Assembly: GCF_002896875.1 (NCBI RefSeq)
Contig: NZ_CP023278.1
Coordinates: forward strand, 1,860,001-1,924,000
Source: Nostoc sp. CENA543
GTDB lineage: Bacteria; Cyanobacteriota; Cyanobacteriia; Cyanobacteriales; Nostocaceae
Reading direction: 5' to 3'
Length of the DNA stretch: 64,000 bases
In this document: in pieces, positions 1-64,000 of the stretch
Layout: every line of letters begins with the position of its first letter
Position numbering within the stretch: the first letter of the stretch is position 1
The notes under the pieces: model-generated
Told to the model about the DNA's origin: nothing
Seen by the model: only the letters and a program-made list of their open reading frames with translations
Database searches by the model: none
Translations under genes and position numbers: made by a program

Positions 1-606
1 GGAAATAGCATTACCAATATTAAATGGAGTACGTTGCTTATCTGCGATTAAATTACTCGGTGATGCGACTCCCAGCAAACAGAAAGTCAAGCGATTATAT
101 TCAGGATTATCTACACGCTTATTATAACAAGCCCGAATCAGAGCAAAAAAGTCATCTGTAGGAAAATTTAAACTGAGTACACTATCAATTTCATCAATAA
201 AAATCACAATATTTTCTGGCACTTTCACAAGTAAAACTTCTTCAATAAACTTGCGAAATCTTGTTACTAAAGTATTTAACTGATTCGCCTCCCACCAATC
301 ACCAAAATCTAAATCTATATCAAAAGTATCAATCAGGGTATCAATTAAATCTGCATACCATTCTTCCGGCGGGACATTCTGAATACCACCTGATGAAAGG
401 TCTATTGCAGCACATTTTACGCCATAATTTCTCAGTCTTTGCATGGTTCGCACCCGCAAACTAGATTTACCACTCTGGCGCGAATTCAACACATAACAAA
501 ACCTTCCTGCTTTCAACCCTTCATATAATTCTGCGTCAGCTTCTCTGGTGACGTAGGTACTAGCATTTTCAGGCAGACTTCCAGAAAATATATATTGGTC
601 AACCAT
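1..606 (-). CDS. AAA-like domain ATPase, C-terminus cut by window edge
   Basis: The minus-strand frame stays open from an ATG at 604-606 to the window edge, so at least 202 codons are visible and the C-terminus is missing. The start reads MVDQYIFSGSLPENASTYV. A Walker A-like stretch SRQSGKSSL lies near residue 45 and a Walker B-like stretch IVIFIDEIDS near residue 140. This matches the AAA-like (AAA_35, PF14516) domain common in filamentous cyanobacteria, where it is often followed by WD40 or TPR repeats. Function is unproven; these ATPases are thought to act in signalling or as STAND-like switches. The next gene on the same strand (1017-2372) belongs to the same broad family. Confidence 0.85.
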   Translation of the reverse strand, partial: MVDQYIFSGSLPENASTYVTREADAELYEGLKAGRFCYVLNSRQSGKSSLRVRTMQRLRNYGVKCAAIDLSSGGIQNVPPEEWYADLIDTLIDTFDIDLDFGDWWEANQLNTLVTRFRKFIEEVLLVKVPENIVIFIDEIDSVLSLNFPTDDFFALIRACYNKRVDNPEYNRLTFCLLGVASPSNLIADKQRTPFNIGNAIS

Positions 607-679
607 GATTTTAATAGAAGAGCGTAAATAAAAGTTTCGTAGTAAGGACTAAAGTCATTAAAAGTATTGTTGTTGGTAA

Positions 680-942
680 ATAAACTTTTTAGATCCCCCT
701 AAATCCCCCTTAAAAAGGGGGACTTTGATTCTAGTTCCCCCCTTTTTTAAGGGGGGTTAGGGGGGATCAATAAATGCTTAATATCATAGCCAATCACTTT
801 TAAAACAACCCATAAACTTTTTAGATCCCCCTAAATCCCCCTTAAAAAGGGGGACTTTGATTCTAGTTCCCCCCTTTTTTAAGGGGGGTTAGGGGGGATC
901 AATAAATGCTTAATATCATAGCTAATCACTTTTAAAACAACC
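680..942. repeat. Tandem duplication of a 131-bp palindromic element
   Basis: Two copies (680-810 and 812-942) are separated by one base and differ at a single position (791 C versus 923 T). Each carries a long C-rich/G-rich hairpin that starts GATCCCCCTAAAT and ends TTAGGGGGGATC, followed by an AT-rich tail. The rest of the 607-1016 gap shows no gene. Near 636 a short 'agtaaggactaaagtc' fragment resembles palindromes seen at about 4231 and 30182. Confidence 0.9.
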
Positions 943-1016
943 TCTTACTACGATCTAGATTGAAACACCTTTACATTAGTGAACATAATTTAATGTATTT
1001 CCACGTACTTACTTAA

Positions 1017-2372
1017 CTACCCCAAACGATTTGAGAAATACTGACGATATAAATCACAACTAGGCACGCAATCATTACTCACAAGTTTGACTAACCCTAA
1101 ACTATGCAATTTGAATGTAACTTCAGTATCTAGCATGACAGGGGTATTTGTCATGACTACTTTTTTATACCCTAACTCCAGTTGGGGATTACGTTGTAAA
1201 TGCTGAAATTGTTGTCGCAAATGATCCCTAAAAATTCCCTGTTCTGTGGGTGCTAGTCTCAAAAGTTCCTCTGGGGTGACTTGCTGATTTTTTAGATGAT
1301 TGATTGCTTGTTGCATTAAATAAGGATGTCCGCCAATTAATCCCATGAATGCACTCAAGTCTTGTTCTCTCTGCTTTCCTAAATTATTTTGATTGGCAAG
1401 TTCTATAACTTGTTGCAGATTAAATTCTAGTAACTCAATTGTTGATCCCACATTAAAAGGAGAATGATTAATGTCTAATGAGGGATAAGATTCTGTGGAA
1501 TGAACAATGACTAAGCGTAGTTTCTTCCAAATATTACCAATATGATCACTTGATTTAGCTGCTTCATACCATCCACGCAATAATAAACAGAATTGAGGAA
1601 AAATCTCTGGATAATTAAATAATCTCTCAAAATTATCAATTGCTAGAACTAGGGGTTTATCACTACTAGACAATAAATATTTTTGAAAATAGCGCGTACA
1701 ATTTTTGTTCACTCCAAAGACTTCTTGCCAGTGTTTCGCCAATTGAGGTTCTAGTTCTAAACTATCAGCAACATCAACACAAATCCATTGCAAAAAAGTT
1801 TTTAAATCCTTTAGAATCTCAACTTCAGCTAATTTTAAATCTAATTTCGCTGTTCGATAACCTTGTTGTCTGGCATAGTTTAGTATTTTCTCCAGCAGGA
1901 GAGTTTTCCCCATTTTCTGAGGGGCTTTAATGCGAATCAATGCCCCTGGTTGAGTAATAGCCTGATAGCATTTATCTTCATGGGGTGGTCTAGTAACATA
2001 TATACCCTGCTCTACCGCCAATATTACATCCGCAATAGCTTGTACTTCCTGTTCCAGTGCTTTCAACTTGTCACCCAATTCCGTCAGCGTTTGTTCTGCT
2101 TCCTGAAGTTGGTGACTGTATTGAAACTTGCGAGATGGATCAGTTTCAAGCTGCCATTCTTTGCGTATGCTTGCAACTTTCTGGCTTTGGAGTGCGTAGG
2201 CTTTTTCTAGCAAATCTATTTCAGATTGCAGCCTACGCAGGGAAGCAACCCGTCGCTGTTGCTGCAATTGGGCTGTATTCAGTTGTATTTGGTCTTCTGA
2301 GTCCAGCATTGATGATTTTGGGCGATTTTGAACATTCTTGTTTTGAATGTTACCATGCCACAAAAATAGCAT
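1017..2372 (-). CDS. AAA-like domain ATPase with N-terminal coiled coil
   Basis: This 451-residue protein is probably cytoplasmic. Residues about 25-125 are rich in Glu, Gln, Arg and Leu heptads, which predicts a coiled coil. An AAA_35-like ATPase follows, with Walker A APQKMGKTLL near 150 and Walker B LVLAIDNFERLF near 240. The C-terminal part (GGHPYLMQQAI, then LHSLGLVKL) resembles the helical and winged-helix part of the same family. The annotated ATG at 2370-2372 has only a weak upstream AGG; an internal ATG at 2307-2309 (MLDSEDQ) is a possible alternative. The gene shares strand and family with the truncated gene at 1-606, so the two may be paralogues. The substrate is unknown. Confidence 0.8.
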   Translation of the reverse strand: MLFLWHGNIQNKNVQNRPKSSMLDSEDQIQLNTAQLQQQRRVASLRRLQSEIDLLEKAYALQSQKVASIRKEWQLETDPSRKFQYSHQLQEAEQTLTELGDKLKALEQEVQAIADVILAVEQGIYVTRPPHEDKCYQAITQPGALIRIKAPQKMGKTLLLEKILNYARQQGYRTAKLDLKLAEVEILKDLKTFLQWICVDVADSLELEPQLAKHWQEVFGVNKNCTRYFQKYLLSSSDKPLVLAIDNFERLFNYPEIFPQFCLLLRGWYEAAKSSDHIGNIWKKLRLVIVHSTESYPSLDINHSPFNVGSTIELLEFNLQQVIELANQNNLGKQREQDLSAFMGLIGGHPYLMQQAINHLKNQQVTPEELLRLAPTEQGIFRDHLRQQFQHLQRNPQLELGYKKVVMTNTPVMLDTEVTFKLHSLGLVKLVSNDCVPSCDLYRQYFSNRLG

Positions 2373-2399
2373 GAACCGAAACCTGTCAAATTCTACTAA

Positions 2400-2514
2400 G
2401 GGACTTCCAACTTAAAAAATATACTATCACTGTGTAGGCAGAGGGGCAGGGGGCAGGGGGAAAAATAACGATGTCTTCTCTGGGAAATTGGATAATTTAT
2501 TTTCTGGAAGTCCC
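2400..2514. mobile_element. MITE, family A copy 1 (TIR GGGACTTCCA, TSD TAA)
   Basis: This 115-bp element begins GGGACTTCCA and ends TGGAAGTCCC and is flanked on both sides by TAA. A second copy with the same ends, similar interior and same TAA flanks lies at 45763-45885. The interior holds G-rich heptamer repeats (gcagggg) and a shared right half (ggaaattggataatttattttc, in part). No ORF is present, so it would need a transposase in trans. A 3-bp TWA-type duplication is compatible with IS5/PIF-like transposition, but that is inference. Confidence 0.75.
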
Positions 2515-2592
2515 TAAAGTTAACAGCCTAGCTTATACCGTTTCTTGATGTAGCTTGCCTGGCATAGCCATAGATGCACTGTATTCTGTACT

Positions 2593-2620
2593 GTAGAGAC
2601 GTTGCATACAACGTCTCTAC
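2593..2620. repeat. 28-bp dispersed palindrome
   Basis: Perfect 12-bp arms (GTAGAGACGTTG and its complement) surround a 4-nt CATA loop. A copy with a TATA loop is at 22226-22253, and a degenerate relative sits inside a coding region at 62827-62860. Neither intergenic copy is followed by a T-run, so it reads as a dispersed repeat rather than a terminator. Confidence 0.8.
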
Positions 2621-2683
2621 ATCATTATATTTGGCGCAATTTCATAGAGAATTGGTATTAAAATCTTGATACGTGTCTTGAGA

Positions 2684-4126
2684 CTAACGAGTTAAAGCCA
2701 AACGCCACAGTCTCACACCTTCATGATCACTAGCAGCTAGAGTTTTACCATCAGGACTAAGTGCTACTTTAGTGAAAGAAAATTTGGGTGGTTTTTTCCA
2801 AGTGAACAATTTTTTACCTGTGCTAATTTGCCAAATATTTAAACCATCATTAATTTGCTGAGGTGGAATTTGCAAACCTTCACCTTGACTAATCATCGTC
2901 CGACTATCTGGTGTGACTAACAAGGTTTGGACTGTTCCCACATTGGGAATTGTTCTTACAATCTTTCTTGTTTTCATGTCCCAGATTTGCAGATTATTGT
3001 TCTGGGCGGTAATCAGGGTTTTACCATCAGGTGTAACTGCTAGTGTAGTAACACGCTTGCCTTGATTATCACCAAAAGATTGCAGACGCTTACCTGTATT
3101 AATGTCCCACATTTCTATTTGGTTGCTGTAGGAACTATTGGCAATGACTACAGTTTTACCATCGGGAGTAATATCTATGGGATAACCGGAGTCGAGAGTT
3201 TCTAAATTAGCAGGAATAGTACGCAGTAATTTGCCACTGCTAAGTTCCCAAACTCCTACATCCTCTGTAGGTTCCTCTGTACTTTTTAAGCCAATGAGGG
3301 TTTTACCATCAGGAGTCAGCTTGATGTAATAACCACCATTCAACCTGTGCAGAATATTCCCTGTTTCCAGTTCCCGAATTTGAACTTGTTGTGGTGCGGC
3401 TGTAACTATAGTTTTGTCATCGGGAGTAATGGCGATCGCATCTATGCTATCAGTAAGAGGTGCATAGCCTCCTGTTTCTGACAGTCCCAGGAATGAGTGC
3501 AGTAATTTACCTGCATCTATTTGCCAAACTCTCAGATTCCCGGAATTAGCAACGACTAATTTATTCCCATCATGGGTAAAACCTAAACAACGGATTCCTT
3601 TGTAAAATGAGTCAAATTTCTGTTCATAGCCGATAATCTTGCCAATATTGGGTAAAAAGTTCTGCTCCTGTCCACTAGCCTTGATAAATTGAAAGGGCGG
3701 AGGTGCTAATGTCACATACATTGAAATCAACATCACACTGTAGGTAAAAATTAACCCAATCAGCGTAAAACGGGGCTTGAATTGGGGAGACAGCTTGAGT
3801 CCACAAATCCCACCTACCACACCGCCGATAATCGAACCTGCTGGTGCTACGACAATGAACTGCAATAATATCGACAGTCCCCCAAAAGGCCCTCCTATGT
3901 AGGTACTTGGACTCGCAAAAATAGGTATCATTGCCAGTAGCATCATCCCAATAAAAGAACCCAACATTGCAGGTATGAGGGTTTCTTTCATGCGGCGGCT
4001 AATTTTGCCCATAATTAGCCCAATCACACCACCTACAACAGCCCCAATAACTGCACTAATGAAAGTTGCATATATCAGTTTTGGTAGAATAAATGTAAAG
4101 ATAAATTCAAAGTTAATCCAATTCAT
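2684..4126 (-). CDS. Membrane-anchored WD40-like beta-propeller protein
   Basis: About 480 residues. The N-terminal ~150 residues contain several glycine-rich hydrophobic segments (FISAVIGAVVGGVIGLIMG, then MLGSFIGMMLLAMIPIF and VAPAGSIIGGVVGGICGL), predicting three to four membrane helices. From about residue 185 there are degenerate WD40 repeats with the recurring core 'TPDGKTxVxA...xxIWDxxTGKxLxxF', enough for one propeller. I chose the ATG at 4124-4126 (MNWINFEF) because the longer reading frame opens with TTG at 4162. It is probably a scaffold or sensor anchored in the membrane; no catalytic motif is visible. Neither strand has a convincing terminator nearby. Confidence 0.75.
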   Translation of the reverse strand: MNWINFEFIFTFILPKLIYATFISAVIGAVVGGVIGLIMGKISRRMKETLIPAMLGSFIGMMLLAMIPIFASPSTYIGGPFGGLSILLQFIVVAPAGSIIGGVVGGICGLKLSPQFKPRFTLIGLIFTYSVMLISMYVTLAPPPFQFIKASGQEQNFLPNIGKIIGYEQKFDSFYKGIRCLGFTHDGNKLVVANSGNLRVWQIDAGKLLHSFLGLSETGGYAPLTDSIDAIAITPDDKTIVTAAPQQVQIRELETGNILHRLNGGYYIKLTPDGKTLIGLKSTEEPTEDVGVWELSSGKLLRTIPANLETLDSGYPIDITPDGKTVVIANSSYSNQIEMWDINTGKRLQSFGDNQGKRVTTLAVTPDGKTLITAQNNNLQIWDMKTRKIVRTIPNVGTVQTLLVTPDSRTMISQGEGLQIPPQQINDGLNIWQISTGKKLFTWKKPPKFSFTKVALSPDGKTLAASDHEGVRLWRLALTR

Positions 4127-4432
4127 ACACAGACAGTCAAGATTTGCCGAAGTTATGCCCAATAGGCTTTCATTTCAAAGGTTAATTAATAGCATAAGCA
4201 TAACTTGGTAACAAAAATTGCTATGTTTATTAAATGTTTGTAGTTAGGACTTTAGTCCTGAAAGAACCATAGGAAAAAGAAATGCTTATTAATGGCAGAG
4301 TCATATTATCCTGCTGCAAACTCCTGTTGTGTAAAGTTAAAATAGCATGTTAATATCAAGTTAAAAATCGAGAAATGAAAAAAGCGATTGCTCTACATCA
4401 AAACTTTGGAGAATGAGAGCGATCGCAAATCG

Positions 4433-5242
4433 TTAAGATTGAATATCTCTTGTCAAATCAACGACTTTTTGATGAAAAGCCATATTTTGATGCTGGAGTG
4501 CAACTTTAGCAGAACTTTGCAGATCCGCGATCGCAATTTCTGGATTTCCTAAACGATAATAAGCTAAACCCCTGGCATACAAAGCAAACTCATCGTCAAA
4601 ATCTATTTTCTCTGCAACTGCTGTTTCAATTTGTTTGGCTTCCTTGAAATCTGCAAACGCACCGCGTTCATCGCCTAAATCATAACAAGCATTACCCCGC
4701 ACATAGTAAGCGGCAATGAAGTTATGATTTACATATAATGCCTGAGTTAAGTATTTAATAGCTTGGGAATTAGTGCCTTGAGAATAATAGTAAATACCCA
4801 AATTGTAATCAGCAGTAGCAGAAGGTTCTAGGCTAGCTACCATACTAAAATCTTCTAATGCACCAGGATAATTACCAGAGTAAAAACGGGCTGCACCTCT
4901 ACCAAAATAACTTCTGACATATTGTGGATTTAATTGAATGCCACGATTGCAATCTTCAATGGCATTTTGATGATCACCCACTGCTGCACGAGCAACACCT
5001 CGTTCAGCATAAGCCTCTCCATAATGTGGGTTCAGGCGAATAGTTTCAGTTAAATCTGCAATGGCGTTTTCGTAGTTTTTCGTCATGAGATGAGCTATAC
5101 CACGACTGAAATAAGATATATAATCATCGGGATTTAGTGAAATTGCCTGACTGTAATTTTCTATTGCCCCTTGGTAGTCACCGGAATTATAGAATATATA
5201 CGCAATGCTGGCATATCCAGAAGCAACGACTAGGTTTAGCAT
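4433..5242 (-). CDS. TPR-repeat protein
   Basis: This 269-residue protein consists almost entirely of tetratricopeptide repeats. Consecutive 34-residue units show the pattern 'AIADLTETIRLNPHYGEAYAERG', with shared Gly/Ala/Pro positions and about seven units. The N-terminus (MLNLVVASGYASIAYIF) is mildly hydrophobic and could be a short signal, but the first TPR begins near residue 15, so a cytoplasmic location is as likely. TPR arrays bind partner proteins; no partner can be named. The 4127-4432 gap upstream of the WD40 gene contains a degenerate 'gtagttaggactttagtcct' palindrome near 4231 and HIP1-like sequence. Confidence 0.8.
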   Translation of the reverse strand: MLNLVVASGYASIAYIFYNSGDYQGAIENYSQAISLNPDDYISYFSRGIAHLMTKNYENAIADLTETIRLNPHYGEAYAERGVARAAVGDHQNAIEDCNRGIQLNPQYVRSYFGRGAARFYSGNYPGALEDFSMVASLEPSATADYNLGIYYYSQGTNSQAIKYLTQALYVNHNFIAAYYVRGNACYDLGDERGAFADFKEAKQIETAVAEKIDFDDEFALYARGLAYYRLGNPEIAIADLQSSAKVALQHQNMAFHQKVVDLTRDIQS

Positions 5243-5454
5243 TTGTGGATAAAAATTATGACAATATTATTATTCCCAGTTTCAGATATTGGCATATCAG
5301 GCTGTACTCTCACTTTGAGCAGAGAATATGTTTATTTAATAGCAATTGTTTAATTTATAAAAATAGGCAGATTACGAATAAAGTGGTATATTTATCATTC
5401 ATAAATAGCCAATTTTTGCTATGCTGTCAATGATGTGATAGACGAGCGATCGCA

Positions 5455-6033
5455 CTACATTTGCCGCCGAAATGTTCTAATTGCTTCACCCATGTCAGTC
5501 TCAGCCATGAGAATACAGCGTGTTAGTAAATTAAAATTGAGGTTATGTAATCCTGGTAGTTCGCTGCGTTCTATGGGTTCATAGTGACCATCACGCAAAT
5601 GATAAAGCCTCAATACCCCATCTTCCCAAAACCAGACTTCCAATACTCCTAAAGCTTTGTAGCGGTCTAACTTGCTGATACTACCACTAGTAAACACAAC
5701 TTCTATGGATAAATCAGGAATTGGTTTAGCACTCCCAATGCAATATGACTCATCAGCTTGCACCGAAACAACGCCTTCCTTTTCCTGAGTCACTGAGCCG
5801 GTTGACTGAAAGAAAATGCCTTTTTCAACCAGAAAGGTTGTCACTAAATAACTAATGGTTCTGACAAAAATTTCATGTTCACGTCCCGGCATGAGAATCT
5901 CTATCGTATCGTCATAGTAAAACAGTCGCACACCAGGAGAACCGTCAAAACCCTTTTGGATGAACTTGAAGTGTTCCCACGTTCCATGATGGACGATGCG
6001 TTGATCAGTGGTTTGGCCAAGTAATGGGGGCAT
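5455..6033 (-). CDS. Uma2 family (DUF820) putative endonuclease
   Basis: About 192 residues with the Uma2 fold pattern: TWEHFKFIQKGF at the start, PIPDLSIEVVFTSG near 125 and YKALGVLEVWFWEDG near 145, giving the PD-(D/E)XK-like core. I start at ATG 6031-6033 (MPPLLGQ) because an AGAGGT Shine-Dalgarno lies about 7 nt upstream; the longer frame would start with TTG at 6051. Uma2 genes are highly multiplied in cyanobacteria and this window has three (also 11809 and 46017). The biological role is unsettled. Confidence 0.85.
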   Translation of the reverse strand: MPPLLGQTTDQRIVHHGTWEHFKFIQKGFDGSPGVRLFYYDDTIEILMPGREHEIFVRTISYLVTTFLVEKGIFFQSTGSVTQEKEGVVSVQADESYCIGSAKPIPDLSIEVVFTSGSISKLDRYKALGVLEVWFWEDGVLRLYHLRDGHYEPIERSELPGLHNLNFNLLTRCILMAETDMGEAIRTFRRQM

Positions 6034-6189
6034 CGCGTTTACCTCTTGCAATCCCTAATTTACAATTGTGGCATATAGCGTACCAGGTTTGTGGTTTGTA
6101 TTTTACTGATCAGCGATCGCACTTCTCAACAGTGGAAAAACTTCTCGAAACTTCTCAAGTAATATCATTAGCAAGACGTTGACATTTAA

Positions 6190-6474
6190 CTAACTTTGAG
6201 AAAGTTCGTTGAGGGCTTCATTGATCACTTCATCACTTACACCGTGACGCTTTAAACTAGCAATCAGTGCTGACACAGTATCACCTTCTAATCGCTCTAG
6301 ATCAGCTCTGAGTCCTTGTCCAATATAGGCACGAACTAACGGTTGATAACCAGAAAATCCCAGCAATGGTGCTATTTTCTTCAAATCTTCAATGACATCT
6401 TCAGGAATACGAATTGTGATCGTTGTCATCGGACGATTTTTATCTAGTCGCTTTTTCAGTGCTTCAGTTTTCAT
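6190..6474 (-). CDS. CopG/ribbon-helix-helix antitoxin paired with BrnT
   Basis: A 94-residue protein with an RHH-like segment TTITIRIPEDVIEDLKKIA at about 17-35, followed by a helical tail. Its start overlaps the end of the upstream brnT-like gene by 11 bp (6464-6474), the usual toxin-first order of BrnT/BrnA loci. By family it should neutralise the toxin and bind the shared promoter. The partner is a BrnT-type toxin, although the antitoxin itself is closer to generic CopG than to classical BrnA. Confidence 0.75.
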   Translation of the reverse strand: MKTEALKKRLDKNRPMTTITIRIPEDVIEDLKKIAPLLGFSGYQPLVRAYIGQGLRADLERLEGDTVSALIASLKRHGVSDEVINEALNELSQS

Positions 6475-6760
6475 AATATTCTCGCTCCTTGCGCGTGGCT
6501 TTACGAGCCGAAATAATCCGAATCATGTCATTCTCACGCTCAATATAGACGACGTAAAGAAGATTCCACCGCTTGTCTAAGCCAATAACAGCATCTCTTT
6601 CTTCATGATTGCGACTTGCATCAACAACCACTAAGAACGGATCGAAAAATGCTTCTGCGGCTTGCTGGAATGTCACACCATCATGATTAATCGGATTTAT
6701 CCGAGCTTTTTCCTCGTTCCAAACGAAAGTGACACTATTCAGCACGAAATACACATCCAT
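6464..6760 (-). CDS. brnT: BrnT-type ribonuclease toxin
   Basis: A 98-residue protein with the BrnT signature: FVWNEEKARINPINHDGVTF near 12, DAFFDP-like 'EAFFDPFLVVVDASRNHEERDAVIG' in the middle, and IRIISARKATRKEREYYEN at the end. BrnT toxins are RelE-like ribonucleases that inhibit translation. The gene starts at ATG 6758-6760 and overlaps the antitoxin gene by 11 bp, so the two are translationally coupled. The strand and spacing suggest an autoregulated operon. Confidence 0.85.
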   Translation of the reverse strand: MDVYFVLNSVTFVWNEEKARINPINHDGVTFQQAAEAFFDPFLVVVDASRNHEERDAVIGLDKRWNLLYVVYIERENDMIRIISARKATRKEREYYEN

Positions 6761-6899
6761 ATCTCACAGTTTAGGCGGAGTGTATTTACATTGTCAATAC
6801 GTCTTATAAAACTGAGGTATTTTCTTATAGCGATCGCAAATCGTCATAGCTTGATACTGCCATAACTCACAAACAAAAAAACTTCACTAAACACATCTT

Positions 6900-7121
6900 C
6901 TATTCTGTTGGCTGTTCATTAGTGTTAGCTTGCTGACACTGGGCAATCTGAATTAGTAATCTTAATGCGTTATTCACCGCTTCATCGTTAGGAAAAGCTT
7001 TAGCAACATCAGGATCTAAACGCACCATATTTGTTTTTGTACGATATCGCTCAACATATTTACCTCTAACCTCTCCTTCCATTTGAGCAAAATCATACTC
7101 AGAACGTAATTCATCTTCCAT
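6900..7121 (-). CDS. Small antitoxin-like protein
   Basis: A 73-residue protein: an acidic/aromatic N-terminus (MEDELRSEYDF), then VRGKYVERYR and 'VRLDPDVAKAFPNDEAVNNAL'. Proteins with this layout are frequent in cyanobacterial toxin-antitoxin islands as the antitoxin partner, but I cannot identify a toxin adjacent to this one. The upstream gene on the same strand (7183-7455) is a YgiT-type zinc finger, 61 nt away. A decayed copy of the C-terminal half of this gene lies at 8178-8295, so the locus has been duplicated. Confidence 0.6.
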   Translation of the reverse strand: MEDELRSEYDFAQMEGEVRGKYVERYRTKTNMVRLDPDVAKAFPNDEAVNNALRLLIQIAQCQQANTNEQPTE

Positions 7122-7182
7122 TTTGGGTTCAATTTCTTTGTGTTTACCTTTAACTTGACTCCCTAAAGTTACACAGCATGAA

Positions 7183-7455
7183 TTATGCTGATTCTAGATG
7201 GGAAACCGGAATTTGTTCGGTTCTTTCAGGGGATTTTATTCCAGTTGCTACAGCATGAACCGTATGAAGAATATCGGCTGAGTAGTAGCGATTTCCACAG
7301 GTATCACACACGCCTATCGTCACATCTTCAAGAATGACAAAACCATCCCTATGTTTAAAGGCTTCACGCTTAACTGTTCGAGATTGTACAGTTCCTTCAC
7401 AATATTCACATCTATATCCATACATAAACCTAGCCCTCAAGCTCAGTAACTTCAT
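7183..7455 (-). CDS. YgiT-type zinc finger protein
   Basis: 90 residues, or 80 if translation starts at the internal ATG near 7425 (MYGYRCEYC), which has a GAGGGCTAGG stretch just upstream. Two CxxC pairs (CEYC near 15-18 and CDTCGNRYY near 50) form the MqsA/YgiT-type zinc site. MqsA-like proteins are usually antitoxins with a DUF4258 or MqsR toxin, but no such toxin is adjacent. The gene diverges from the DUF433/DUF5615 pair at 7516. Confidence 0.7.
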   Translation of the reverse strand: MKLLSLRARFMYGYRCEYCEGTVQSRTVKREAFKHRDGFVILEDVTIGVCDTCGNRYYSADILHTVHAVATGIKSPERTEQIPVSHLESA

Positions 7456-7515
7456 AAACAGTTATGATTAGATAACACCCGATCACATTTCAAGAGGTTC
7501 ATAACTAAGAAAAAC

Positions 7516-7809
7516 ATGGTAGCAATAGTTGATATTGGCAGCTTAATTGTCATAACACCTGGAGTTGCTGGGGGTCGTCCTTGCATTGCTGGTACACGTA
7601 TGACAGTGCAAAATATTATCATGGATTTTCAAGCTGGCTTATCTCCTCAAGATATTGTGACAGAGTATCCACACTTATCCTTGGCGCAAGTTTATGCCGC
7701 GCTTGCCTATTATTACGCTAATCAGGAAGCTATGGAACAAGAAATTGCTCAATATCAAGCAGAATGCCAAGCTTTAGAAACACAGTGGATGTCAGGTAAT
7801 ATTGCGTGA
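7516..7809 (+). CDS. DUF433 antitoxin-like protein
   Basis: 97 residues with the DUF433 core: 'ITPGVAGGRPCIAGTRMTV', then IIMDFQAGLSPQDIVTEYPHLSLAQVYAALAYY, a HTH-like fold. DUF433 proteins are VapB45-like antitoxins found before PIN-like toxins. The stop overlaps the GTG start of the downstream DUF5615 gene (GTGA, 7806-7809), so translation of the two is coupled. The C-terminal tail after about residue 75 is a polar helix likely to cover the partner. Confidence 0.85.
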   Translation: MVAIVDIGSLIVITPGVAGGRPCIAGTRMTVQNIIMDFQAGLSPQDIVTEYPHLSLAQVYAALAYYYANQEAMEQEIAQYQAECQALETQWMSGNIA

Positions 7810-8174
7810 GTAAAGTATGCTTTTATTTAGATGAAGATGCTGGCAAGAAATCCCTAGTTAATGCCTTACGCAATGCTGGGGTTGACGTAATTAGCACGGC
7901 TGAAATAGATAGACTAGGCTCATCTGATGAAAATCAACTAATCTGGGCAACAGAACAGAATCGGGTGATTTATAGTTTCAATGTTGGCGATTTTTGTCGA
8001 TTGCATAACGCTTATCTTGAACAGCAAAAAAAGCATTCAGGTATTGTAGTTGCTGCTAAACAGAGCTATTCAATTGGTGAGCAGTTGCGAGGGTTGCTAA
8101 AGTTGGTAGAAAGTATGAAAGCTGAGGATATGGAAAATCAAGTGGTTTTTCTGAGAAAATATATTGAATCTTAA
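7806..8174 (+). CDS. DUF5615 PIN-like toxin
   Basis: 122 residues starting with GTG at 7806. The acidic PIN-like positions are visible: 'FYLDEDAGKKSLVNALRNAGVDV' at the N-terminus, 'DENQLIWATEQNRVIYSFNVGDF' near 45-65. DUF5615 (VapC45/Mut7-C-like) proteins are presumed ribonucleases. The partner is the DUF433 protein encoded just upstream with a 4-bp overlap. Together they form a complete type II-like module. Confidence 0.85.
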   Translation: MSKVCFYLDEDAGKKSLVNALRNAGVDVISTAEIDRLGSSDENQLIWATEQNRVIYSFNVGDFCRLHNAYLEQQKKHSGIVVAAKQSYSIGEQLRGLLKLVESMKAEDMENQVVFLRKYIES

Positions 8175-8177
8175 TTA

Positions 8178-8295
8178 ATTCTACTGGCAGTAAATTAGTG
8201 TTAGGTTGCTAACGCTGGGCAATCTGGATTAGTAATATTAATAAGTGATTCACCGTTTTATCGTTGGGAAAAGCGTTAGTAACATCGAACAGAAT
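8178..8295 (-). pseudogene. Decayed copy of the small antitoxin-like gene at 6900-7121
   Basis: Read on the minus strand, this stretch encodes 'DVTNAFPNDKTVNHLLILLIQIAQR' followed by an in-frame stop and 'QPNTNLLPVE'. It aligns with 'DVAKAFPNDEAVNNALRLLIQIAQ...QANTNEQPTE' of the intact gene 1.1 kb away. The N-terminal half is gone and a stop interrupts the rest. It lies between the DUF5615 gene and the nuclease-like gene, recording a local duplication followed by decay. Confidence 0.85.
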
Positions 8296-8313
8296 ATCAA
8301 CAGATTCGAGTCT

Positions 8314-8907
8314 TTAGTCAATCTCAACTATCGCGTACTTTATACGTTCTGTAACATTATTCCAAATAATCGGATAACTGCCATTTATGTTTAGTGTATT
8401 ATCCTTTGCGCCTGTCGGTTTCTGAATCGAACCATGTATGGGAACGCCTGCACGAAAATACTGATATATTCCTATTTTTTCAGAAACCTGCTTATAAAAG
8501 CCTGGTTCGTCTGTCACTATTACAAAATTACATTGTGTGAAGCCACGATCACGAAGTTGTTCAAGAAAACTAATATCTCGGCAGGAGTCAAACATTGTCT
8601 CTGGAAATTTACCATTACCATTTCGTGGAAATTTCAATTCTATGGCATATTTCTTTGATAGATCAGACGTGAAAATAGAAATATCTATTTCCTTTTTTAC
8701 AAAGTCACTTTTATTCAAATTAAAGAAAGATACCGGACGTTCAAATTGAATCTTGAAAGTCGAATCAAGTTTTGAGCGTAGATAACAACCAAACTCATGT
8801 TGAATACTAAACTCATTATATATATCAACCTCTCCTTTGGCTACGGCAGAAAAGAAGCTGTGTAAATATATTCTGAAATCAATCATCTTTTTACTAAGCG
8901 AACCCAA
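8314..8907 (-). CDS. Putative PD-(D/E)XK nuclease-like protein
   Basis: 197 residues, no family recognised outright. A nuclease-type pattern is visible: a possible helix-1 Glu in IQHEFGCYL near 38, then KKEIDISIFT near 72 and YAIELKFPRNG near 88 (the D...ExK motif). The rest is mixed alpha/beta with 'FVIVTDEPGFYKQ' near 128. Start is at ATG 8905-8907, with an alternative Met at residue 8. It borders a toxin-antitoxin island, so a defence or restriction role is possible but unproven. The 8908-9180 gap upstream is AT-rich and shows no gene. Confidence 0.5.
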   Translation of the reverse strand: MGSLSKKMIDFRIYLHSFFSAVAKGEVDIYNEFSIQHEFGCYLRSKLDSTFKIQFERPVSFFNLNKSDFVKKEIDISIFTSDLSKKYAIELKFPRNGNGKFPETMFDSCRDISFLEQLRDRGFTQCNFVIVTDEPGFYKQVSEKIGIYQYFRAGVPIHGSIQKPTGAKDNTLNINGSYPIIWNNVTERIKYAIVEID

Positions 8908-9180
8908 TTATTTTATACTGCCGACATAACAACATACTATGGCAATGACAAAATTGTATTAAAATTCTTATACATTTAATTCAGTGTATTTACTACATTA
9001 ATATAAATAATATTCAGCCTTGTTCTCAATAAATTTCTCTCAAATAGCCTACAAGAACTGGTTTTTCTAGAGCATTGCAAGCAGATACAATACAGATTCA
9101 TCTGCGTTCATCTGCGGTTAATTATTTTTCCTTTATCTCATTAAGTTAAAAACCGCTATAAGTGTGTAATCTAAAAATGT

Positions 9181-9209
9181 AAAAAGCAAAAAGCCCACAT
9201 TAGTGGGCT
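9181..9209 (-). terminator. Rho-independent terminator of typA
   Basis: On the minus strand a 7-bp stem AGCCCAC/GTGGGCT with a 4-nt loop (9192-9209) is followed by TTTTTGCTTTTT, 26 nt after the typA stop codon. This is the best-formed terminator in the first 15 kb. Confidence 0.85.
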
Positions 9210-9234
9210 TGTTAAATTAATCAACTAAATTTAC

Positions 9235-11025
9235 TTACCGTTTCGCCAATTTCTTCGCCATCTTCCGTAGGCGAATAGATTGGGGTGTAACTTCCACCAA
9301 CTCATCGGGGCCGATGTACTCTAACGCCCGTTCGAGACTCATTTCTACAGGTGCTTGCAACTGTACCAACTCATCGCCACCGGATGCGCGGTGGTTGGTT
9401 AACTGCTTGGTTTTGCAGACATTTAATTCTAAGTCTTGGGGACGGTTGTGTTCACCGACAATCATGCCCTTGTACACTTTAGTACCAGGAACAATGAAGA
9501 ATAAGCCTCTATCTTCAGCATTCTTCATGGCATAGAATGTGGAAACGCCTTCTTCAAAGGCAATCAACACGCCTTTGTTACGGGCTTCAATTTCACCACA
9601 CAGAGGACGATAATCTAAGAAGCTGTGGTTCATGATCCCTTCACCACGGGTCATCCGCATGAATTCACCACGGAAACCAATCAAACCACGGGCGGGAATG
9701 ACAAATTCTAGCTGGGTACGGTTGCTAACTCCAGGCTGCATATCTTGCATTTCGCCTTTGCGTTGTCCAAGACGTTCGATACAGCTACCAACTGCATCAG
9801 AGGGAACGTCTAAGACTAACAATTCATAAGGTTCGCAAGGTTGACCGTTAACTTCGCGGTAAATTACCTGTGGCTGGGAAACCTGAAACTCATAACCTTC
9901 GCGGCGCATGGTTTCGATTAAGATACCCAAGTGTAATTCACCACGACCAGAAACTAGGAATTTGTCGGGGGAGTCGGTTTCTTCGACGCGCAAAGCCACG
10001 TTAGTTTCTAATTCACGGAATAGGCGATCGCGTACTTGTCTCGACGTTACCAATTTACCTTCTTGACCCGCAAAAGGTGAATCATTCACCCAGAAGGTCA
10101 TTTGTAAGGTAGGTTCATCTACTTTAATTAGTGGTAATGCTTGGGGTTCGTTGGGATCTGTGATGGTTTCCCCAATGTTTGCATCAGCAAAACCAGCAAC
10201 CGCAACGATATGACCTGCGGAAGCTTCTTCTAATTCCACCCGCTTCAAGCCTTCAAAACCTAGCAATTTGCTGATTTTTGCCTTGACAATTGCGCCTGTT
10301 TCTGTTACCAGAGCTGCTTGCTGACCACCGCGAATTGTGCCGTTGTGGATTCTACCAATGACGATGCGTCCTAGATATTCAGAATAATCTAGGGTTGTAA
10401 CTTGCAATTGCAGAGGCTTGGTTGCATCGCCTACTGGGGGTGGAACGTGACGCAAAATGGCATCAAATAAAGGCTGCATATCCTTGGGTTCGTCTTCCAA
10501 GGTTTCTTTAGCGTAGCCAGAAAGACCAGAAGCGAATAGATAAGGGAAGTCGCACTGGTCATCATCTGCGCCTAATTCTAAGAACAGATCCAATACTTTA
10601 TCTATTGCACCGTGGGGTTCGGCTTGGGGACGGTCGATTTTGTTGACGACGACGATGGGACGTAAGCCTTTTTCCAATGCCTTTTTCAACACGAAGCGGG
10701 TTTGAGGCATGGGGCCTTCATTGGCATCGACAATCAGGATACAACCGTCAACCATACCTAGTACGCGTTCTACTTCGCCACCGAAGTCAGCGTGTCCAGG
10801 GGTATCAATAATATTGATGAGGGTTTCTTTGTAGCGAACGGCGGTATTTTTCGCCAGGATGGTAATTCCTCTTTCCCGTTCTAGGTCATTGGAGTCCATG
10901 ACGCAATCCGGAACGTCTTCACCTTCTCGGAAAATGCCGGACTGTCTGAGGAGTGCATCAACCAGGGTGGTTTTGCCGTGGTCTACGTGGGCGATAATGG
11001 CGACGTTACGAATTGGGAGCGTCAT
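9235..11025 (-). CDS. typA: Translational GTPase TypA/BipA
   Basis: 596 residues, full length for the family. Domain I holds the P-loop [15 protein letters not shown] near 12, switch [11 protein letters not shown] near 50, [12 protein letters not shown] near 75 and NKIDRP near 129. The EF-G-like domains III and V follow, and the BipA-specific C-terminal domain ends with [18 protein letters not shown]. TypA binds the 70S ribosome and assists assembly and translation under stress or cold. It stands alone on the minus strand, with a strong terminator downstream. The 11026-11244 upstream region shows no gene. Confidence 0.97.
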
Positions 11026-11244
11026 AGAAACTTAGTGGTGAACTCTAGAAGGGTTATTGTAGATTTACATTTCGGTGCTAGGCTGTTTTAACAGAATTGG
11101 GGATGATCAGCAAATTCTGTAAAGAAGCTTTAATAATTCTAGCCTAATTGTCACAATTCTAGGGAGGATTGTAAATGCGGCTAAAGTGGAAATCCGGTAG
11201 TTTAAGAGCAACAGCACTAAGTTTACAGTCTTTCTACGTAATTT

Positions 11245-11739
11245 TTACAGCCATTGCTGATAGTCCAAACTAGTAGTCAGTAGTTTTTCATAGTCCTGCT
11301 CAATCACAGACCAATCTCCATAACCTTGCTCTACATAGTCCAAATCGATATCAAGTTGATAAATGGCTGTTCTGAGTTCGTCGGAAATGCTATCAGAATC
11401 GAAAATTAAGTGATACAGCGATCGCAATAATTTACTATGTACAGGTTTGGCAAAGTGATTATTTTCAGGTGACAGTAAGGGGTAAATTCTACCCAACTTA
11501 GCAATTATCAACCTCAAGGAGATTTCTAAATTTTGTTCGCCAGGAATAGAATCTAGTAGATGCACAACATCTGATGGGTGTTTATATGCACTAGTAGATA
11601 GTTCAATCATCCAATCTTCAGGATGGTCAATTTCCAGCATCAGTTTATCTACCCAGTTGATGATTTCCCCGTAGGAACAAACGTTTAAGTAAATCCCTAT
11701 CGACAAGTAATCAGCATAGTGTTTCAAACTGGGTTTCAT
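11245..11739 (-). CDS. Hypothetical protein
   Basis: 164 residues, not recognised. It is acidic and mostly helical, with no signal peptide, cysteine pairs or catalytic motif. The segment 'INWVDKLMLEIDHPEDWMIELS' near 30 recalls small cyanobacterial proteins that sit beside nuclease or immunity-like genes. It is read in the same direction as typA and the Uma2 gene. Start at ATG 11737-11739. Confidence 0.6.
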   Translation of the reverse strand: MKPSLKHYADYLSIGIYLNVCSYGEIINWVDKLMLEIDHPEDWMIELSTSAYKHPSDVVHLLDSIPGEQNLEISLRLIIAKLGRIYPLLSPENNHFAKPVHSKLLRSLYHLIFDSDSISDELRTAIYQLDIDLDYVEQGYGDWSVIEQDYEKLLTTSLDYQQWL

Positions 11740-11808
11740 AAAATATCAATACACCGAAAGATATGGTTTTGATATTGTTTAGCTGAAAAATTTCCCAAAT
11801 AATTAAAG

Positions 11809-12375
11809 TTATTTAACTTTCAACCAATTAAAAATATCTACTACCTTTATTTGCCAATCACTTAACACATCTAACACTGGCAAGATATCAGCATCATATT
11901 TCACTTCAGGTAATTTATTGGGTTGAAATACCATCACTGATTTATCATTAGCGTCAATAAACCAACCTAATTTAGTTCCTTGGTTAACACAGAAAATAAT
12001 TTTATTAATGACTCGGTTGGGTGATTGGTCAGGTGAGAGAATTTCAATAGTCCAATCTGGGTAACTTTCAAATTTATTGGCAATCTCTCCGTCTTCATCA
12101 GTGGGAATGCGTGACCATTCAAACACCGCAATATCTGGAACTAATGAACGTCCGCCAAAAGTGCAGCGTAATTCGGTTAAGGCTAAAGCAAGTTTGCGCG
12201 ATTTACCAAGCTGATTGATTGTAGATGATAGCTCAGTTTGAAGAATACTATGTTTTCCTTGAGGCATTGGTTTTTGGTAGATGCGTCCGTTGATATATTC
12301 GCTAGCTGGTTTAGTTTCTGGTAAGTTGAGAAAGTCTTCTAAGGAAATTTGGGGCGATATCTGAGTTGATAGCAT
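11809..12375 (-). CDS. Uma2 family (DUF820) putative endonuclease
   Basis: 188 residues with the typical Uma2 opening SLEDFLNLPETKPASEYINGRI, then KPMPQGKHSILQ, 'LVPDIAVFEW' near 95 and DWTIEILSPDQS near 125. The usual Lys/Tyr after the IEILSP motif is less clear (NKIIFCVNQGTKLGWFID), so catalytic competence is uncertain. The gene lies beside the hypothetical gene at 11245 on the same strand. Confidence 0.85.
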   Translation of the reverse strand: MLSTQISPQISLEDFLNLPETKPASEYINGRIYQKPMPQGKHSILQTELSSTINQLGKSRKLALALTELRCTFGGRSLVPDIAVFEWSRIPTDEDGEIANKFESYPDWTIEILSPDQSPNRVINKIIFCVNQGTKLGWFIDANDKSVMVFQPNKLPEVKYDADILPVLDVLSDWQIKVVDIFNWLKVK

Positions 12376-12496
12376 AACAATTAATTTAAAATAATTTTGT
12401 TGAAGCTACAGTAAACCATAGCTAGTATTAATTATAGAAGCAAAACACCGAGAAAGGCTAAGGATTTAAAAAGTCTAGATGTTCTACCGTTAGATT

Positions 12497-12610
12497 TTAC
12501 AGTTCCTCTGGAGAGCCTTGTATTTTCAGATTACCTTTGTCCAAAAGCATAATAAAATCTGCCCGTAAAATTACCCTGGGACGATGACTAATAATAATTG
12601 TCGAGTCTCT
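12497..12610 (-). pseudogene. Terminal remnant of a peptide ABC exporter
   Basis: Only the last 37 codons and stop of an ATP-binding domain survive: 'STIIISHRPRVILRADF' then 'LLDKGNLKIQGSPEEL'. The H-loop (ISHR) and the post-H-loop 'LLDKG' are recognisable. Upstream of 12610 the frame does not continue into a nucleotide-binding domain. This is the kind of exporter (MvdA/MdnE-like) found beside graspetide ligases, and the intact ATP-grasp gene starts 195 bp away on the opposite strand. The rest of 12376-12804 holds no gene and no precursor peptide that I could find. Confidence 0.8.
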
Positions 12611-12804
12611 AAGTTTATTTTAATGCAATTTTAAAACCCTAATTGCTTAACAATATATTATTTGAGAATAGCTCGGAGATGTTGCTGAATATGACAATAT
12701 TTGGTTTTAAGTGGTGAGTCTGGTTGACATTACTGATATACTGCAAGAATTGGTTTTTCGCATAGATTATATAGTTTACATTTGCATCAAAACATCTATA
12801 TTTT

Positions 12805-13800
12805 ATGAGTTTTCAGAAAGATGTCGTTTTATTGATTACTCACAGTGGCGATTATTTCACTATTGATAGAGTGATAGCATCGCTATTGAAACGAGGTGTC
12901 CAGCCAATACGTTTGGACACTGATAAATTTCCCATGAATATTAAAATTAATGCCTATTTAAATAATGACGGTAATCATCACAGGGTAGAATTAGACGATA
13001 TTGTATTTGATAGTCAACAAGTCAAATCTGTATGGATGCGACGCATTTGGGAGGCAGATTTAAGTCCAGATTTAGCACCAAAATTTCGTGTGGCTTGTGT
13101 CAATCAATCCTCGGCTGTGCTTGACGGCTTTTGGGATAGTCTTAAACAAGCTTTTTGGTTAGATGATTTAGCAAAAATTCATGCAGCAGAAAATAAGTTA
13201 TATCAATTACGCGTAGCGGCGGAAGTTGGTCTTTTAATACCCAAAACTCTAGTAACTAATGATGCTGAAGCCGCTAGAGATTTTTTTGGGCAGGTTGATG
13301 AAAAGATGATTACTAAACTGCTGCGTCCGCTTTATTATGGGATGGAAGGCTCTAACTTTTTTATGTACACTAGCGTCGTCAAAGCGGCAGATTTAGAAGA
13401 TGCTGAGAGTTTGCGCTATTGTCCTATGGTATTTCAAGAACAGATTCCCAAACTCAAAGAGTTACGCGCTATTTATGTGGATGGGAAGCTATTTGTTGGA
13501 GCCTTAGATGCGTCAATTTATGCTGATTCTACTCAAGATTGGCGACGCAATACCCCAAGAGATTGTGCATGGAAAATTGATGAATTACCAGAGGAAATAA
13601 TTCATCGTCTTAGGGAATTTATGGGACATTTAGAGTTAAAATTTGGTGCGTTTGATTTTATTGTCACACCAGATGGAGAACATATTTTTTTAGAAGTGAA
13701 TCCGAATGGTGAATGGGGAATGTTGGAGAGAGATTTAGATTATCCCATTGCAGATGCGATCGCAGAAACTTTAGTGAGTAATTTTCCACTACAATTATGA
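12805..13800 (+). CDS. mvdC: MvdC-like ATP-grasp graspetide maturase
   Basis: 331 residues. The N-terminus VVLLITHSGDYFTIDRV with RLDTDKFP near 36, WMRRIWEADL near 78, GFWDSL near 110, ENKLYQLRVAAEVGL near 131, LRYCPMVFQEQIPK near 201 and 'FLEVNPNGEWGMLERDL' near 297 match the microviridin amide-forming ligase (MvdC/MdnB) rather than the ester-forming MvdD/MdnC. The predicted reaction is ATP-dependent joining of a Lys amine to an acidic side chain in a precursor peptide. No precursor gene is visible nearby. The stop overlaps the ATG of the MvdD remnant by 4 bp (ATGA), preserving the ancestral operon junction. Confidence 0.88.
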   Translation: MSFQKDVVLLITHSGDYFTIDRVIASLLKRGVQPIRLDTDKFPMNIKINAYLNNDGNHHRVELDDIVFDSQQVKSVWMRRIWEADLSPDLAPKFRVACVNQSSAVLDGFWDSLKQAFWLDDLAKIHAAENKLYQLRVAAEVGLLIPKTLVTNDAEAARDFFGQVDEKMITKLLRPLYYGMEGSNFFMYTSVVKAADLEDAESLRYCPMVFQEQIPKLKELRAIYVDGKLFVGALDASIYADSTQDWRRNTPRDCAWKIDELPEEIIHRLREFMGHLELKFGAFDFIVTPDGEHIFLEVNPNGEWGMLERDLDYPIADAIAETLVSNFPLQL

Positions 13801-13901
13801 GCATATTAATTATCACCCATAGCCAAGATTTAGAACGTTGTCCTGGTTTCCCAATTTCTCAAGCGATCGCACAAGTGTTATTATCGCAATCTGGTGCATG
13901 A
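13797..13901 (+). pseudogene. Internally deleted second ATP-grasp ligase
   Basis: A 34-codon ORF starts with the ATGA overlap typical of the mvdC/mvdD junction. Its first 14 residues (MSILIITHSQDLER) match the start of this ATP-grasp family, and the next part (FPISQAIAQVLL) matches the last residues of the same family (compare YPIADAIAETLV at the end of the intact gene). About 290 residues in between are missing, and the junction is in frame. It cannot be an active ligase. Confidence 0.85.
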
Positions 13902-13915
13902 CAAAATAATTAATT

Positions 13916-15427
13916 ATGGCTGATGTGAATTTAGTTTCGCCTGCTGATTCTCCCAATCATCCCCAGAAAATCCCTAATCCAGATTCTCTGCACCTCGCTA
14001 CGCCTAACGAGTTTCTACCACCGATTAGTAAATGGACAACTTTAGGCGGTGTGGTACTGCTGGGGATTTTTGCGGTGAGTATTGCTTTAGCAGGTGTACT
14101 CAAGTACAAAGTCACAATTAAAGCACCAGCAACGATTCGTCCTAGTGGAGAACTGCGTCTAGTACAATCTCCCATTGAGGGGACGGTTAAAGATATTACC
14201 GTACAAGTTAATCAAAGAGTGAATCAAGGCGATATCATTGCCATCATTGACGATCGCAGACTGCAAACTCAAAAACAGCAATTATTAATTAACAGTCAGC
14301 AAACTAGACTGCAACTATCGCAAATAGATGCTCAGATTATAGCTCTAGATCAGCAAATTACCGCCGAACAATCCCGACGCGATCGCAATATTGCATCCAT
14401 CCAAGCCGAACTCAACCGCAACCGCAGAGACTTGCAAAACAGACAAGTAACTTCCGTCACCCAAGTTGATGAAGCTAAAGCCAATCTCCAGCAAGCGCAA
14501 AAAGAGTTACAAAAAAGCCAAGCACAGTTAAAATCGGCCGAAGCGTCTCTAAATTCTAGCCTAGCTTCTTTAAAAGCTGCTAAAGCTAAACGAGATAGAT
14601 ATCAACCCTTAGTACAATCCGGTTCACTTTCCCAGGATCAATTCCAAGAAGTACAGTTAGCAGTAGAACAACAACAACAACTGCTAGCCGCACAACAAGC
14701 CACCGTAGAAGAACGTCAACAAAGCATCCTACAACAACAACAAGCCGTAGCCGCAGCCGCCGCGAGACTTAAAGCCGCCTATACAGGCTTAAATCCCAGT
14801 GACGCAGATGTCACAATCACCCAAGAAAGAATTGCCAGCGAAACAGCCAGCAGTAAAATTAGTTTGGCGAAATTCAATCAAGAACGACAACAACTCATTC
14901 AACAAAAACTCGAAATTCAAAAGCAAGCCAGCAGTAATCGCCAAGACCTGATGCAAATTAACCGCGATATTGCCAATACAGTCATTCGTGCCACGGCATC
15001 AGGTATAATTCAGGAATTGAAACTGCGAAATAATGCCCAAATCGTGCGTTCTGGGGATACGATAGCGCAAATAGCACCCAGTCAATCACCGTTAGTGATT
15101 AAAGCACTAGTCGGTAATCAAGATATTCGGAAAGTGGAGAAGGGACAACAAGTACAAGTACGTCTTTCTAGCTGTCCTTACACCGAATACGGTACTTTAA
15201 AAGCCAAAGTGCAAACCATTTCCCCAGACACTATCTCAGCCGAAGATCAAGGCGGCAGTACAGGCACTTATCAAGTTACCATCCAACCAGAAACATCAGT
15301 CTTAACAGCAGGCGATCGCCAATGTGTGATTCAATCTGGGATGGAAGGTAGAGCTGATATTATTTCTTCCGAAGAAACAGTGTTTAATTTTATTCTCAGA
15401 AAAGCCAGACTGTTGACTGATATGTAG
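13916..15427 (+). CDS. HlyD-family membrane fusion protein
   Basis: 503 residues: a cytoplasmic tail, one membrane helix near 43-62 (LGGVVLLGIFAVSIALAGV), then a split biotinyl-lipoyl domain (SPIEGTVKDITVQVNQRVNQGD near 86-107) around long Gln/Ala-rich coiled coils (about 115-350) and a C-terminal beta-barrel. Such adaptors bridge an inner-membrane ABC exporter to an outer-membrane channel. It lies 14 bp after the MvdD remnant, so it was probably the adaptor of the same export system, whose ATPase is now only a remnant. It may serve another exporter today. Confidence 0.85.
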   Translation: MADVNLVSPADSPNHPQKIPNPDSLHLATPNEFLPPISKWTTLGGVVLLGIFAVSIALAGVLKYKVTIKAPATIRPSGELRLVQSPIEGTVKDITVQVNQRVNQGDIIAIIDDRRLQTQKQQLLINSQQTRLQLSQIDAQIIALDQQITAEQSRRDRNIASIQAELNRNRRDLQNRQVTSVTQVDEAKANLQQAQKELQKSQAQLKSAEASLNSSLASLKAAKAKRDRYQPLVQSGSLSQDQFQEVQLAVEQQQQLLAAQQATVEERQQSILQQQQAVAAAAARLKAAYTGLNPSDADVTITQERIASETASSKISLAKFNQERQQLIQQKLEIQKQASSNRQDLMQINRDIANTVIRATASGIIQELKLRNNAQIVRSGDTIAQIAPSQSPLVIKALVGNQDIRKVEKGQQVQVRLSSCPYTEYGTLKAKVQTISPDTISAEDQGGSTGTYQVTIQPETSVLTAGDRQCVIQSGMEGRADIISSEETVFNFILRKARLLTDM

Positions 15428-15460
15428 TACAGGCTAAGAGGGTGTTTCAAACAACCTCTT

Positions 15461-15486
15461 AAAAAGAGCCGCAACACTGGCGGCTT
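15461..15486 (-). terminator. Terminator of the GDT1/GNAT operon
   Basis: Reading the minus strand, a stem AGCCGC/GCGGCT with a 7-nt loop (15467-15485) is followed by CTTTTT, 25 nt after the GNAT stop. A second hairpin (AAGAGG/CCTCTT, about 15436-15460) lies on the other side and could end the HlyD transcript, though it lacks a T-run. Confidence 0.7.
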
Positions 15487-15510
15487 GATAGCAATCGGTG
15501 ACTTAAACCC

Positions 15511-16035
15511 CTACATTTGATGAAAATCTTCCTTGTTAATGCGGTAAAGTAAAGCTTCTGCACCCAGGAGAGTAATCGAACTCTGCAATTTTTCGCCTAA
15601 TTTTTCCGCTACCCGTCTCGAAGCTTGATTTTCTGGGCGAATTAAACTGATTAACTGGGTTATTCCCCAGTTTTCAAAGCCATAAGCCATCGCCGCCTTT
15701 GCACCTTCCGTAGCGTAGCCCAAACCCCAAAATTGTCGCCGCAAAGACCAACCAATTTCTAGTCCCGGCCAGTTTTCTGGTTGCCAGTAGCCAATTCTAC
15801 CAATCATTTCGCCACTAGATTTTTCTTCAACCGCCCACATTCCATAACCCCGTAATTGCCAATGTCCCACCATCATCGCCAAATTGCGCCATGATTCTTC
15901 ACGGGATAAAGGTTGACCATAGCCGATGTAACGCATCACTTCGGAATCTCCGCACATATCGGCGTAAGCATCAAAGTCTTGCTGATTAAATGGGCGTAAA
16001 ATTAAGCGGGGTGTCGAAAGTTGGGGAATTAGCAT
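15511..16035 (-). CDS. GNAT acetyltransferase, RimJ/RimL type
   Basis: 174 residues with the pattern of ribosomal-protein-type N-acetyltransferases: STPRLILRPFNQQDF at the start, 'GRIGYWQPENWPGLEIGWSL' in the middle, then the acetyl-CoA loop RRQFWGLGYATEGAKA and 'NQASRRVAEKLG'. The ATG shares its A with the TAA of the upstream GDT1 gene (16035), so it is the last gene of that operon. Microviridin clusters also contain a GNAT, and this gene lies near the graspetide locus, but the opposite strand and operon with GDT1 argue for an unrelated role. Confidence 0.85.
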   Translation of the reverse strand: MLIPQLSTPRLILRPFNQQDFDAYADMCGDSEVMRYIGYGQPLSREESWRNLAMMVGHWQLRGYGMWAVEEKSSGEMIGRIGYWQPENWPGLEIGWSLRRQFWGLGYATEGAKAAMAYGFENWGITQLISLIRPENQASRRVAEKLGEKLQSSITLLGAEALLYRINKEDFHQM

Positions 16036-16352
16036 TACAGTTGCAGATTTTCAGGAGTCTGTTCGGCATCTGACGATTCTTCACCATTAAAGAATAATAG
16101 ACGCACAGCCAGAACCGCAAAACCGACAGCCGCGATCGCTTTTAATAACCGGGTGGGGAATACCTCTGCAACCGCACCCCCAGCTAATGCACCGAGGAAA
16201 CTAGCCAAGAGTAACGCCGCCGCACTCCCAAAGAAAACTGCACGCACAGATTGACCACGACCAGAAAGTGCGATCGCGGCTAGTTGGCTTTTGTCGCCTA
16301 ACTCGGAAATAAATACTGTAATAAAACTGAGTCCTAAAAGATGCCAATCCAT
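16035..16352 (-). CDS. GDT1/TMEM165 (UPF0016) half-transporter
   Basis: 105 residues with one family motif, ELGDKS near 17-22, and three hydrophobic segments (SFITVFIS, AALLLASFLGALAGGAVA, AVGFAVLAVRLLFF). Typical UPF0016 proteins have two such halves and six helices. The upstream gene encodes the other half (EIGDKT), so the pair probably forms a heteromer that exports Mn2+ or exchanges divalent cations. The gene overlaps the GNAT start by one base and is 42 bp from its partner. Confidence 0.88.
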   Translation of the reverse strand: MDWHLLGLSFITVFISELGDKSQLAAIALSGRGQSVRAVFFGSAAALLLASFLGALAGGAVAEVFPTRLLKAIAAVGFAVLAVRLLFFNGEESSDAEQTPENLQL

Positions 16353-16354
16353 AA

Positions 16355-16392
16355 TATTGGGGAATGGGGAATGGGAAATAGAGAATGGGGAA
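16355..16392. repeat. Heptamer short tandem repeats
   Basis: Degenerate GGGGAAT/GGGAAAT heptamers fill the 42-bp gap between the two GDT1 genes. Similar short tandem repeats lie at 29175-29205, 22318-22347 and 60715-60760, as is usual in Nostocales intergenic DNA. Confidence 0.7.
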
Positions 16393-16394
16393 GC

Positions 16395-16814
16395 TTAACC
16401 TTGTAATACATCCCACAAGAGCATGACGGAGACAAACAGCAGCATGATTCCGGCTGATTTGTCTAGAATTTTGGGACTGAATTTTTTAGAAATCCAACTA
16501 CCTAACAATACACCTAATAAGCTGGTGGTAATCAGTGCAGCCGCAGAACCGAGAAATACTACCCAAGGTGCATGGGATTCTGCACTCATTAATAAAGTTG
16601 ATAGTTGGGTTTTATCGCCAATTTCTGCGAGAAAAATCGTAATAAAAGTAGTAGCGAAAACAATAAGTGGTGAATCTTGCTTTTTCTGGCTCTCAGCACT
16701 AACTACAGGCTGAATCGGTTCAATTGTGCTACATTCGGTGGTCACTGTTAATGTTGGCTGGTTCTTAGACGCAGATACGCCAGTTAGGATTACAGGTGCA
16801 GAGTCAAGTTTCAC
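16395..16814 (-). CDS. GDT1/TMEM165 (UPF0016) half-transporter with N-terminal extension
   Basis: 139 residues. The first ~45 are polar and Thr/Ser/Gln-rich, then come three hydrophobic segments with the motif EIGDKT near 63-68 (TTFITIFLAEIGDKTQLS). It is the partner of the shorter gene downstream. Family members in cyanobacteria and chloroplasts move Mn2+ out of the cytoplasm or into the thylakoid lumen. Start at ATG 16812-16814, 123 bp from the end of the CRISPR array. Confidence 0.88.
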   Translation of the reverse strand: MKLDSAPVILTGVSASKNQPTLTVTTECSTIEPIQPVVSAESQKKQDSPLIVFATTFITIFLAEIGDKTQLSTLLMSAESHAPWVVFLGSAAALITTSLLGVLLGSWISKKFSPKILDKSAGIMLLFVSVMLLWDVLQG

Positions 16815-16937
16815 AGGCAGTAGTTTTGTTACTAGAGATTTTTCATATTCTTCTCATTTTTGCAGATGGGTGTCATAAATTGCAACTCTACCGCAAAAAT
16901 GCAATTTTCTTCGGAGATAACATCTAGTCAAGGATTG

Positions 16938-19660
16938 ATTTTAGTCCCCTTCCGGGGAAATGATGTTTAGAAACTTTTGTAAATGTTGTGCATCAAATTT
17001 TTTAGGATCGTTTCAGTCCCCTTGCGGGGAAATGATGTTTAGAAACAAAATTAAATACCGTGATAAAATGAGTAAAATAGTAGTTTCAGTCCCCTTGCGG
17101 GGAAATGATGTTTAGAAACGCTACAGGTGGTAATTCACTACCAAGTAATCGAAACATGTTTCAGTCCCCTTGCGGGGAAATGATGTTTAGAAACTAAAAA
17201 GGGTAATTCATACCAAGCCTATTATTCAGGGGTTTCAGTCCCCTTGCGGGGAAATGATGTTTAGAAACTTTACCAGTGACATTCGCCCTAACTGAAGCTT
17301 GGCAAGTTTCAGTCCCCTTGCGGGGAAATGATGTTTAGAAACATGTGCATTGGTTGCGATCCCTAATCCTATGGATAGGTTTCAGTCCCCTTGCGGGGAA
17401 ATGATGTTTAGAAACTTAAAAAATCATTAATTAGAATAGTTAATTTAGAATGTTTCAGTCCCCTTGCGGGGAAATGATGTTTAGAAACTTTACAGCAGGG
17501 CGATATGAACCTCGCCCGCTCTGTGTTTGTTTCAGTCCCCTTGCGGGGAAATGATGTTTAGAAACAACGCCTCAGACGATTTAGGGGCGGGATTTATAGT
17601 CGTTTCAGTCCCCTTGCGGGGAAATGATGTTTAGAAACGAATTCCTTTAGAAGCCGCTAGACAGGGATATGTAAGTTTCAGTCCCCTTGCGGGGAAATGA
17701 TGTTTAGAAACCATCGCCACACTACTAACAATTCCCATTTCAGATAATCCCGCGTTTCAGTCCCCTTGCGGGGAAATGATGTTTAGAAACGCAAAATCAG
17801 AATTAATCTTCTGAAACTTCTGAAGAGTTTCAGTCCCCTTGCGGGGAAATGATGTTTAGAAACAAGACGATGAAAGTATCGCCAAAGGCTTGGAGGTGGT
17901 GTTTCAGTCCCCTTGCGGGGAAATGATGTTTAGAAACACAAAGATGATGATGCTGATTCTCTAGCCCTTGCCTGTGTTTCAGTCCCCTTGCGGGGAAATG
18001 ATGTTTAGAAACTTCTTCTAGTTCTTCTTGTAGTTTTTCTAGTTCTTTGTTTCAGTCCCCTTGCGGGGAAATGATGTTTAGAAACCCTGGGGACTTGATC
18101 GCATTGGGCAGCTTGGCTTTAGCGTTTCAGTCCCCTTGCGGGGAAATGATGTTTAGAAACCGGGAATCCTGGCACCAGCTAGTAAACTCCAGTTAGTTTC
18201 AGTCCCCTTGCGGGGAAATGATGTTTAGAAACCTTCTCTGGGGACGAAACCTTGCTTGACGAGAAATGCTTGTTGCGTTTCAGTCCCCTTGCGGGGAAAT
18301 GATGTTTAGAAACAACCCCAGCCGAACTTGGTGTCGTTAATATGTAGATTGGTGTTTCAGTCCCCTTGCGGGGAAATGATGTTTAGAAACATCATGCTAT
18401 CTGCTGTACCTTCAAAGGCTGAGATGTTTCAGTCCCCTTGCGGGGAAATGATGTTTAGAAACTCATTGCCGTTGTTACTGCCATTATTAAGACTGTTGGG
18501 TTTCAGTCCCCTTGCGGGGAAATGATGTTTAGAAACTTCTAGGCGGGTCTGTGGCAAGAATCAACATTGGGTTTCAGTCCCCTTGCGGGGAAATGATGTT
18601 TAGAAACCATTGGCCGCGGTGGTGGCCTTTTGCACCTCTGCCTGGTTTCAGTCCCCTTGCGGGGAAATGATGTTTAGAAACGATAGAGAATGGCTGACAG
18701 GGACTAGAGGCTGTGATGTTTCAGTCCCCTTGCGGGGAAATGATGTTTAGAAACTCTTGTGATGCTTGACTGTAACAATCGCCATTGCTGGAATGTTTCA
18801 GTCCCCTTGCGGGGAAATGATGTTTAGAAACGGTAAGGGAGTATGTCAAGGACATCCCAGAACCAGCGTTTCAGTCCCCTTGCGGGGAAATGATGTTTAG
18901 AAACTTAACCCCTAAAGTCTCTATATACGTCCTAGCCTGTTTCAGTCCCCTTGCGGGGAAATGATGTTTAGAAACCCAGTTTGTAGAGTCCACTGGGGCA
19001 GCCTTGGGAGTTTCAGTCCCCTTGCGGGGAAATGATGTTTAGAAACCTGGTAGTATCAGCCGTGTAAACCAGTTAGACACTTTGTTTCAGTCCCCTTGCG
19101 GGGAAATGATGTTTAGAAACTAGCTCATGAGATTTCATCTGTGAGTTCTCTAACTCATGTGTTTCAGTCCCCTTGCGGGGAAATGATGTTTAGAAACTTC
19201 AAGCACAAAGCTCTTTTTCTTGATTACTATTTCTTGTTTCAGTCCCCTTGCGGGGAAATGATGTTTAGAAACACACCGCGAGGGCAAGAGCTACCAACGC
19301 AGCCAAAAGGTTTCAGTCCCCTTGCGGGGAAATGATGTTTAGAAACCCCCTCGCGGTGTTCAGCCTCAACAACAATGGCGGACTACTCAGTTTCAGTCCC
19401 CTTGCGGGGAAATGATGTTTAGAAACTATTTAGTTGTCTTTTAGGAGTTATTTTAGCCTTATGAGTTTCAGTCCCCTTGCGGGGAAATGATGTTTAGAAA
19501 CTACCAGGTCTAAAATCTGTTAGCTGACCTCCTGAAGCTTGTTTCAGTCCCCTTGCGGGGAAATGATGTTTAGAAACTTTCTACTCTCTGACCGTCTAGG
19601 CTATGGATTAGACTATGAGATAGGTTTCAGTCCCCTTGCGGGGAAATGATGTTTAGAAAC
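16938..19660 (-). CRISPR. CRISPR array, 37 repeats and 36 spacers
   Basis: I counted 37 copies of a 37-bp repeat with spacers of 34-46 nt; repeats 2-37 look identical. On the minus strand the repeat starts GTTTCTAAAC and ends AGGGGACTGAAAC, with a CCCC/GGGG hairpin (TTTCCCCGCAAGGGGA). I orient the array on the minus strand because GGGGACTGAAAC is the usual 3' end of cyanobacterial repeats of this kind (from memory, Synechocystis CRISPR2, a type III system), and because the only degenerate repeat (16938-16974, three changes, two of them in its last five crRNA-sense bases) would be the trailer. The spacer next to the leader (19578-19623) is the longest at 46 nt. No cas gene is in the window. 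Confidence 0.97.
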
Positions 19661-19860
19661 TGCTCGGTACTGAAACTGAGATAGAGCAAGCTTCCTGGGA
19701 AGCATTTTGACGAATCGCAAAATCAGGTCGATTTCAGCCTACCTTATTGCGATTAATTTGCAACTTCCCGAATTATAGAAACGCTATAATTATTATGTTG
19801 TCAAGGTTCTGGCGATTTTGACGAATCCCTGGGCTTTTTGACCCCGCTTCGATTCGTCAA
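19661..19860 (-). promoter_or_regulatory. Probable CRISPR leader
   Basis: The DNA upstream of the intact terminal repeat is AT-rich and has no ORF. It contains 'ttttgacgaatc' at about 19704 and 19817 plus an inverted 'gattcgtcaaa' near 19851, which could be binding sites. On the minus strand TATAAT (19772-19777) and TTGACA (19799-19804) occur, but 21 nt apart, too wide for a standard promoter, so I do not call the start. Confidence 0.5.
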
Positions 19861-20038
19861 ACATCAAGCTGATTTCCCAATCATAAAATGACTATTTGCT
19901 ATTGTCGAGTATTTTTTGGAGTTTAGCCACAAACAATGAAGTGACAACCCTTACAGAAACTCTATAACTCTAGGTGTATTAATTTTTGTACGAAATGGTA
20001 TAGCTAGAGTAAATCAATAGCATTCTCTGTTCTCAGTC

Positions 20039-20073
20039 TTGTCTTTCTTTTGTATTACATATATAATACAAAA
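20039..20073 (+). promoter_or_regulatory. Promoter overlapped by a perfect palindrome
   Basis: TATAAT at 20062-20067 lies 17 nt after TTGTCT at 20039-20044, a plausible promoter for the EF-G-like gene. The -10 box sits inside a perfect inverted repeat with 10-bp arms (TTTTGTATTA at 20048-20057, complement at 20064-20073, 6-nt centre). A repressor bound here would block transcription. An AAGGAAG ribosome-binding site lies just before the ATG at 20126. Confidence 0.55.
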
Positions 20074-20125
20074 TATGTTACTGCATCGACAGTAAGTATT
20101 TGTCGCTTTAAAAAAGGAAGTCGTT

Positions 20126-22147
20126 ATGATTCCCCGAACACGCATCCGAAATATTGGTATATCTGCTCACATTGACTCTGGTAAAACTACACTTTCAGAG
20201 CGCATTCTCTTCTATACGGGCAGAATCCATGCAATTGAGGAAGTACGGGGAGGCGGCAAAGGTGCAACAATGGACTTTATGCCAGAGGAAAAGTTACACG
20301 GTATTACCATCACCTCTGCTGCTACAACCTGTCAATGGCACGATACGCAAATTAATCTGATTGATACACCCGGACACGTAGATTTTACGATAGAAGTTGA
20401 GCGTGCTTTGCGGGTATTGGATGGGGCTGTGATGTTGTTGTGTGCTGTAGCTGGTGTGCAGTCCCAATCAATCACCGTAGACCGTCAGATGAAACGTTAT
20501 CGGATTCCCCGATTGGCATTTATTAACAAAATGGATCGGGTGGGTGCAAATCCTTTCCGTGTAGTCCAGGCGATGCACGACAGATTGCAATTAAATGCTG
20601 TGTTGTTGCAGTATCCCATCGGTAGTGAAGACCAATTCCAAGGGGTGATTGACCTCGTGGAAATGAACGCCCATTATTTTGAGGGAGAAAATGGGGAAAA
20701 TTGGCTGCAAAAACCCATTCCTGAAAATTTACTGACACAAGCACAGGAAGCACGGGAAAAAATGCTAGATGCGTTATCGCTATTCTCTGAGGCGATGACA
20801 GAGAAATTATTGGCGGGTGAAGAAGTTCCCAAACAGATGATTTGGGACACCATTCGCCAAGCTACTCTCAGTCTGCAACTCACCCCTGTGCTATTGGGTT
20901 CAGCCTTTAAAAATAAGGGTGTGCAGAACTTATTGGATGCGATCGCTCTTTATCTCCCATCTCCTATTGATAGGGAAGTAGTCAAAACTGCTGAGGGCGT
21001 AAGTGTCTATCCTAACCTTGATGATTCCCTGGTGGCGTTGGCGTTTAAACTCACAGTCGAGTCCTTTGGACAATTGACCTACACCCGCATCTACTCCGGG
21101 ACGTTGAAAACAGGTGATACTGTCTACAACTCCCGCACCAAACAACGGCTGCAAATCGGGCGGTTGGTGAGGATGCACGCCAATAAACGGGAAGAAATCA
21201 AAGAAGCGGTAGCAGGGGATATTATCGCCCTATTGGGTGTGGATTGTGCTTCTGGTGATACCTTCTGTAGTGGAGAACCGTTTGTGTCTCTTGAAGGGAT
21301 GTATGTACCCGAACCAGTGATTACACTGGCAATTACACCCAAAAAACAAGAAGATAGCGATCGCCTCGCCAAAGCCTTGCACCGCTTCCAGAAGGAAGAC
21401 CCGACTTTCCGCTTGAGTATTGACCCCGAATTAGGCACAACCTTAATTTCTGGGATGGGAGAATTACATCTGGAAATTTACGTAGAACGCCTGCAACGGG
21501 AATACAACACCGATGTTTATGTCGGTCAGCCTGCGGTAGCTTATCGGGAAACCATCAGCCAAAAAGCTCACTTTGACTATCGACTGAAAAAACAATCCGG
21601 TGGTTCTGGTCAATTCGCCCATGTCCAAGGCTGGATTGAACCCACCACAGAACCCTTTGTGTTTGAAAATCAGGTAGTCGGCGGTGCAATTCCTAAAGAA
21701 TTCATCCCCGCCTGTGAGAAAGGTTTCCGTGAAGCCATCCAATCAGGACAGCTAGAAGGCTATCCAGTCACAGGGGTAAAAGTCGTGCTAGATGGTGGTT
21801 CTTATCATAAAGTAGATTCTTCAGAATTAGCTTTTAGAGCCGCCGCCCATCAAGCCTTAGAGGAAGCGTTAACTCAAGCTAAACCTTATATTCTCGAACC
21901 CATCATGCTGGTAGAAGTGGAAACACCAAACGAGTTTTTGGGAAGAGTCCAGGGTGATTTGTCTTCCCGTCGCGGTGTATTGCTGGGTTCAGAAACCATG
22001 CAAACTTACTCCGTAATTCAGGCGGAAGTTCCATTAGTGCAGATGTTTGGTTATTCTACCGACTTGCGATCGCTCACAGCCGGAATGGCGACATTCTCAA
22101 TGGAGTTTGCTTGTTATCGTCAAGGAAGGAGTAGTGAGTGCTGTTAG
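20126..22147 (+). CDS. EF-G-like translational GTPase (divergent paralogue)
   Basis: 673 residues, all five EF-G domains. The P-loop is AHIDSGKTTLSERILF near 15, DTPGHVDFTIEVERA near 81 and NKMDRVG near 134. The switch I region is unusual: EKLHGITI replaces the usual ERGITI, so the near-invariant Arg is His, and the loop before it (EEVRGGGKGATMDF) differs from housekeeping EF-G. The C-terminal domains (GELHLEIYVERL; SGGSGQFAHV; EPIMLVEVETP) are intact. It is more like the EF-G2-type accessory factors than the canonical fusA product, which normally lies with rpsL/rpsG. The last codons (SSECC) run into a 31-bp tandem repeat that supplies the stop. Confidence 0.88.
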   Translation: MIPRTRIRNIGISAHIDSGKTTLSERILFYTGRIHAIEEVRGGGKGATMDFMPEEKLHGITITSAATTCQWHDTQINLIDTPGHVDFTIEVERALRVLDGAVMLLCAVAGVQSQSITVDRQMKRYRIPRLAFINKMDRVGANPFRVVQAMHDRLQLNAVLLQYPIGSEDQFQGVIDLVEMNAHYFEGENGENWLQKPIPENLLTQAQEAREKMLDALSLFSEAMTEKLLAGEEVPKQMIWDTIRQATLSLQLTPVLLGSAFKNKGVQNLLDAIALYLPSPIDREVVKTAEGVSVYPNLDDSLVALAFKLTVESFGQLTYTRIYSGTLKTGDTVYNSRTKQRLQIGRLVRMHANKREEIKEAVAGDIIALLGVDCASGDTFCSGEPFVSLEGMYVPEPVITLAITPKKQEDSDRLAKALHRFQKEDPTFRLSIDPELGTTLISGMGELHLEIYVERLQREYNTDVYVGQPAVAYRETISQKAHFDYRLKKQSGGSGQFAHVQGWIEPTTEPFVFENQVVGGAIPKEFIPACEKGFREAIQSGQLEGYPVTGVKVVLDGGSYHKVDSSELAFRAAAHQALEEALTQAKPYILEPIMLVEVETPNEFLGRVQGDLSSRRGVLLGSETMQTYSVIQAEVPLVQMFGYSTDLRSLTAGMATFSMEFACYRQGRSSECC

Positions 22148-22200
22148 CGGAAGCGCGCCGTTTAGCCCGTGCTGTTAGCGGAAGCGGGGCGTTTAGCCCG
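22139..22200. repeat. 31-bp tandem repeat at the EF-G stop codon
   Basis: Two copies (22139-22169, 22170-22200) begin TGCTGTTAGCGGAAGC and end GTTTAGCCCG, differing in the middle (gcgccg versus ggggcg). The TAG of the EF-G reading frame is inside the first copy, so the last two cysteine codons and the stop belong to the repeat. Confidence 0.85.
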
Positions 22201-22225
22201 TGCTGAGTGGTGGTTGTTGAGTAGA

Positions 22226-22253
22226 GTAGAGACGTTGTATACAACGTCTCTAC
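22226..22253. repeat. 28-bp dispersed palindrome, second copy
   Basis: Same 12-bp arms as the element at 2593-2620 with a TATA loop. It follows the tandem repeat and precedes a TGAATTT heptamer run at about 22318-22347. No gene is visible in 22148-22365. Confidence 0.8.
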
Positions 22254-22365
22254 AATTTTAACGAGCCTTTTCAGGGTGGGAACATTCCTCAGTCCCCAAT
22301 CCCCAATTCTTCTCTAATTTTGAATTTTGAATTTTGAATTTTGAATTGATCCGTCCCCAATCACC

Positions 22366-22716
22366 TCAGACTCCCACCCAGATACTACCTTCTTCTACAC
22401 GGGTGGGAAAAACAGAAAGAGCTTTTTCTTTGGAAATCATACCCATTACCTTACCAATACCGGGGGGGAAAGGTGTCCATTCTTTGGGATTACCGGTGGA
22501 TAAATCAAAAGCACTGCGGTGGAAGGGACAGACAATAGCCCCATCATCGGTGATTTTCCCTTTTTGCATGGGTAACTTGAGATGAGGACAGGAATTTTCT
22601 ACGGCGAAAACTTGGTTATTGTGGTGAAGTAAAAGGATGTTGCGTTGTTCTACTTTTACTACTTTGCGTCCGTTGGGTGGCAGTTCATCTTGGGGAAGAA
22701 CTTTAATCCAGTTCAT
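22366..22716 (-). CDS. Rieske [2Fe-2S] ferredoxin-like protein
   Basis: 116 residues from ATG 22714-22716, chosen because AGAGAGG lies 6 nt upstream; the longer frame reaches 22752. The Rieske ligands are clear: SCPHLKLPM near 42 and CPFHRSAFDLSTG near 63. No signal peptide, so a cytoplasmic small Rieske protein of the nitrite reductase small-subunit/dioxygenase-ferredoxin type. Its electron partner is not in the neighbourhood. The tail (FPTRVEEGSIWVGV) is complete. Confidence 0.88.
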   Translation of the reverse strand: MNWIKVLPQDELPPNGRKVVKVEQRNILLLHHNNQVFAVENSCPHLKLPMQKGKITDDGAIVCPFHRSAFDLSTGNPKEWTPFPPGIGKVMGMISKEKALSVFPTRVEEGSIWVGV

Positions 22717-23099
22717 TGATACCTCTCTTGATCTTTTAAAGGATGCAGGCAATTAAGTACATCATTTCACAAGTTTGGCCGAGAAATGTTAGTTTAGCTT
22801 GGTGATAGGGAATCATATATTCACACCCACAAATCTCATAACTATTCAAGTCAACTACAGTTTGAATGTTAAAGTATACTTATTAACTACACGCTAAAAA
22901 TTTCAGTCGTGTAGAATTTTTTTCTATGTTAAATTTGAAACATAAAATAAGCTGTTAGTAATATTGATAAAACAGGAGAAAAGCAGGATGACGAGGAAAT
23001 CACAACAGATTACACTGTGGTTAATGTCAAATACTAGTTGCTAAAGCAACACATAAAAAATTTTCTAACGTTACAATCCTGCTATATCAAAAATTACCT
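22717..23099. other. Gene-free intergenic region
   Basis: This AT-rich stretch separates the divergent Rieske and cyclase genes and must hold both promoters. I see no ORF, RNA structure or dispersed repeat with confidence. Confidence 0.5.
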
Positions 23100-25691
23100 A
23101 TGTCAGCGCAACAGCGTAGTTTTGGGGAGACAGCTGATTTGATGATTGGTGTTCACAACCAGGAAAATCAGGCCTTAGCAGCAAATGCTTCTCCTGTCGG
23201 GACTTTAGCCCGACGCAAAGGCACTATTTCCACCTTTCTAGCTCCCCTAACTCAAGACACTTTTAAACAAGTTGTTACAGAAGTTGAGCAGAAATTACAT
23301 ATTGTGCATCAAACCCTGTCCATGTTGGATTCTCAGGGTTTTGAGACAATTCTGCAAGAAATGTTGCACTCGATTACGTTGAAAACTGGGGAATTATTGG
23401 GAGCAGACAGAACTACTATATTTTTACTGGATGAAGAAAAACAAGAACTGTGGTCAATTGTCGCGGAAGGCGAGGGGAAACGGTCTTTAGAAATTCGCAT
23501 TCCCGCCGATAAAGGAATTGCGGGGGAAGTGGCGACTTTTAAGCAAGTAGTTAATATTCCCTTTGATTTTTATAGTGACCCACGGTCAATATTTGCCCAA
23601 AAACAAGAGAAAATCACAGGCTATCGCACTTACACCATGCTGGCCTTACCGCTACTCAATGAACAAGGACAACTAGTGGCGGTAGTACAGTTACTCAATA
23701 AATTAAAATCGACACAGCAGCCAGATGCGCCACTGGCGGAACGGGTTGATCCTGTAGGCTTTACTGGTGCTGATGAGCAATTATTTCAAGAATTTGCCCC
23801 TTCTATTCGCCTAATTTTAGAATCGTCTCGCTCTTTTTACATCGCAACACAAAAACAAAGAGCCGCAGCTGCGATGATGAAGGCGGTAAAATCCCTCAGT
23901 CAAAGTAGTCTGGACTTAGAAGACACCCTCAAAAGGGTGATGGATGAAGCCAAAGAATTAATGAACGCCGATCGCAGTACACTATGGTTAATAGACCGCG
24001 ATCGCCATGAACTCTGGACAAAAATTACCCAAGATGACGGTTCAACTAGGGAATTGCGCGTGACCATCGGTAAGGGTTTTGTGGGAATAGTCGCCGCATC
24101 CGGTCAAAAACTCAATATTCCCTTTGATTTATACGACCATTCAGATTCAGAAACCGCCAAATACTTGGATCAGCAGAATGGCTACCGTACTTGTAGTTTA
24201 CTGTGTATGCCCGTATTTAACGCTGATCAAGAGTTAATTGGGGTGACACAATTAGTCAATAAAAAGAAATCTGGAGAGTTTCCACCTTATAACCCTGCTG
24301 ACTGGCCTAAAGCACCGGAATGCTTCCAAGCTAGCTTTGACCGCAACGACGAAGAATTTATGGAAGCTTTCAACATTCAAGCTGGGGTAGCATTACAAAA
24401 CGCTCAGTTATTTGCCAAGGTCAAACAACAAGAACAATTACAACGGGATATTCTGCGGAGTCTTTCCAATGGTGTGATTTCCACAGATAAATCAGGTGCA
24501 ATTATTGCAGCCAATGAAAGCGCGAAACGGTTATTGGGATTAACCGAAGAAGAGCGTTTAGAAGGTAAATTAGTTAGTGAAGCGATCGCCATTAAAGAAG
24601 GTGATTTTGGTAGGTGGTGTCAAGATGCTTTACTCGGTGCTGATCCCAAACATCGTCAGCAATATTATCCTGACCGTACCTTATTGAGTGTAGATGCCGA
24701 ATCAGAACAGCATAGTATTAACTTATCAATTAATACGATCGCCAATGCCAACGACCCCAGCCAAGTAGGTGGCGCGTTGGTAGTCATGGAAGACATTAGC
24801 GATGAAAAACGCCTCAAGAGTACAATGTATCGCTACATGACGCAAGAATTAGCCGAGGAATTGCTGAAGCTAGACGATGCTAAACTAGGAGGCGATCGCA
24901 AGGAAGTTTCGATTTTATTCTCCGATATTCGAGGCTACACCACTTTGACAGAAAATCTGGAAGCAGAAGAAGTGGTTAGTATGCTCAATGAATATTTTGA
25001 ATCAATGGTAGAGGCTGTATTTAAACACAAAGGGACTCTCGATAAATATATCGGTGATGCGATTATGGCCGTGTTCGGTTCGCCTCTCCCCTTAGAAGAA
25101 CACGCTTGGATGGCGGTACAAACGTCGATAGAAATGCGCCATCGCTTACAAGAATTTAATCAACGTCGTTACGCTGCTAATAAACCCAGAATTAGTATTG
25201 GCATTGGGATTAACTCCGATACTGTCATTAGTGGTAACATCGGTTCTAGTAAACGGATGGAATTCACTGCGATCGGTGATGGTGTCAACTTAGGCTCACG
25301 TTTAGAAAGTGTTAGCAAACAATACGGCTGTGACATTATCCTCAGTGATAATACCTTTAAACCCTGTCAAGAAAAAATCTGGGCGCGGGAATTAGACTAT
25401 ATTCGCGTTAAAGGCAGAAACGAACCGGTAGCTATTTATGAATTAGTGGGTTTACGTTCCGACCCTATCAACGGTGAAAAGCTACAAGTGATCGAACATT
25501 ATCACAAAGGTCGGGAGTATTATCTTCAACAAGAATTCAATGCTGCTAGAGCCGAATTTGCCAAAGTTCTGGCCTTTGATAATCAAGATAAAGCCGCTAT
25601 GTTACACCTTTTGCGTTGTCAACATTGGTTACAATCACCACCTACAACATCCGAATGGGATGAAGGCGTTTGGACTTTCCAGGAAAAATAA
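23100..25691 (+). CDS. cyaB: Adenylate cyclase, GAF-GAF-PAS-cyclase (CyaB1/CyaB2 type)
   Basis: 863 residues. GAF-A (about 75-245) and GAF-B (about 270-440) both retain the NKFDE cyclic-nucleotide signature: NK with F...DE in 'QLLNKL...FTGADEQLF' and 'QLVNKKKSGEF...FDRNDEEF'. A PAS domain follows (about 455-580, GVISTDKSGAIIAANESAKRL) and then a class III cyclase (about 600-780) with metal-binding SDIRGYTTLTENL and KYIGDAIMAVFG. A TPR-like tail ends the protein. In Anabaena CyaB1/CyaB2 the GAF domains bind cAMP and activate synthesis of more cAMP. I cannot tell CyaB1 from CyaB2 here. The window also carries exporters with cNMP-like domains. Confidence 0.93.
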   Translation: MSAQQRSFGETADLMIGVHNQENQALAANASPVGTLARRKGTISTFLAPLTQDTFKQVVTEVEQKLHIVHQTLSMLDSQGFETILQEMLHSITLKTGELLGADRTTIFLLDEEKQELWSIVAEGEGKRSLEIRIPADKGIAGEVATFKQVVNIPFDFYSDPRSIFAQKQEKITGYRTYTMLALPLLNEQGQLVAVVQLLNKLKSTQQPDAPLAERVDPVGFTGADEQLFQEFAPSIRLILESSRSFYIATQKQRAAAAMMKAVKSLSQSSLDLEDTLKRVMDEAKELMNADRSTLWLIDRDRHELWTKITQDDGSTRELRVTIGKGFVGIVAASGQKLNIPFDLYDHSDSETAKYLDQQNGYRTCSLLCMPVFNADQELIGVTQLVNKKKSGEFPPYNPADWPKAPECFQASFDRNDEEFMEAFNIQAGVALQNAQLFAKVKQQEQLQRDILRSLSNGVISTDKSGAIIAANESAKRLLGLTEEERLEGKLVSEAIAIKEGDFGRWCQDALLGADPKHRQQYYPDRTLLSVDAESEQHSINLSINTIANANDPSQVGGALVVMEDISDEKRLKSTMYRYMTQELAEELLKLDDAKLGGDRKEVSILFSDIRGYTTLTENLEAEEVVSMLNEYFESMVEAVFKHKGTLDKYIGDAIMAVFGSPLPLEEHAWMAVQTSIEMRHRLQEFNQRRYAANKPRISIGIGINSDTVISGNIGSSKRMEFTAIGDGVNLGSRLESVSKQYGCDIILSDNTFKPCQEKIWARELDYIRVKGRNEPVAIYELVGLRSDPINGEKLQVIEHYHKGREYYLQQEFNAARAEFAKVLAFDNQDKAAMLHLLRCQHWLQSPPTTSEWDEGVWTFQEK

Positions 25692-25709
25692 AAAATAGAT
25701 TTTGTGTAT

Positions 25710-26390
25710 CTACTTCATCCAGGATGTTACTTCTTTTTGCAAAGTTGAAACATTCGCAATTACGGAAATTTCGCGCAAACATAGCCTCACAAAATAAGTC
25801 ACCCAAGTAGTGATTCCAGTTAATTTTAATGTATCCTCTACTACGGTAGGGATACTGTGCCATATCGCATCGCTAATGATCGATAGCCCTAAAAATATTG
25901 TGCCAACAACAAGAATCAGAAATTCTGTTTGTTTGAAAATTCTTCTAAATTTGATAAAAAATGAACATACGAGGATCATATAAATTGCATATAAGATACG
26001 TTCATCAATATATAGATATTTTGGCAGTACATATTCATGCAGTAAGAAGAAATCATCAACTAAAAATAATGTGTTTAATAAACCAGAATACAGGAAAAAA
26101 TTGCTGTATTGTGGAGATTGTTTGACTATTTTAAGAATTACAAAACTAAATAAGCAAATTGCCGCACACGCACACCAAAATAATATGCCGATATTAGAAA
26201 AAAAGCCTATGTATGGTGGTGTACCTGCTACGGCTGCCTGATCCATTGTCAAATGAGCTAAGTTTAAATCAGTAGTTAAATAAACAGTAATTAAGACTAA
26301 AGATAATGGGATTATAGTTGATAAAACTGCGATTATAGCGATTTTAATTTGATGTGTGTATATGGACTTATTACTAATTAGTTTGTGCAT
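25710..26390 (-). CDS. Hypothetical multi-pass membrane protein
   Basis: 226 residues with about six membrane helices, for example IAIIAVLSTIIPLSLVLITVY near 20 and GILFWCACAAICLFSFVIL near 68. Polar residues occur at helix boundaries: 'LVDDFFLLHEYVLPK' near 110 and 'DAIWHSIPTVVEDTLKL' near 170. Paired Asp/Glu/His of this sort could bind metal, as in CREST-type hydrolases, but I do not recognise the family. The gene ends 18 bp after the convergent cyclase gene, with no clear terminator between. Confidence 0.6.
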   Translation of the reverse strand: MHKLISNKSIYTHQIKIAIIAVLSTIIPLSLVLITVYLTTDLNLAHLTMDQAAVAGTPPYIGFFSNIGILFWCACAAICLFSFVILKIVKQSPQYSNFFLYSGLLNTLFLVDDFFLLHEYVLPKYLYIDERILYAIYMILVCSFFIKFRRIFKQTEFLILVVGTIFLGLSIISDAIWHSIPTVVEDTLKLTGITTWVTYFVRLCLREISVIANVSTLQKEVTSWMK

Positions 26391-27080
26391 GATTGTCCGG
26401 GCTTTTTGTAAAAAATACTACTTTTGTGTACTGAATAATAATTTTATACATCATTGCATAGAATATCCAGGTATAAATTTAATCAATCAGTCTGCATATT
26501 AATTATGTCCATTAACCCTTGATTAAACGAAAAAGTTGTATTGTTTTCATCTCCAATGTTAGTTAATTAGACAGGAAAACCTGAAGTTGTTGATTTACAA
26601 ACCTCTAATATTAAGGCAAGGTTAATAAATTTTGCGTACATTTGCTGATAATCTCATACTAAAAATGGATATGCAATATTACTAAAAGCATAATTTTGAT
26701 GAAAATTATTGTATACCTTGAGAAATTATTTAATTTCCAGTAATTTATGTTACTAAATACATAAGTTTTTATTTTTATACTGTAAAAAATATGACTTCAC
26801 GCCTGATGTGAATTAGGAAAACCTTCTATATCTCCAAAAAATAGCCTATGCTTGGAGCTAATGAGACTCGGTAGGGGCGGGTTAATCAAATATCATGAAC
26901 AATTAACGATGATATCGGTGAACCCGCCCCTACAAATGTCTACAGAATTACACGATTTTAATTCACATTAGACGTACTTCTATAGGAGTAAGATTTTGTT
27001 AAGGGTTATATCCCCCGATGAAAAATGCGGGGGCTTTACGTATCAAGACTTGTCAGCAAAATATATTTAACTTGGAATTA
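26391..27080. other. Long intergenic region holding a nested palindromic element
   Basis: No gene is visible in this 690 bp. An inverted pair 'acgYctRatgtgaatta' (about 26799-26815 and its complement to about 26975) encloses a second palindrome with ends gtaggggcgggtt and aacccgcccctac (about 26872-26937). A strong hairpin with CCCCCG/CGGGGG arms lies at 27012-27033 without a T-run on either strand. Confidence 0.6.
26799..26975. mobile_element. Candidate MITE with nested palindrome
   Basis: About 177 bp bounded by 17-bp imperfect inverted repeats (ACGCCTGATGTGAATTA and complement of ACGTCTAATGTGAATTA). There is no ORF. The palindrome inside it may be a second insertion. No target duplication could be defined with confidence. 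Confidence 0.55.
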
Positions 27081-27590
27081 TTAACTTACCTTCGCCGCCA
27101 AATCTGCGGGACTGATATGTTCGTAATGTTCAAAAGGTTGGCGAATCCAAGGATTATCAGGTAAATAGTCAATGTAATAGTTAGGTGCAAAGATAGAGCA
27201 AGCTTTATACCAAATGACGGCAGTACGGATTTCCTCGATGGGGGTAGTGGTGTTTTGCTGTAGCCAGGGGATAGTTTCTTTCAGTGTAATTCCTGAGTCT
27301 ACCAAATCGTCAACCACTAGAATACGTGAACCTAATGTTTCCGTGGTCATGGTTAAATGACGGGAGAAAATTAAGTTACCTCTGGCTTGTTTGCCTGAAC
27401 CACTGTAAGACGATGTTGCTAAAATTGCCAAAGGCTGCTGATATATACGGGAAAGAATATCACCAACACGTAGTCCGCCCCTGGCTAAACAAAGTATTTG
27501 ATTAAATTCCCAACCAGAGTCATAAATACGAGCCGCTAGTTGCTCAATTTTATAATGATACTCTGACCAAGAAACGTAAAGGTCTGGCAT
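27081..27590 (-). CDS. Phosphoribosyltransferase, xanthine/guanine type
   Basis: 169 residues. The PRPP loop ILVVDDLVDSGITLKE is near 91 and the N-terminal 'ILCLARGGLRVGDILSR' near 33 matches type I PRTases of the XGPRT group. Predicted role: purine base salvage in the cytoplasm from PRPP. Start at ATG 27588-27590. It diverges from the MFS gene, and the shared upstream region contains a HIP1 site. Confidence 0.85.
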   Translation of the reverse strand: MPDLYVSWSEYHYKIEQLAARIYDSGWEFNQILCLARGGLRVGDILSRIYQQPLAILATSSYSGSGKQARGNLIFSRHLTMTTETLGSRILVVDDLVDSGITLKETIPWLQQNTTTPIEEIRTAVIWYKACSIFAPNYYIDYLPDNPWIRQPFEHYEHISPADLAAKVS

Positions 27591-27682
27591 AAGGTAGGTA
27601 TTTTATGGGTGATACTAAAAGCGATGCTGACGCTAAACAAAGCGATCGCAAATTTTATATTTTAGTATGAGTGCAAGACATT

Positions 27683-29140
27683 ATGAACGATTCTACTGCT
27701 GATGACTATTCCCAAGAGCATCAAGTCAGTGAAAAACTTGACTTGAAAACTAAAATCGCTTTCGGTGCTGGGGATTTGGGAACGGCTATCACAGCGATGA
27801 TTGGGATTTCCTATCTATCACCTTTTTTAACAGATGTAGCACATTTAAAACCAGAGTTAGCTGGACTCACCCAACTCATCGGCAAAGTATGGGATGCTAT
27901 TAATGATCCAATGGTGGGAGTATTAAGCGATCGCACTCAGAGTAGTCAGGGGAGGCGATATCCTTGGATGATTTGGGGTGCAGTCCCTTTCGGAATTTTC
28001 TTTTTTTTAAACTGGGTTGTCCCTCAGTTTAGTAGTAATGAAAATGTAAACGAGTGGGGCTTGTTTTGGTTTTATACTATCGTTTCGATTTTGTTTAATG
28101 CTTTCTATACTATTGTCAATTTACCATATACAGCCCTCACCGCCGAACTGACACAAGACTACGACGAACGTACTAGCCTCAACAGTTTTCGCTTTTTCTT
28201 TTCTATCGGTGGAAGTATTTTTGCTGTTTTGCTGGCCTTGGTAATTTCCTTAATCATTCCGCAAAATAAACAACTACAATACATAGTTTTGGGAGCTATT
28301 TGTGCAGTTGTCTCGGTGTTTCCTTTGTATTGGTGTGTTTGGGGAACGAAAAAACGCGCCAAAGCAATGGCTAAGTTACATCCCCAAATGGAACAGACGG
28401 TATCAATTCCCTTATTGAAGCAACTCCAAATTGTTTTTACTAATCGCCCTTTCTTGTTTGTTGTCGGGATTTATTTGTGTTCCTGGTTGAGTGTGCAGTT
28501 AACTGCTAGTATTATTCCTTACTTTGTTGTCAGTTGGATGCGATTACCATCTTGGCATTTTAATTTAGTATTGTTGGCAGTCCAAGGTACTGCAATGTCA
28601 ATGCTGTTTGTCTGGAGTGCTATCAGTAAGCGTGTTGGTAAACAAGCTGTATACTACATGGGTGTGAGTGTATGGATTATCGCCCAAGGTGGACTGTTTT
28701 TTTTACAGCCTGGTCAAGTCACCCTAATGTATACTTTTGCCATCATGGCGGGTTTTGGAGTTTCTACAGCTTACCTTGTACCTTGGTCAATGCTACCTGA
28801 TGTCATTGAATTAGACGAACTCAAAACCGGACAAAGAAGGGAAGGTATTTTTTATAGTTTCATTGTTTTTATCCAAAAAATTTGTTTAGGCTTGGCGGTG
28901 AATATAGTTTTACAAAGGTTAGGTAAGGCTGGCTATATTCCACCCACACCAGAGGTTCCTATCCCAGTACAACCAAATGCTGTATTAGATGTTATTCGTG
29001 TTTCTATCGGGCCACTACCTGCGATCGCCTTAATTATAGGTTTAATCCTCACCTATTTTTACCCCATTACTCGTGAGATGCACGCCGAAATTCTGCTCAA
29101 ACTCCAAGCACGTAAACAACAACGAGATCACCTGGAATGA
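27683..29140 (+). CDS. MFS transporter, GPH sugar:cation symporter-like
   Basis: About 485 residues. I use the ATG at 27683 because the longer frame would begin with GTG at 27671. Twelve membrane helices are visible; 'IGKVWDAINDPMVGVLSDRT' in loop 2-3 is the hallmark of the glycoside-pentoside-hexuronide family, supported by 'LNSFRFFFSIGGS' and 'PWSMLPDVIELDEL'. It probably imports a sugar or related solute with a cation. No catabolic gene is adjacent to fix the substrate. Confidence 0.88.
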   Translation: MNDSTADDYSQEHQVSEKLDLKTKIAFGAGDLGTAITAMIGISYLSPFLTDVAHLKPELAGLTQLIGKVWDAINDPMVGVLSDRTQSSQGRRYPWMIWGAVPFGIFFFLNWVVPQFSSNENVNEWGLFWFYTIVSILFNAFYTIVNLPYTALTAELTQDYDERTSLNSFRFFFSIGGSIFAVLLALVISLIIPQNKQLQYIVLGAICAVVSVFPLYWCVWGTKKRAKAMAKLHPQMEQTVSIPLLKQLQIVFTNRPFLFVVGIYLCSWLSVQLTASIIPYFVVSWMRLPSWHFNLVLLAVQGTAMSMLFVWSAISKRVGKQAVYYMGVSVWIIAQGGLFFLQPGQVTLMYTFAIMAGFGVSTAYLVPWSMLPDVIELDELKTGQRREGIFYSFIVFIQKICLGLAVNIVLQRLGKAGYIPPTPEVPIPVQPNAVLDVIRVSIGPLPAIALIIGLILTYFYPITREMHAEILLKLQARKQQRDHLE

Positions 29141-29174
29141 AATTGAGTGCTTCAGCTAACAAGATACTATATAG

Positions 29175-29205
29175 CCCATTCCCCATTCCCCATTCCCTAT
29201 TCCCT
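29175..29205. repeat. Heptamer repeat overlapping the carbonic anhydrase stop
   Basis: Four to five CCCCATT-type heptamers run into the 3' end of the carbonic anhydrase gene and provide its stop codon (29197-29199) on the minus strand. Confidence 0.7.
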
Positions 29206-29931
29206 GATAATAGACACCTTACCTGTGTCAATATCGTAAATAGCCCCCACAATTTTGAGTTTACCTAAACGCACCAATTTGGCTAATATCAAGGACTTTT
29301 TCAGTAATTTTTCAGCCTGGTATTGAATATTAGCAATAACTCCAACTTCTTGGATTTTCTCAGATTTTAGATTTACTCCGGCTAAGGCAGGTTTAATATC
29401 TTCAATCACATCGCCAATCTTACCTGGAAGGGGTTTGTTTTTGATGGCTGCGGCGACAGCACCACATCTTTTATGACCCAATACTACAATTAACTGCGAA
29501 CCGAGTACCGATGCAGCATATTCTAAACTACCAATAGCTGTTTCACTGGCCACATTACCAGCGACTCGCACCACAAATAAATCCCCCAGTCCTTGATCAA
29601 AAATAATTTCCGTTGGAACTCTCGAATCTGCACAACCCAAGATAGTTGCAAAAGGATATTGACCTTGAGTAACAGCTTGCAAACGTTTTCGTGATTGATT
29701 AGGATGTTGGGGTTTACTTTCTACAAATCTTTGATTACCAGCCAGTAATCGTGTTAATGCTTGTTGCGGATTGGCGGGGTTTGGGTTAGCTGAATTAACA
29801 TCAGCAATGGTAGTTTCTGGTGTATCTTTAATCAAACTACCACCCACAGTGGTAGCTACTACTCCTAAACCGCTACCACCTGCTAACCACAAGAAATTAC
29901 GACGACCGATAAATCCATTAATTCGAGTCAT
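29197..29931 (-). CDS. Exported beta-class carbonic anhydrase
   Basis: 244 residues. The N-terminus carries a twin-Arg-like signal (GRRNFLWLAGGSGLGVV), so export as a folded zinc enzyme is likely. The catalytic zinc ligands are in GCADSRVPTE near 98 (Cys, Asp-Arg dyad) and LGHKRCGAV near 151 (His, Cys). It interconverts CO2 and bicarbonate in the periplasm or at the envelope, like the cyanobacterial EcaB type. It is convergent with the MFS gene and about 370 bp from the kinase gene. Its C-terminus is set by a heptamer repeat. Confidence 0.93.
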   Translation of the reverse strand: MTRINGFIGRRNFLWLAGGSGLGVVATTVGGSLIKDTPETTIADVNSANPNPANPQQALTRLLAGNQRFVESKPQHPNQSRKRLQAVTQGQYPFATILGCADSRVPTEIIFDQGLGDLFVVRVAGNVASETAIGSLEYAASVLGSQLIVVLGHKRCGAVAAAIKNKPLPGKIGDVIEDIKPALAGVNLKSEKIQEVGVIANIQYQAEKLLKKSLILAKLVRLGKLKIVGAIYDIDTGKVSIIRE

Positions 29932-30126
29932 GAACCTACGTGAAAATTTGGTGTGGTTAACAGCACGATATCAGAATCGACAATACGACAAGAGTACCTT
30001 TGCACACCCTTTAATAGCAATTTTAGATTTTGGATTTTGCGGAAAGTTCTGTAGGCGGGTTTCCCGCCGTAGGAAACTTTTCAAGACGGATTTTGGATTA
30101 ACAGATTAGATGTGTAGTCTATAAGA

Positions 30127-30254
30127 CAATACGGTTCAGTTAAGGCTAAAATCTGAGGTTTGTGAAGTAAGGAAAAGTTCGTAGTAAGGACTTCAGTCCT
30201 CATCTAAGGACTAAAGTCCTTACTACAAACTATTTTCTTAACTGAACTGTATTG
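30127..30254. mobile_element. MITE, family B, with 10-bp target duplication
   Basis: An element of 128 bp with 18-bp terminal inverted repeats (CAATACGGTTCAGTTAAG and complement of CAATACAGTTCAGTTAAG) is flanked by GTCTATAAGA on both sides (30117-30126 and 30255-30264). Inside is a palindrome 'gtagtaaggactTCAGtcct...ccttactac' (about 30181-30227) shared with other loci in the window. A 10-bp duplication suggests IS4-type transposition in trans. The remaining gap 29932-30306 has only minor palindromes near 30045. Confidence 0.85.
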
Positions 30255-30306
30255 GTCTATAAGACTAATTTAATTTTTGGTCACGGGTGGGTAGATTTGG
30301 TGATTT

Positions 30307-32295
30307 TTATTTATTAGTACGCCAAATATCAAGATAGTTAGTACGACCACTTATCAGAGTATTGCCACTAGGATGGAATTTAATTGCAGTGACTCTGCTG
30401 ACATCTTGTTTGAAGGTGTTGGCGACTTGATTTGTTGATAAATTCCACAGTTTAACAGTACCGTCATAACTACCACTAGCTAGGGTTTGACCATCAGGTG
30501 TAAAATCTAGGGAAATTATAGCGGCTGTATGTCCTTTGAAAGTTGCGATCGCTTTTCCTGTTTTCAAGTTCCACAATCTAATTGTTTGATCAACTCCACT
30601 ACTAGCGATAATTTCCCCATTAGGACTGCACACTACAGCAATGATTTCTTTGGTGTGTCCTGTGAAGGTTTTACTTAGGCGACGTTGATTGAGATTCCAC
30701 ACTTTAATCGTTTTATCCCAACTACCACTCACAAGAGTTTGATTATCTGGACTGAAGGTTACAGAGTTAACTATATTAGTGTGACCCCTCAAAGTAGCAA
30801 TTTCTTTTTGGGTTTGTAAATTCCAAAGTTTGATGGTGTTACCTTGTGCAGTGGCTAAGATTTTACCATCACTACTCATAGCCAGACTGGTCACTTTTAA
30901 ATTTGCTTTGCCCAAGGTAGCAATTTGTTTACCTGTTTGTGTATTCCATAATCTGATAGTTTGATCTCGACTACCACTAGCCAAAAGTTTACCATCGGGA
31001 CTCATAGCCACAGACCACACAAAATCAGAATGTCCCTTGAGGGTATGTATGACTTTTTCCTGTGGCCAATTCCATACTTTAATAGTATGGTCGCTGCTAC
31101 CAGTAGCGAATTTTGTACCATCAGCACTAATAGCAATACTATTAATTTGCTCAGAATGGGCTGGCATAGTCTTAATTAGATACTGATTAACGGGTAAATT
31201 GAGATTAACTTTGGGTGGAGAGGGAATATCTTTTGAACTCAAACGAGATTGGAAATATAATATTCCTGCACCGATTACTAATGAGCAAGTCACAGCAGTC
31301 AATAATGCAGTTTTTTTGCCTTGACTAGCGATGAATTTTATGAGTGTTAATTGAGTTGCTTGTAGTTTTGTCCTGAAGACAGATGGAATTAATGTTGGTG
31401 ACGGTAATCGGTTTAAGTCTGCTAGCACTGCATCCGCAGACTGATAACGTTCATGGAAATCTACCTTTAACAATCTCTCTAGCACTTGAGCAAATTGCTC
31501 ACTGACAGGGTGTGATAAGTGTTTTCGCCAAGATGCTACCCAACCATAGCCATATTGTATCCACAATTGAGAAGGAGAAACTCCACTGAGCATATAAAAG
31601 GCAGTCATTCCTAAACTATATAAATCACTGCTCGGATAGGCTTCCCCCTGCATCTGCTCTATGGGAGTATATCCTTGTGAGCCGATATTTGTCCCCCTTT
31701 GGGCTTTAACTGTAGCATTTAGTTGCTTAGAAGCACCAAAATCAATTAATACTAACCGCCCATCTTGTTGACGACGAATAATATTTTGTGGCTTAATATC
31801 TCGATGAATTACGTGCTTTTCATGGATAAATTTGAGAATAGGTAATAAATCAACTAATAAGTCGTAAATTTCATTTTCCTGATAAGGATAACGCTGATTT
31901 AATTCCTGGGATAAGTTTTTACCTGCAATAAATTCCTGCACTAAATATAAGTTATTATCTTGCTCAAAATAAGCAAAAAGCTGGGGGATTTGGGGATGTT
32001 CACCTAGCTGTTGCAATCTGACTGCTTCGTCTTGAAATAACTCAATCGCCTTTTTTAACGCCCAAGTCCCCTGTACTCGCGGAGCAAATTGCTTGACGAC
32101 ACATTGAACATTGAGTTTATCTACATCCTCTGCTAAATAGGTTCTGCTAAATCCACCTTCATCAGATAGGAGATTGATAATCCGATAGCGGTTTCTCAGT
32201 AAAGGTGTGATGGGTGTACCGCAAGCTTGGCAGTATTTCGTACCTTTACTATTTAAAGGGCTAGGGCAATCTGGATTTAAACAGCAGAGCATCAT
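30307..32295 (-). CDS. Membrane Ser/Thr kinase with zinc ribbon and WD40 repeats
   Basis: 662 residues. It opens with a four-Cys ribbon (CCLNPDCPSP...YCQACG, about 4-26), then a kinase domain with FSRTYLAED (modified glycine loop), VVKQF, HRDIKPQNII near 170 and LIDFGASKQL near 192. One membrane helix follows near 325-350, then about seven WD40 repeats ('GHTxxVxSVxFSPDxxTLxSGSxDxTIKxWN'). The topology places the kinase in the cytoplasm and the propeller across the membrane or anchored to it. Family members in Nostoc act in signalling; the substrate is unknown. Confidence 0.92.
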   Translation of the reverse strand: MMLCCLNPDCPSPLNSKGTKYCQACGTPITPLLRNRYRIINLLSDEGGFSRTYLAEDVDKLNVQCVVKQFAPRVQGTWALKKAIELFQDEAVRLQQLGEHPQIPQLFAYFEQDNNLYLVQEFIAGKNLSQELNQRYPYQENEIYDLLVDLLPILKFIHEKHVIHRDIKPQNIIRRQQDGRLVLIDFGASKQLNATVKAQRGTNIGSQGYTPIEQMQGEAYPSSDLYSLGMTAFYMLSGVSPSQLWIQYGYGWVASWRKHLSHPVSEQFAQVLERLLKVDFHERYQSADAVLADLNRLPSPTLIPSVFRTKLQATQLTLIKFIASQGKKTALLTAVTCSLVIGAGILYFQSRLSSKDIPSPPKVNLNLPVNQYLIKTMPAHSEQINSIAISADGTKFATGSSDHTIKVWNWPQEKVIHTLKGHSDFVWSVAMSPDGKLLASGSRDQTIRLWNTQTGKQIATLGKANLKVTSLAMSSDGKILATAQGNTIKLWNLQTQKEIATLRGHTNIVNSVTFSPDNQTLVSGSWDKTIKVWNLNQRRLSKTFTGHTKEIIAVVCSPNGEIIASSGVDQTIRLWNLKTGKAIATFKGHTAAIISLDFTPDGQTLASGSYDGTVKLWNLSTNQVANTFKQDVSRVTAIKFHPSGNTLISGRTNYLDIWRTNK

Positions 32296-32641
32296 ACAAG
32301 AGACATATTTTAGATATAAAAGTTTCCTGATTTTGCATTTAGATGGAGAAATTGCTGCAAATTAATCGGCTGTGATTTTAGGTACTCATAGTTATGATAA
32401 TGTATAAACAAGATTCAAGACTTTGATGAATCCAATAATTATAGAGTTAGTATGAAAACTCAGATTTAATACATTTCTATCTTATTGAACTTGACAAAAA
32501 ATCTGTTTTATGGATAAAAGATTTCTGCTGTTCTTAGAAGAGACAAAAATCAATTTATATCGTTAAAGAAAATAAAATTTTGACTAGAAATATCTGGATT
32601 TTCGAGAAATAAATTTTTGTGCCAAATGTGAGGATTGACTA
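32296..32641. other. Gene-free divergent promoter region
   Basis: An AT-rich stretch between the kinase and the PPC-domain gene. No repeat or RNA structure was recognised. Confidence 0.45.
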
Positions 32642-33784
32642 ATGAGAAGGCTACATCATCAACAAAACATCGCAAAATTCAAATTGTTTTTCATTTATGG
32701 CATGAGTTCTAGTTTGCTTATCTCCAGCATGATTCAGCCAATTCATGGGGAAGTTTTGGCAGAAAACAGAGAGAAATTTGTGATTGCTTCACTACCCATA
32801 GATGATCCAACTTTAAAAGAAGGGATTAATGAGATTCAAGTCCCTGAAACTACTACAACTCCAGCCAATCAACCAACCATTAAACCACCAATCGCACCTA
32901 ACCCTCCAGCCAATACGACAATAGCTAACACTAGAGATGCTAATAATATCTCCAACAACCGAGCTATTATTAACAATCAAGCGGCAAGTAATAATACAAA
33001 TGCCAATAATAGGAATACTAACACTACCAATAACAGACGTAATTCTCGGAATCGTCAACGAGTAATTGCCACTAATTCGACATCGAGACAGCCGACTTAT
33101 AGAGATATTGATTTTGTCAATATTCCTTTTGGGATTCTATCTCCTGGTGATTTTCAGTCTGAAGGTAGATATGTGCATTTTTATAGATTTGAGGGGCAAG
33201 AAAATCAGGTAATTCAACTCAGGTTAACAGGTAGTGTAGATCAACGTCGCAGCAATAACCTGAGTTTAAGACCTTATATGTTTTTGTTTGATCCCGATAA
33301 TAATGTCATCTTGCGCCGGAGTAGTTCAGACAATAGTAAAAGCATTAGGGATGCTTCCATATTTGCCAAATTACCGAAAAAAGGCGTTTACACGATAGCA
33401 GTTACTAGCCAAAATCCTGGAGATGTGGGACGTTATACTATAGCTTTGAGAAATGATCGCGCTAGCTACGTTGAAGATGACTTTACGGAATTGACTGCTA
33501 GTAGTCCGACTCTGAAAAATGGTAGTCCCTACAATGTCACCAAATTGGAAGGGAAAAAAGGTCAACTTGTCAGTATTCGTGTAGATAGTGTCTTAGAAGA
33601 ATTTTCTCCCTTTATAGTCTTATTAGATGCTCAGGGAAGGGTAGTATCCTCAGATAATGATCGAGAAGGTAGATATAGTGCTTTAATTGATCGAGCTAAG
33701 TTACCGGCGGATGGTACTTACTATGTAGTGGTAACTTCTAAAACGCCTAATCAAAGTGGTAGATATCGATTGACTGTTTTCTAG
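32642..33784 (+). CDS. Exported protein with two PPC-type beta domains
   Basis: 380 residues. An N-terminal signal ends near PIHGEVLAEN. A Pro/Thr/Asn-rich spacer follows (about 50-150, many Asn-Asn-Arg repeats). Two pre-peptidase C-terminal-like domains then occur, about 165-265 and 275-380, each ending in GRYTIAL or GRYRLTVF with preceding 'LPKKGVYTIAVTS' or 'LPADGTYYVVVTS'. PPC domains accompany secreted proteases but occur here alone. It starts the exported-protein cluster and is 28 bp from the amidohydrolase gene. Confidence 0.8.
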   Translation: MRRLHHQQNIAKFKLFFIYGMSSSLLISSMIQPIHGEVLAENREKFVIASLPIDDPTLKEGINEIQVPETTTTPANQPTIKPPIAPNPPANTTIANTRDANNISNNRAIINNQAASNNTNANNRNTNTTNNRRNSRNRQRVIATNSTSRQPTYRDIDFVNIPFGILSPGDFQSEGRYVHFYRFEGQENQVIQLRLTGSVDQRRSNNLSLRPYMFLFDPDNNVILRRSSSDNSKSIRDASIFAKLPKKGVYTIAVTSQNPGDVGRYTIALRNDRASYVEDDFTELTASSPTLKNGSPYNVTKLEGKKGQLVSIRVDSVLEEFSPFIVLLDAQGRVVSSDNDREGRYSALIDRAKLPADGTYYVVVTSKTPNQSGRYRLTVF

Positions 33785-33815
33785 GTTTGTTGGCTGTTCA
33801 CTGGAAATATAGGTG

Positions 33816-35213
33816 ATGAATTTTACTATCCAAAATGTATTGATAGCGGCTGAGGAGAGTTACACTACCACCGATGTACAGATTATAGAAGGGAAAATTG
33901 CGGCGATCGCTCCCAACTTAGATATTGTCGGTACAGTAATCGATGGTAGCAATAAACTGTTGCTACCAGGTTTTATCAATGCTCACACCCATTCCTCAGA
34001 AATGTGGCAACGGGGCATTATGTCAGCTTTACCCCTAGAATTATGGTTAGCGGAATTATATGATTTCGCACCCCTGGATACCGAGCAAGTTTATTTGAGT
34101 GCTTTAGGAACAGCCGTAGAAACCTTGTTATCTGGCGGTACAAGTGTTGTAGATCATCTGGTGTTAATTCCCGGACAAGAATTAGAAACCATCGCCTGCG
34201 CGGTGCGTGCTTATCAAGAAGTGGGAATTCGGGCTTTTGTCGCGCCTTTAATTCAAGATGAATCTTTAACTGCGGGAATACCTAATGGAGAATCGACACA
34301 AACCCATGAACCGTTTTTCCGTAGTACCGCCGCAACGCTAGAAATGATTGAAACAGCAATTACACAGTTTCACCATCCAGAATCGGGGGTGAATATTTTA
34401 GTTGCACCTACGGGGATACAATTATGTACAGATGGGTTATTTGAGGGATGTATTGAGTTAAGCGATCGCTATAATATTTGTCGTCACTCTCATTTACTGG
34501 AAACTCAAGCCCAAGCCAAACTCGCCCAGGAAAAATACGGTTGTAGTGCTGTTACCCATCTTAAACAAATTGGTTACTTGAGCGATCGCACTTCCTTAGC
34601 CCATTGTGTTTGGTTAGATGATGCAGATATCGCCATCCTTGCAGAAACTCAATCAACAGTAGTTCACAACCCCTTGAGTAATTTACGCTTAGGTAGCGGC
34701 ATCGCCCCCATTTTAAAATATTGCCAAGCTGGGGTAAACGTCACTTTTGGTTGTGATGGTGCTTCTAGTAACGACTCCCAAGACTTATTAGAAGCCATCA
34801 AAATCGGCTCTATTTTACATAACGTTACAGATTTTGATTATCGCCATTGGATTACACCCCGAAAAGCCGTAGAAATGGCTGCTTTAGGCGGTGCAAAGGG
34901 GTTAAATATGGCAGATCAACTGGGATCTCTCACCGTAGGCAAACAAGCCGATTTGGTACTCTATGACCTCACCAATTTATCATTACTACCACGAACAGAC
35001 CCCATTGGATTATTAGTTTTAGGTCGTCCCAGCAATGTTGTAGATAGTGCGTGGGTGAATGGTAAGCAAATTATTGCTGATGGGAAGGTGACAACGATTA
35101 ACGTTGATGAACTGCGACAAGAACTATTTAACCGTAGCCAATGGACTACTCAACGTCAGTCGCCAACTGTAGCGCAAATTGAGGCGCATTATCGTCAAGT
35201 GATGGGGTTGTAA
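33816..35213 (+). CDS. Amidohydrolase-family deaminase
   Basis: 465 residues starting at ATG 33816 (a GTG at 33813 is the alternative). Metal-binding motifs of the cytosine/SAH/triazine deaminase group are present: GFINAHTHSSEMWQRG with H55 and H57, CRHSHLLET near 224, LAHCVW near 263, FGCDGASSND near 310. The predicted activity is hydrolytic deamination of an aminated ring or nucleoside, with Zn or Fe bound. The exact substrate cannot be told from this reading. Cytoplasmic, with no signal peptide; it interrupts the exported-protein cluster. Confidence 0.88.
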   Translation: MNFTIQNVLIAAEESYTTTDVQIIEGKIAAIAPNLDIVGTVIDGSNKLLLPGFINAHTHSSEMWQRGIMSALPLELWLAELYDFAPLDTEQVYLSALGTAVETLLSGGTSVVDHLVLIPGQELETIACAVRAYQEVGIRAFVAPLIQDESLTAGIPNGESTQTHEPFFRSTAATLEMIETAITQFHHPESGVNILVAPTGIQLCTDGLFEGCIELSDRYNICRHSHLLETQAQAKLAQEKYGCSAVTHLKQIGYLSDRTSLAHCVWLDDADIAILAETQSTVVHNPLSNLRLGSGIAPILKYCQAGVNVTFGCDGASSNDSQDLLEAIKIGSILHNVTDFDYRHWITPRKAVEMAALGGAKGLNMADQLGSLTVGKQADLVLYDLTNLSLLPRTDPIGLLVLGRPSNVVDSAWVNGKQIIADGKVTTINVDELRQELFNRSQWTTQRQSPTVAQIEAHYRQVMGL

Positions 35214-35410
35214 GGGACTATGAAAAATTAGGGGAGCAGGGAGCAAGGGGGCAGGGAGAAAAATCACTCCAATTGCGGGTTTTAGCGTACCCATCTGGAG
35301 AAGCAAGCTACGCGCAGCGTCTCGTAGAGAAGCGGAACGTAGTTCGGTTTGTATTTTTAGTTCCCTCTGCCCCCTGCCCCTTTTCCTCTTTTTGACTGAG
35401 AAAGCTTCAA

Positions 35411-35444
35411 AACCCCGAATTTGTTTAAGAATTTGGGGTTTTTT
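35411..35444 (+). terminator. Rho-independent terminator of the amidohydrolase
   Basis: Stem AACCCCGAATT/AATTTGGGGTT (one G-T pair) with a short loop, followed by a run of T, about 200 nt after the stop codon. The gap before it contains G-rich heptamers and a dispersed repeat. Confidence 0.75.
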
Positions 35445-35549
35445 GATTTCTCAGTAAATTTTTGCATAACCTCCAAATCTCCAGAAATATATTCCTATGA
35501 AAGCAAGTTAACAGTTCTATTGAATTGGAATATTTTAGGAGAGATGTCC

Positions 35550-36053
35550 ATGAACAGCTTAAAATTAGCCGCAACTATAATTGTATGCACAACATTAGCT
35601 TTCACACCCAAAGCTGAAGCTAAAAACTTATTTAATCATCAGCAAATCCCTACATCACAAGTAACTGCACAATCTACCGAATCTGAAGTTTACGCTAACT
35701 TACAACGAGGTATTGATTTACTAGAAGGGAAAAACTATCAAGCAGCTATTGAAAAATTTACCCAAGTTTTAGAAGCTGACCCCAATAATATTTATGCTTA
35801 CGTTGGCAGAGGTGCTGCCAAGATATATATAGAGCAATATCAAGCTGCCAATGCAGATTTTGATGCAGCTTTAGCCATTAATCCTAATATTGCTTTAGCC
35901 TACTATTTTCGAGGTATTAGCAACTATTATTTAAGAGATAAAACAGCCGCGATCGCAGATTTTCGGCAAGCATCTACACTCTTTAAAAAAGAAGGCAAAC
36001 TAGATTTAGCGCAAAAAGCAGACAGCGTAATTAAAGAGATAGAAGCTAGCTAA
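35550..36053 (+). CDS. Small exported TPR protein
   Basis: 167 residues. I use ATG 35550 because AGGAG lies 8 nt upstream; the open frame extends back to 35421 but that part overlaps the terminator. An N-terminal signal (MNSLKLAATIIVCTTLAF) ends near PKAEAKN. Three TPR units follow from about 52 ('LEGKNYQAAIEKFTQVLEADPNNIYAYVGRG'). It is probably periplasmic and directly precedes the first TPR-CHAT gene, suggesting a shared function. Confidence 0.8.
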   Translation: MNSLKLAATIIVCTTLAFTPKAEAKNLFNHQQIPTSQVTAQSTESEVYANLQRGIDLLEGKNYQAAIEKFTQVLEADPNNIYAYVGRGAAKIYIEQYQAANADFDAALAINPNIALAYYFRGISNYYLRDKTAAIADFRQASTLFKKEGKLDLAQKADSVIKEIEAS

Positions 36054-36192
36054 ATTATGGCACGATTTTCCGCCAATCACTAAATTTTTCAGCTATTACA
36101 TTAACTGTTGACGGTAAGATTGTAAACTATCAACAGTTAACAGCACGCATTGTTAATTTACTCATATCTTCTTTAATTTCTCAATTACAGCT

Positions 36193-38568
36193 ATGCGCTA
36201 TCGCAAACTCCATTTAACTAGCGTATTTACTACCCTCATTTTAATTACTGCACAATCATCAACAACTTTACCAAGACTATTCCAGACATCCCAAGTATTA
36301 GCGCAAGCACCACAAAATCCCCAAGCCGCAGCAGCAAACCTTTACCAGCAAGGTGAAAAGCAGATTCAGACTAGTCAATATAGAGAAGCCTTACAATCAT
36401 TTCAACGAGCCTTGGCTATCTATCGAGAAATTAAAAATCGCAGAGGCGAAGCCTTGACTCTCAATTACATTGCAATAGTTAATCGTACACTTGGGGATAA
36501 TATCCAAGCACTAAATTTTTACAAACAAGCTTTATCTATTTTCAGAGAAATAGGCGATAGTTTAAATGAAGGAACTGTTTTAAATAACATTGGTATAATT
36601 CATGAAAATTTAGGACAATATCCCCAAGCCCTAGAATTTTACCAGCAAGCTTTAACTATTCGTAAAAAAGTAGGCGATCGCAATGGTGAAGCCTTTACTC
36701 TGACTAATTTAGGTTTTATCAATACAACTCTCGGACAATACCCCCAAGCACTAAAGTTTTATCAACAATCATTAGCTATTTTTAAAAGTCTTGGCGACAA
36801 AAGAAGAGAAGCATTAACTCTTAATGCCATTGGTATATATTACCGCACAATTAACGAATATCCCCAAGCCTTGGGATTTTATCAACAGGCTTTAAATATT
36901 TTTATTGAAATCGGTGAACGTCGAGGTGAAGCAACTACCCTCAATAATATTGGGGATTTCCGGCGCAATCAAGGTGAATATTTACAAGCACAAGAGTTAT
37001 TTCAAAAAGCCTTGAATCTTTTTATTCAAGTTGGCGATAAATCTGGTGAAGGAGTGGCATTAAGTAATCTTGGTAGAGTCTACCTTCATCAGAAACAATA
37101 CCCACAAACACAGCAGTTTTTCAGACAAGCTTTAGCAATTTTTCAACAGTTGGGGGATAAAGCCAGTGAAGCTAGAACCTTGAGATATATAGGTAGTGTA
37201 TTTTATGAGTCTGGTGAATTTACATCAGCAGAACAAACTCTCCGCGAAGGTGTGGAAATTTTAGAATCTCTCCGCACCAAATTGAGCGATGCTAATAAGA
37301 TATCTATCTTTGAAACTCAAATTGCCACATACCAGTTATTACAAAAAGTCCTCATCGCTCAAAATAAAATATCTGAAGCATTAGAAATCTCTGAACGTGG
37401 ACGTTCTAGAGCCTTCGTAGAATTATTATCTTCTCGCCAGAATTTAGCTATTACTCTTGATAAACCAACAATATCTTCCCTAAAACAAATTGCCAAAACT
37501 CAAAATGCTACCTTAGTTCAATACTCCATTATCAGTAACGAAAATCTCTACATCTGGGTTATTCAACCTACAGGAGAAATCGCTTTTGAGCAAGTAGACT
37601 TACAAAAAAATATCAATATTCCTCTCAAAAATCTTGTGACGATGAGTCGCAAATCCATTGGTATATCCCAAAGAAGAGGTATTCAAGTACAACCAAGCAG
37701 AAATAATCAACCTCAACAACTGCAAAAACTCCATGAAATTCTCATCAAACCTATAGAGAAACATCTGCCAAAAGATGTTAATTCCCGTGTCATATTCATC
37801 CCCCAAGAATCACTGTTTCTCGTTCCCTTCGCAGCATTACAAGACGATAACGGTAAATATTTAATCGAAAATCATACTATTCTTACTGCACCATCAATTC
37901 AAGTATTGGATTTAACATCTAAACAAAGAATTAGCCGCAGGGAATCAGTTAAGAAAAAAGGCGACATTTTAGTAGTTGGTAATCCTACTATGCCAAAAAT
38001 GCCCATTACAAATGAGCAATTAACATCCCTCCGTGGTGCAGAAAAAGAAGCAATTGAGATTGCAGACTTACTCAAAACCCAAGCAATTATCGGTAGCAAA
38101 GCCACTAAATCAGCCATTCTCCCCCGAATGAAACAAGCGAGAATTATTCATTTTGCTACTCATGGCTTACTAGATGATTTTAAAGGATTTGGTGTGCCGG
38201 GTGCCATTGCTCTTGCTCCTAGTAGTCAAGATGACGGCTTTCTCACAGCCGGGGAAATTCTTGACATGAAACTCAACGCCGAATTAGTGGTTCTCAGTGC
38301 GTGTGACACAGGCGGCGGAACTATTACAGGCGACGGTGTTATCGGTTTATCCCGTTCGCTAATTACCGCCGGAGTACCCAGCGTTATCGTCTCTCTCTGG
38401 TCTGTCAATGATAACTCAACCGCCTTCTTCATGAGCGAATTTTATCGCCATCTCCAGAAAAATCCTGATAAAGCCGTAGCCTTACGTCAAGCAATGCTGA
38501 CTACTAAACAAAAGTACAACCATCCCTTTGACTGGGCTGCATTTACCCTCATAGGCGAAAGCAATTAA
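36193..38568 (+). CDS. Exported TPR-CHAT protease, intact dyad
   Basis: 791 residues. A signal peptide is cleaved near SQVLAQAPQ. About seven TPRs of the long 'ALxxYQQALxIxxxxGDRxGEAxTLNNIG' type span about 50-370, then a C-terminal CHAT domain. The CHAT catalytic pair is present: His657 in IIHFATHGLLDD and Cys704 in VVLSACDTGGG, with GVIGLSRSLITAGVPSVIVSLW after it. CHAT (caspase HetF-associated with TPR) proteins are caspase-like cysteine peptidases. An exported location is inferred from the signal peptide. It is 33 bp from the degenerate CHAT gene. Confidence 0.93.
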   Translation: MRYRKLHLTSVFTTLILITAQSSTTLPRLFQTSQVLAQAPQNPQAAAANLYQQGEKQIQTSQYREALQSFQRALAIYREIKNRRGEALTLNYIAIVNRTLGDNIQALNFYKQALSIFREIGDSLNEGTVLNNIGIIHENLGQYPQALEFYQQALTIRKKVGDRNGEAFTLTNLGFINTTLGQYPQALKFYQQSLAIFKSLGDKRREALTLNAIGIYYRTINEYPQALGFYQQALNIFIEIGERRGEATTLNNIGDFRRNQGEYLQAQELFQKALNLFIQVGDKSGEGVALSNLGRVYLHQKQYPQTQQFFRQALAIFQQLGDKASEARTLRYIGSVFYESGEFTSAEQTLREGVEILESLRTKLSDANKISIFETQIATYQLLQKVLIAQNKISEALEISERGRSRAFVELLSSRQNLAITLDKPTISSLKQIAKTQNATLVQYSIISNENLYIWVIQPTGEIAFEQVDLQKNINIPLKNLVTMSRKSIGISQRRGIQVQPSRNNQPQQLQKLHEILIKPIEKHLPKDVNSRVIFIPQESLFLVPFAALQDDNGKYLIENHTILTAPSIQVLDLTSKQRISRRESVKKKGDILVVGNPTMPKMPITNEQLTSLRGAEKEAIEIADLLKTQAIIGSKATKSAILPRMKQARIIHFATHGLLDDFKGFGVPGAIALAPSSQDDGFLTAGEILDMKLNAELVVLSACDTGGGTITGDGVIGLSRSLITAGVPSVIVSLWSVNDNSTAFFMSEFYRHLQKNPDKAVALRQAMLTTKQKYNHPFDWAAFTLIGESN

Positions 38569-38601
38569 CTCCATCAATTTTCTGTGTCTGTACGTGACGA
38601 T

Positions 38602-39942
38602 ATGTATAAAAAATCAATCAATTACATCAACTTCATTCTGCTGACAAATATCTGTTTATTCACCAAAGTTGCTGCACAACCTACAGATTTACCAACCCAA
38701 ACATTACAAAGACAACTCATTTTACAAAACAACTATCCAGCAGCTTTAGAAATTTCTGAACGCAGCCGCAACCGTTCACTAATCAATCTTTTGTCTACAC
38801 CCTTAATTAATCCAATCAGCATTGAGCAGATTAAACAAGTTGCGAAACAACAAAATGCCACTCTGGTACAATACACTATTATTAATGACACAGTTACCAT
38901 TGCGGGTAAAAAACAAACTCAAGCATCAGAAATTTATATTTGGGTGATTCAACCTACAGGTGATATTGCTTTTCGCAGCATTGATTTAAAAACTTTTTCC
39001 CAGCAAGAACATACATCTTTGTCGGAATTAATTAATAGCAGTCGTCAGTCTCTCGGTGTGAGTAGTGATTACACAAAAGGTATTATCAAAGTATCTCCCC
39101 CAAACACTATTAACTCTCAAAAAAAACTACAAAAACTCCATCAATTATTAATTGCACCCATCACTGAATTATTACCCAAACAAGCAGACGCACACATTAT
39201 TTTTATTCCCCAAGGAGAATTATTTCTCGTCCCTTTCGCCGCCTTGCAAGATAGCAAAGGTCAATATTTAATTGATCAACATACCATCGCCACTGCACCC
39301 TCAATTCAAGCACTAGACTTACTCTATCAACGTCAGATTTTACGTCAAACATCTCCAGAGAATGTGCTGATTGTTGGTAATCCTACTATGCCCGATGTTT
39401 CTTTAAATACTATGCCTGGTGCAGAACAAGAAGCAAAAAACATTGCTGATATATTTAACACCCAAGCAATCATAGGTGACGCAGCCACAGAAACCGCCGT
39501 AGTAGCAAAAATGTCCCAAGCCAAACTCATTCATTTAGCTACCCAAAACGGATGCAGTGATTCCTCAAAAAGCCTGTGTGGGTTAACTTTTGCATCATCA
39601 TCACAAGACGACGGTTGGCTCACATCTGAAGAAATTCTCAACTTAAACCTCCAAGCCGATTTAGTAGTGCTGAGTGCAGGTGAGACAGCATTAGGTAAAA
39701 TCACTATTGATGGTGTCATCGGCTTATCTCGTTCTTTCTTCGCGGCTGGGGTTTCCAGCGTCATTGGTTCTTTATGGACTGTATCAGATCGGGAGACGGC
39801 ATTTTTGATGACAGCGTTTTATCAACAACTCAGTAAAAACCCAAATAAAGCAGCAGCCTTGCGTCATGCGATGCTAGAAACTAAGAAAAAATACCCAAAT
39901 CCGAGGCATTGGGCTAGTTTTACCCTCATTGGTTTGTTGTAG
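38602..39942 (+). CDS. CHAT-domain pseudo-protease, both catalytic residues lost
   Basis: 446 residues from ATG 38602 (a GTG at 38584 is possible). A signal ends near KVAAQPTD. Only a short N-terminal helical region remains of the TPR part, then a full-length CHAT domain. The usual FATHG motif is LATQNG (Gln315 for His) and the usual LSACDTG motif is LSAGETA (Gly360 for Cys), so no peptidase dyad remains. A nearby insertion GCSDSSKSLCG adds two cysteines. The rest of the fold (LFLVPFAALQD, GLSRSFFAAGVSSVIGSLW, HWASFTLIGLL) is conserved, so it may act as a decoy or regulator of its neighbour. Confidence 0.9.
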   Translation: MYKKSINYINFILLTNICLFTKVAAQPTDLPTQTLQRQLILQNNYPAALEISERSRNRSLINLLSTPLINPISIEQIKQVAKQQNATLVQYTIINDTVTIAGKKQTQASEIYIWVIQPTGDIAFRSIDLKTFSQQEHTSLSELINSSRQSLGVSSDYTKGIIKVSPPNTINSQKKLQKLHQLLIAPITELLPKQADAHIIFIPQGELFLVPFAALQDSKGQYLIDQHTIATAPSIQALDLLYQRQILRQTSPENVLIVGNPTMPDVSLNTMPGAEQEAKNIADIFNTQAIIGDAATETAVVAKMSQAKLIHLATQNGCSDSSKSLCGLTFASSSQDDGWLTSEEILNLNLQADLVVLSAGETALGKITIDGVIGLSRSFFAAGVSSVIGSLWTVSDRETAFLMTAFYQQLSKNPNKAAALRHAMLETKKKYPNPRHWASFTLIGLL

Positions 39943-40147
39943 CAATAGTAGCTGGTTGGTGACTTTCCTGAACTGGATATCACAAATAAAAAAATTCATT
40001 CCTGAGCTTTTATTCGTGGTGTCTTTGCTGAAGATTCATCTAATTGAACTGATATAAAAAATGAAAATATTTAAGTTTTTTTTCTAAAGGTTAATGTTAT
40101 TTTTGTTGATTAATTCAACACTTTTACTAATCACCAAGGAGTTTTTT

Positions 40148-40807
40148 ATGAAAAAAGCAATGCTTACTTTATTTACTTTTATTACTATTCCATTATTTAT
40201 GAATAATGGAATAGCAAAAGCAGATGGTAGTGTAGACTATATGCTCAATTGTCCACCCAGAGAATTTAATAGATGTTACTCAGAGTACCAAGCAAATAGA
40301 GACTCAGGATGGCAAAGCATCAAGAATATTTATAATTCTATGCTTAGTGGTTGCAATCGTAAAGACGTAAATCAATGTTTTGCTCATTATTCATCTGATT
40401 TTCAAGTACGTCAGTCAAATGGAGAAGTGATTAATTTAGAACAGTTGCGTCAAGCTAATCGGCAGTTCTGGCGACAAACTGGTGAATATAGAGAAAGTGT
40501 ATATATTATTCGTCGGGATGTAGGTAGAGAATATGCAAAAGTGATGGGTATTGAATACGTTGATGCAATTGTGTTCGATGCTAATAATTCTCCCGTACCT
40601 ATGCGTATAGAAGCCACATTTGAACAAACTTGGAGACGTACAAGCAATGGATGGAAATTAGCTTATCAGAACAATCTCGACAGCAAAGTTTCTCGTTCTA
40701 GAACATCGCCGGGAGTACCATCTACAGGCTCAGGTATAGGTTTTGATACAGGCGCACCTGCTAATTTTATTCGAGAAGCAGGAAATGGTTTCTCTCGTGT
40801 GAGATGA
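40148..40807 (+). CDS. Exported NTF2/SnoaL-like protein
   Basis: 219 residues from ATG 40148, with AGGAG about 8 nt upstream (frame extends to 40094). The signal peptide MKKAMLTLFTFITIPLFM is cleaved near AKADGS. Residues about 50-175 look like a cone-shaped NTF2/SnoaL-like fold: 'YNSMLSGCNRKDVNQCFAHYSSDF' then 'FEQTWRRTSNGWKLAYQNN'. No catalytic residues are apparent. The C-terminal ~40 residues are Gly/Ser/Pro-rich. It lies between CHAT genes, so it may share their compartment. Confidence 0.65.
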   Translation: MKKAMLTLFTFITIPLFMNNGIAKADGSVDYMLNCPPREFNRCYSEYQANRDSGWQSIKNIYNSMLSGCNRKDVNQCFAHYSSDFQVRQSNGEVINLEQLRQANRQFWRQTGEYRESVYIIRRDVGREYAKVMGIEYVDAIVFDANNSPVPMRIEATFEQTWRRTSNGWKLAYQNNLDSKVSRSRTSPGVPSTGSGIGFDTGAPANFIREAGNGFSRVR

Positions 40808-40911
40808 TATGAATGTTATTTAAAAGTCAATAATTGCGTAGTGGTGATTTAACAATTACCACTACCTTATTTTTCAAAATCTATTTTTATTTAAAAATTA
40901 ACCAAATAATA

Positions 40912-43356
40912 ATGAACAAGATGTTTTGTCAAAAAAAATATTTAACTTATCTCAGTTATATTATGGCTATATGTTTGCCACTAACTATTAATTTGCCGAA
41001 ACCATTAGAGATGTTGCAAGTATTGGCACAAACACCAAACAGCCGTAAAGAAGCCGCAGAAAAACTTTTACAACAAGGTAGAGAACAATATCAAGCTAGT
41101 CAATTTGATGCGGCATTGCAATCTTGGCAACAAGCATTAGTGATATATCAAGAAATACGAGACTATGAAAATGAAGTCAAGGTATTAAATAATATTGGTC
41201 TAGCATACCAAGTTAAGGGAGAATATGACAGTGCAATTAATTATCTAGAGAGGTCTTTAGGGATTGCTAAAAAAATAAATTACCGTTTAGGAGCAGCTAG
41301 AGCTTTAGGTAATCTTGGCATTATATATCAAGATAAAGGCGACTATGGTCAGGCAATTGATTATCATCAACAAAATTTAGCGATCGCAGTAGAACTCAAA
41401 GATAATCAAAGTCAAGCAAAAGCCGTTGCCAATATTGGTCTTGTCTACTATTTTTTAGGTGATGTGCCAACAGCAATTAAACAATATTCACAAGCTTTAG
41501 CTATTTTTAGAAACCTTGCAGACCGTCAAAGTGAAGCCACATTACTCAATAATCTTGGTCTGGCTTACTCTGCAATTGGCAATTATTCAAACGCTATTCA
41601 AAACTACCAACAAGCTTTAATGATTATCCAGGCAATAAAAAACCCACAACTTGAAGGTAAAATTCTGGGTAATTTAGGTAGTATCTATTATTTTTTAGGG
41701 AAATATCCTCAAGCTATTGATTATCAACAAAAATGGTTGACAATTGCCCGTGCTATTGTTGACCCTCGCAGTGAAGGAGACGCTTTAGGTAACTTGGGTC
41801 TCACTTATTCGGTGCAAGGAAATTACCCCCAAGCCATCAATTATCAACAGCAGAGTTTAGCAATTGCGCGGAAAATTTCTGACCAACTGGGGGAAGGTCA
41901 ATCTTTGAATAATTTAGGTCTGACTTTCTTTAAATCTGGTAATCTTTCCGCCGCCGAAACAAACCTGTATGCAGCTATTAATATTTGGGAAAATCTCAGA
42001 AGTCCCAAATCAAAATTACAAAATACAGATAAAGTCTCTCTTTTTGATACGCAAAAAAATACTTATGCCCTATTACAGCAAGTTTTAGTTGCCCAAAATA
42101 AACCTGATGCCGCCTTAGAAATATCAGAAAGGGGTCGTGCTAGAGCTTTTGTTGAATTGCTGGCATCACGCTCATTTAATAATAATAAAAATGTAGTAAA
42201 TCCGGCGCGATCGCTTACAATTGAGGAGATGAAACAAATTGCCAAAACCCAAAATTCTACCTTAGTGCAGTATTCCATCATTAGAGAAGAATTCCAAGTT
42301 TCTGGTAAGCTGCAATTTCAAGAATCAGAACTCTATATTTGGGTCATCAAACCCACAGGTGAAATCACCTTCCGTAAAGCTGACCTCAAACCTTTATGGC
42401 AAAAAGAAAACACAAATTTAGAAAAACTTGTGAGTATGAGTCGTCAGTCTATTGGTGTGAGGGGACGAGGTGGCCTTAGCGTCAGTCCAAAACCTGATGC
42501 ACCCAAAACCAAGCAAAGATTGAGCCGACTACATCAACTACTGATTCAACCCATCGCTGATGTTCTCCCTAAACAAGACAGCGAAAAAGTCATCTTCATC
42601 CCTCAAAATGAGTTATTCCTTGTCCCCTTCCCTGCATTACAAGATGAACAAGGCAAATATCTCATCCAAAAACATACTATTCTCACTGCCCCAGCAATTC
42701 AAGTATTAGATTTCACGCGTCAACAAAAATTAGGCGTGGGAAATGGGGACGTATTAATAGTAGGTAATCCCACCATGCCCAAGGTAATTTTAGAACCAGG
42801 AAAGCCGTCCGAAAAATTAACATCCTTACCTTGGGCGGAAAAAGAAGCACGAGAAATTGCTGCTAAGTTCAATACTCAAGCATTAATCGGCAATAAAGCT
42901 ACCAAAACCACAATTGTCAACAAAATGACACAGGCTCGAATCATTCATTTCGCCACACATGGGTTACTTGATGATAACCGAGGCTTGGGCAGTGCGATCG
43001 CTCTTGCACCCTCCAGCACTGATAACGGTCTGTTGACGGCGGAAGAAATCCTCAATCTGAAGCTGAATGCAGACTTAGTAGTGTTAAGTGCTTGCGACAC
43101 CGGACGCGGACGCATTACTGGGGATGGTGTGATTGGTTTATCTCGTTCTTTAATTAGTGCAGGTACACCCAGCGTTATTGTTTCCTTGTGGGCTGTTGAT
43201 GATAATTCCACATCTTTTTTGATGACAGAGTTTTATAAGAATATCCAACAACAAGATAAAGCCACGGCTTTACGTCAAGCCATGCTGACCACGATGCAGA
43301 AATATCCCCAACCCATAAATTGGGCGGCTTTCACCCTAATTGGGGAATCAAAGTGA
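40912..43356 (+). CDS. Exported TPR-CHAT protease, intact dyad
   Basis: 814 residues from ATG 40912 (MNKMFCQKKYL); the longer frame to 40834 begins with TTG. The signal is cleaved near LQVLAQTPN. About eight TPRs span 55-385. The CHAT domain has His683 (IIHFATHGLLDD) and Cys728 (VVLSACDTGRG). The C-terminus INWAAFTLIGESK matches the other CHAT proteins. It is a paralogue of the genes at 36193 and 47246. Confidence 0.93.
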   Translation: MNKMFCQKKYLTYLSYIMAICLPLTINLPKPLEMLQVLAQTPNSRKEAAEKLLQQGREQYQASQFDAALQSWQQALVIYQEIRDYENEVKVLNNIGLAYQVKGEYDSAINYLERSLGIAKKINYRLGAARALGNLGIIYQDKGDYGQAIDYHQQNLAIAVELKDNQSQAKAVANIGLVYYFLGDVPTAIKQYSQALAIFRNLADRQSEATLLNNLGLAYSAIGNYSNAIQNYQQALMIIQAIKNPQLEGKILGNLGSIYYFLGKYPQAIDYQQKWLTIARAIVDPRSEGDALGNLGLTYSVQGNYPQAINYQQQSLAIARKISDQLGEGQSLNNLGLTFFKSGNLSAAETNLYAAINIWENLRSPKSKLQNTDKVSLFDTQKNTYALLQQVLVAQNKPDAALEISERGRARAFVELLASRSFNNNKNVVNPARSLTIEEMKQIAKTQNSTLVQYSIIREEFQVSGKLQFQESELYIWVIKPTGEITFRKADLKPLWQKENTNLEKLVSMSRQSIGVRGRGGLSVSPKPDAPKTKQRLSRLHQLLIQPIADVLPKQDSEKVIFIPQNELFLVPFPALQDEQGKYLIQKHTILTAPAIQVLDFTRQQKLGVGNGDVLIVGNPTMPKVILEPGKPSEKLTSLPWAEKEAREIAAKFNTQALIGNKATKTTIVNKMTQARIIHFATHGLLDDNRGLGSAIALAPSSTDNGLLTAEEILNLKLNADLVVLSACDTGRGRITGDGVIGLSRSLISAGTPSVIVSLWAVDDNSTSFLMTEFYKNIQQQDKATALRQAMLTTMQKYPQPINWAAFTLIGESK

Positions 43357-43626
43357 CTAAAACAATTGTCAATTCGCAATTCGCAATTCGCAATTAAAAT
43401 GCACGACTATCTAATTGGATAATTGTTCATTAATGGATTTCAAGCCCCCACTGATTGTAATTGCAAATTGCGTAGCTTACTTCCCGCGAGCGGGTACTGG
43501 TAATTGCGAATTGGTATGACATTTTGAATCTGAACACAAGAACCTGCGTTCTAGGGAAATTTTTACATAACCTCGCTATGCAGAGAAATATTAAGTCCTA
43601 ACAATTATTTTTACAAAGACAATCAG

Positions 43627-45762
43627 ATGATGAACCGCATTGCATCTAGTCTTTTAATTACAGGTTTTATTTACTCTAGCTTGGGTGTATTCTCTCTTTC
43701 ACCACAAAAAAAAGCTGTTGCTCAATCTTCAAAAAGTGGTGATTTATTTTACCTGTATAAAGGACAACCTATCCCTTTAAATCAGCGTCAAGATGCGATC
43801 GCAGTTTCCTTTAAAAAGGGTCGCACCCGTGATATCGGCGCGCCTCCTTTGTATCTCCAACTCCAGCAAGACTTACAACGTGGAAGTCGCAGCACTACAC
43901 CCCCTAGTGTGAGTCCTTTAGGTGAAGACTACGCTGTGGTGAGTTTACCCAAAGACACCCCAATCAACATTGAACAGCGCATTCAGAAGCAAGCGTATGT
44001 AGAAAATACCTTCCCGGTTCTCAGTCGTCAAACCACCAAAGAAGTCATCGTTCTTCCCAATGAAATTATCGTCAGTTTTGACCCCAAACTCTCCCAAAGC
44101 CAAAGACAAGCGATTTTACAGCAAAACAAACTAGCTATTGTGCGTCCCCTGCGCTTTTACCGCGATCGCTATCTCGTTAAATCTACTGAGGCGACTGGTA
44201 CAAAAATTCTCAACGTTGCCAACCAATTAACCAACGTCAAGGGTATTACATCCGTATCCCCCAATTTTATCCAATCTGTAACTGAGCAGAATCTCGAAGC
44301 TGCGACAAAACAAGCCGCTAATCTGCAAGGGACTGGGAATAAGAATACACCCCAATCCCCAGTTCCTAATCCCCAGTCCCCCCTAATCGGACTAGCTTGG
44401 CATCTTAATAGTTCACCTCTCAAACAATGCTTATTACAACCCCTATCTAGTTGGGAGGGATTGCAAGATTGTTTACAACAACCCAATGTAGCGAATAAAT
44501 CTACAATTTCTCGCACAGATGTACGTGTTACCGAAGCCTGGAAACTCAGCAACGGCGGACGCGGTGTCGTTGTGGCTGTGATTGATAGCTTGATTCAATG
44601 GGATCATCCTGATTTGGCTGATAGTCTTTATACAGTCAAATCTGCGGATAAATGCCCAAATGAAATTCACGGCTGGGATTTTTCCAGTGGTGGGAATAGT
44701 CTTGAACCCTGTGAAATCGGTGATGATGATACCCGCATCAGCCGTACTGAACTAGCTATTCTCAGAATCAGATTTCAAGATACTTTCAAACTCTCCGATG
44801 CAGAACTAGTCCAGCAGTATCCCTTGGAAGCATTGGAGATTAAACAAACTTACCCCAATTATTCTTTAACACAAATCGCTCAAGTATTACGTTACGTTTT
44901 TCGCACAGATAAAGTCGGCGGAGAATTTCATGGGACTTGGGTAAGTGGTGTGATTGCGGCTCAACCCAAGGATAATCAAGGACTAGTAGGTGTTGCGCCC
45001 AATGCGAAAATTTTACCTGTGCGGTTGTTTGGGTTGAATGGGAGTTATATTCCTTCTAACTATATAGAAGCCATTGGTTATGCAGCCGATCGCGGTGCTG
45101 ATATTATCAATCTCAGCTTGGGTAGTACACTTCCTAGTGCTGGAGAAGAAGAAGCGATCGCGGAAGTTCTCCGCAACTATCCTAAACTGCTAATTGTGGC
45201 GGCGGCTGGCAATGCTAACTCTAATCAAGTCGCCTATCCTGCGGCTTATCCAGGAGTATTGTCTGTAGGAGCAACCAATATTTTAGGCGATCGCGCCTCC
45301 TATAGTAACTACGGCAAAGGCTTAGATGTAGTCGCACCAGGAGGAGAATTGAGTACACCCGGATTACTCGGCGGTATTCCCACCACTGGCGGAACTTGGC
45401 TAGAACCCTTTTGGCAGGGAATACCCAACCCCACATCTCGTTGGTCTGCGGTGGTAGATCCCCGTGGTAAATATTGGTGGGTACAAGGGACATCCTTCTC
45501 CGCACCCACAGTAGCCGGAGTTGTGGCTTTAATGAAAGGAGAAGATCCCCAAAAACGTCTGAATAGACAACGCTTAGTTAACATCCTCACATCTACAGCC
45601 AGCTATCAAGGGCTGAATATATCCGATGGAGATGCTAGATTATACCGTTCCCAGAGACGCAAAGGTGCAGTTTCCTCTGCTGTCAAAGGTCAGCAATACT
45701 TTTTTGGTAGCGGTTTGGTGAATGCTGAAGCCGCAGTGCAGGCGGTGAAGCAGCAGAAATAA
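43627..45762 (+). CDS. Exported subtilisin-like S8 protease
   Basis: 711 residues. A signal peptide (SSLLITGFIYSSLGVFSLS) is followed by a propeptide-like part (about 30-225). The catalytic triad is intact: Asp320 in VVVAVIDSL, His435 in GEFHGTWVSG, Asn529 for the oxyanion hole in AAAGNANS, and Ser623 in GTSFSAPTVAG. An insertion of about 95 residues separates the Asp and His motifs (CEIGDDDTRISRTELAI and following), which may carry a regulatory or calcium site. The stop codon TAA (45760-45762) is also the left target duplication of a MITE. Position between TPR-CHAT genes suggests it works in the same exported proteolytic network. Confidence 0.92.
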   Translation: MMNRIASSLLITGFIYSSLGVFSLSPQKKAVAQSSKSGDLFYLYKGQPIPLNQRQDAIAVSFKKGRTRDIGAPPLYLQLQQDLQRGSRSTTPPSVSPLGEDYAVVSLPKDTPINIEQRIQKQAYVENTFPVLSRQTTKEVIVLPNEIIVSFDPKLSQSQRQAILQQNKLAIVRPLRFYRDRYLVKSTEATGTKILNVANQLTNVKGITSVSPNFIQSVTEQNLEAATKQAANLQGTGNKNTPQSPVPNPQSPLIGLAWHLNSSPLKQCLLQPLSSWEGLQDCLQQPNVANKSTISRTDVRVTEAWKLSNGGRGVVVAVIDSLIQWDHPDLADSLYTVKSADKCPNEIHGWDFSSGGNSLEPCEIGDDDTRISRTELAILRIRFQDTFKLSDAELVQQYPLEALEIKQTYPNYSLTQIAQVLRYVFRTDKVGGEFHGTWVSGVIAAQPKDNQGLVGVAPNAKILPVRLFGLNGSYIPSNYIEAIGYAADRGADIINLSLGSTLPSAGEEEAIAEVLRNYPKLLIVAAAGNANSNQVAYPAAYPGVLSVGATNILGDRASYSNYGKGLDVVAPGGELSTPGLLGGIPTTGGTWLEPFWQGIPNPTSRWSAVVDPRGKYWWVQGTSFSAPTVAGVVALMKGEDPQKRLNRQRLVNILTSTASYQGLNISDGDARLYRSQRRKGAVSSAVKGQQYFFGSGLVNAEAAVQAVKQQK

Positions 45763-45885
45763 GGGACTTCCAACTAAAAAAATATACAATCGCTGTGGTG
45801 AGCAGGGGGGCAGGGTGCAGGGAGCAGGGGGAAAAATCAAAATATTCTCTCTCGGAAATTGGATAATTTATTTTCTGGAAGTCCC
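45763..45885. mobile_element. MITE, family A copy 2
   Basis: 123 bp with ends GGGACTTCCA/TGGAAGTCCC and TAA on both sides, matching the element at 2400-2514. The left TAA is the stop codon of the subtilase gene. The interior is G-rich heptamer repeat plus the shared right part. No ORF. Confidence 0.85.
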
Positions 45886-46016
45886 TAACTTAGGCGTAGT
45901 ATTCCACCCGATTGATTTTGACAGGTTGCGGGTGTTCAGATACCCGACTTTTTAAAGTCGGGTATCTATAGTTCTTGGTTTTGTTGGGTTTCACTTTGTT
46001 TCACCCGACTCACACT

Positions 46017-46619
46017 CTACAGTTGTGGGAAAATCCGACTCAAATCTAACAAGACATCTGCAAATCCAGGAATGGCTACTGACTGATGGGGTAAAAATAT
46101 CTGCTTGCTGAGGTAATTAAATTCACCTTGAGCGTTTTGATAAGATTGGCTGTAACACTCAAGTTGCCTAACATTTAAATTAACAATCCAATAATCAGAA
46201 ATTCCGGCTTCTGCGTAGACTTCTAACTTTGTTGTTTGGTCGTAATTTAGGGTTGAGTCGGAAATTTCAATCACGAATAAAATATCTTCGGGATAGGGAT
46301 GATGGGGAAGATAATCTTCATCTTTGCCGCGTGCGATCACCACATCTGGTTCAGGTTCACTGTGGTTTGGTAAAGTAATCGGATCTTGTCCACGAATCAC
46401 GGCGCGATCGCCTAATAATCGATCCAGTTGTCTACAAAGTCGAGTTTTGCAGAATGTATGAGATGTGCCTTTGGCTACCGTCTGAATTAGTTCTCCCCGA
46501 ATCAACTCAATACGTTCGGCTTTGCCGTCTCGAAGAGACTCACCCTCCTGGAGAAATCCCAGTTCAATCAGCCGATGATATTCATCAATCGTGAATCGCT
46601 TTGGTGTGACAATATTCAT
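46017..46619 (-). CDS. Uma2 family (DUF820) putative endonuclease
   Basis: 200 residues with all usual Uma2 positions: TIDEYHRLIELGFLQEGE at the start, PEPDVVIARG near 91, 'ILFVIEISDSTLNYDQTTKLEVYAEAGISDYWIVNL' near 110-145, giving Asp, Glu and Lys of the PD-(D/E)XK core. It is the best conserved of the three in this window. The next upstream DNA on this strand (46700-47220) is a GC-richer structured stretch rather than a gene. Confidence 0.9.
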   Translation of the reverse strand: MNIVTPKRFTIDEYHRLIELGFLQEGESLRDGKAERIELIRGELIQTVAKGTSHTFCKTRLCRQLDRLLGDRAVIRGQDPITLPNHSEPEPDVVIARGKDEDYLPHHPYPEDILFVIEISDSTLNYDQTTKLEVYAEAGISDYWIVNLNVRQLECYSQSYQNAQGEFNYLSKQIFLPHQSVAIPGFADVLLDLSRIFPQL

Positions 46620-46699
46620 GAGACATCACCGATTAACTGTCATATAGCAATCCTATTTGATTTATCAACCACTTGCCGAATTTTGCATATCCAGCGATC

Positions 46700-47220
46700 G
46701 CCTAGAGATATATGTTGGTGAAGTACTCCGGCTCGCTTCGAGTCAAGCATATCGCTCATAGAAACGACCATCAACGTTTCGCGTCTCGTTCGCCGTTGCC
46801 TCCTTGTACAAGTACAATTTGGTCTTACACAGCGTTTCTGGTATCGCTACCTTGATCTCTTCAAGAGAGAACCCGCGCAGCTATCCGCCTTCCGCAGACA
46901 GTTTGATTACTTTTCGTCTTACTCGCCTTGGATTTACGACAATGGTCTACCAGCTAGGTTTTCAGCTTTCCCGATCTCTGCCGAGTGCATGCTTTATACC
47001 TCAAGGGTGGCCTCTTAGTCAGTCGGGTGGGTCAACAACCATCAATATTGTCTCACAAACATTGACGATTCCGACGCTCGCGGACACGGCTTAGCTACGC
47101 TATCAACCATCCCTTTCCCTAATCAACCTAACGGTTGATATCCGTCGGAGATGCTTTCGTCATCGTCCTGCTATCCATCCCTACCCGTAAGCGTTGCGGG
47201 GTAGGGACTTCCGCAGATTT
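46700..47220 (-). ncRNA. Candidate structured RNA or mobile-element remnant
   Basis: This roughly 500-bp stretch is richer in GC than the surroundings and has no credible ORF (one short plus-strand frame has no RBS or family). Read on the minus strand it contains features that recall HEARO/IscB-type RNA, including GGAGGCAACGG and several short hairpins, and it precedes a small gene in the same direction. Dispersed repeats typical of Nostoc (for example 'gcgtagctaagccgtgtccgcgagcg', in part) also occur in it. A degenerate IS remnant is an equally possible explanation. Confidence 0.25.
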
Positions 47221-47245
47221 TGTTAAATTTCACCTCGTTCTACTT

Positions 47246-50056
47246 ATGCGTTCTCCAAAACCTTATTTAACGGCTATTACTCTAATTTTGGTGATCTCAG
47301 GGGCGATCGCTAATTTACCGATATTATTCTCAACACCGCAAGTATTGGCACAAACACCACAAGACCGCAAAGCTGAAGCAGACCGATTGCTGCTGCAAGG
47401 TATTAAGCAATTTCAAACTGGTCAACTTGAAGCAGTATTACAATCTTGGCAACAAGCACTCAAAATCTACCAAGAAATCAAAGACCGTAAAGGCGAGGGT
47501 GCTGCACTTGCGAATCTTGCTAATGCTTACAAAGTTTTAAAAAACTACCCTAAAATTATTGAGTGCTATAAGCAGTATTTACCAATCGCACGAGAATCAA
47601 AAAACCGTCAAGGTGAGAGTGATGCACTTTTTAATATTGGTCTTGCCTACGGTAGCTTACAAGATTACACCAAAGCCATTGAGTATTACGAGCAAGGATT
47701 GCCAATCACAAGAGAAATTAAAGACACTCAAAATGAGTTTTACACTCTTGGAAATCTTGGTATTGCCCACCTTCAACTAAAAAACTACCGCAAAGCAATT
47801 GAATATGAACAGCAATACTTGGTGATCGCACGGAAAATCAAAGACCGTCCCAGGGAACTGCAAGGACTGAAAGCTCTTGCTGTTGCCTATCAAGGATTGT
47901 CAGACTTTCCAAAAGCCTTGGAATACTCACAGCGAGGTTTGGACATAGCAAAAGAAATAAAAGACCGGAATGGAGAGGGACAATTACAGGGACTACTCAG
48001 TATGCTCTACGCGAATCTAGGATACTACCCCAAAGCTATTGCGTCCGCGCAGCAGAGTTTAGCGATCGCTAAGGAAATTAAAATACCCGAACAGGAGGGT
48101 TATGCACTGGAAAATCTAGGTAATATCTACGTTGTATTGGGAGAGACCTCCAAAGCTGTAGAATATTATCAGCAGAGTTTAGTGATCTCTCGAAAAATCA
48201 AAAACCGTAATGGCGAGGGTACACTACTGGGTAATCTTGGCAACAACTACGCGATTTCAGGAGACTACCTCAAAGCGATTGAGTCTTATGAACAAAGATT
48301 AGCGATCGCAAGAGAAATTAAAGATGATTTAGGAGAGCTTGTTGCACTGGGGAATTTAGGCATATCCTACATGATATTAGGAAACCACCCCAAAGGTATT
48401 GAGTATTATCAGCAAGAGTTAACAAAAGCAAGGAAAATAAAAGACCGTCTCGGTGAGGGATCGGCTTTGAGTCATTTCGGTGGTGCCTACATTGATTCGG
48501 GAGAATACTCCAAAGCGATTGAGCATCTCCAGCAAGCTTTGGTGATCGCACAAGAGTTAAAAGATGCTGGCAGCAAGAAGATTGCGCTGAATAGTTTAGG
48601 GCTAGCTTTCTACAAACAAGAAAATTTGACTCTGGCAGAAAGTAATCTAATTGAGGCAATCAAACTCCAAGAGTCTCTACGTTTACGAGCAAAGGAATTA
48701 AAGGATATACAAAAGATATCGTTGTATGACCAGCAAAGAAGTTCATACGAAACTCTACAACAAGTCTTCATAGCCCAGAATAAAACTGATGCAGCCTTAG
48801 AAATATCCGAACGAGGCAGGGGACGTGCTTTTGTAGAGTTACTGACTTCTCGAATTTTCTCTAACTCCAAGGAACAATTACTCACTCCACCAACAATTGC
48901 AGAAATTAAACAAATTGCAAGATTACAAAATGCCACTTTGGTACAATATTCGATTATTAGTGATAAATTCAAAGTAGAAGGTAAGATTCAATTCAAAGAA
49001 TCTGAACTCTACATTTGGGTAATTAACTCCACAGGTGAAGTTACTTTCCGTAAAGTTGACTTGAAACCCCTGTGGCAAAAAGAAAATACAACTCTTCCAC
49101 AACTTGTTACCACCAGCCGTCAAGCGATAGGTGCAAGAGGTACAGCTTTTCGCGGTATCAATGTAACCTATAACCCCAATGCACCCAAAGCCAAAAATAA
49201 TTTAAAGCGTCTCCACGAATTATTAATCAACCCCATTGCTGACTTATTACCTAAAAATCCTAACGAAAGAGTAATTTTTATTCCTCAAAATGCATTATTC
49301 CTCGTCCCCTTCGCCGCCTTACAAGACGCAGAAAGTAAATATCTAATTGAAAAACATACTATTCTCACGTCACCATCAATTCAGGTGTTAGACTTAACCC
49401 GCAAACAAAGACAACGTTTAGGCACAAAACCCATCCAAGGGAAAGACACGCTGATTGTTGGTAATCCCACCATGCCCTTTTTCGCACCTAAAATTGATGA
49501 AACTCCCCAACAACTTACGCCTTTACCTGGTGCAGAAAAAGAAGCAACAGCAATTAGCAAATTACTCAAAACCGCACCTCTAATTGGCAACAAAGCCACA
49601 GAATCAACTGTAATCAAACGTTTACCCCAAGCACGATTTGTGCATTTAGCCACCCACGGTATATTTGATGATATTCAAGGGTTAAATAGTGCGATCGCTT
49701 TAACTCCATCGGGTCAAGATGATGGCTTATTAACAGCTTCGGAAATTCTTGATTTAAAACTGAATGCGGAATTAGTGGTGCTGAGTGCTTGCGATACCGG
49801 CAGGGGACGCATTTCTGGGGATGGGGTGATTGGGTTATCTCGTTCGTTAATTAGTGCGGGTGTCCCTAGTGTTTTAGTATCGCTGTGGGCAGTGCCAGAC
49901 GCGCCTACAGCCCGATTAATGACGCAATTTTATCAAAATCTGCAAAAAAACCCTGACAAAGCCCAAGCACTGCGTCAGGCGATGTTGACGACGATGAAAA
50001 CGAACCCGAACCCTGTTGATTGGGCGGCTTTTACTCTTATTGGAGAAGCTGAGTAG
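47246..50056 (+). CDS. Exported TPR-CHAT protease, intact dyad, largest copy
   Basis: 936 residues from ATG 47246 (MRSPKPYLTAI), chosen because the signal peptide starts here and the longer frame to 47135 runs into the structured region. Cleavage is expected near PQVLAQTPQ. About eleven TPRs precede the CHAT domain, which has His804 (FVHLATHGIFDD) and Cys849 (VVLSACDTGRG). Homologous over its length to the genes at 36193 and 40912. The gap 50057-50455 that follows has no clear gene, only low-complexity DNA. Confidence 0.93.
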   Translation: MRSPKPYLTAITLILVISGAIANLPILFSTPQVLAQTPQDRKAEADRLLLQGIKQFQTGQLEAVLQSWQQALKIYQEIKDRKGEGAALANLANAYKVLKNYPKIIECYKQYLPIARESKNRQGESDALFNIGLAYGSLQDYTKAIEYYEQGLPITREIKDTQNEFYTLGNLGIAHLQLKNYRKAIEYEQQYLVIARKIKDRPRELQGLKALAVAYQGLSDFPKALEYSQRGLDIAKEIKDRNGEGQLQGLLSMLYANLGYYPKAIASAQQSLAIAKEIKIPEQEGYALENLGNIYVVLGETSKAVEYYQQSLVISRKIKNRNGEGTLLGNLGNNYAISGDYLKAIESYEQRLAIAREIKDDLGELVALGNLGISYMILGNHPKGIEYYQQELTKARKIKDRLGEGSALSHFGGAYIDSGEYSKAIEHLQQALVIAQELKDAGSKKIALNSLGLAFYKQENLTLAESNLIEAIKLQESLRLRAKELKDIQKISLYDQQRSSYETLQQVFIAQNKTDAALEISERGRGRAFVELLTSRIFSNSKEQLLTPPTIAEIKQIARLQNATLVQYSIISDKFKVEGKIQFKESELYIWVINSTGEVTFRKVDLKPLWQKENTTLPQLVTTSRQAIGARGTAFRGINVTYNPNAPKAKNNLKRLHELLINPIADLLPKNPNERVIFIPQNALFLVPFAALQDAESKYLIEKHTILTSPSIQVLDLTRKQRQRLGTKPIQGKDTLIVGNPTMPFFAPKIDETPQQLTPLPGAEKEATAISKLLKTAPLIGNKATESTVIKRLPQARFVHLATHGIFDDIQGLNSAIALTPSGQDDGLLTASEILDLKLNAELVVLSACDTGRGRISGDGVIGLSRSLISAGVPSVLVSLWAVPDAPTARLMTQFYQNLQKNPDKAQALRQAMLTTMKTNPNPVDWAAFTLIGEAE

Positions 50057-50455
50057 TTTTTTAAATTAGCAATTTTCTCATTATGTACAAACTGCACTTT
50101 CGCAAAATAATCCTATTGCTGTGTCTATCCTTTTCAGACTTCGTAGACTTCGTATAGTCAACAATGTAAAGTTTTATATCAACATTAAACATTTCTAGTA
50201 TCTGTTAACGAAGAGGCAGAGGGGAACTGAGCTATTACCCTCTGAGTGGAGCGAAGCGGAACATGAGTATGTTTGCGGAGCGTCTTGTAGCCCCGTCTTT
50301 ACAGCACGCTTGGCTGTTTCTGCGTCTGAGCTTCTGTCTCAGCCTCTCTCCCCTGCCTCTTTTGACTCAAAAGCCTGTGATATTTTGCATAACCTCACAC
50401 GACTCAGAAATACAATCCTATGAAGCGACTTCAGCCAAGATATACGTAAAATCCT
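50057..50455. other. Gene-free intergenic region
   Basis: Short reading frames here have no Shine-Dalgarno or recognisable family. Part of it is a G-rich and C-rich low-complexity stretch near 50210-50350. It should contain the metacaspase promoter. Confidence 0.45.
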
Positions 50456-52735
50456 ATGTCTTACATCAAACGCCGCCAATTTCTGCAATTCTCTGCTTCC
50501 ACCCTCGCAACTTTGGGTTTGAGTCAGTTGGATATTATGCAGCAGGGTCATAATTTGGGTAAAGTTCTGGCTCAAAAGACAGGACGTAAACTAGCTTTAT
50601 TAGTGGGAATTAATCAATATCCTCAAAGCACAGGTTTAAAACCTCTATCTGGTTGCGTTACTGATGTGAGGTTGCAGCAAAAGTTACTCATTCACCGCTT
50701 TGGTTTTAAAGCTGAAGATGTGATCACTCTGACTAACCAACAAGCCACCCGTGAAGGTATTCTCAGCAAATTTGAACAACATCTGATTAATCAGGCTCGT
50801 CCTGGTGATGTGGTGGTGTTTCACTTTTCTGGACATGGTTCGCGCCTTTATGACAGAGATGGCGATGCACCAGATGGACTCAATAGTGCTTTAGTTCCCG
50901 TGGATGGTCGATTACCAGAAGGCTATCCATTTCAGGGGGGCTTTGTCAACCACATTATGGGGCATACACTATTTTTACTCATGTCTGCATTGAAAACCGA
51001 GAATGTCACGGTGGTGTTAGATTGTTGTCATTCTGGTGGGGGTAAACGGGGTAATTTACGTGTGCGTGCTGTTGATGATGGAGAGTTACTAAAACCCAGT
51101 CTCGAAGAATTGCTATATCAAGGTCAGTGGTTGGATAAGTTAGGAATGTCACGACAAGAATTTATCCAAAAACGTAGACAAACTGTGGCTAAAGGGGTGG
51201 TAATTGCTAGTGCTAGAAGGGAACAATTAGCGGCTGATTTACCCTTTGGAGATTTCCATGCAGGAGCGTTTACTTACCTATTAACGCAGTATATTTGGCA
51301 ACAAATTGGCAATGAACCGATCAATAGAGCGATCGCTAATGTGGGTCGCAGTACAAAAATCTTAGCTAGTCGTGAAGGCTACTATCAAGACCCAGAAATT
51401 GAGTCTAATCTCAATTCTCAAAATCCTAATCCACCCCTCTATTTTTTCCCTTTTCAAGCTATACCGGCAGAGGCGGTAATTACTCAAGTTAATAATAATC
51501 AGGTTCAGTTATGGTTGGGTGGCATTGATTCACAAAGTTTAGAAGCTTTTACTAATAATCCTCTCTTTTCAGTTGTGGATAATCAAGGTAATGAAGTTGG
51601 GTGGTTAAAGTTAGATTCCCGCCAAGGATTAGAAGGAAAAGGTACATTAGTAAATACACGCAATGGCTCAGTTAAAAATTTACAACCAGGCACTTTATTA
51701 CAAGAACGGATTCGCAGTATTCCCAATAATCCCACTTTAAAAATCGGTATTGATGAATCTCTTAATCAAAAAACTGCCCAACAAGCTATCCAATCTATGC
51801 AAGCAATTAAACGCATTGAACCTACAGCTTTAGGGAAACAGGAGGTGCAATATATTTTTGGGCAGATGACAGCAAATACATTGCAACAACTCCAGAAATT
51901 AAAAATATCTAACCTGCCAAAAGTTGGTAGTTTTGGTTTATTTTTACCCAGCCAAGACCAAATTATTCCTCAGTCTTTTGGTGAAGCAGGTGAATCGGTA
52001 ACGAATGCAGTCAAAAGGTTACAACCCAAGTTGCAATCTCTTTTAGCTGCACGGGTGGTCAAGCAAATTCTCGGTAACACTAATTCATCCAGATTGAATG
52101 TAACTGTGTCGATGAATATTGCTGATAGTAATGAATTATTAGCCGAAACTTTTCCGGTACGGGGTAATACTAAAAAGTCTACTTTCTCTACATCTGCTGC
52201 ATCTGTAAAAATCTCTGAATTTGGTTTGAGTCAACTACCTATAGGCACTAAAATTGCTTTTAAAATTCAAAATAATGAGTCTCAATCTCTTTATCTGAGC
52301 ATTTTAGTTATTGATGCAGAAGGAACGATGACGGTCATATTTCCTAATAATTGGTCAGCGTCAGAAAATGCAGCGTTAGTCGAAGCCAATCAAACACAAC
52401 TAATTCCGCAGATTGATGATGAATTTGTCTTAACTGTTTCTGAACCTTTAGGGGTTTCTGAGGCTTTAATTATTGCCAGTACCTCACCTTTAAGAACATC
52501 TCTCCAAGCATTACAAAAAATCGCTAGCCTTGCAGGAGCTAGTAATACTCGTCAACCCATTTCTACAAAGCCTGACCAAATTTTAGATGTGACAAATAAG
52601 TTACTAGATGATCTAGATACGGGAACACGTAATGCTTTAAGAGGTCAAGAAGTCACTTTACCATCAGGTGTGAGGGGAATCGATACTCAAAAACTAGCAG
52701 CAATGGCGATCGCTTTTGAAGTCGTACCCTCTTAA
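50456..52735 (+). CDS. Exported caspase-like (C14/orthocaspase) protein with DUF4384
   Basis: 759 residues. The twin-Arg-like N-terminus KRRQFLQFSASTLATLGL with VLAQ near 38 suggests export. The caspase domain (about 43-310) has His127 in VVFHFSGHGSRL and Cys191 in VVLDCCHSGGG. The C-terminal part (about 560-700) is DUF4384-like (KIAFKIQNNESQSLYLSILVID near 600). Orthocaspases cleave after Arg/Lys and are linked with stress and cell death in cyanobacteria. It follows the CHAT and subtilase genes. Confidence 0.9.
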   Translation: MSYIKRRQFLQFSASTLATLGLSQLDIMQQGHNLGKVLAQKTGRKLALLVGINQYPQSTGLKPLSGCVTDVRLQQKLLIHRFGFKAEDVITLTNQQATREGILSKFEQHLINQARPGDVVVFHFSGHGSRLYDRDGDAPDGLNSALVPVDGRLPEGYPFQGGFVNHIMGHTLFLLMSALKTENVTVVLDCCHSGGGKRGNLRVRAVDDGELLKPSLEELLYQGQWLDKLGMSRQEFIQKRRQTVAKGVVIASARREQLAADLPFGDFHAGAFTYLLTQYIWQQIGNEPINRAIANVGRSTKILASREGYYQDPEIESNLNSQNPNPPLYFFPFQAIPAEAVITQVNNNQVQLWLGGIDSQSLEAFTNNPLFSVVDNQGNEVGWLKLDSRQGLEGKGTLVNTRNGSVKNLQPGTLLQERIRSIPNNPTLKIGIDESLNQKTAQQAIQSMQAIKRIEPTALGKQEVQYIFGQMTANTLQQLQKLKISNLPKVGSFGLFLPSQDQIIPQSFGEAGESVTNAVKRLQPKLQSLLAARVVKQILGNTNSSRLNVTVSMNIADSNELLAETFPVRGNTKKSTFSTSAASVKISEFGLSQLPIGTKIAFKIQNNESQSLYLSILVIDAEGTMTVIFPNNWSASENAALVEANQTQLIPQIDDEFVLTVSEPLGVSEALIIASTSPLRTSLQALQKIASLAGASNTRQPISTKPDQILDVTNKLLDDLDTGTRNALRGQEVTLPSGVRGIDTQKLAAMAIAFEVVPS

Positions 52736-52811
52736 TATCTCTAATTTTTCCCTATTTCTAAGAATAATTTTCGCAATCTCATTTGATTCTCTAACCAAGC
52801 CATAAAACATC

Positions 52812-53411
52812 ATGGAAGCAGAAATCAAAGATGTAAATCTTCCCAATGGTCAATTATTGACACCCTTTCAACGCAAATTATTACTGAAAAATTTGACCGA
52901 AGATTTACCAGGATTATACCGTCAACGTATTCAAATTATGTTGTTAGCAGATGAAGGTAAATCACAAACCAACATCTGTCGTACCTTGGGATGCTGTCCC
53001 GCTACAGCCAGACATTGGATACATATTGCTCGGAGTGGAATGGCGCATCAATGGCAAACTGCCCCAATTGGTCGTCCTAAAGCCGTCAATGAAGAATATT
53101 TAGAGCGTTTAAAAACACTAGTTAATGATAGTCCCCGTAATTATGGTTATGCTTTTCAACGGTGGACAGCAAACTGGTTAAGTAAGCATTTAGCTAAGGA
53201 ATTCGGCTTTCAGTTGAGTGATTGTCATATCAAACGCTTACTCAAAACAATGGGTTTATCGACAAAATCTAAACCTGTTATCACCCCAGAAACTCCATCC
53301 CAAATATCTACCAATTCCCAGATTTCTATCGGTAATCTCAGTAGTGAAAGTTTGTTAAATGAGAGTGAAAGATTACCGATTCATTTCTTGAAAATTAAGA
53401 CAAATTCATAA
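52812..53411 (+). CDS. Transposase-derived HTH protein, exporter module 1
   Basis: 199 residues resembling only the DNA-binding half of IS630-type transposases: a first HTH 'EGKSQTNICRTLGCCPATARHWI' near 60 and a second winged HTH 'RNYGYAFQRWTANWLSKHLAKEF' near 115. The DDE catalytic domain is absent and the C-terminus is Ser/Thr-rich. It ends 4 bp before the exporter gene, and a 208-residue homologue precedes the other exporter at 62056. It therefore probably regulates the module, having been domesticated from a transposase. Confidence 0.8.
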   Translation: MEAEIKDVNLPNGQLLTPFQRKLLLKNLTEDLPGLYRQRIQIMLLADEGKSQTNICRTLGCCPATARHWIHIARSGMAHQWQTAPIGRPKAVNEEYLERLKTLVNDSPRNYGYAFQRWTANWLSKHLAKEFGFQLSDCHIKRLLKTMGLSTKSKPVITPETPSQISTNSQISIGNLSSESLLNESERLPIHFLKIKTNS

Positions 53412-53415
53412 AATC

Positions 53416-56130
53416 ATGTTGCATAATTCATCCATAGCAGAAGTTTCTAGGGAACTTTTGCAAAATACGCTTGGCTATTCTCTCACAGAAGCTGAATTTC
53501 AAGATATTCAGCCAAAAGTTAAATATCTAGAACCAAAAATTGGGAAGTTTTGGCAAGGAATTGATGTAGAACCAGGTATTTATATTCTGCTTGGTGGTAA
53601 GGTCAGGTTATTAGATGAAACTGGCGAATTAATCACCACATTAGAAACTGGAGGATATTTTGGCTGTTTTACTTTATTTCCCGATGCCAAATTTATACCC
53701 TATGCAGCTAGAGCTAGCGCAAATTTACAACTTTGTTTTATATCTGGTGACGTTTTATCACCCCTACTAGCTAAACATTCCCAAATCCGTGAACATTTAT
53801 GGTTACAAGCACAAACTCTCAATTCTTTATTGACTAAATCTCACATTCCTATTTCAGAAAAGCCAGAACAAATACCTGTTGTCTCTGACTCTACAACACA
53901 GATAAAGCAAGATAAAAAGATTAGCAAAGCCTACTTTCCTAACCCTAGCCAAAAAGTTAGTCATTTGTGGCAAAAAGTCACTCGACGCTATCCTTTTTTT
54001 GCTCAACAGAGTTCATCTGACTGCGGTGCAGCTTGTTTAGTAATGATTGGACGCTATTGGGGAAAGCAATTTAGTGTGAACCTTTTGCGAGAACTGGCTA
54101 ATGTTGACCGCAATGGTTCATCTCTGCGTGGGTTGACAGTAGCAGCAGAAAGTCTGGGGTTGAATACTCGTCCGGTGAAAGCTAGTTTTGAGCAGTTAGC
54201 AAAACAAAAGTTGCCTGCGATCGCCCATTGGCAAGGAAAACATTATATCGTTGTATACGAGATTACCGCCAAACAAGTGATTATTGCTGATCCTGCGATC
54301 GGTCAGCTTACTCTCTCTCATCAAGAATTCCAAGCAAACTGGACTGGATATGCGCTATTACTAGAACCAACCGCCTTATTCAAAGATGCACAAGAAAATA
54401 CCACGCCTTTTTGGCAATTCTTTGAATTAATTAAACCTCATTCTGTGGTGATGTTAGAAGTATTTATTGCTTCCGTATTTATCCAAATATTTGGACTCAT
54501 CACACCCCTATTTACACAATTAATTTTAGACAGTGTAGTACAACAGAGTTCTTATGTGACCTTGTTGGCTGTGGGGTTAGGGTTAATGATGTTTAGCCTC
54601 TTCCGCGTAGCTATGACGGGGTTACGGCAATATTTAATCGACCACACAGCCAATAAGATAAATGTCGCGTTAGTAGTAGCATTTATTCGTCACACTCTAC
54701 GCCTACCTTTGAGTTATTTTGAAACTCGTTATGTGGGGGATATTATCTCTCGTTTACAGGAGAACAATAAAATTCAACGCCTACTTTCTGGTGAAGCATT
54801 ATCCATAATCCTAGATTTATTGACTGTATTTGTCTATCTAGGGTTGATGTTTTGGTACAGTTGGCAAATGGCATTATTATCATTAATAATTGTGCCGCCA
54901 TTTTTCTTATTGGCGTTGATTGCTACACCATTTTTACAAAGAATTTCCAGAGAAATATTTGATGCTATTGCTAAAGAGAATAGTTATCTCATTGAAATTT
55001 TAACAGGCATCCGCACAATTAAATCTACATCTGTAGAACAAACAGTCCGTTGGCATTGGGAAGAGTTATTACAAAAAGAGGTCAAGAAAAATTTTGCTGG
55101 ACAAATAATTGGTAATCGCCTGCAAATTTTTAGTAATACTATTGAAGCAGTGGTATCTACAACCTTATTGTGGTACGGAGCTAGTTTAGTAATTGCTAAT
55201 CAATTATCCATTGGTCAATTAGTAGCATTTCATATGCTTTTAGGTAATATTATTAAACCTTTTCAGCGATTAACTGTACTCTGGCATCAGTTACAAGAGG
55301 TCATCATTTCAGTAGAACGTATTAACGATGTCTTAGATGCTGAGGCTGAGGAAGATTTACAAATAACAAATCGTCAATCAATCCCCCAAATTCAAGGAAA
55401 TATTTGTTTTGAAAATGTGACATTTCGCTATCATCCAGATAATGAAGTCAATATTCTGGAAAATCTCAACTTTAAAATTAAATCTGGGCAAATAGTCGCC
55501 TTAGTAGGACGTAGCGGTTCTGGTAAAACTACAATTTCTAAGCTGGCTTTAGGTTTATATCCACCTACCGACGGCAGAATTTTAATTGATGGATATGATA
55601 TTAATACTATTTCTCTACATTCTTTACGTCAGCAAGTAGGAGTAGTTGATCAAGATACTTTTTTATTCGGGAATACAATTCGAGAAAATATTGCTTTAGG
55701 AAATCCGAATGCTAGTTTATCGGAAATTAGAGAGGCTGCTAAATTAGCCGGTGCGGATGAATTTATTACAAAGTTACCTATGGGTTATGAAACCGAAATC
55801 GGGGAAGGTGGAGGGTTATTATCTGGAGGACAAAGGCAAAGAATCGCCATTGCTAGAGCTTTATTAGGTAATCCTCGCCTGTTGATTTTAGATGAAGCTA
55901 CTTCCCATCTTGATACTGAATCAGAAAGAATAATTCAGCAGAATTTAAAGAAAATTTTGCAAGGAAGAACTGCTTTAATTATTGCTCATCGTCTTTCTAC
56001 TATCAAGAGAGCGGATTTAATTTTGGTGTTAGATAAGGGGTTGTTAATTGAGAGTGGTAAACACGAGGAATTAATGGCGAAGCGTGGTCATTATTTCTAT
56101 CTCAATCAACAACAGTTAGGTGTGGAATAA
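53416..56130 (+). CDS. cNMP-like/C39 peptidase/ABC exporter
   Basis: 904 residues. N-terminal cyclic-nucleotide-binding-like beta roll (about 25-150) has FGCFTLFPDAK in place of the FGE...RAA motif, so ligand binding is doubtful. The C39 peptidase follows with Cys203 (SSDCGAACLVMI), His in KHYIVVYE and Asp in IADPAIG. Six membrane helices span about 340-630. The ATPase has Walker A GRSGSGKTT (Lys704), LSGGQRQRIAIARALL and LILDEATSHLD. C39 exporters cut after a double glycine while exporting peptides. The likely substrate is the small peptide at 60032. Confidence 0.94.
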   Translation: MLHNSSIAEVSRELLQNTLGYSLTEAEFQDIQPKVKYLEPKIGKFWQGIDVEPGIYILLGGKVRLLDETGELITTLETGGYFGCFTLFPDAKFIPYAARASANLQLCFISGDVLSPLLAKHSQIREHLWLQAQTLNSLLTKSHIPISEKPEQIPVVSDSTTQIKQDKKISKAYFPNPSQKVSHLWQKVTRRYPFFAQQSSSDCGAACLVMIGRYWGKQFSVNLLRELANVDRNGSSLRGLTVAAESLGLNTRPVKASFEQLAKQKLPAIAHWQGKHYIVVYEITAKQVIIADPAIGQLTLSHQEFQANWTGYALLLEPTALFKDAQENTTPFWQFFELIKPHSVVMLEVFIASVFIQIFGLITPLFTQLILDSVVQQSSYVTLLAVGLGLMMFSLFRVAMTGLRQYLIDHTANKINVALVVAFIRHTLRLPLSYFETRYVGDIISRLQENNKIQRLLSGEALSIILDLLTVFVYLGLMFWYSWQMALLSLIIVPPFFLLALIATPFLQRISREIFDAIAKENSYLIEILTGIRTIKSTSVEQTVRWHWEELLQKEVKKNFAGQIIGNRLQIFSNTIEAVVSTTLLWYGASLVIANQLSIGQLVAFHMLLGNIIKPFQRLTVLWHQLQEVIISVERINDVLDAEAEEDLQITNRQSIPQIQGNICFENVTFRYHPDNEVNILENLNFKIKSGQIVALVGRSGSGKTTISKLALGLYPPTDGRILIDGYDINTISLHSLRQQVGVVDQDTFLFGNTIRENIALGNPNASLSEIREAAKLAGADEFITKLPMGYETEIGEGGGLLSGGQRQRIAIARALLGNPRLLILDEATSHLDTESERIIQQNLKKILQGRTALIIAHRLSTIKRADLILVLDKGLLIESGKHEELMAKRGHYFYLNQQQLGVE

Positions 56131-56146
56131 AAATGTGAGGTAAAAT

Positions 56147-57652
56147 ATGACAGATGTAATAAATGACATAAAAAGTCAAGACAATAATCAAAATGAGTTA
56201 ACCGAAATCATCAGTCAAACAAATGCAGATTGGTCTGTTGCTACTAAAGAATTATTGGATAGCTTACCTCAAGTTTGGACGAGGGGATTACTGTATTTTT
56301 TAATATTGGTTGTTTCTTTTGTTTTACCTTGGTCAATGTTATCTAAAGTTGATGAGACAGGTACAGCTAGAGGTAGAATTGAGCCTCAAGGTAAGACAAT
56401 TAGATTAGATAGTGCTGTGTCTGGTAAAGTTACGGAAATTCGAGTTAAGGAAGGTGAGCAAGTTAAGGCCGGACAGAGTTTATTAATGTTAGATGCAGAT
56501 TTAATTAAAACAGAATTGCGGCAGATACAAGATAAATTAGAAGGACAATTAAACAGGCGATCGCAATTAAATTCCACTAAAAATCAGTTAGTAGTCGCCT
56601 TGACAACGCAAGAACAACAAAATCAATCCCAAGCTTTAGAAAAGCAAGCACAAATTGACCAAGCTAGACAAAACTTACTAGCTTTGAAAAACACTTATGA
56701 GTTGCAAACATCAGAAAAACTAGCTCAATTAAATCAGGCTAGGCAAAATTTTGAGCATAGTAAAACAGCGAGTAAATTAATGGAAAGTAGTTTGGCGATC
56801 GCGCAAAAAGAAGAAACCAGATATCGTAAACTGTATCAAGAGGGAGTCATCCCAGAAATTAACTTCGTGGAAAAGCAAGAATTAGCCAAAGAAAAGCAAC
56901 AGTTATACGAACAAAGTCAAGCAGATATTCAACAAGCCAAATTACGTTTCACAGAACAACAGAGTAGTTATGAACGAGTTGTCAAGCAAGGAAAGGCTGA
57001 TATTACTCAAGCACAGTTACGTCTCGATGAACAACAACGCAGCTACCAAACTTTAAATCGTTCTGCTAAGTTAGCCTTATTGCGAATTGAAGAACAACAA
57101 AAGAATCTGCAAACAGAAATTACCACTCTAGACGCAGAAATTACTCAAACTCAAAGACAAATAGAATCCTTAAATATTCATTTAGCACAACGGGAACTAA
57201 AAGCACCAGAAAGTGGAAATATCTTTCAATTTCCCTTTTCTCAAGTTGGTGCGGTAGTCCAACCAGGAACCATGATTGCAGAAATCGCGCCTGTTGGTGC
57301 ATCATTAATTGTGCGCGCGCAAATCGCTACTACACAAAGCGGTTTTTTGCGGAAAAATTTACCAGTCAAACTCAAATTTGATGCTTATCCTTTTCAGGAT
57401 TACGGTGTAGTAGAAGGAGAAATATTAGCTATTTCTCCTTCTACTACAGAAATTGACACTCCTACTGGTAAAGTTGCTGTTTATAACTTAGAAATCTCTT
57501 TAAAACAGCACTGTATTAAGAGTAGTAATAAGTGCATTCCTTTGCGTCCAGGTGATACAGCCACGGCTGAGGTAGTTGTACGCCAACGCCGAGTGATTGA
57601 TTTTATCCTTGATCCATTTAAGCAACTGCAAACAGGCGGTTTAAAGCTGTGA
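56147..57652 (+). CDS. HlyD-family membrane fusion protein
   Basis: 501 residues: a cytoplasmic N-terminus, one membrane helix near 48-68 (GLLYFLILVVSFVLPWSML), the lipoyl half-motif SGKVTEIRVKEGEQVKAGQ near 90, long Gln/Leu-rich coiled coils (about 130-350) and the second half-motif near 360 (RELKAPESGNIF). It is 16 bp after the exporter gene and is expected to form the periplasmic bridge of that exporter. About 25% of the residues in the coiled coil are Gln. Confidence 0.9.
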   Translation: MTDVINDIKSQDNNQNELTEIISQTNADWSVATKELLDSLPQVWTRGLLYFLILVVSFVLPWSMLSKVDETGTARGRIEPQGKTIRLDSAVSGKVTEIRVKEGEQVKAGQSLLMLDADLIKTELRQIQDKLEGQLNRRSQLNSTKNQLVVALTTQEQQNQSQALEKQAQIDQARQNLLALKNTYELQTSEKLAQLNQARQNFEHSKTASKLMESSLAIAQKEETRYRKLYQEGVIPEINFVEKQELAKEKQQLYEQSQADIQQAKLRFTEQQSSYERVVKQGKADITQAQLRLDEQQRSYQTLNRSAKLALLRIEEQQKNLQTEITTLDAEITQTQRQIESLNIHLAQRELKAPESGNIFQFPFSQVGAVVQPGTMIAEIAPVGASLIVRAQIATTQSGFLRKNLPVKLKFDAYPFQDYGVVEGEILAISPSTTEIDTPTGKVAVYNLEISLKQHCIKSSNKCIPLRPGDTATAEVVVRQRRVIDFILDPFKQLQTGGLKL

Positions 57653-57716
57653 TAATTTTTTTGACTATTGACTGTTGACTACTGACTATTGACCTACCAC
57701 ACAATATCAAAATACC

Positions 57717-58460
57717 ATGTCATACCCTATCACTATCACTAACAAAGATATCCTGCGACAAGTTAAATTGTCATGTCAAATACCTGAAATAACTCAACAG
57801 ATTATCACACGCCAAATAATTGAAAATACTGCTAAACAAGCAGCGATTAAAATTGAATCAGAAGAACTACAAAAAGCCGCAGATCAAATGCGCTTAGTGA
57901 ATAATCTGTTAAATTCGGAAGAAACTTGGCAATGGTTAACGACACATCATTTATCTCTAGATGATTTTGAAGATATTGTCTACACAAGTCTATTATCTGG
58001 GAAGTTAGCTGTTCACTTGTTCGCAGATAAAGTTGAACCCTACTTTTATGCACATCAATCAAATTATCTAGGTGCGGTGATGTATGAGGTTATCTTAGAT
58101 GATGAGGATTTAGGCTGGGAACTTTTTTATGCAATTAAAGCAGATGAGATGAGTTATTTTGATGTGGCTTACAAATATATTCAAAATACGGAGTTACGTC
58201 GTAAATGTGGATATTTAGGTTTAGTTAATCGTCAAAATCTCACGCCAGAAGTTTCTACTGCTGTTTTTGCGTCTCAACCACCGCAAATCTTAAAGCCAAT
58301 TGTGACAGCTAAAGGTGTGCATTTAATTTTCGTTGAGGAGATTGTGCAAAGACAACTAGATGATAAATTACATCAAGAAATCGCTGCACATTTATACTAT
58401 GAATGGTTAAATTTACAAAGCCTACAAGTTGAATGTAATATTCAGCTTGATGGAAGTTGA
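57717..58460 (+). CDS. Parvulin-type peptidyl-prolyl isomerase
   Basis: 247 residues. An N-terminal SurA/PrsA-like helical part (about 1-110) precedes a parvulin domain with 'ELFYAIKADEMSYFDVAYKYI' near 135, RRKCGYLGLVNRQNL near 165 and 'KPIVTAKGVHLIFVEEI' near 200. No signal peptide is evident, so it probably acts in the cytoplasm. PpiC-like proteins are common in peptide-export gene clusters of cyanobacteria, and this one follows HlyD by 64 bp on the same strand. Confidence 0.83.
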   Translation: MSYPITITNKDILRQVKLSCQIPEITQQIITRQIIENTAKQAAIKIESEELQKAADQMRLVNNLLNSEETWQWLTTHHLSLDDFEDIVYTSLLSGKLAVHLFADKVEPYFYAHQSNYLGAVMYEVILDDEDLGWELFYAIKADEMSYFDVAYKYIQNTELRRKCGYLGLVNRQNLTPEVSTAVFASQPPQILKPIVTAKGVHLIFVEEIVQRQLDDKLHQEIAAHLYYEWLNLQSLQVECNIQLDGS

Positions 58461-58516
58461 TTTGGGGGGTTGCTAGATCCCCGACTTCTTTGAGAAGTCG
58501 TGGATCTTGATATCTG

Positions 58517-59869
58517 CTAAATCATCACAGGTTCTCCCGCTTTTTTCAACGCAGAAGATGCTTCTGGGATGTAAGAGGTTCTGGGTTGACTGGCTATAGC
58601 TTTTTGCTGTTCTCGTAATTCTGATAGACGAATATTACTCCAATTTAGCAAAGCAGAATTACCCAAACGTGGAGCTAAATTATATAGTCTTTCCACCGCA
58701 GAAATAGCCAGTGAATCCATCTGAATAGAAGCTAAATAACAATCACAAGCTATATCTAATTCACCTAATTTTTCGTAACATTGACCAGCCATAAACCAAG
58801 CGATCGCAGTTCCTGGTGGCCCTAGTCTAGCAGCTGAACGATACATTTGAGCAGCTTCTACAATTTTACCCTGTTTGATGAAGATTTCCCCCAATTGTAG
58901 ACGATATCGAGAATAGAATGGTTCCATTTCCACTATCTTTTTAGCCCTTGCTTCAGCTAAGTCAATATCACCTAACCATAATGCTTCTTTAGTACGACTT
59001 TCAAGCACAGTAATTAAATTTTCATGTGCGGTAATTCGCTCTATTTCATTCTTATATGCGTGAGTTAAACTCTCTGCTAAAGATTCACATAAATCCATTT
59101 CCCGCACTACGCCTTCCTTATCTTTTTGCAGCAGAGGTAAAAATACAACTGCACGATAGTAGATACTAGTAACTTGTTTATAGCTAAAATCATCCAAAGA
59201 AGATGCAAGATTTTTTAGTTCCTGTGTTGCTAGGGAACTCCAAAATTGAGTAGCGTTTAAATCACGGAATGTCTTAGCAGACAAAGCTACTAACTCTATA
59301 GCCGCATTCAAGCGAATTTTGCTCCCTGGAGGTGTATGATTAGCAATAATCTCAAATTCCTGAAGATTCTCCATACTACCACCGTCAGACCTAGCCATTA
59401 AACCAGACATCGCCCGACAATAAGCTATTTTGGCACGGTTTAAACAATCAGCAATATCTGAATTAGAAAACTTTGGTGCATATTCTAGAACAGCATGATG
59501 TAAACATAAATTTGATAGGAGATATAAAACTCGTAGCTGAGTAGTAAGTGAGAGTTCTTGATAATGAATTAAGTAGTTACACAAATTCTGCCATCGCTCA
59601 TTCCTTAACTCATCAGCTAATTCTAATGGGTTGTTTATCTGGTATTGAAATAAACCAGATTCGCGAATTAAAGATTCCCGAAATGAAATGGGATGAATAA
59701 TAGTAACTGGGTTGATTAATATCGATTTTTCCGAGCAATTTAAATCTGCGATGAGGTTATTATAGCTGAACTCTATCGCTTTGATATGTAATGCACCTGC
59801 GTTATACTTTCCTAAGTCGAAATAGGGGCGATTAACCCAAGTAGTAAATGAATTATCTAGCAAAGACAT
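58517..59869 (-). CDS. TPR-containing protein of the peptide cluster
   Basis: 450 residues. An N-terminal part without known domain (about 1-130) is followed by helical repeats; clear TPR-like units appear near 290-400 ('VEMEPFYSRYRLQLGEIFIKQGKIVEAAQMYRSAARLGPPG'). No signal or membrane segment. Convergent with the parvulin gene and followed on its own strand by nothing but repeats. It diverges from nothing obvious, but its start lies 163 bp from the peptide gene, read in the same direction, so the peptide gene is upstream of it. Confidence 0.75.
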   Translation of the reverse strand: MSLLDNSFTTWVNRPYFDLGKYNAGALHIKAIEFSYNNLIADLNCSEKSILINPVTIIHPISFRESLIRESGLFQYQINNPLELADELRNERWQNLCNYLIHYQELSLTTQLRVLYLLSNLCLHHAVLEYAPKFSNSDIADCLNRAKIAYCRAMSGLMARSDGGSMENLQEFEIIANHTPPGSKIRLNAAIELVALSAKTFRDLNATQFWSSLATQELKNLASSLDDFSYKQVTSIYYRAVVFLPLLQKDKEGVVREMDLCESLAESLTHAYKNEIERITAHENLITVLESRTKEALWLGDIDLAEARAKKIVEMEPFYSRYRLQLGEIFIKQGKIVEAAQMYRSAARLGPPGTAIAWFMAGQCYEKLGELDIACDCYLASIQMDSLAISAVERLYNLAPRLGNSALLNWSNIRLSELREQQKAIASQPRTSYIPEASSALKKAGEPVMI

Positions 59870-60031
59870 AAACTTTTATCTGATTAATTACAAATTTCGG
59901 TGCAAAAAACCACAGTAACACTATGAAAACATTTTAATAGTGCTACTGTAGTAAATAAATTTCGTTAAATAAAACAGCTACTTGATGTTAGTTACTATAG
60001 AAATAACTATCAAGTATTTTGTTTTATCAAA

Positions 60032-60187
60032 CTAGCATTCTTGTACTTGCCATTTGCAAGCAGCTCCACCACGCAAGCTGATGAAAGCATGAATAGCTTC
60101 AGAGTTACCTTGTTCAGCTTCTTTTTTGAGGTCAACCATTTCTGTTTGGTTAGCGATGGTGAGTTTGTTGATTTTAATTTCAGCCAT
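60032..60187 (-). CDS. Double-glycine leader peptide gene (candidate RiPP/bacteriocin precursor)
   Basis: 51 codons from ATG 60185-60187 to TAG 60032-60034, with GAGGT about 10 nt upstream. The first 41 residues look like a C39 leader (MAEIKINKL at the start, LKKEAEQGNSEAIHAFI in the helix) and end in LRGG. The remaining core is AACKWQVQEC, with two cysteines. The peptide lies between the two C39-exporter modules. It would be cut after Gly41 on export and could form a disulfide. It was missed by simple ORF length filters. No modifying enzyme other than the parvulin is visible. Confidence 0.75.
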   Translation of the reverse strand: MAEIKINKLTIANQTEMVDLKKEAEQGNSEAIHAFISLRGGAACKWQVQEC

Positions 60188-61271
60188 TGAACTATTACCT
60201 CGTTAATGAATTTGTTATGTTTGGAAGTTGACTTTTGCTTGTCTCTTCCTGTGAATATAATTGCCGATTTTTCTATTAATTTCAATTATTGTTTGACTGT
60301 AAAACGTACATAAATCTTACATTTTCTATCCAAAATTTCCCTAGAAAATCGATGAGTTTTAAAATTTTTGCTAGGAAGTGAATCAAAAATAAAGCAAAAT
60401 TAATTTACTTCAGCTATCTTTACTTACATTCCCATCTCTATAGGACTCATATTTGATTTTTGAATAGATACGTAGGGGAGGCAAATTGCAGTGTGAATTT
60501 TCCTCTTACAATATTGCTGTTGTGTTAGCAGTGAGAGTACAGCAACTACCACCAAGGCCTTTGGTGCGTTACGGCTTACGTCTAACACACCCTACTGGCG
60601 TGACACGATTAAAATGTTGCAAAAAATTATAGGTTGAGTTGACGTAAGGAAACCCAACACCAATATCCGTGTTGAGTTTTCGAGATAACCAGTGTGCTAA
60701 GTGCAGAATTTACTTTTTACTTTTTACTCTTTACTCAGCACTCACTACTCAGCACTCGAATATCTAGACTTAAAACAATGATTTTTCAACCGTGATTATG
60801 ACTAAATAATTATTTATATCAGAATAAATTTAATCAGTAAAAAATATTCTAGTGAATCATTGGTTGATAATAAACTTTTCTTAAAGATATTATGAAATTA
60901 TCATGAACTTAAATTTTTTTGGATAAAAACTATTGACTAGTTGCCAGAAAATTTCTAAAAAAGTAGCAGTAGGTTAAATGACTAAATCGAGAGACTGTCA
61001 CTTTTGAGTTAACTTCTGCCAGGTGAATTAAAAATTTGACTCTTAACTGTCGAATTAGTGACGATTGATTTACTAGTATTGCCATATCGCTAGATATCTC
61101 TCTGATTTGTAGTTACACTCTGATTAACTTCAACATTCACTACGTGAATCTTTACCTACATTCCAGGTTTTAACAACATCCTAATAGCAAAATCATCATC
61201 AGACTTGAGGTAGATTTTTCAGATTTCAACCAATTTTTTTGATGAAAATGAATGATTTTGCCTAAATCTAC
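60188..61271. other. Long intergenic region with dispersed repeats
   Basis: Almost 1.1 kb without a convincing gene. Seen here: short tandem repeats 'tttactttttactttttact' (60710-60735, in part) and 'actcagcactc' (about 60733-60760), and a common dispersed sequence with 'ggtgcgttacgg...taacacaccctac' near 60562-60595. I looked for further double-glycine peptides on both strands and found none. Confidence 0.55.
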
Positions 61272-61898
61272 ATGAGACATGACCTGGTAGTAATTATGTC
61301 TGAATATTTTCGTCAAGAACAACTTATTGAACACTATGACTTGCACGAGAGCAAGTTTTTAACTCCCTTCCAACGTAAAGCCTTGCTCAAAAATTTACAA
61401 ACTAATTTACAGCCAGAATATCGTAAACGTATTGAAATCATTCTACTGGCAGATATGGGAACATCACAAAGTCAAATTTGTGAAAAACTTGGTTGTTCTC
61501 AAGAAATGGCGCGCTACTGGATTGGCATAGCAGAAGCAGGTTTAGCACACAAATGGAATGAGCGTCCCATTGGTAGACCGAAAATTGTCAACAATCAATA
61601 CATAGACAGATTGAAAGAATTAGTTAGTAATAGTCCCCGTGATTATGGCTACGCTTTCACCAATTGGACAGCCCAATGGTTAAGCAAACATTTAGCCTCA
61701 GAATTGGGAATTAGTATTAGCGATCGCCATATCAATCGCCTCCTAAAACAAATGGGACTTTCAACTAAACCAAAGAATAAACCCCATCTAGAAAATGAAC
61801 TAATTCAGGACAATAATATCTCAATTTCTGACTTATCAACTCAATCGGAACCTCATATTAATTGGTCATTTAATGTGGGGATAGAAGCTAGAGGATAA
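61272..61898 (+). CDS. Transposase-derived HTH protein, exporter module 2
   Basis: 208 residues, homologous over its length to the protein at 52812: 'KFLTPFQRKALLKNLQTNLQPEYRKRIEIILLADMGTSQSQICEKLGC' and RDYGYAFTNWTAQWLSKHLASEL. An alternative start is the ATG at 61296. Same absence of a DDE domain. It precedes exporter 2 by 157 nt, a gap that has G-rich heptamers, whereas the first pair is only 4 nt apart. Confidence 0.8.
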   Translation: MRHDLVVIMSEYFRQEQLIEHYDLHESKFLTPFQRKALLKNLQTNLQPEYRKRIEIILLADMGTSQSQICEKLGCSQEMARYWIGIAEAGLAHKWNERPIGRPKIVNNQYIDRLKELVSNSPRDYGYAFTNWTAQWLSKHLASELGISISDRHINRLLKQMGLSTKPKNKPHLENELIQDNNISISDLSTQSEPHINWSFNVGIEARG

Positions 61899-62055
61899 AG
61901 AAGGCAGGGGGCAGAGGAGCAGGGTGCAGGGGGAAGTAAAATGTAAATATTTTTTTCACCTTTGAGCTTTTGCTGTTTGTAGCCCAATGCCTAATACCCA
62001 ATTTTGAATTCTTTAGGCGCAAGCCTTTTCTTAGATTATTTTGCATTTTAATTTC

Positions 62056-64000
62056 ATGTCGTCAGGTTTTTCTCAACAATATTTAGCCCAACAACTCACC
62101 CAGACCTTGGGTGAGTCGCTGTCAGAAAAGGAAATAACAGACTGCATCCAAAGATTAGAAATAATTGCACCGCCGATAGCTAAACAGTTTTGGCAAGCTG
62201 GGACAGATGGGGCGGGAATATATATTATCCTTGGGGGAAAGGTGAGATTACTGGATAGTTCGTTGAACTTAATCACCACTCTCTCTACAGGCTCATCTTT
62301 TGGTCAATTAACTTTATTTCCTGAACAAGAATTTAGTCCTTATGTGGCTAGGGCTTCTGTGAATTTAAAACTAGCTTACTTGCCACAATCAACTTTACAA
62401 CCACTGATTAGTGAACATCTTAGCATTGGCGATCGCCTGAAAAAACAAGCCGAAACTTGGGATTTATTGGTTTTTTGTAGCCAAAATTCCCTATTACCAG
62501 AAAACGGTTCTGTGGATGATGCTTTAAGAGCGTTATTTTTATTTGATCGTCATACTTTAGCTAGTGGTTCACTTCCTCCGTCACTTTTGCAAGATGTAAA
62601 ACTATGGGTATTGCAGCGAGGAGAATTAACAGATGCACAAGGACACAAGTTTACCCCTGGAACAATTACCACATCTGGAAACGTAGGTAATTGGCAAGTT
62701 ACACAATCAGCAGTTATCTATGCTCTCACAAATAACCATTGGCAAATAGCCCTAGAATATTGGCCGCAGTTAAGAGAATTTCCAGAATCTGGTGCTAGTA
62801 TTGAAAGTAACCCCTCCCCATCCCCGGTTGTAGAAACGCGTTCTGTCGCGTCTCTACAACCCCCCCCTCAAAACAAACCCAAGTCCCGACGCACCTATTT
62901 TCCCAGTCCCAAAGTGAAAGTCGGACATTGGTGGGGACGCATTACTCAACGCTATCCCTTATTTGAACAACAAAGTGCGGCGGACTGTGGCGCAGCCTGT
63001 TTAGTGATGATTAGCCGCTACTGGGGTAAAAATTTCAGTGTAAATCGCATCCGAGATTTAGCTAACGTCAGACGTAGCGGTGCATCCCTCAAAAGTTTAA
63101 CAGCCGCCGCCGAAGCCCTTGGTTTTACCACCCGTCCAGTCAAAGCTAGTTTGGATAAATTAGCACAACAAACCCTCCCTGCGATCGCCCACTGGGAAAA
63201 TAAGCACTACATCGTAGTTTACGCCATCACCAAAAAACACGTTATTGTCTGCGATCCCGCCATCGGACAACGCACCCTCAGCACTTCCGAATTCAAAACC
63301 GGTTGGACTGGTTACGCGTTGTTACTGCAACCTACTAGCCAACTCCAACAAGCGGAAGAAGCTAGTACCCCATTCTGGCAAATGTTTGAGTTAGTCAGAC
63401 CCCACTCACGGGTACTACTAGAGGTGTTTGCAGCTTCGGTGTTAATTCAGTTGTTGGGACTAATTACACCCTTATTTACCCAGTTATTGCTAGATAGAGT
63501 AATTGTCCAAGGTAGCACGCTCACATTAAACGCTGTCGGTTTAGGTTTGGTGATTTTTGGCTTATTTCGCGTCGTCGTCAATGGACTCAGACAATATTTA
63601 CTAGACCATACAGCCAACCGTATTAGTGTATCTCTACTGGTAGGTTTTATTAAACATACCTTCCGTTTACCGTTAGCGTTTTTTGAATCGCGTTATGTCG
63701 GCGATATCGTCTCCCGCGTCCAAGAAAACCAAAAAATCCAGCGTTTTTTGACTGGGGAAGCCCTATCAATCATCTTGGATTTACTGACGGTGTTTGTTTA
63801 CGTGGGGCTAATGTTTTGGTACAGTGCGGCAATGGCATTATTCAGTTTAGCCATTGTCCCACCATTCGTATTATTAGCAGTTGTCGCCACACCATTTTTG
63901 CGCCGCATCAGCCGAGAAGTTTTCAGTGCTACCGCCAACGAGAACAGTTACTTAATTCAATCCTTGACGGGGATTCGTTCAATTCGTTCAATGGCCATTG
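62056..64000 (+). CDS. Second cNMP-like/C39 peptidase/ABC exporter, C-terminus cut
   Basis: Open from ATG 62056 to the window end (648 codons). The N-terminal part holds a cNMP-like beta roll (about 40-140, ILGGKVRLLDSSLNL, FGQLTLFPEQE) and an extra ~100 residues that look like a second degenerate roll (VLQRGELTDAQGHKFTPG). The C39 domain has Cys311 (AADCGAACLVMI), KHYIVVYAI and CDPAIGQ. Membrane helices begin near 460. The ATPase lies beyond the window. The linker near 255-270 is partly encoded by a dispersed palindrome. It is a paralogue of the gene at 53416. Confidence 0.93.
   Translation, partial: MSSGFSQQYLAQQLTQTLGESLSEKEITDCIQRLEIIAPPIAKQFWQAGTDGAGIYIILGGKVRLLDSSLNLITTLSTGSSFGQLTLFPEQEFSPYVARASVNLKLAYLPQSTLQPLISEHLSIGDRLKKQAETWDLLVFCSQNSLLPENGSVDDALRALFLFDRHTLASGSLPPSLLQDVKLWVLQRGELTDAQGHKFTPGTITTSGNVGNWQVTQSAVIYALTNNHWQIALEYWPQLREFPESGASIESNPSPSPVVETRSVASLQPPPQNKPKSRRTYFPSPKVKVGHWWGRITQRYPLFEQQSAADCGAACLVMISRYWGKNFSVNRIRDLANVRRSGASLKSLTAAAEALGFTTRPVKASLDKLAQQTLPAIAHWENKHYIVVYAITKKHVIVCDPAIGQRTLSTSEFKTGWTGYALLLQPTSQLQQAEEASTPFWQMFELVRPHSRVLLEVFAASVLIQLLGLITPLFTQLLLDRVIVQGSTLTLNAVGLGLVIFGLFRVVVNGLRQYLLDHTANRISVSLLVGFIKHTFRLPLAFFESRYVGDIVSRVQENQKIQRFLTGEALSIILDLLTVFVYVGLMFWYSAAMALFSLAIVPPFVLLAVVATPFLRRISREVFSATANENSYLIQSLTGIRSIRSMAI
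62827..62860 (+). repeat. Dispersed palindrome inside exporter 2 coding sequence
   Basis: GTTGTAGAAACGCG...CGCGTCTCTACAAC forms imperfect 14-bp arms around a short loop, related to the elements at 2593 and 22226. It lies in frame between the cNMP-like region and the C39 domain and encodes part of a Pro/Ser/Val-rich linker. No homologue of this stretch is in exporter 1. Confidence 0.75.

Follow-up and report, generated by a model that had tools for sequence, protein, structure and literature searches.

A double-glycine precursor peptide and its constantly adjacent TPR protein gene in cyanobacteria: a candidate pair of exported peptide and core-recognising partner

Gene clusters assigned to groups I and II by Wang et al. 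(2011; PMC3140520) combine a long-type C39 ABC protein carrying an N-terminal nucleotide-binding domain with an HlyD protein, a SurA-like rotamase and double-glycine (GG) precursors of variable core; group I clusters contain on average 0.35 precursors, which are 45–164 aa long. GG leaders are marked by hydrophobic residues at positions -4, -7, -12 and -15 (PMC7018657). In Synechococcus elongatus, the small GG proteins EbfG1-4 leave the cell via the C39 exporter PteB, as proposed below for the peptide described here; they differ from it by their mature parts of 6–7 kDa and their role in biofilms, and the main text of that study contains no mention of TPR proteins (PMC4997328). HetC of Nostoc PCC 7120 is a cNMP-C39 ABC exporter with demonstrated N-terminal protease activity; it is not known to have a substrate, and the surroundings of hetC revealed no GG gene (PMC10986499). 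RRNPP pairs of Bacillota consist of a small propeptide gene beside a single TPR gene of 250–500 aa (PMC10075063). In the pneumococcal rtg system (RtgR/RtgS with the PCAT RtgAB), one locus encodes a regulator of the Rgg type, a pheromone that contains Trp and an ABC exporter with a peptidase domain, an arrangement similar to that reported here; the difference is that the rtg pheromone is distinct from the GG peptides, being SHP-like with a Trp-X-Trp motif, and that the GG peptides are the cargo (PMC7018657).

The locus analysed here lies in a stretch of 64,000 nucleotides from Nostoc sp. CENA543, hereafter the window. A long-type C39 ABC protein with an N-terminal CAP_ED domain, an HlyD protein and a SurA-like rotamase occur together in it, the combination that characterizes groups I and II of Wang et al., and GG precursors with variable cores are likewise shared; the window differs in pairing the precursor with a TPR gene, a protein class named neither as TPR nor as tetratricopeptide in the main text of that survey (PMC3140520). 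Some of the precursors may be listed in its supplementary tables. The literature matches listed contained no report of a TPR protein together with a GG precursor in cyanobacteria. The adjacency of a propeptide and a TPR protein of 250–500 aa, by which RRNPP pairs are searched, was found at all 18 loci collected. In contrast to RRNPP systems, this one has a GG leader, a C39 exporter, a Gram-negative host and a TPR protein without an HTH domain, and of the PDB matches (60 of 70 listed) none carries the label of an RRNPP receptor. Membership in the RRNPP family is not claimed because this sequence test failed.

The precursor gene (60032..60187, minus strand) begins with an ATG preceded by GAGG and encodes 51 aa, namely the leader MAEIKINKLTIANQTEMVDLKKEAEQGNSEAIHAFISLRGG (residues 1–41, ending in LRGG) and the ten-residue core AACKWQVQEC, exactly as a previous sequence-only reading of this DNA had described it. 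That reading also regarded the frame with its ribosome-binding site as a real gene, and relatives, ribosome-binding sites and dN/dS values bear this out. The gene is present as a single copy in its own genome, and relatives were found in 8 further genomes when 145 genomes of the family were searched; Nostoc sp. CMAA1605 also has one, 96% identical (genome G762 is very probably the same strain and both were counted once). Altogether, 20 precursors from 18 loci were collected, G387 contributing three. GAGG, GGAG or AGGA lies within 20 nt of the ATG in each of the 20, and leader dN was lower than dS in all ten pairs tested (ratio 0.10–0.54). The relatives retain the start codon, the ribosome-binding site, the GG and a leader some 41 residues in length, across genomes of three families (f1, f8, f15), and the core past the GG is variable. 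Both glycines are invariant in the 15 aligned precursors; they are also present in all 20 collected ones, but there the GG was part of the selection. The conserved GG site beside a varying core and the homologues next to C39 exporters, both suggested earlier as checks, were thus found. Judged by eye, the window leader has hydrophobic residues at -4 (L) and -7 (F), with E at -12 and G at -15 in place of the canonical anchors; leaders of genus g112 have V at -4 and L at -7, those of G225 and G445 satisfy all four positions, and that of G450 fails with S and A at -4 and -7. Neither Pfam, NCBIfam nor PADLOC contains a known family for the window precursor, and the 15 aligned precursors gave one chance-level NCBIfam match each in three cases (best E 0.033). 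An alternative 91-aa frame on the same DNA (60010–60285) was discarded since the homologues match the 51-aa frame instead, and two weak Rahnella records (E 0.2) from a search for the precursor on plasmids were judged to be chance. A spurious frame or decayed gene might be suspected from the extreme shortness of the precursor and from the broken HTH gene ahead of the exporter in CMAA1605; given the homology, ribosome-binding sites, dN/dS values and the maintenance of leader, start and GG in three families, such an artefact is extremely improbable.

The cores comprise 7–20 residues. Trp occurs in 18 of the 20, or 16 of 18 distinct cores, and Cys in 10 of the 20; the leaders contain neither residue in 839 positions. 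The chance product for the 16 Trp-bearing cores alone amounts to 1.3e-14, with related cores treated as independent. The two Trp-less cores belong to the TPR-distal copies among the three of G387, and the precursor proximal to the TPR gene carries Trp at all 18 loci. A precursor profile built from 15 of the 20 precursors matched 13 of 388 genomes of the order; the TPR gene is present in 11 of these and absent from G403 and G251, whose orphan precursors have the same leader type and the cores FTGMRIAPNTKSLSL and AQRFRAPELLF, respectively, both devoid of Trp. The distribution of Trp, 18/18 in TPR-proximal precursors versus 0/2 in orphans, corresponds to 1 in 190 by a hand calculation in which the loci are not independent.

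The gene directly downstream of the precursor (58517..59869, minus strand) encodes a TPR protein of 450 aa, which is its constant partner: at 18 of 18 loci (window, CMAA1605, G116, G001, G102, G031, G136, G144, G113, G098, G387, G334, G383, G364, G342, G450, G225 and G445) the TPR gene is immediately preceded by a co-oriented precursor gene, 136–463 nt away. This partnership, in which the TPR protein appears to track the core, was overlooked in the sequence-only reading. Two loci are informative with respect to what the TPR protein pairs with. G225 and G445 have canonical leaders (ITELSFEAMETIAGG, IVELSFEAMETLSGG) and a C39 ABC protein of 716–717 aa, only 34–36% identical to the exporter of the window (exporter a, see below), together with TPR proteins of the same family (53 and 48% identity to that of the window) and the Trp-containing cores GRCCWHLN and RPAPKKWKLL. 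Conversely, G403 combines a long-type exporter module and a precursor without any TPR gene. The exchange of leader and exporter in G225 and G445 and the lack of the TPR gene in G403 therefore suggest that the TPR protein goes with the core rather than with leader or exporter. The same observations bear on the proposal that the TPR protein assists the C39 exporter, either as an export chaperone or as an accessory protein. In G450, G225 and G445 the TPR gene separates the precursor from the exporter gene, which would agree with such a function, as would the best NCBIfam match of the protein, an LcrH/SycD-type secretion chaperone far below the cut-off. However, G403 manages with exporter and precursor alone, the TPR protein occurs with two distant exporter types, and a ten-residue core would hardly need a chaperone, which renders this proposal improbable.

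The TPR proteins of the family are 438–452 aa long. Above cut-off, Pfam detects only TPRs in the window protein, near residues 299–385, and the PDB profile matches (60 of 70 listed) fall at residues 293–405 and are designed TPRs, OGT and other TPR proteins. Residues 1–290 matched nothing in the PDB at E 10; against Pfam they gave two families at E 0.04, through one of 11 members each, which was rejected as a family assignment. PADLOC matches of the TPR and HTH proteins were weak only, and a role in defence was rejected. The TPR gene is rare. It was detected in 14 of 388 genomes of the order, one of them (G382) with a mere fragment near a transposase-like frame (by eye) that was left out of the locus counts; a profile from 16 of the 18 proteins (E 1e-25) recovered 8 of 386 genomes of the phylum and 6 of 50 genomes of family f8, all previously found. 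These tallies are lower bounds, as four g27 genomes with the precursor were not reported in the order draw. Outside the cyanobacteria, relatives are encoded on two Streptomyces plasmids (30% identity over the full length, near-identical to each other) and a Kitasatospora plasmid (26%); the genes, at L050:11983-13278 and L051:9512-10735, respectively, are annotated as hypothetical, and that of Kitasatospora is followed by a membrane-like protein (by eye) and an MFS transporter. The gene table for these plasmids, which is incomplete, lists no C39 gene in the vicinity of the relatives, and inspection of their upstream DNA revealed no convincing GG precursor; thus the TPR family is wider than the present system.

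Over ten cyanobacterial and two actinomycete sequences, 22 columns of the TPR protein are invariant, including R64, R239, E290, S291 and C364. Such residues might point to a RiPP-like maturation, in which the TPR protein, as a scaffold or enzyme directed at the core, would bring about a modification of Trp, Lys or Cys prior to export. The residue preceding Trp, which is K or C for 13 of the 18 Trp of the distinct cores, the two Trp-less orphan precursors lacking a TPR gene, and the gene order precursor-hairpin-gene are compatible with this scenario. On the other hand, no enzyme domain was found in the TPR protein with Pfam and NCBIfam, nor in residues 1–290 searched on their own. Leader-guided enzymes are normally conserved while the cores vary; here, the leader type is changeable and the TPR gene is more variable than that of the exporter in most pairs of genus g112 (see below). 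We consider maturation unlikely.

The exporter module associated with the precursor starts with an HTH protein that has similarity to the N-terminal part of IS630 transposases (52812..53411, plus strand), directly ahead of exporter a, a C39 peptidase ABC exporter of 904 aa with Cys203 (53416..56130, plus) whose relatives accompany this precursor elsewhere, and continues with an HlyD-type adaptor (56147..57652, plus) and a parvulin/SurA-like protein (57717..58460, plus). On the other side of the precursor, a second HTH protein of the same kind (61272..61898, plus) precedes exporter b, a C39 ABC exporter with a cNMP domain (62056..63999, plus) that runs beyond the window end; both are neighbours and probably not dedicated to the peptide. 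In the genome, exporter b is complete with 1018 aa and followed by its own HlyD and parvulin. The C39 peptidases previously assigned to both flanking ABC proteins are indeed equipped with Cys and His, and Cys311 of exporter b holds provided that translation starts at the ATG at 62056. The cNMP domain is detected by Pfam in exporter b only, exporter a being similar by eye. The earlier proposal of one system with two modules stands for the first module (52812–58460) including the linkage of HlyD and parvulin, and fails for the second. Exporter b belongs by size to a longer class of about 1010–1060 aa present in 13 of 13 genomes of the genus, irrespective of the peptide, which occurs in four of them, and just two of the 18 loci, those of the window and of CMAA1605, have it beside the peptide. 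Relatives of exporter a were found at 76–100% identity in the four peptide-bearing genomes of the genus, a small gap to other paralogues, which reach 75%. A C39 ABC gene lies within the fetched stretch at 16 of the 18 loci, truncated in two cases where the stretch ends; none was seen in G001 over about 10 kb to each side, nor in G383, whose 3.2-kb contig holds the parvulin only. A first module of the same kind (HTH, exporter a, HlyD, parvulin) recurs at the other long-type loci.

Several further observations concern the surroundings of these modules. HTH proteins resembling the IS630 N-terminus without the catalytic part accompany long-type C39 genes, with a match at 11 of 18 loci, and are possibly domesticated regulators. 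In CMAA1605, the HTH gene ahead of exporter a is split into two frames (L010:16776-17374), and in G098 the HlyD gene of the module is interrupted by transposase-like frames (L018:16616-19306; by eye). TPR-CHAT-like and caspase-like proteins (by eye) adjoin the exporter module in the window (47135–52735) and also in CMAA1605.

The spacer between precursor and TPR gene contains a stem-loop (59909..59952, minus strand), followed in the window by a T run and resembling a terminator or attenuator. Stems that match CCACAGTG..CACTGTGG or vary slightly from this type are present in the spacer at 12 of 18 loci, seven of which were recognized via the pattern of the 5' arm and the others (G102, G136 and three g112 loci) by eye. 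When the 16-pair helix of the window was projected onto the 10 of 18 spacers that were aligned, 74.5% of the cells were paired versus 30.6–49.6% after sliding. Two-sided changes were found in 10 pairs, a number that 29 of 500 shuffles also reached (shuffled mean 7.0); for the covariation score, 2 of 500 did so. The count of further pair types was equalled in 183 of 500 shuffles and hence lends no support. The best hairpin ahead of a T-rich stretch beats all ten shuffles at 10 of the 18 loci and not at the other 8, a clear T run after a CCACAGTG-type stem is restricted to the window, and a scan for consensus terminators did not list the window stem-loop. Two sub-threshold Rfam matches, one at E 0.21 and another at E 0.56 that covers the stem-loop, were judged to be chance. 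The stem-loop may serve to set a high ratio of peptide to TPR protein.

The divergence of the TPR protein can be followed best in genus g112, from which four genomes are available. Their leader DNA is 93–96% identical, and the cores, 24–63 nt long, align poorly (38–74%). At the protein level, identities amount to 85–94% for the TPR protein, 96–99.8% for HlyD, 96–98.8% for the C39 protein (partial in G387) and 92.6–99.6% for the parvulin. In five of six pairs, dN is higher for the TPR gene than for any of HlyD, parvulin and C39, and the same is true of dS in four of six. Differences are concentrated in the N-terminal part, 80 of 87 variable residues lying within residues 1–325 (dN 0.036–0.107 versus 0.007–0.028 in the C-terminal part). 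With an omega of 0.20–0.31 for the TPR gene, this divergence is by itself not positive selection. As dS is also raised, omega low, and the spacer and downstream DNA likewise strongly different between most g112 loci, rearrangement or old alleles may be the cause.

Duplicated precursors were observed at two loci. In G387 (L034:6772-9385), three tandem copies are spaced 1229 bp apart. A comparison of two of them over 1229 nt gave 8 differences: four fall within the initial 24 nt, possibly at the start of the repeat, and the remaining four, each of which alters a residue, within the core. The third copy is more different. In G364, a second copy with a truncated leader and the end CCWCYYMQM (by eye) follows just downstream of the intact gene at L036, 10871-11029 (minus strand), as if tandem copies had recombined.

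A variable core combined with a diverging partner would also be expected for a bacteriocin that inhibits relatives of the producer, with the cytoplasmic TPR protein acting as immunity protein by binding the core. The sporadic occurrence (4 of 13 genomes of the genus), the single co-oriented gene after the precursor and the description of this exporter class as bacteriocin clusters (PMC3140520) fit such a function. In the cyanobacteria read, each of the 18 intact TPR genes is accompanied by a precursor, although immunity genes often occur as orphans; beside the three actinomycete relatives, in contrast, no precursor is visible. Moreover, peptides of 7–20 residues, as found here, are short for pore formers, and TPR-type immunity proteins of 450 aa are unusual. 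Immunity is thus rather unlikely in our estimation; nonetheless it and core-directed maturation are close rivals of a receptor function. The order of a precursor and one downstream gene suits bacteriocin and immunity protein, or RiPP precursor and maturase, equally as well as signal and receptor.

The sequences show the gene, its GG site, the variable Trp-containing core, the fixed pairing and the exchange of exporter and leader and, for most genome pairs within one genus, a TPR gene that has diverged beyond the adjacent exporter genes. A TPR partner that recognizes the core is probably the best account of pairing, exchange and divergence. Based on these features we propose the following scenario. 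The ABC exporter encoded nearby, in the window exporter a, would use its C39 domain to cut the precursor after the GG, and a peptide of 7–20 residues, usually with Trp and often with Cys (here AACKWQVQEC), would be exported; cleavage and export by exporter a are suggested because of its family membership. The co-oriented TPR gene behind the precursor would provide a cytoplasmic protein binding the core, which might act as receptor after re-uptake of the peptide in the manner of the RRNPP receptors of Bacillota, both forming a pherotype pair. Speaking against this scenario are the absence of Trp from two of the three G387 cores, the window leader without anchors at -12 and -15, the lack of an HTH domain and of a listed RRNPP match for the TPR protein, and the actinomycete relatives beside which no C39 gene is annotated. 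The receptor function is favoured since RRNPP systems likewise combine a TPR protein with an adjacent short, variable propeptide, and an exported peptide with a core-recognising cytoplasmic TPR receptor is the reading we tentatively prefer, at somewhat less than even confidence. With yet more reserve, we suggest a signal-receptor pair of RRNPP logic in Gram-negative cyanobacteria, consisting of a C39-exported hypervariable Trp pheromone and a co-diversifying TPR receptor, with leader and exporter being replaceable.

RRNPP-type signalling via TPR receptors has been described from Bacillota and their viruses, to which the survey was confined (PMC10075063). The cyanobacterial pair would possibly represent a kind of signalling known mainly from Gram-positive bacteria, and offers a small testable module of a short, probably exported peptide and a TPR protein in cyanobacteria. 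To our knowledge, few cargos of this cyanobacterial C39 exporter class have a tested role. Even if the TPR protein served immunity or maturation, the pair would supply a substrate and a partner for this class of exporters.
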